Assembly (NCBI GenBank): GCA_000310025.1
Contig: FN648511.1
Span: forward strand, 49,342-73,365
Direction: 5' to 3'
Source: Ectocarpus siliculosus
Taxonomy: Eukaryota; Sar; Phaeophyceae; Ectocarpales; Ectocarpaceae
DNA length: 24,024 nt
Shown: in pieces, positions 1-24,024 of the stretch
Position numbering within the stretch: the first letter of the stretch is position 1
Layout of the letters: each line of letters opens with the position of its first letter
Program-made: the position numbers and the translations under genes
Notes under the pieces: generated by a model
Seen by the model: the letters and a program-made list of their open reading frames with translations, nothing else
What the model was told of the DNA's origin: nothing
The model's database searches: none

Positions 1-146
1 ACAGGACCGATCACCGATGGCCAACCGTTCCTTCCTACTTCGCCAATGGTGGCTCAAAAATGTCGTCCCTAGTCTATCTATCCCAACGATATCACTTCCC
101 GCCTTTCTTTTCAAACCACTTCCTACTCCCCAGTACAGCTATCTAT

Positions 147-1440
147 CTATACCGTCCTCTCCTCTCTATTCCATGCCTCAAACATCCCCCTGAACTTCCC
201 TTGTATTTTTCCCAGCTCAGTCATGTGCACTTCCCTCTCCTCTTCGTACAACTGACATTCCGCGACTACATGAACACGGTCTTCGCACTCGAAACGCAAT
301 CAATCACATTTGAACTTGTCGTCTTCGTTGTCTACCGTCCTATGTCTTCGTCGACGTTCTCGAAGGCCTATGTGCCCGGTCCTGAATTTGACCTTAAGCT
401 TTGTTCCTGCATCCATTGGTCCATGTAGGTAATCCTTGAGCCCTATTCCTTCTTTCAACATTCCGTACACTTCTAGACCCTCCTTATCCTCGGTTTCTTT
501 CCTTAGATTCTGTTTTTCTCTCTCGGCACAAGCAACAGATATCTTCTCCTTGAACCCCTGTACACTGTAGTAGACCCTCCGTTTCCAGGGTTTCATCTTC
601 GTCGGTTTCGAACCCCTTCCACACGTGCTCTACAACCTTGACCCATTTTGTGGGTTGTCTACCCCTCGTTTTGTTTGCCTACTTCGCCTCCCGTACTATT
701 CTCGGCAACCTCTCCTCTCCCACCCCGCACATGCGATACTGCCATGTCAGCTTCCTTGCGTCTCTTCCCGACCGTGGGGATTGGATCCCCAATTCTGCCC
801 TGACGGCTGCATTACTTGTGCGCTTGGAGCATCCTAGAATGATTTTGCTTTCATCTGCGCCGCCTCGAGTTCTTTCACTACCTTCTTATTTCCTTCCCAT
901 GCTTCTCCGACGTACGGTACGATTACGCTCTTCAAAATCGTCAATTTGATGCGTGTATCGAGGTGCCGGTTTGAGAGTATTGGGTGCAGCTTCCCTGCTC
1001 GTGCTTTACCCTTTTCCGCTACCTTGAAAATGTGTGCATTCCACGAGCAGTCTTTTGAGATCTCTACTCCGAGGTATGTGTACTGGTCCACTACTGCAAT
1101 CTCCTCGATACCCCACTTCCACCTGTATTCTATTGGTTCCTCCCTGTCCTCGTTGCATACCATGACGGCACTCTTCTTAACGTTGGCAGACAATCTCCAC
1201 TTATCAGTAAACTTTTTCGCCGCATCAATTTGCAGTTGCAGTCCCTCAGGGGTGTCCGACATACCAACAAAATCATCCGCAAACAGCATTCCTGACAACG
1301 AAGTTTCCGTGTCCGCTGCTTTTACTCCCTTCCGGACTGCCTCTACGACTTCCAACAGATCGTTGATGAACACCTGGAACAATGTTGGGGACAGCGTGCA
1401 ACCTTGTGGGACCCCCTGTTCAATGTCGAAGAACTTTGAC
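147..1440 (-). pseudogene. Decayed LINE (non-LTR retrotransposon) reverse transcriptase, 5'-truncated
   Basis: On the minus strand, from about 1440 to 840, an open stretch encodes the C-terminal half of a non-LTR retrotransposon reverse transcriptase. It shows motif B (QGVPQGCTLSPTLF), the catalytic motif C (FADDFVG), then QYTYLGVEISKD and a thumb-like segment ending WEGNKKVVKELEAAQ. A frameshift near 840 moves the homologous reading to another frame (ILGCSKRTSNAAVRAELG), which runs to an in-frame TAG at 679-681. Related sequence continues to a TGA at 300-302, then a degenerate Cys/His segment (FECEDRVHVVAEC) and further similarity down to a stop at 147-149. The fingers region and everything 5' of motif B are missing. 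The break coincides with the repeat copy that starts at about 1441. At least one frameshift and three stops mean it cannot make an active enzyme. The LINE identity is strong; the clade is not determined. Confidence 0.9.
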
Positions 1441-2006
1441 AGGGGGAGGGGGGGTGTACTCATAGTCGTGCATGCCGTACGTAGTTGTTAGACCATTGAC
1501 CTCGCATCCCCACAAAGCCGGGACGGAGGACGCCGGATTCTCACCGGACCAGGCTCTCACATCACCAAGCACGAAGCGCCGTGAGGTATTCGGCGAGTCG
1601 CATGAAGGGTGCACTGAAATCTGCTAAGGGTGTTCGGCATCTTCTGCTTACGTCCTTGCGTACGGATGACAGCTGCGTATGACTTGATTTATTTTCTGGT
1701 GATTTCGCTTCCAGAGACAGTTGTAAGCACTGTGTAACTGCCTCGAGGGTGCTTGACCAATTTAATACAAGGTGGTGCAATTATCCCCCTTTGCGCGTAG
1801 TGAGGGTTCTCGACCCCGCACAAGAGGGTTCCCGACCCCGCACAACATAAGCTACTCGATCACCATTCATGGTTACCGAAAAAAAAACACACGAAAGGCA
1901 AAAAAAAAGCGGTAATAACCTGGTTACCAATCTCACGAAGTGATCGGCTTGTTTTACAACATCGCTGCCAAGCGATGAAAACCCAACCCCGGTGGCAAAC
2001 ACCGGG
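1441..2006 (-). mobile_element. Non-autonomous C-tailed repeat, copy A
   Basis: About 550 bp here match the reverse complement of 10661-11315 at roughly 90% by eye over the best 370 bp. The common end reads TGTACTCATAGTCGTGCATG on the plus strand from 1455. It directly abuts a G-run (1448-1454), so it is a C-tract in the element's probable sense orientation, minus. The other end holds one copy of a roughly 60-bp hairpin-bearing unit that is triplicated in copy B. Copy A has a short internal duplication near 1800-1850 that copy B lacks. There is no coding capacity. It interrupts the LINE remnant, so it arrived later or marks a recombination point. The class is unknown: a short retroposon (SINE-like) or another non-autonomous element. 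Confidence 0.8.
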
Positions 2007-2203
2007 GGGAGCAAACCTCGGGGGGGGGAGGTCGCGCCCCGAAGTGGGCAGGTATTCCCGCATCTCGGAGAGTAGCGTTATTCCAACTGACACGGTGGGC
2101 TGGCAGCGTAGACAATAAAAATACATTGTGTTCATAGTCGATCACGGCCTCCCAACCTCCCCACTCAACCCTTGACAAGTTGTGATCGGTGCACAACCTA
2201 CAC
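2005..2203. mobile_element. Foldback/MITE-like repeat, copy 1 (degenerate)
   Basis: Its centre shares an ordered series of blocks with 3163-3422: TCCCGCATCT, a GTTATTCCAA-like block, a CGGTGGGCTG-like block, and the right-hand CGGCCTCCCAACCTCCCC. The two flanks are imperfect inverted repeats of each other: a G-rich block with GGGGAGGT on the left, and CCTCCCAACCTCCCC followed by GGTGCACAACCTACACC on the right. The left edge merges with the end of repeat copy A, so that boundary is approximate. It has no coding capacity. The structure suggests a short non-autonomous DNA transposon. Confidence 0.6.
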
Positions 2204-3162
2204 CTCAAGCGAGGGGGGTTGTTGTACTGAACTAGATAGAACACTCGCTCGCGCGAACGGTTGTTGGTCGACAACTGCTGCTTATGATCTGTCTTGTTGT
2301 AGGCGAAGCACGAATCCCAATAGCGGTATGACGAGAGTGAACGCGTGGGGAAAAAGACCGAGGGGGCATGGATGCGCCCCCTTCGTAGCAAGTAAGTGCG
2401 TCCCTGTCGATATTGCCAGGGTCATGCTGTGCGTGCAAGAAAAACTCCTAATCAAGAAAAATCATTTGTAATTTTCAAGCGATCGCGCGTAGGGTCGGCG
2501 CAAAACCTGAATCACGAGTAGTATAATATGATAGTTACGAATCTAACAAGGTTCCTTACACCATGATGTAGGGACAATTTTGCATAGTATATGCAAACGT
2601 CTGGTGTTTCCCGCAACGAACCACATCGCAGACGTACGATAAGACCATCGACAGCAAGACGGGCCAGTCGTAGGCGAAGGGACCAAAACTAATTCCCCTG
2701 GGCTGCTACAATACCCCGAACAACAATGGCAAGGACGTATGATCATAAGTTTGACTCTAACGGGGGGGGGGGGGGGGGGGGGGAAAGGGACAAAAACCCC
2801 CCAAAACTTTCCCCCCCCCAAATTTTGGTCCAAAAGAAAAAACAATCTAAATTTTCCAAAAACATCCACCGAGGTAAAGCGATTGTTGCCCAAAAAAATG
2901 TCACCGTTCTTGTACGGTTGTCCAGATGCACTTCGGGGGAGTCAAGCCATTTGCGTCCCCCCTCTGTTGGCATCTGTTAGCCGGGACAACACAAGAAGGT
3001 GCAAGAGCTCGTAGTAGTCTACTGTGTTTCATTTGTTGTCAGCATCGACCGAGCTAACCAACAGACCAATCAATGAAAAGAGGCGGTCTGTTTCAGTACG
3101 CTTGAAAACACAAGTAAGTGATTTCTCGACGTGTATGTGTAGGTGGTGCATAGTAGGTGGGT
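2204..3162. other. Intergenic, no gene seen; contains a 22-G run
   Basis: No recognisable coding sequence or RNA gene is visible. A run of 22 G occupies 2762-2783. It is followed to about 2860 by alternating runs of C, A and T that look like degraded base calling more than natural sequence. Any translation through this patch is a glycine or proline homopolymer. Confidence 0.6.
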
Positions 3163-3422
3163 CACTGGTGTCCATAGGCAGGTTGTGGGTAGGTTGGGGC
3201 ACCGACTACAACCTCGGGGGCGGGGGGGGGGGTTGCAGGGAGGTTGCAGCCGCAAGTGTGCTAGTTGTCCCGCATCTTGGATTCTGGCATTATTCCAATC
3301 AAATACGGCGGGCTGCAAGCCTGAAGAAAAAATGGGTTCAAGGTAGAACTCGCGGCCTCCCAACCTCCCCCCCCCCAGGTAGGTTGTGGTTGGTGCCCAA
3401 CATGCCCCTCTGGCCACCAGTG
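3163..3422. mobile_element. Foldback/MITE-like repeat, copy 2 (better preserved)
   Basis: About 260 bp begin with CACTGGTG (3163-3170) and end with its inverse CACCAGTG (3415-3422). The inverted similarity continues inward: CCATAGG against CCAGAGG, then TTGGGGCACCGACTACAACC against TTGGGCACCAACCACAACC read from the other end, then a G/C tract, then GGGAGGTTG near both ends of the core. Each arm is therefore roughly 80-100 bp and imperfect. The roughly 90-bp core resembles that of copy 1. No clear target-site duplication is visible. It has no coding capacity. A non-autonomous DNA transposon is the simplest reading. Confidence 0.7.
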
Positions 3423-3928
3423 GTTTGATGTATTTTTGCATGCACGATGCGAAGTGGATAGAAAATGACACCACCAGGACTCGCCGCCAACCTCATTGTC
3501 CGGAAGAATAAAGATGCAAGTATGTGTGGCCTGAAGCCGGAGTAAGACATTCTGGTGTGGCGGGAAATTGTTGCAGAACCAACCGTCCGTGTCTTCTCTG
3601 TGCCGTTGTAAGGAGGGCTTGTGGGTTTCAACCTTTCTTCATGGCCAGGTGACGGTGGTCTCTGCGATAGTTCTCCTTCGTACGTATTTCTAGCCCCGGT
3701 AGTTAGTTGTTGCCATGTCTACACAGTACTACAATTTGACGTTGTTGTTATTGGTGTCATTCTCCCATATACCAGCAAGCAGCATGATTCCGTCGTCTAC
3801 GGTATATTATTAGAGGGAATCCACGTGTTGTTGAAATGACGTGAAAGATTGACATTTCAGGAAGTTTTGACGTGAAGAGGTTGCGCCGCTTTTTGGGGGG
3901 CAAACTCTGACGGCGAAATTTTTGTGAG

Positions 3929-3986
3929 GAAGCGTCAAAATTAAATTTCACCCAAACATAAAACGACGCGAAAAGATTGACGCTTC
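3929..3986. repeat. Short inverted repeat, 10-bp arms
   Basis: GAAGCGTCAA (3929-3938) is the exact inverse of TTGACGCTTC (3977-3986), with a 38-base AT-rich spacer. The surrounding 3840-3990 and 4650-4740 are rich in TTGACG/CGTCAA words. They may be fragments of one old repeat. Confidence 0.5.
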
Positions 3987-4414
3987 AAACATCGCCAGAC
4001 TGTGGCTCACACACGCTTGCTCTGCTGCGGTCTGCTGTGCGCGGTCAGCAGCGAACACATTGGCCATGCCTATACTGATTGCTCCTAGCGGTCCTGCACC
4101 CACGCGTCTCGGCAGTTCTCACGGCGGCCAAGAGGCCAGACGCGCGTGTTCGGCGCGCGCGTTCGGTAGATGCGCCGTCGCGATTGCGCACGGGCTTTCA
4201 GCAGCAAAAAGGGGCATAGGCAGGGGAGTGATTGGGGGAGTCTCGCCCTCGAAGGCAGCACATGGAGAGGAGTAAGGGAGGGTACACGGACTTTGCCAGT
4301 CAGTAGGTGCATTTCGCCCGCCCCCTCACGGGGTTCGGTGCTCTGCTGCCGCAGTGACATCGGTATATACACAGCAGTGCAGCGAGCAGCTGCCTTACTC
4401 ATCAGCAACGAACG

Positions 4415-4460
4415 GCAGTTTGACGCCTGGGAAGTCGCAGTTTGACGCCTGGGAAAAGTC
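4415..4460. repeat. Tandem duplication of a 22-24 bp unit
   Basis: GCAGTTTGACGCCTGGGAA occurs at 4415 and again at 4437, the copies differing by two extra A in the second. It is a simple tandem duplication with no evident function. Confidence 0.85.
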
Positions 4461-5300
4461 GCCGCGGCAAAGGAGGGAAGGTCGGCGGGATGAGGCGAAG
4501 GGGTACACCTAGTCTCCTGGGAGCCTGGGGGTGTGAGTCTTCGCTTCGGAATGTCGACCCTGGGTGGCAGCCCGAACCAACCTTGAACTCTACCTCCACC
4601 ATTTTTTTTTTTCACCTCTCACGTGTCAACGGGCACACGCGGTGCGAATTTTTTCCCGTCAAAACCCTCAACCACCGTCACTTTATGTTGGCGTCAATCC
4701 TCAAAGGTCAAAGGTCAAAATTCCGCGTCAATCCATAGTGGATACCCTATATTATTATGCCGAAAAGTCAACGCGGGGAGAGGTCCGAGAGGTCTCATTC
4801 CGATTGGGATGTCGCAAAACGCGCACAAACGCACGCAACACGGGTTTGTCTCATCGCCCACTCTACGTACGGTGGTAGCACACCTGACCAAAACATTACG
4901 CTCGCATATCGTGTAGACTACATGGTGTTGGTCTCTGTCGACCACACACGCACGCATGTCGTGGGAGCCTGCGCGAGCCAGGGTGACCGCATGCGATATG
5001 CGATGCGTCCCCTCGCGTCGTCAAGGAAAATCAATGGTTGGTTGTGAAACGCGATGTACAGTAGTACGGTAGTAGTCTGCACTGTAGTAGATTACATGGT
5101 CTCTGTAATGATGAGATGACATCTGAATTACATTAGTCTATGTTACGAAACATGGGAACTCAGTGGTGTTGCGCTGGTTGCAAAGGGCATCCCGCGTGTG
5201 TGTATGTATCAGCGATGGGCGATTTGATGACTACGTCGCGTATACATCCGCGAGTGAGTGTACAGCAGAGGTAGAGAGAAATGTTTGAGAGAGGGGCGTC

Positions 5301-5576
5301 TGTGAAAAGAGGGAACCGTCCTCGACAGACGTTGGGGAGTTTCTACCTTTATGAAGGTGGTCTCCACATTATTACCCCCCCCTTTTTTCGAGACTTTTTC
5401 TTGTTTTCCAGGCAAGAGAAGTCTTCTTGGGGTAACCGGAACCCGACCGGCTGGCGGCGGGGCGATTCACATTCCTCACAATCCTCTGACATCTCACGTC
5501 GACGCCATTGTGAAAAGAGGGAATCGTCCTCGACAGACGTTGGGGAGTTTCTACCTTTATGAAGGTGGTCTCCACA
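5301..5576. repeat. 68-bp direct repeat pair
   Basis: 5301-5368 and 5509-5576 are identical except for one C/T difference in the GGGAACCG/GGGAATCG block. They are offset by 208 bp. Weak similarity continues beyond the right edge (ATTACC in both). The 140 bp between the copies is unrelated to either copy. Confidence 0.9.
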
Positions 5577-6419
5577 CGTCCTTCATTACCAACCAGCACA
5601 GTATCTGCTAGATGGCACAGTGTTGCCTTCGTTAAAAGTTCATGGAATGTTCCATGATGGGGGCGGCTGCAACATTTCTCGCGCATGTTTGAGTTTCCTA
5701 AATGGGGAGTACTTACAGCTGTATCTATGCATTCGTTCCAAGAAGACACTGGTGCTGAACGGTAAAAAATTACCGCCTGTTACTGCTGCTGCTGTCCTCT
5801 CGACGGTCGTTGGTTCGTTTGGGGTTCAACTGCTTTTTCTGTTTTCATTAATCTACTGCTGTACATGTACAGCGGCACTTCTCTGTCTTTTTTGCACCTG
5901 CAGCCAAGAGAGAGTTATAGATGCATTCACTGGTAGTGCTGTACCTGCTGATACGTCAAATGTACACCGAAAGATGCAGACTGGCGCCACCATACATACC
6001 TGTGGGCACGACGCAAAATATCTAGTTTTTTTTTAAACAGTTGACAGTTTCGGCCGAAAATTGTAAAAAGATTACACGCCTCCCATCCCACGGAACACCG
6101 GATCTCCGTATTTCGTGGTTCCCCACTCCCCGCGTTGCCAACACTTCAAACGAAGGACCAAGTCACGCTACTCTCACCTCTCTATCTCTCTCGCGTTTCT
6201 CTTGTGCTCGCATACAACGGACTGTGTCGTGTCATTCCTTCCCACTGCACAAGCGGCTTCAGCTCTATCGGGAAAGAGGAAAGACGAACCGGTTTGTCTG
6301 CGAATAGCGTTTTTGGGCGGCTCTTTGCTCTTTGCTGTAGGTCGCTCGTCCACAAGAGATCCTTGTGTACTAACCAACGCAACGCTCGGGGAAGTATCAT
6401 ATCGCATACCCCCACGACG

Positions 6420-8555
6420 ATGGCGGAAGTCGGCCAAAAATTCGACGACGTTCTCCGGAACCTGGCGGGCCAGGCAGGGTCCCTCGAGGCCTTGCTAGGG
6501 GCGTTCTTTTCCTTCCTCCACAGGAACACCGACTTCTATGTCACCTTCGATCCCACCAAGACGGCCAGGGCGGGCATGGGCTTCCCGGCTGGAAAGGCGG
6601 AAAAGCTCCTCCTCCGCGCGTTCCGATCCTTCCCGTACAAGTCGTACGGAGTCCAGGACGAGCAACTGCCGGCGGCAGCAGGGAGAGGGCGAGGACCAAC
6701 ATCGGCGAAGGAAGTTGCTGCGACAAAAATTGGCCCTGCCGGGGGCTCAATCTCGCGGAAGAACGATACCCGATCTTCTCCTCGGGATACAAAAGCCGGC
6801 GGCGTCGACACCGCCCCTGGGCGTGGCGGTCGTGCCCCGGCACCACAATCTTCAGCAGCAGCAGCAGCAGCTGCTGCTGCTGCACCATCATTACCATCGG
6901 CGTCAACTCCCGGCGAAGGCTCCGTCGCTCCTTCCTCCACGACAACCCCGCCTCCTGAACCACCAACCACCGCCAATGACAAACCGGCGGCGGCGGCGGC
7001 GGCGGCGGCGGGAGGCGTAAGCGTGCGCTACACGAAGGACGGAAAGCAGGTGCCTATCGGCAACGGCGGCGTAACCGACAGGTACTACTGGACGCAAACA
7101 GTAAATGAAGCCACGGTGTACGTCGACGTGCCCCCCGGCACTCGCTCCAAGGACGTGTCTTGCGTCATTCAGCCTAGATGGCTGAAGCTAAAAGTAAGAG
7201 GTGCAGGCGCGGCGGGAGGGGCGGGGGCAGCAGCAGCAGCAGCGGGAGCAGCAGCAGCGGGAGCAGCAGCAGCGGGGGCTGAGGACGTGGTTTTCGACGG
7301 GGAGCTACCGAGCGCGGTGTCGCGGGAGGACAGCATGTGGAGCCTGAACGACGGCAAGACGGTAGTGATATCTTTCGAGAAGACGACCAAGTCGTGGTGG
7401 AAGAGCGTCGTCGAGGGTGACCCGGAGATAGACACCTCCAAGGTGGGATTCAGTTATATCGACGGCGACGATCGGCTTTCTCCAGACTCTTACTGAACGT
7501 GCAGCTTGCTTTGTCGCTGTCGCCAACCTCACTACAAGCACCGCCATACATACCGTAGGTTGCGTAACGTACCACACCCCCTGGACCGATTTAAGAGCTT
7601 GATTACAGTACTCCACGACGAAGGGGATGCCACGGTCAAATAACGCACTATTTTCGAGACGGTTCCAACCCCGCCGTTTCAGCACAGTCACGTTTTTTGC
7701 TGCAGAGGGATGGAGATTTGATAGAGGCTCCAGGAGGTGCGGTATCTCGTGCAACCAACGGTACACCATTGTTGTTGAATTTTTGTTTCGTCTTGCCTTC
7801 GTGACTTCCGCTTTGTATTTGAGTGCCAAGTGCCAAGACTTTTGCGTGATAGTGGTGGCGGCACCGCCTGGCTTTGGGGCGAGGCAGGCGGGCCGACGAC
7901 AGAAACCAAGCACAATTTCTAGCTGTTTCTCCTTCAGGCCGCAGCGGTAGCAATTGTTGGAGCTACGGCAGGTCACCGAAGGACAACGTGAAGACCGGCA
8001 GCCCTTTCGCGACTGCGTCCAAGCTCAATCAAGAACAACACGATTTTTTGGTCTTGAGTCAAACCCGGAACTCGCTGTGTGCTGTTGTGGATAGACACGG
8101 AAACGCGGAGATCGGACTGACCTGCTCCGTTTTCACGATTCAGTACCTTCTTGTCAGTACAGCAACAGTGAAGAATGTTGAAGTTGGTTACCTTCCCGCG
8201 ATCCACACTCGCCATTCGGTGTCCACTCCATATCCGAATGTAGACATTAATATGTGTACCACTCAATCCTTGTACGTCCATATTTCTTGTTGTGGTTCAG
8301 GTCGACTCAACCACCAAGATCAGCGAGTACGACGGGGAGACTCAGGGCGCGATCCGCAAGATCATGTTCGACCAGCGGCAGAAGTCGCTCGGCCTTCCAA
8401 CGAGCGACGAGCTCAACGCCGACGCTCTGCTTGAGAGGGCCAAGGTCTTGCCGGGCAGCCCGTTCCTTCCGGGCGGCGTGCTCTTCGAGGGAGATAGCGG
8501 TGCCGGCGTTGTCGGTGGTGGCGGCGATGGCCTTGGACCCGATGGTGTGTGTTGA
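6420..8555 (+). CDS. NudC-family co-chaperone (NUDC/NUDCD3-like), two exons
   Basis: Exons 6420-7442 and 8301-8555 encode 425 residues. The intron 7443-8300 has a GTGGGA donor and a TTCAG acceptor, phase 0. The ATG at 6420 is the first in its frame. Residues 8-70 match the NudC N-terminal helical domain (FFSFLHRNTDFY, then MGFPAGKAEKLL). Residues 80-215 are low-complexity with two polyalanine tracts. Residues 220-330 form a CS (p23-like) beta-sandwich domain (YYWTQTV, FDGEL, SMWSLNDGKTVVISFEK, WWKSVVEGDPEID). Exon 2 continues without a gap into YDGETQGAIRKIMFDQRQ and LGLPTSDEL, a NudC C-terminal signature, then GSPFLPGG as in NUDCD3. Family members are HSP90-associated co-chaperones linked to dynein function and nuclear migration. 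A 27-residue Ala/Gly insertion (261-287) lies inside the CS domain. The family is clear; the choice between NUDC and NUDCD3 orthology is not. Confidence 0.92.
6853..6882. repeat. (CAG)6(CTG)4 palindromic microsatellite in coding sequence
   Basis: Six CAG units run straight into four CTG units, giving a 24-bp perfect inverted repeat with no spacer. In the reading frame it falls on GCA and GCT codons and encodes most of a 10-alanine tract (residues 146-155) of the NudC-family protein. Confidence 0.95.
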
Positions 8556-10164
8556 CAGAGGTCCACCTTGCCCAGTTAAATAGAGCTCGCTTGATCTAGG
8601 CCGTCGAATCCTCGCGCTTGTGGGTCGTTCTCCTGCAGCTACAGTAGTAGGAGCGGCGGCGGCACTAGCTTCACTAGCTTCACAGCCGGCGACTATGGCG
8701 TTGATTCTGGTTTTAGGCCCGATGAATAGTTGAACGCGAGACACCAGTACGGCGGCCGTGGAGCCCCTTGTTTTTTTGGCGGAATGGTGTATTTGCTTCC
8801 ACGACGGCACCATGTGCGTGCAGGCACAAGTGTTTCAGGTGTCGGCGTGTGGATTTGTACTTCATGATGTTGCAGCCTGCAATGTATCAACGTCTCGACG
8901 GCGGCACGCATCTCATTGTTCATGCGAGGAAGAAGAGGTGCTGAATTTCCCCCTCTTTGTATGCACACGCGTATGTATGTGCTCTGGTTCTTCACTGCGA
9001 ATGGGTCTGTGGGAACTCACAAACCAACAGCAAAGCAGTAGTTTCTTCGGCGTTCTTGCACAGCTGTTTCGCGCCGGCCTCGAGAGAGGGGGTGCACCAA
9101 CATGACAAGTGTGACTTTCCACCGGTAGTGATTGCGCCGAATCCGATGCTGTGCATGTACAGTACGTACGCACCAACTGGACTGGGATTGCCTGCGCCGA
9201 CTACGGCTCCGCACTCCATTGCGTGTTTTCCGACACGTCTAACATCCAACGCGTACAACGGGATGTAATTCACAACCCCAGGCGTTCGCAACAGCTACAC
9301 GTGGTGGACGCAGTAGTATGTGTTGTGCTTGAACTGCCAACAACGGGGGTAAAAATGGTCCAGTCGAAATATTTATTGTCAATGGCTATATTCGTTTTTT
9401 ATAGGGTCAGAACAGAACAACCCCAGAGGGGACTTCTGAACGAGAGTCGACGAAGAGATGTTGAGGCCCATGTGCTTCTGTGATGGCGCGTGCGAGCGGG
9501 TGTGCAGCATACAGGTAGTTTTAGACGTACGCAAAATAACAACTTGCCGGGTACCCGGCGACGGTCCTCAATTACATGCCCCCGAAGCCCATAATCGAGC
9601 TTGCTTCATCGCACGGGCGCAGAGCAAGTGCTCCCAGCCCTGGCGCGACGTATCAGGTCTTTCAAACCATTGGGCATACAACACGGTTGAACTACACGGG
9701 AGAATAGTTGTCAAAAAGAGAGAGTGGGAGGGTTGCCGGCACAGAGCCAGTTCATGCCGACATTGAGGCAACCCCTTGCACAGCACGCTCTCTCTGTGCA
9801 CTCAAGTCTTCCACCGCTTGTTTCCTCTCTTTCGCAGTGTGATCGATAGCAAAAACGCTTGCTCATTGCTGCCAACCACCACAGACTCAGCAAGCTTGAG
9901 CAATTTTTTGGTTATTTTTTTTTTAGATCCTGCTGCCGATGGGAAGACCAAGACCCATCCACGACACACCGCCGATATCCGCCGCCGCAAAAACAGCTAC
10001 GAGGACCGGTGTATCAACAACTACCGATTGCCTCAGTCGAGATGACACGCGCGTGCCATCTAAAGCAGACGGACGAACAGGGTCTCCCTCTCCCCTCCCC
10101 CAAACCCGGCACCCTTTCGTCAAAAACTGAGGAGTCCGCGGAGCTGCTCCGGTCTAAGCTTTAT
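8556..10164. other. Convergent intergenic region; 3' UTRs expected, no gene recognised
   Basis: This lies between the stop of the NudC-family gene and the stop of the eL20 gene, which face each other. Most of it probably belongs to 3' untranslated sequence. One patch, 9926-10045, has a poly-T/AG acceptor-like start followed by an open, basic 36-40 codon stretch (GKTKTHPRHTADIRRRKNSY). I could not assign it to any gene. Confidence 0.5.
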
Positions 10165-10165
10165 T
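10160..10165 (-). promoter_or_regulatory. AATAAA overlapping the eL20 stop codon
   Basis: The minus strand reads TAAATAAA across the stop, so AATAAA shares its first base with the last base of the TAA. It may be a polyadenylation signal, which would imply a very short 3' UTR. It may also be chance. Confidence 0.35.
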
Positions 10166-12071
10166 TAGCCCAAGAAGGTGGTGGGACGCGACGCCTTGAA
10201 GGTAGTCCTGAACTTCTTCTTCGGCGCGCGCGGGAGGCGGTGAGTGAGGGGGAACTTGATGTTCGCGTTCTGCGAAACATGGAACAACCAGGAACACGGC
10301 CGTGCGAAAGGGGCAAGAGAGGCGACCAGTCACGTACGAGAAAGCAAGCCTGGGCCGCGCGAGATGATCTCTGTCTCCAGGCATGAAGCAGAGATGGCAC
10401 ACACAATGACCTGCTGGACGCACAGGTCCCACCCAACTTGGCGAGCTGGCAAAAATCAACACTGACAAACAAAATGATCTTTGCCCGGCCCCCTTCCTCT
10501 CCTGCTGGGAAACGTGACACGTCCCTTCACAGAACCGCCGAACGCCACAAAAGCGGGGCGTCCAGAAACCGTGACCTACACAGACCAAACACCGAAAGCC
10601 GGTGCCATCACTTCCTGGCCGTTGTCGAGAGGCACCCCCCCCCCCCCCCCCACCCCCCCCTCGGTGTTTGCCATCGGGGTTGGGTTTTCGTCGCTTGGCA
10701 ACGACGTTGTAAAACAAGCCGCCCCCCCCGGTGTTTGCCATCGGGGTTTGGGTTTTCGTCGCTTGGCAACGACGTTGTAAAACAAGCCCCCCACTCGGTG
10801 TTTGCCATCGGGATTGGGTTTTCGTCGCTTGGCAACGACGTTGTAAAACAAGCCAATTCACTTCGTGAACTCGACAACCAGGTTACCGTTTTTTTTTTTT
10901 TACCTCGTTGTTTTTTTTGGCGGTAACCATAATGGTGGTCGAGTAGATCATGTTGTGCGGGGTCGAGAACCCTCACTCCGCGCAACGGGGGATGATCGCA
11001 CCACGTTGTGTTAAAATGGTCAAGCTTTCTCGAGGCAGTTACACAGTGCTTACAACTGTCTCTGGAAGTGAAAGCACCAGAAAATAAATTAAGTCATACG
11101 TAGCTGTCATCCGTACGCAAGGAAGTAAGCACAAGATGCCGAACACCCTTAGCAGGATGCAGCTCACCCTTCATGCGACTCGCCAAATACCTCACGGCGC
11201 TTCGCGCTTGGTGATGTGAGAGCCTGGTCCGGTGAGAACCCGGCGTGCTCCGTCCCGGCTTTGTAGGGATGCGAGGTCAATGGTCAAACGACTACGGCAT
11301 GCACGACTATGAGTACCCCCCCCCCCCCCCCCCCAAAGAAGGCCAAATTGAGTGGCTACACTCCACCTTTTGGGAAGGGTGCAAGCTTGCAGTTGCCATA
11401 CTCTGCTTGCCGTGTTGCTGCACACACCGTTTGCAACCCCCCCCTCGGTGCAGAAATCGAGTTGCTTTACTCCACATGCGGTGACCGGTGACAAGCTAAC
11501 AGTTGCTACACTCCGCTTGGCGTGTTGCTATACACCCCGTTTACCGCCCCCCCCCCCCCTGATGCCGAAATTGAGTNNNNNNNNNNNNNNNNNNNNNNNN
11601 NNNNNNNNNNNNNNNNNNNNNNNNNNNNNNNNNNNNNNNNNNNNNNNNNNNNNNNNNNNNNNNNNNNNNNNNNNNNGGGTGGAAAGGGGGGGAAAAAAAG
11701 GAAGGGGGGGGTGTTTGGGGGCCTGAAAATGTGTTGCTTCCTGTGGGGTTTACCCCCCCCCCCCCCGGTTTTTTTTTGGGCTGTTGGGGGGGGTTTTTTT
11801 TTTTTTTTGGGGGTGGTATTTTTTGGGGGGGGGGTTGGGGGGGGGTTTTTTTTTTTTTTCCCCCGGGGGGGAAGGGGGGTTTTTCTCCCGGGGTTTTTTG
11901 TTGGGTTACCCGGGGTTTTTCCCCTTCCGGGTTTTTTAAAAGGGGGGCCGGGTTTTTTTTTTTGGTTTTTTTTTGGGGGGGTTGGGGCCTTTTTATTTTT
12001 TTTTTGGGGGGCCCCCTTTTTTTTGGAAGGGGCCCCAAAAGGGGGGCCCTTTTTTTTTGGGGGGTTTGGGG

Positions 12072-12102
<31 letters not shown>

Positions 12103-15100
12103 GCCCCGAAGCGGCCTCCCGCACCAACGGGACGAACGACTAAGCCGTCGAAGCGGCCCGCGGCATGACTTGCAGCAGGTGGGGGCACGCGGACATGAGT
12201 AGTTCTACGCTTGAGTTTCGCCTACACCACAATGGCCAAAATCGCCTTTGCCGCGGAAATCCCACGTGTACACGTACATACGCAAGTGGACGCCGTAGAC
12301 TTGTTCCGTTGTGCTGCCGCGGGAAATCTACGAGTGGAAACACTAGCCGTTGCGTCTTGGCTACATACAACAAGCGCCGTCCCGCAAGCTTTGAAGGTCA
12401 AAACCATCATTGAAGGGAGCCGGTGCTCTGAAAAACACAATCATCTCTCGCGATAAAAAAAATACTCACGTGGAACTGCTGCACGTCCGGGCGCTTGGTG
12501 TCCTTCGCCGCAACGATGCCCGTGCGGATGATCTGGATGGAGCGAGGGCGGCACCGGTGGCGGCCAGCCATCTCCGAGTCTGCTCCCAACAACCATGTCA
12601 TTGACCGAGAGACGAAATACAGCAGCAGCAGGAGCAGCCCCAGTGACGGCATTTTTGTCGAGATCGTCCGCGTTCCGTCAGCCCCAGCAAGCGTCACGCC
12701 ATGGTTACGAACGTACAGCAGCAGTCAGCACCGCCGAACAGGCGACATCAAGAGCAGCAAGCAACGACCCGGAGGGAGACGAAAATGGCGCGGGAGGATG
12801 GCGGGAGAGGGACACGAAACATCAGCAGACAACGATGGGCAACTTGCCGGTGCTACTGCTGCTGTAGGTAAAAAAAGCTCCACGATCAATAAAAGTTCCT
12901 GCACTGCCCCATATGGGACGCACGGGCGGGACAAGAACCAGATTCCTTTTCTATTTTTCGCTCGAAAACCAGCCGTTGAACGCGCAAGCCCTGCTCGGAC
13001 TGATCGCCGATACAAATCAACAGATTGCTTGCGATGGGGGTGGCGATGACACACTGGTACATGACTCTCGTCTTTGCCGTCCTTCGCGCTTGACACAGCA
13101 AAGCAAACGGGAAAAGAAATCAAGGGCAGCGCACCAATACCGCTCTGCAGCGTGCCGCTCCCACCGTTAGCAACAACCGTATACACCGGATGTCCCTGAC
13201 CGAACGAAACTACGGCACTTGTGTGCAGCCGTCCGCAACAGCTCCTCCTAATTGTTTCGGCAAAGGCAGCAAACGAGCCGAGTACTGCGAGTTGAAAAAT
13301 ACACAAAAACTTGTTAAACGTCAAGTTAAAACTTGTAGTACTCACACATCTGGTCCACGGCGCCGGTCAGGGTGAGGTCCCTGTACTCGCGGTACATGTT
13401 GTGCGTGCCGGAGCGGGAGTCGTAACGGAGCCAGATGCCGTAGTTCTTGATGATGCGAGCGTTCTTCTCCGTCAGCTGTTGTCACAAAAACAAAACAAAA
13501 ACACAAGCACAGCATTCGGAGCGCGGAAGCAAAAAGGTAGAGTCGAGCACAAGCGCCCATTAACAATCAGGGGCGGCGGCGGCAATTGGGTGCAGAAAAG
13601 CCAACGTCTACTCCTGAGCCAAAACCAGCGCGTGCCCGATGCTCGGCATCACTGCATCTATCAAAACATCAATACTGCATGATTTTGTAGAATTAACAAC
13701 AGAACTAATCGCCACCTGGCCGGGATGGGATTCTACGCTACACCATATCCTTGCACCCGCCACGGTTGCTACAGAACACCGCACCGTGTGACCGTATATA
13801 CCCCGGCTCAAACGCCATCAGCGAGCGGAAGCCGGCCGGCCAGCCGAGAAACGAACGCACCTCCACGATGTCGAGGATCTCCCCGGTGGTCTTCTTCATC
13901 TTACGCATCTGGTGCATGAGGTACCAGAACTGAGAGGCGCCGGTCACCTCGTTCGGCGCGAACACCTTCGGTGGTTTTCGATACGGGTGGTGGTGGATGG
14001 TATTCAAGGGAAAAAAAAAAAAAAACACACACACAAGGGGGCACACAGAGAGGGCGAGAGACGGGAGATGGGGGGGGGGGGGTGTACTCATAGTCGTGCA
14101 TGCCGTAGTCGTTAGACCATCGGAGATGGGGGGGGGAGAAACATCGGACAGATAGAGTTAGATTCCCAAGACGCGGCGGAACACCTAGCGCAGGCTCCAC
14201 AACGATTCCAAGCACACGCAGCAGCCCTACCAAAGCCACGATACAGTGTGAACCTCCCTAATAAGCAGCTGTGCCTTGACTTGCAACGAGACACGCCGAG
14301 GCGTACAGCCGGGAATTGAAAGCGTCCTCTCCACCTACGTGCAAGAGGAACTGCATGCACGGCGTTAAACACGGTGTCCTTGGCAATAATTGAACAACAA
14401 GGGAGGCCCTGCCGCCCACCCGAGATGGGTCTGAAGGAGAGTCATCTCTTTCCAAGCCCTTGCACTCAAGTCTCAACCGAGCCTACAGGGAAAAACGCTT
14501 CTCTAGAAAGGAACCTAGATGTTGCAAAGCAGCTGACATACAAACGACAGCACCTAAAACTCTGACTATTGCAACTTCTTCCTCCATTCGGTACACGACA
14601 GGGCTTGGAACCCAAGCAGTAGCAGCAGCAGCAGCTGCTGCTTGGTGCTGGCGCGAACACGCATCAAATAACTAGGTCTCGAGCTCCTTCATGCGAACAC
14701 AAATCAGCAGGTGGCGTATCCTCCATTGGGTACAAGGTACTGCCGTACCTCTGCCACATAAACGCCCGTTTGTTGCGATCGAAAAACGAAAACCACCAAT
14801 CACAGCCACATCAAAGATCGCGCATGCGCCTGAGGTAACTGCGAACGAGCAGTTGCCTTAACTCCATCCAGGATGAGACGAACGTAACGGTACCATCTAC
14901 TACGCACACGTCCGACTTGGTTATGACAAAACGTCCAACAGCAGGAACCGTAGTTTTTCCGAGAGCTTCTAGCGTGCGAGTGGCCACACAGACAAAAACA
15001 GGCGGAACGAATCACACACCTTCATCCGGTATACGGGCGGGTTCGGCTCCTTCTCCGTGACGGCCTTGCGGCCGACCACCTGGTACTGGCGCATGGCAAC

Positions 15101-15103
15101 CAT
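10165..15103 (-). CDS. RPL18A: Ribosomal protein eL20 (60S L18a), five exons
   Basis: Minus-strand exons are 15103-15020, 13965-13861, 13475-13346, 12579-12470 and 10269-10165. They join into 177 residues plus a TAA stop, the usual length for this family. The protein starts [20 protein letters not shown], includes [20 protein letters not shown], then the diagnostic [20 protein letters not shown], then [18 protein letters not shown] and QFH. It ends with a basic tail ([19 protein letters not shown] to RPTTFLG). All introns are GT-AG; introns 1, 2 and 4 are phase 0 and intron 3 is phase 1 (T|AC, Tyr). eL20 is a structural protein of the large ribosomal subunit in the cytosol. The last intron (10270-12469) is about 2.2 kb and holds repeat copy B, a tandem array, the assembly gap and suspect sequence. 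Intron 1 carries fragment D of the same repeat. The coding sequence appears intact. Confidence 0.97.
10661..10854 (+). repeat. Triplicated 60-bp unit with hairpin
   Basis: Copies lie at 10661-10720, 10729-10788 and 10795-10854, nearly identical and separated by short C-rich spacers. Each contains CGTCGCTTGGCAACGACG, which can pair CGTCG with CGACG and TTG with CAA. Copy A has only one such unit. The array forms the 5' part of copy B if the C-tract is its 3' end. Confidence 0.95.
10661..11334 (+). mobile_element. Non-autonomous C-tailed repeat, copy B, in eL20 intron 4
   Basis: This is the same family as copy A, in the opposite orientation. It starts with three tandem copies of a 60-bp unit (10661-10854). 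It continues through a T-rich stretch bracketed by GGTTACCG and CGGTAACC, then about 400 bp closely matching copy A. It ends CATGCACGACTATGAGTA followed by 19 C (11316-11334). C-rich runs flank the 5' side as well (10636-10660). No open frame with recognisable coding sequence is present. It lies antisense to the host gene. Confidence 0.85.
11345..11576. repeat. Diverged tandem array, unit about 109-114 bp, truncated by the gap
   Basis: The block AAATTGAGT/AAATCGAGT recurs at 11345, 11454 and 11568, and CAAGCT plus CAGTTGC recurs between them, as do GTGTTGCT and CACCCCGTTT/CACACCGTTT. The third unit runs into the run of N, so the array probably continues inside the gap. Confidence 0.8.
11577..11676. 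other. Assembly gap (100 N)
   Basis: Exactly 100 N, a conventional gap of unknown size. It lies in the last intron of the eL20 gene. Confidence 1.
11677..12102. other. Suspect homopolymer-dominated sequence beside the gap
   Basis: About 425 bp are made almost wholly of alternating runs of G, T and C, 4-22 bases long, starting at the gap and ending in a C-run. Normal complexity returns at about 12103. This resembles a low-quality read end, not biology. The long glycine/phenylalanine frames through it should not be annotated. Confidence 0.85.
14064..14136 (-). mobile_element. 38-bp terminal fragment (D) of the C-tailed repeat, flanked by direct repeats
   Basis: 14083-14120 match the terminus of copies A and B (TGTACTCATAGTCGTGCATG onward to GACCAT). 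They are flanked on the left by GGAGATGGGGG (14064-14082) and on the right by GGAGATGGGGG (14122-14136). The flanks look like a target-site duplication around a severely truncated insertion, in intron 1 of the eL20 gene. The G-run on the left may be partly the element's own C-tail. Confidence 0.75.
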
Positions 15104-15585
15104 CTTCCCAAAACAAACACACACCAAACAATAGGGTTGGGGTAGGGTGCGGTGGGAGTCAAGACAACAGACATGTCGAAATCCCCATTTACAGCTTGGC
15201 GAGAAGGCGGATGGGTGGGGTGGGCGTGGACATACGCAAGGTACGGGAAACCGTGCATTTCGATGTTGAGTGCCGCTACCGAGTTGTGCGGAGGGAGTCG
15301 CACGGCTGCCAGGCTGCCTGAGGAAGTTACAAACACTCGACCGCTACTGCTGCCGCTGGAGTCGATATCCATCCTCATTGGAAAGAAGTGTGATCTTCCA
15401 CAGGTTTGCCTTCTGGAAAATTTAATCAGCATACTTTTTTAATCACGGGAAAGCAGCAGCAGCAGCAACAGCAACAGCCTCTCGACAGAAGGCAAGCACA
15501 GCTTAAGACCAGACGAAGTGCACCCCGCAGGGTCTACACCGGGGTGGTTACGGGATAAGGGCATTGTTTCACAAAAGACATGGGG

Positions 15586-15694
15586 TGCACAGCTGTGACG
15601 GGTTGTTCTTGACTAATACTGTTTGTGTGATGGAGAATTCCGAAGCTGCACAGCTGACGGGTTGTTAATGGCAATTACTGCTTGTGATGGAGAA
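15586..15694. repeat. Diverged tandem duplication, about 50 bp per copy
   Basis: 15586-15637 and 15647-15694 share TGCACAGCTG, ACGGGTTGTT, a TACTG block and TGTGATGGAGAA in order, with small indels. The second copy carries the ATG of the small open frame 15687-15956. Confidence 0.8.
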
Positions 15695-15956
15695 CATCAA
15701 CCGACTGGGGATTTCCGCAGCCCCGGTGCCCCGTCCAACGGGAACAGTCCGCAGAGAGCCGAACGACCGCGCTAACATTTTCGAAATGATCTCGAAAGGT
15801 ACCTCGGTGGTGCCATCTATCTATCTACGCGTGGAGGAGGGGACATCATCACCTGCCCGTCTTGTTGAGCGTTTGTTCGGCAATCGGGCGTCAAACTCGC
15901 ATGTGTATGCGGCACAGCAGTACACACACATGCGGGGGGGTGGCATACGAGTTTGA
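15687..15956 (+). CDS. Unrecognised small open frame (89 codons), doubtful
   Basis: An ATG at 15687 opens 89 codons ending in TGA, starting MENINRLGISAAPVPRP and including ANIFEMISKGTSVVP. Its composition is protein-like, without homopolymers, but I recognise no family, and there is no supporting splice structure. It lies on the plus strand upstream of the D-I-x-G repeat gene. It could be a short gene, a lone exon, or chance. Confidence 0.2.
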   Translation: MENINRLGISAAPVPRPTGTVRREPNDRANIFEMISKGTSVVPSIYLRVEEGTSSPARLVERLFGNRASNSHVYAAQQYTHMRGGGIRV

Positions 15957-16094
15957 TCAACGGATACCCGTATAGTACAAGGTGTCGCTCCCTCGCAATC
16001 AAGGTAATTTAGCGCCCGAGGATTGTTGCATCGTGCGTTTCGATTGACCGGTATTGTGCCAAGTGTTCCACTCACTTTACAGCTGGACTCGTGG

Positions 16095-16156
16095 CCTAGT
16101 TGTAGCCCTAGTTGTAGCCCTACTTGTAGGCCTATTTGTAGGCCTATTTTGTAGGG
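16095..16156. repeat. 12-bp minisatellite, five units
   Basis: Five successive units of the form CCTAxTTGTAGx (CCTAGTTGTAGC twice, then CCTACTTGTAGG, CCTATTTGTAGG and CCTATTTTGTAGGG) make a short degenerate array. No function is evident. Confidence 0.9.
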
Positions 16157-17394
16157 AAACGTCTGCCTTTCTTACAACAGCAGTACCCGACACGGAGCAC
16201 ACTATAATAGAGTAGTATCATAATGCTGCAGTGATATGCTGCAGAGCCATCTTTGGCGTACGCAAAAAAATCACGAGTGCCGACTACACCGGATCACAAA
16301 CACCGCGTTTCAGGTGCTGGTAGGGTTGCATGATGCCGCTTCTCCCCACGCACGGCTACTGTACATGCGGAGAGCCGGGTAGGTGTGCGCCATGTCAATG
16401 ATGCAAAGGCGGTACAACCATGCTCGAGGGAGCGCTGCTGGGTGAGGCAACCAACTCCCACACACAAGCAAGGCGCTTTATCGACGACAAGAGTAGCGAG
16501 ACAAGAAGGTGTGATTGCTGGCACACGCACCAACGCTCTGTCGACGCGGCTTGCTGACTTGGGCAGCCGCCAGAATCGTGCGCTCAACTGGCGGGTCGCG
16601 TGACTACAGACGTACGGGGTGGCTGTGCTCTCAAATTTATCGGGTGTAGTCTCGTGACACGCACAGAACCTGCAGCGGTACTGAACGTCGACCAAGCCCT
16701 GCAGAGAACAGCTCATCCAAACGAACGCCGACAATGCGGCCGCAACAAGAACTACCCCGGCCTCTATTCTCCACAGCCGCATAAAAGCGTGTCGCCTCCT
16801 CCCTCCTCGTTGCAGAAGCAGCAGCGGAAAGAAAGACAGCACCACAGGCCGTCGGCAGTCGACAGCCACCCTCACCACTGCTGGTCCACAAAAAAAGAGG
16901 GTTCAAAATTTCTCGTGTTCGTGCTCTAGTCTTGCGGTGACGTTCTTTGCATAAGAGCGAACCTCGCAAGCTGGACATGGATTCTTGACAACCACCAGTA
17001 CTCGCTGCTCGCTCACCTTGAACAGCCGGATTCCGTGGGGTTGCCTGAGGATCAGCAGGACTGGCCTCGCAGCTCCCCGGCAACGCAAAGCTAGAGAGGG
17101 GGGACGTAGAATCAATCTGCACGAGTAGGGGGGTACAAATGTAACTGCTGTGTTGCTCTTTTCTGTTTCTCGACGAACCGCGTGGTGCTTTTCGACCATT
17201 GGTCCGTATACTCTGCATGTCTTCACAGTCTGGCCTCACACTCTCGTCGGGGGGAATGTTGTTGTAGTTGAGCAGCGATCTAGACTTTGATATCGAGATA
17301 GAGAATACGAGCGATCCTCGCCTAGAGCGCTGTTTTGCAAAGGCTATAATAGATCATCGTTTGTTTGGTGAACTGCCATACAGCCTCGATCGAG

Positions 17395-19532
17395 ATGGCG
17401 CTCGTCAGTACCGAGACGCAGCTGCGGTCCATGTCTGCTGGGCCCGAGCGATTCATGACGATGAACCTCATGTCTTCTGGGCCATGCACCGTGAGCAAGA
17501 AAGCAACGTCGTACGGAAGGACGGTTCGCAGGCTGAACACGAGGGACAATCACACAACTGCGGACGTGGACGGTGCTCAGACCTTCGTCCGAACGAGTAC
17601 CCTGACCAACAAGCCCGACTCTTACGGCGTCGCGGTGAGTCCGACACAGACATGCTCTTGATTGCTGTTGTGTACATGTCGAACGGTTCCTCCGTTGTTT
17701 CTGCATCAGCTATTGCGTGGACTTGTGCTGTTTTCCCTCTCTAAGCCACGCGCGGGACCTCCGCGTTGGTCATGTATGTACATACTGTTCGTCGACTCTG
17801 AGAGAGTTTTGCAGATTAACATCATTATTTTATTATTTAAAAGAAAGGACATCATTGTTGAGTGTGCATATTTAAAAAGTCTCGACGAAGGTTCATGATG
17901 TAAGCTCTTTAGGTACGTTGCGACCTCACTCTCGTGATCTTTACCGTCCGATTTTTCCTCAACAACCTACATAACAGCAGACACCAATGGTGACAAACAA
18001 TTTGTTCTCCAGGGACATGTTCTTACCACAGCAGTTGTGATATGTATTGGTACTTCTGCCGCCAGTGGATGAATGCTATGTATCGATGCCATCTCTCGTC
18101 GCCTGTTCGGTCGCTGAGACAACAATCACTACAGTATGGGTGCGAGATAAATAGGGGCCCGTCACAACGAAGCGAAGGTCTTGCTCGAGATTGCAACTGG
18201 TGTGTTGCTCGGGATGCTCACTGTCATCTCGATGGCCCGAAGAAGCCGCCTTGAACAAACTGCAGCCTTCGCATACCCCTCTTCGCGATCCCAACGCATT
18301 GCCTTCGCCTGCAGGACATACTTGGCACCGGCTCTATGCGCTTGCACAAGGACACCAACAAGCCGGATCGACAGCTCTACCACGACGACATCGAGGGGAG
18401 CAACCCGCGAAACAAGTGGCTCTTCCGAACGACACGCTGCATCGACCCTCTTGAGCCCGAGTACACGCTGCCGTCGTTCACAACCGCGCCCCCGATCGCT
18501 CCCAAGTTCACGCGGGACTCTCACGATGTATCTGACATAGAGGGCACCAAATCTAGGCCGCTGTACCCCTTGGAGCAGCGGCACAACACCCTCGTGGACG
18601 ATATCGAGGTAGGTGTATTTTGAAGGCATTGGAGCAAGTGTTGAGCCCGGCCATTGATCACAGTTGATGATGGTTTCCTTATCGTAGTCCGGTCATTCGC
18701 GGACGTTTATTTGTTCGCCCCCGAATCACTGTTGATGATCTAAAACTAAACCACAAACTCACAACAAGCCGCAGTTTGACGATGTATGGGCAGCAACCTG
18801 CAGCCGAAACATGTTTCTGATACCATCGGCTCCACGGCCCCCTCTCTCGACGTCGATTGACCACGCGCGTTGGAAAAAATAATAAAAAAGCAGGGGGCTC
18901 AGTCCGGCTGGAAGCCGAGGCACCGGCGCGCTCGGCACGAGGCCGCCCCGCTGGACCACTGCCTCAACGTGAGCGACATCACTGGCGGCGGGTTCCGCAC
19001 TCGGAGGGCGACGAACCCCCTCACCCCGAGCTACCGCGTGAACGGGATGGACGTCGCGGACGACCCAGTCAAGTCTCGGCCGCGCGCCCTGCCCAAGGCG
19101 AAGGACGGGCCGTTCTACCCGCTGACCACCGCGGATATCGAGGGGGCCACGCCTGGGTGGCGCCCGCTCCCGCAGGTGAACCCCCCGCTGGAGGCGCGGC
19201 GGCACTTCCGGAACACAAACTTCATGGGGGACATCCCTGGCGCGCAGGCGGACACCGTGAAGCACTCCATCTGCACCCAGCGCCACGTGAACCCCCTGAA
19301 CCCGGTGTACGACAGCCTCGACGGCGAGCCTCTGGCCAATCCGCAGACGCCCCTGTACAAGGAGCCGGCCTGCGTCGAGGCGGAGGCGCAGCTGGACAGG
19401 TCCATAGCCGCCGAGGAGGCTGCCGCGGCAACGGCAGCTGCCGCCCCGATCGCTACCCCACCCTTGGCGGCGGCCACCCCCGCAAAAGGTCAAGCGCTCG
19501 GTCGGGTCAGCAGCAACCAAGAGGACGAGTCT

Positions 19533-19572
<40 letters not shown>

Positions 19573-20225
19573 TGCAACAGCGACAGCCTTGGGAGGCATT
19601 GATGAGACAGCGGCCGTCATCGGAGCCGCTCGCTTCAGCCCGTGCCGGCGGCGGCAGGGGCGGGGACGGCAGCTTGCTCGCGTCGCCCCCACCCGACCAA
19701 CCCGCTTCGAGGACAACAAGAGCGCTGTCGTCCGCCGGGATCCGGGGCGCTGGTCCCCCCGAGGGCAGCTGCAACACCAGCAGCAAGAAAGAGACAAACG
19801 AGCGGATCCGGCGACTCGAGAACGATGTTCGGCTGTTACAGAGAGACAAAGAGGTTTGGCAGCAGACCAGAACAGCAGTGACACCTGGAACCGCGATCAA
19901 AAACAACAACAGCCGCGGCGGCGCCAGCAGAAGTAGCGGCGTTGGCGGAGGGAGGACCACGTCGCGGTCGTGGCCTGGGTCATCAAGACACCGCAATGGA
20001 AGAGAAGTGAGCAGCGGCGGCACCGCCGCCCCCGCCACCGCCACCTCCGGGGGGGGGGGTGCGATGGTGCTGCGGTCGCGCAGCGGGGATCACGGCAGCC
20101 AGCAGGCGGAAAGGCTGGTGCTGCGGAGCGCGAACGGGACGCCTCGGGTGCGGTTGACCCCGTCGGAGAGAAGGTCGGCTAGGGAGTACACGGACGACGT
20201 CACCTCGGTTCGCGACCTCCAGTGA
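17395..20225 (+). CDS. D-I-x-G repeat protein, possibly flagellar/cytoskeletal, three exons
   Basis: Exons 17395-17634, 18315-18608 and 18894-20225 join in phase 0 (donors GTGAGT and GTAGGT; acceptors GCAG and GCAG) into 621 residues. The N-terminal half repeats a short module: DVDG (57), DILG (81), DIEG (105), DIEG (154), DIEG (176-179, across the intron), DITG (206), DIEG (259) and DIPG (291). These alternate with DPLEPEY, NPLTPSY and NPLNPVY. Residues from about 340 are low-complexity, with 12 consecutive Gln near 400. A possible short coiled coil (ERIRRLENDVRLLQRDKEVW) follows. The end, RLTPSERRSAREYTDDVTSV, is again complex and basic. From memory, proteins of this style occur in flagellated protists, so a flagellar or cytoskeletal role is my inference. 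No enzyme motif is visible. The exon structure is well supported; the function is not. Confidence 0.82.
19533..19568 (+). repeat. (CAG)12 coding polyglutamine tract
   Basis: Twelve perfect CAG codons encode a polyglutamine run in the low-complexity C-terminal half of the D-I-x-G repeat protein. Its purity suggests length polymorphism between individuals. Confidence 0.97.
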
Positions 20226-20905
20226 TATTGTGTCTGCTAGCGTCGCACCGACAAAAGAGCGGCGGTGCACCAAGGGCAAAGACTAAACGCGTCAGCTCGC
20301 AAGAGAACTCGTGAATCTTCTCCGTAGCCCAACGCACGTGTGTTATCGCGTGCCCCGAGATACGAACGTTGTTGCAGGGGTTGTTGCTGCTGCTGTTGCC
20401 GCGGTTGGTTTGCGGTGGATGCCGTGGGGCGCTGGTTCAATGGGTTGCCGTGGCGGCAACAGCGAGTCCGGGGTTAGAGGTGTTGCTATGTATACGCACG
20501 AGAGTATGGTGGCAGCCGTGAAAAGAGTAACGTGTCAATAGGAGGCCCCATTAGGGGTGGACAAGCGGGCGGTTTTTAAGCAACGTTGAACTCTATCGCG
20601 GGGCGTGGGCATAGCAACTCATCGCCCACCACTTCGCTGAGGAAATCTCTTCTTGCGTGTGGTCTATTAAAAACAGACGGACGGTCAAGCAACTACACAA
20701 TACAATCGCGACTCCTAAATTCAACAGAATATACAGAAGCGAAGGTCACGCTAACAACACAAGCAGCTAAACAGACACAGAGGTCGCCCCCTATCCTTCC
20801 CGCCTTTCCTAGCCGAGAGTGTATGTACCTCAAATACCAGCGCCAATACCACAGACACGGCGATCGATAATCCTTACTAATTAACGCCGACAACAAGCTT
20901 CACGG
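20226..20905. other. Convergent intergenic region, 680 bp
   Basis: This lies between two facing stop codons. It probably consists of the 3' UTRs of the two flanking genes. No gene or RNA is recognised. A GTT/GCTGCT-rich stretch lies at about 20369-20460. Confidence 0.6.
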
Positions 20906-21196
20906 TCAAACGCTACCGATGCGCTTCTCAAGCTCGCCGAGAACGTCGCCGCCACCCCTGCCCCCGGCCGCGCGGCCAGAAAACGGCCCGTCATTCAGCC
21001 GCCGATGGGTGATCAAACTCGCCCCCCGGCTGTCCGCCGGGGCTTGCCGCCGCAATCGAGCGCGAGGAGGAGCATCACCATCGTCCACGAGCCCGACCGT
21101 CGTCACTTGCGAAAAGGAAGAGGACTGCGCCACGGCAGCGGAGGTCGACCCCCTTCTTATTCTGCCGTCGTCGTCACCGACATCAGCAGAACAAGT

Positions 21197-21228
<32 letters not shown>

Positions 21229-23871
21229 CGCCGTCCGCGAGCGCCGCTTGGACCTGCCGCCTCAGGCGGCCCTGGAACTCGGCGACGATCTCCACCAGAT
21301 TTCCGCCGTCAGTACGGCCACCACCACCACCACCTGCTCCGTCCTCGCTTGCACGCATCGCCGTGCGTCGTGCCGGCCGTCCCGCTATCGGCGGCGGCGG
21401 GGTCTCTCTCGCGTCGTGGTTACCACCCCCCCCCCCGCGCACGCATCCATCCCCGGACAACACGGCGGCGGCGCGCCTCGTGGATGATGTCTCCACCGGC
21501 AGCAGCAAATGCTCGACCCTCTTTTCCTTCCACCCTAATCCTCCCCCGCCGCCGCCCCCGGTCGCCATCGTACTGCCGCCGTCGCCGTCTCTCCTCCTCC
21601 TCAGAAAGTCGAGCTCGTGCCTCAGGCCGGCCAGCTCGGAGTCCAGGGCGCGCTTCGTAGCACGGAGAGTCTCCGCCTGGGAGGCGAGGCGAGCGGTCTC
21701 GTGCTCGGCGGAGGCGAGGCTGCGCCTGGCCTCGCTCGCGCGAGCGGCGGCGGCGGAGGCGTCCTCTCGCAGCGCCGCTCCGTCCTGCGTGGCTCTGGCG
21801 ACCTCCGCTCGCAGGTCGCACGCGCGAGCGTCGAGCTCGTCCATCTTTTTTTTTTTGGCGAGAAGGAAGGAAAAGAAGCCGGCGACACACAAATGAGGGG
21901 TTGTCGTGGCTGCGACAAGTGAACGTCTTTGTGATGCACAAGGCGCACAGAGACCTCTCTCTCCAGTGTACGCACAAAGAACATTTACGCGCGCTCCCCA
22001 AAACAACGTGTCTACATGTTGTCCAAATCTCGCACGCGACCCACCCGTACTCAGGGTGCCCACCACGCTGTCGCCATTGTGTATCGAAGAGACGTCCCCA
22101 AAAACAAAAAAAAGAAAGACGACACACCGTCGAAACACGCGGAGGGGGGGAGGGGGGGGGGGCTCGTCCAGTCTCTGACCCACTGACCTCCGCCTCCAGC
22201 CGTTCCCTGGCGACCGTCGCCACGCGGAGCCGCTCCTCCTCGCGTTCCGCAGCGGCCGCGACCGCCTCCCGCCTGGCCGAGAGGGCCTCTTCCTCCCTCT
22301 CTCGCTGCCGGTCTCGCCTCGAGGCGTTGTCCCTCCTGGCGGACAGGGAGCTCACCTCGCTCTTGAGGGACCAGACGCTCTTCTCCGCGCGCAGGTGCTC
22401 GTCGCGTAACGCGGCAACCTGTGGCCGATATGGTCGGATCCGTGAGATTTCGGCCGGTGCGCGCGGAGGAGGGGGCGGGGCGAGGGAGTGAGCGAGTCAA
22501 GACTGGGGGAGTTTCGGAAGCCGCTTTGGCAAGCCACAGGGCATGCCGTGCGCCCATAGCGCTGAATACTCTTCGATCTCCCACGCCTGAGAAAGCGCAT
22601 CCCCCTTCTCTGAAAACAACAAACCATATACTACAAACTCAACCTGTCACGCCTCTGTTTCGTCGTCACACCCCCAGAGGAAAAAAACACAATACACCAC
22701 GACACACCGATTGAAATATTCTGTTTTCCACGCACTACAACAAGCTGACCTGTTATCCTACCGCCGGGGTGTGTGTGCGGTATTCTTGTGCGGCACACAC
22801 GCAGACGGCACGAGAAATCTCCCGACACAACAACAACAACAACAACAACAACAACACGTCAACGATGCCCCCGCTCGCTCGGAAGACACGCCGTTCATCA
22901 CACACACACACCTCGCGCTTCAGGTCGTCCAGCCGGGCCTGCTGTGCCTCCGCCGCCCCTCTTGCGAACCTCTCCTGCTCCCTCCTCCGCGCGACCCCGG
23001 CCTCCAACTCCGACGACTCGTCGCGGAACCCCTCCAGGGTCCTCCTCTCCCTGTCCGCGGCCTCCCTCAGCTCGGCGAGCTCGTTACGGGCGGCGGCGGC
23101 CGCTTCCCTCTCGCTGGCGCTCTGTGTGTTTCGACCGTTGGTCAAGCAAGCAAGCAAGCAGCACACGAGCGAGCGGCTTGTAAAACTCAAGGGAAATAGA
23201 TGGCGGCGACGAAGGGCGGCGATGTTTTCATAGTGGCTCTGGGTCTTTTACGTGGGGACTCGACACGGTCGACGCACCAGGGCGGAGGCCAACAAAACCC
23301 CTACACGCCGGGGGTTCATCCCCGGACAAGTCCAGGGAGGCATCCGTCAGCACGCCCACACACGCAAACTACCGTCACCCATCACCTCGGGGTGGAAGCA
23401 TGGTGTATACCGAAAATCTAGCCTACGGAAAACTCACACACAGCAGCGCAAGAGGAAACGAGAGAGCACGAACACACGAACGCGAGAGATGAAGAGACAA
23501 GGCGAACCAGCTAATTCCACCGTTGCCGCCCGGGGTGGCCAAGCCGGCGGAGCCATCGACGCCCCGAGCGGCGGCGACCGCTGTGAAGGCGGAGAGCAAG
23601 AGGGGTAACACGTATGAGGTGTCCATGGGAATACCCCCGACAGACGAAGTACTTGTGGAACTCGCCTGTAGTTGCACCGCCACGGCCGTCGAGCTCAGCT
23701 CCGCCTTCTCCCGCGCCAGCGCCGCGGCGCGCTGCCGAGCCGCCTCGACCGCACCCTCCTCCTCCCGGCGCCTCTCCGTTGCGTCGGCGAGCTGCTGGCG
23801 CGCCCGCGAATTCTCCGCCTCTAGCTCGGCGGCCGTCGCCTGGACGGCCTGGAGGTCGGTCCTCGCCTTGT
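20906..23871 (-). CDS. Coiled-coil protein, 5' end outside the window (four exons seen)
   Basis: Minus-strand exons are 23871(or 23866)-23666, 23121-22912, 22418-22188 and 21844-20906 (stop TGA at 20906-20908). They join in one frame. The first three and the start of the fourth are continuous heptad-like helix rich in Ala, Glu and Arg (LQAVQATAAELEAENSRARQ; ELAELREAADRERRTLEGF; REREEEALSARREAVAAAAE; ARASEARRSLASAEHETARL). The last 220 residues are disordered and Gly-rich, ending GELEKRIGSV. Donors are GC (GCGAGT), GTGTGT and GTCAGT; all acceptors end in AG. The last exon begins with ATG after an A-run, so it could alternatively be a separate start, but the helix runs through. A structural or cytoskeletal scaffold is likely; I recognise no specific family. 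At the 5' edge, CAG|AC (23871) and AAG|GCG (23866, phase 0) are both possible acceptors. Confidence 0.75.
22828..22855. repeat. (CAA)n microsatellite in an intron
   Basis: About nine CAA units lie within the 22419-22911 intron of the coiled-coil gene. They are unlikely to be functional. Confidence 0.9.
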
Positions 23872-24024
23872 CTGCATGGCGTGTGCATGGCGGCATGGAG
23901 GCCGGCCGATGGAAAAATAATGTAGTAGTAGTAGTAGGAGGGGCGGAAGCAGGGGGGGAAAGGGAAGGTGTAATCACTGTCGTGAGGATGTGAATGACGG
24001 GGGGGGGGGGGGGGGGCCAGCGTG
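23872..24024 (-). other. Intron of the coiled-coil gene running off the window
   Basis: Upstream of the first visible exon on the minus strand there is only low-complexity sequence: a TAC/GTA repeat near 23921-23938 and a G-run of about 17 near 24000-24016. I see no further exon, so the gene's 5' exons lie beyond the window. Confidence 0.5.

Follow-up and report, generated by a model that had tools for sequence, protein, structure and literature searches.

Three copies of a short dispersed repeat, termed A, B and D, lie in a 24,024-nt stretch of Ectocarpus DNA (contig C484:49342–73365, the whole of which is called the window below), and each of them ends at a run of G or C. The locus raises the question of whether this run is the tail of a retroposon or the DNA into which the element was inserted, and which enzyme moved it. 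A preliminary description, made from the sequence alone, placed the three copies in one family with a common terminus adjoining the run and proposed a retroposon that ends in poly-C instead of poly-A, of which D would be an extreme 5′ truncation. Sequence and repeat comparisons bear out the single family: A and B match in opposite orientation over 344 nt at 92% identity plus a unit of 65–67 nt, and D together with its run matches B over 51 nt at 96%. The run lengths given there (7, 19 and 13) were also recovered, at 1448–1454 for A (inside the G-rich stretch 1442–1454), 11316–11334 for B and 14070–14082 for D. Two features had gone unmentioned: one to three tandem units of ~66 bp at the 5′ end, and a 15-nt duplication, GGAGATGGGGGGGGG, around D, which thus has the G-run on both sides. 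The coordinates are collected in Table 1.

Table 1. Repeat copies, runs and target-site duplications (TSDs) in the window.
Feature	Position	Strand	Basis
LINE copy, 3′ half, 5′-truncated at the G-run 1442–1454	1–1441	−	92% over 1,455 columns to L041
G-rich run, common to the LINE 5′ side and the copy A 3′ end	1442–1454	+	Sequence
Copy A, short retroposon, 3′ end at 1455	1455–2009	−	Repeat comparison
Single 5′ unit of copy A	1943–2009	−	Inverted-repeat arms with copy B units
Copy B, full length, 3′ end at 11316	10653–11316	+	Sequence comparison
Three tandem 5′ units of copy B, ~66 bp each, a C-run in each	10653–10854	+	
C-run at the copy B 3′ end	11316–11334	+	Sequence
Copy D, cut to the 3′-terminal 38 bp	14083–14120	−	Sequence comparison and TSD
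3′-side TSD copy of D, with 4 more G and T after it	14064–14078	.	
TSD copy on the 5′ side of D	14122–14136	.	

Several other features were observed in the window. A 68-nt direct repeat (5301–5368 and 5509–5576) is 99% identical with 208 nt between its members, and similar text in two other loci of the genome (L049 and L120) marks it as another dispersed repeat. Similar G-run and "cctcccaacctcc" text, noticed by eye at 2020–2170 and 3200–3400, is perhaps another repeat pair. Beside copy B, the stretch 11577–12107 consists of an N run and then low-complexity G/T/C text that closes with a C-run; this has the appearance of an assembly problem. An exon at 6420–7196 encodes a Nudc_N domain (E 5e-20) and the beginning of a CS domain, and belongs to a NudC-like gene.

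The family is abundant in the genome searched (189 Mb in 492 contigs). An exon for a type III polyketide synthase in this genome (L117) agrees with PDB 4b0n, an Ectocarpus siliculosus entry, in 91 of 91 residues, which makes Ectocarpus very probably the host genus; 4B0N and Ectocarpus are named together in PMC6274091. The 24-nt terminus GTACTCATAGTCGTGCATGCCGTA occurs at 2,805 places (1,342 + 1,463; at most two mismatches), a 30-mer from the middle of the body at 1,532, and a 35-mer taken from the 5′ unit at 2,619, often several times per copy; each reversed control gave 0 places. Since the probes are of unequal length, the gradient of truncation that can be drawn from these counts is only rough. 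The main sample comprised 100 of the terminus places, all exact matches and all on contigs C1 and C2; it thus consists mostly of young copies, is not random for the genome, and has the terminus present by construction. The far boundary is readable in 94 of these copies, the other six running into N. A second sample, not anchored at the terminus, was formed by the first 30 mid-body places, 17 of them on C1 and 13 on C2.

In sense order, the element consists of one to three C-run units of ~66 bp, a body with two T-runs, and a tail of ~95 nt ending in ...GAGTACA. Among the 53 sampled copies that reach the units, 20 have one, 22 have two, and 11 have three. Between the G-run and GTACTC stands a T in 82 of the 100 copies, a G in 16, and a C in 2. 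In the 3′ ends of ten copies of a LINE family described below, G stands at the position where the short element usually has A, and the last base before the run therefore seems to be owned by the element. A conserved 3′ stem-loop was considered and dropped as unsupported by folding energy, three 3′ ends folding no better than their shuffles (z 0.46, 1.44 and 0.65).

The size, copy number and LINE-like tail of the family are all SINE-like, and a strict SINE transcribed by RNA polymerase III from a tRNA, 5S or 7SL head would have these properties. Neither a pol III promoter nor such a head was found by Rfam comparison of copy B, in which no family exceeded the threshold and one sub-threshold match is attributable to chance, or by a tRNA search of copy B and five other copies. 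Moreover, runs of T would be expected to stop RNA polymerase III, and the body of one sampled copy, L010, has two such runs of 12 T each in its sense strand. A strict pol III SINE is accordingly very unlikely.

Truncation proved to be anchored at the C-tract end, as would be expected if this is the 3′ end of a retroposon. At the far end, 41 of the 94 readable copies are truncated, to 25–422 nt. The copies found by the mid-body probe, for which the terminus was not presupposed, carry the exact terminus in 16 cases and a mutated one in 12, the remaining two running into N; all 28 readable copies have thus kept their 3′ end. A variable C-tract end with a fixed opposite end, which the preliminary description had linked to a DNA transposon or Helitron-like element, was seen in none of these 30 copies. 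Together with the TSDs considered below, the anchored series agrees with a retroposon whose 3′ end lies at the C-tract, and D, with only the 3′-terminal 38 bp left between its TSD flanks, is indeed an extreme 5′ truncation. The breaks are clustered: 10 of the 41 truncated copies end at 45–51 nt, the LINE chimera L126 described below among them. Five others (L016, L031, L099, L106 and L110) have a common break exactly 98 nt from the 3′ end, with different flanks; the LINE-like tail (~95 nt) reaches nearly to this point. Pausing of the reverse transcriptase may, at a guess, lie behind such clusters. The boundary of 106 nt read for L120 is an artefact of a short SINE copy chained to a neighboring LINE fragment.

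The flanks of the copies carry TSDs more often than chance allows. Each copy was scored by how well its two flanks match without gaps at their best position; on this scale, 10 of 40 truncated copies with clean flanks reach at least 14, compared with 3.7% of 1,560 mispaired flanks that are equally G-rich, and 0 of 10,000 permutations reach the observed mean. A smaller pass gave 8 of 32 copies, compared with 1.2% of mispaired flanks. The other 30 of the 40 copies score below 14, and many of their duplications could sit wholly inside the run. A second scoring required the duplication to be anchored, with a score of at least 12 and at least three non-G letters, and was applied to copies with clean flanks (40 truncated and 47 long) and to D, the far flanks of L028 and L120 being set by hand. 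Twenty duplications of 12–24 nt passed, namely those of 17 sampled copies, L028, L120, and D; those of long copies are less certain since the units themselves end in G-runs.

The position of the run relative to these duplications distinguishes a tail from a target. In 95 of the 100 copies, at least five consecutive G are present no more than 15 nt from the terminus (five termini have no such run), compared with 2.1% of 41,266 control positions drawn from the window with the family stretches left out. If a C tail, encoded or added, had been copied into the insertion, as in a true poly-C-tailed retroposon, the run would be that tail. The 1–10 extra Gs that stand at the terminus in 9 of the 20 anchored TSDs (four extra Gs in the case of D) are in line with such a tail, as are the very short 3′ UTRs of lepidopteran RTE elements, described in passages of PMC2887409 as simple repeats for which slippage was proposed. 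However, a run of at least five G also occurs in the far flank (first ~25 nt) of 32 of the 41 truncated copies, compared with 4.1% of control positions; 11 of the 20 anchored TSDs have no bases before the terminus other than the duplicated target and at most the last base of the element; and the far run exceeds the run at the terminus in 8 of the 20. A nick inside a pre-existing run explains the cases with no extra bases and those with a longer far run, and added C or later slippage explains the 9 with extra Gs. Collectively, these observations indicate that the C-tract is chiefly target DNA, lying in the TSD on both sides of the element. Because the run already belongs to the duplicated target, there is no need to invoke an added C tail. 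As a whole explanation such a tail was rejected for this reason, and a true poly-C-tailed retroposon is unlikely, although the extra Gs make some C addition possible. The ending in poly-C instead of poly-A is thus unsupported as worded in the preliminary description.

Individual copies add further detail to the picture of insertion into the run. In L028, a single TSD, GGTCACATTGGAGGGGG, encloses both the 3′ part of the element and, after it, a further piece of it in inverted orientation; this 5′ inversion resembles the twin-priming inversions of L1. In L120, three occurrences of one target, TTACCCGGGG, bracket a SINE copy and a LINE fragment that both used it. The junctions of L093 and L110 contain additional bases, not all of them G. 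The tandem units at one end, together with the head-to-tail order of some copies, might also be expected of a Helitron or of another DNA transposon in which one end carries variable repeats. Such an element was rejected on the variable TSDs, the truncation anchored at one end, the inversion, and the structure of copy B, which holds a single internal 12-nt inverted repeat pair and no terminal inverted repeats; the 3′ end in common with a LINE also speaks against it. It is the least probable of the explanations considered, the chance being close to nil.

The candidate source of the enzymes for retroposition of the element is the LINE family represented at the edge of the window. Its relative L041 has an ORF of 1,245 aa that combines endonuclease and reverse transcriptase (Exo_endo_phos and RVT_1) and matches the LINE-1 ORF2 protein at E 8e-28; the stop codon is followed by GAGTACG and a C-run. 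The tail of the short element matches the LINE 3′ end over 37 bp (84% identity, E 1.6e-6), the two 3′ ends falling in register, and the tails can be aligned over ~95 nt. Since they are only ~80% alike, another LINE could be the true driver. A 35-mer from the LINE 3′ end occurs at 634 places in the genome (at most three mismatches). Ten of the 40 copies listed besides L041 were fetched, and all ten have their 3′ ends at C-runs. Among the matching 5′ regions of these ten, the start region was found in one (L051) and the start motif is absent from nine, as it would be in truncated copies. L051 and L061 are the two ends of one LINE copy, which has CCCCCCCCCGGGCGAATTC at both.

Some relationships between the two families were pursued and set aside. 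Copy A was considered as an insertion inside the LINE with a recoverable empty site; this was rejected because the LINE homology ends at the G-run, so that copy A and the LINE adjoin at one run. A search for closer partner LINEs by way of two diverged relatives gave one place each in the genome. The SINE terminus is joined to LINE sequence at three places genome-wide (L126, G000:C12:3404242–3404291 and G000:C33:1453294–1453343). A LINE subfamily with an exact SINE-type terminus, for which L126 was the candidate, was rejected since there are only three such places, and these chimeras are likelier, perhaps, to result from template switching at the common tail.

Retroposition of the short element by target-primed reverse transcription (TPRT) of the LINE type is strongly supported by the anchored truncation, the TSDs, the two-sided G-run, the 5′ inversion, the common 3′ end, and the LINE ends at the same type of site. 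More specifically, we put the probability at about 85% that the family is a non-autonomous retroposon moved in trans by an endonuclease- and reverse transcriptase-encoding LINE of the family at window 1–1441 and landing in C/G runs. The RNA of the short element would end in the ~95 nt that resemble the LINE 3′ end, i.e., the end of the coding region and a 3′ UTR of a few nucleotides, and this tail would probably be recognized by the LINE protein, supplied by the 1–1441 family or a close relative. The endonuclease would nick the G-strand of a C/G run, either within the run or at its border, and the G-ended primer would start cDNA synthesis at the RNA 3′ end (...GAGUACA). The choice of G-runs may reflect a preference of the endonuclease, annealing between primer and RNA, or both. 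Synthesis would often stop early, leaving 5′-truncated copies, and second-strand cleavage would produce duplications that include the run, of 12–24 bp in the scored cases.

The element may also shape its own surroundings. Another SINE or LINE piece lies within 150 nt on the C-tract side in 15 of the 100 copies, and genome matches show neighboring full copies in head-to-tail order. As the units carry C-runs, the element creates new targets of the type that it uses, although this is suggestive only. A broader and tentative proposal, which we hold to be possible but would not favor at present, is that the LINE and SINE form a system dedicated to mononucleotide C/G runs, with the choice of site aided by pairing of a G-run primer with a C-ended RNA; each full-length insertion, through its acquired C-run 5′ units, and each duplicated run would then add landing pads, and nested growth would proceed head to tail. 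Targeting of C/G runs would help explain both the head-to-tail nesting and the many C-tracts of this genome.

To date, one published family fits the short element closely. RTEX-N1_Ec32 of Ectocarpus is a non-autonomous element of ~600 bp with more than 6,000 copies, possibly a SINE, whose 3′ end is conserved with the autonomous RTE-X LINEs RTEX-1 and RTEX-2_Ec32 and whose 5′ origin was given as unknown (Dinatale et al. 2025, PMC12477816). Judged by this description, the two agree in size, abundance, LINE-conserved 3′ end and genus, with no difference apparent, and are very probably the same family; the RTE-X label for the partner LINE likewise comes from that description. A homopolymer target, one to three C-run 5′ units, and self-nesting were not found in the abstract, the first part of section 5 and matched passages of PMC12477816, and its main text contains "poly-c" and "g-rich" 0 times. 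In the titles and opening lines of abstracts covered, no C/G-run target was reported for such a LINE, which does not prove its absence from print; in PMC9942856, where "RTE-X" and "poly-C" both appear, the run belongs, in the passages seen, to a DNA transposon. Thus, the family itself has very probably been published already, and the target rule, units and nesting were not found in the literature covered. What is gained is a link from a repeat family, probably the most numerous one in a model brown alga, to both a candidate enzyme source and a target rule that is simple and can be tested.

Among known systems, the stringent-type LINE/SINE pairs likewise include a short element with a LINE 3′ tail, as far as PMC4176376 and PMC3747384 were consulted; the present element differs in that it has neither a pol III head nor a supported 3′ stem-loop. 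RTE-clade LINEs of Lepidoptera resemble the partner LINE, in the portions of PMC2887409 considered, in encoding both enzymes in a single ORF, in their very short 3′ UTR, in a simple repeat that closes the element at its 3′ side, and in being represented mostly by 3′ partial copies. Yet, the repeat there is the 3′ UTR itself, with slippage, whereas the run described here is mainly duplicated target. Insertion into a simple repeat is also a property of the (TG)n-specific Togen and other microsatellite-specific non-LTR retrotransposons, according to the sections of PMC4640811 used. Togen is placed there among NeSL relatives with a restriction-like endonuclease and has a dinucleotide target, whereas the LINE of this locus has an apurinic-type endonuclease domain and ends at a mononucleotide C/G run, a target that would extend the range of known microsatellite-specific LINEs.
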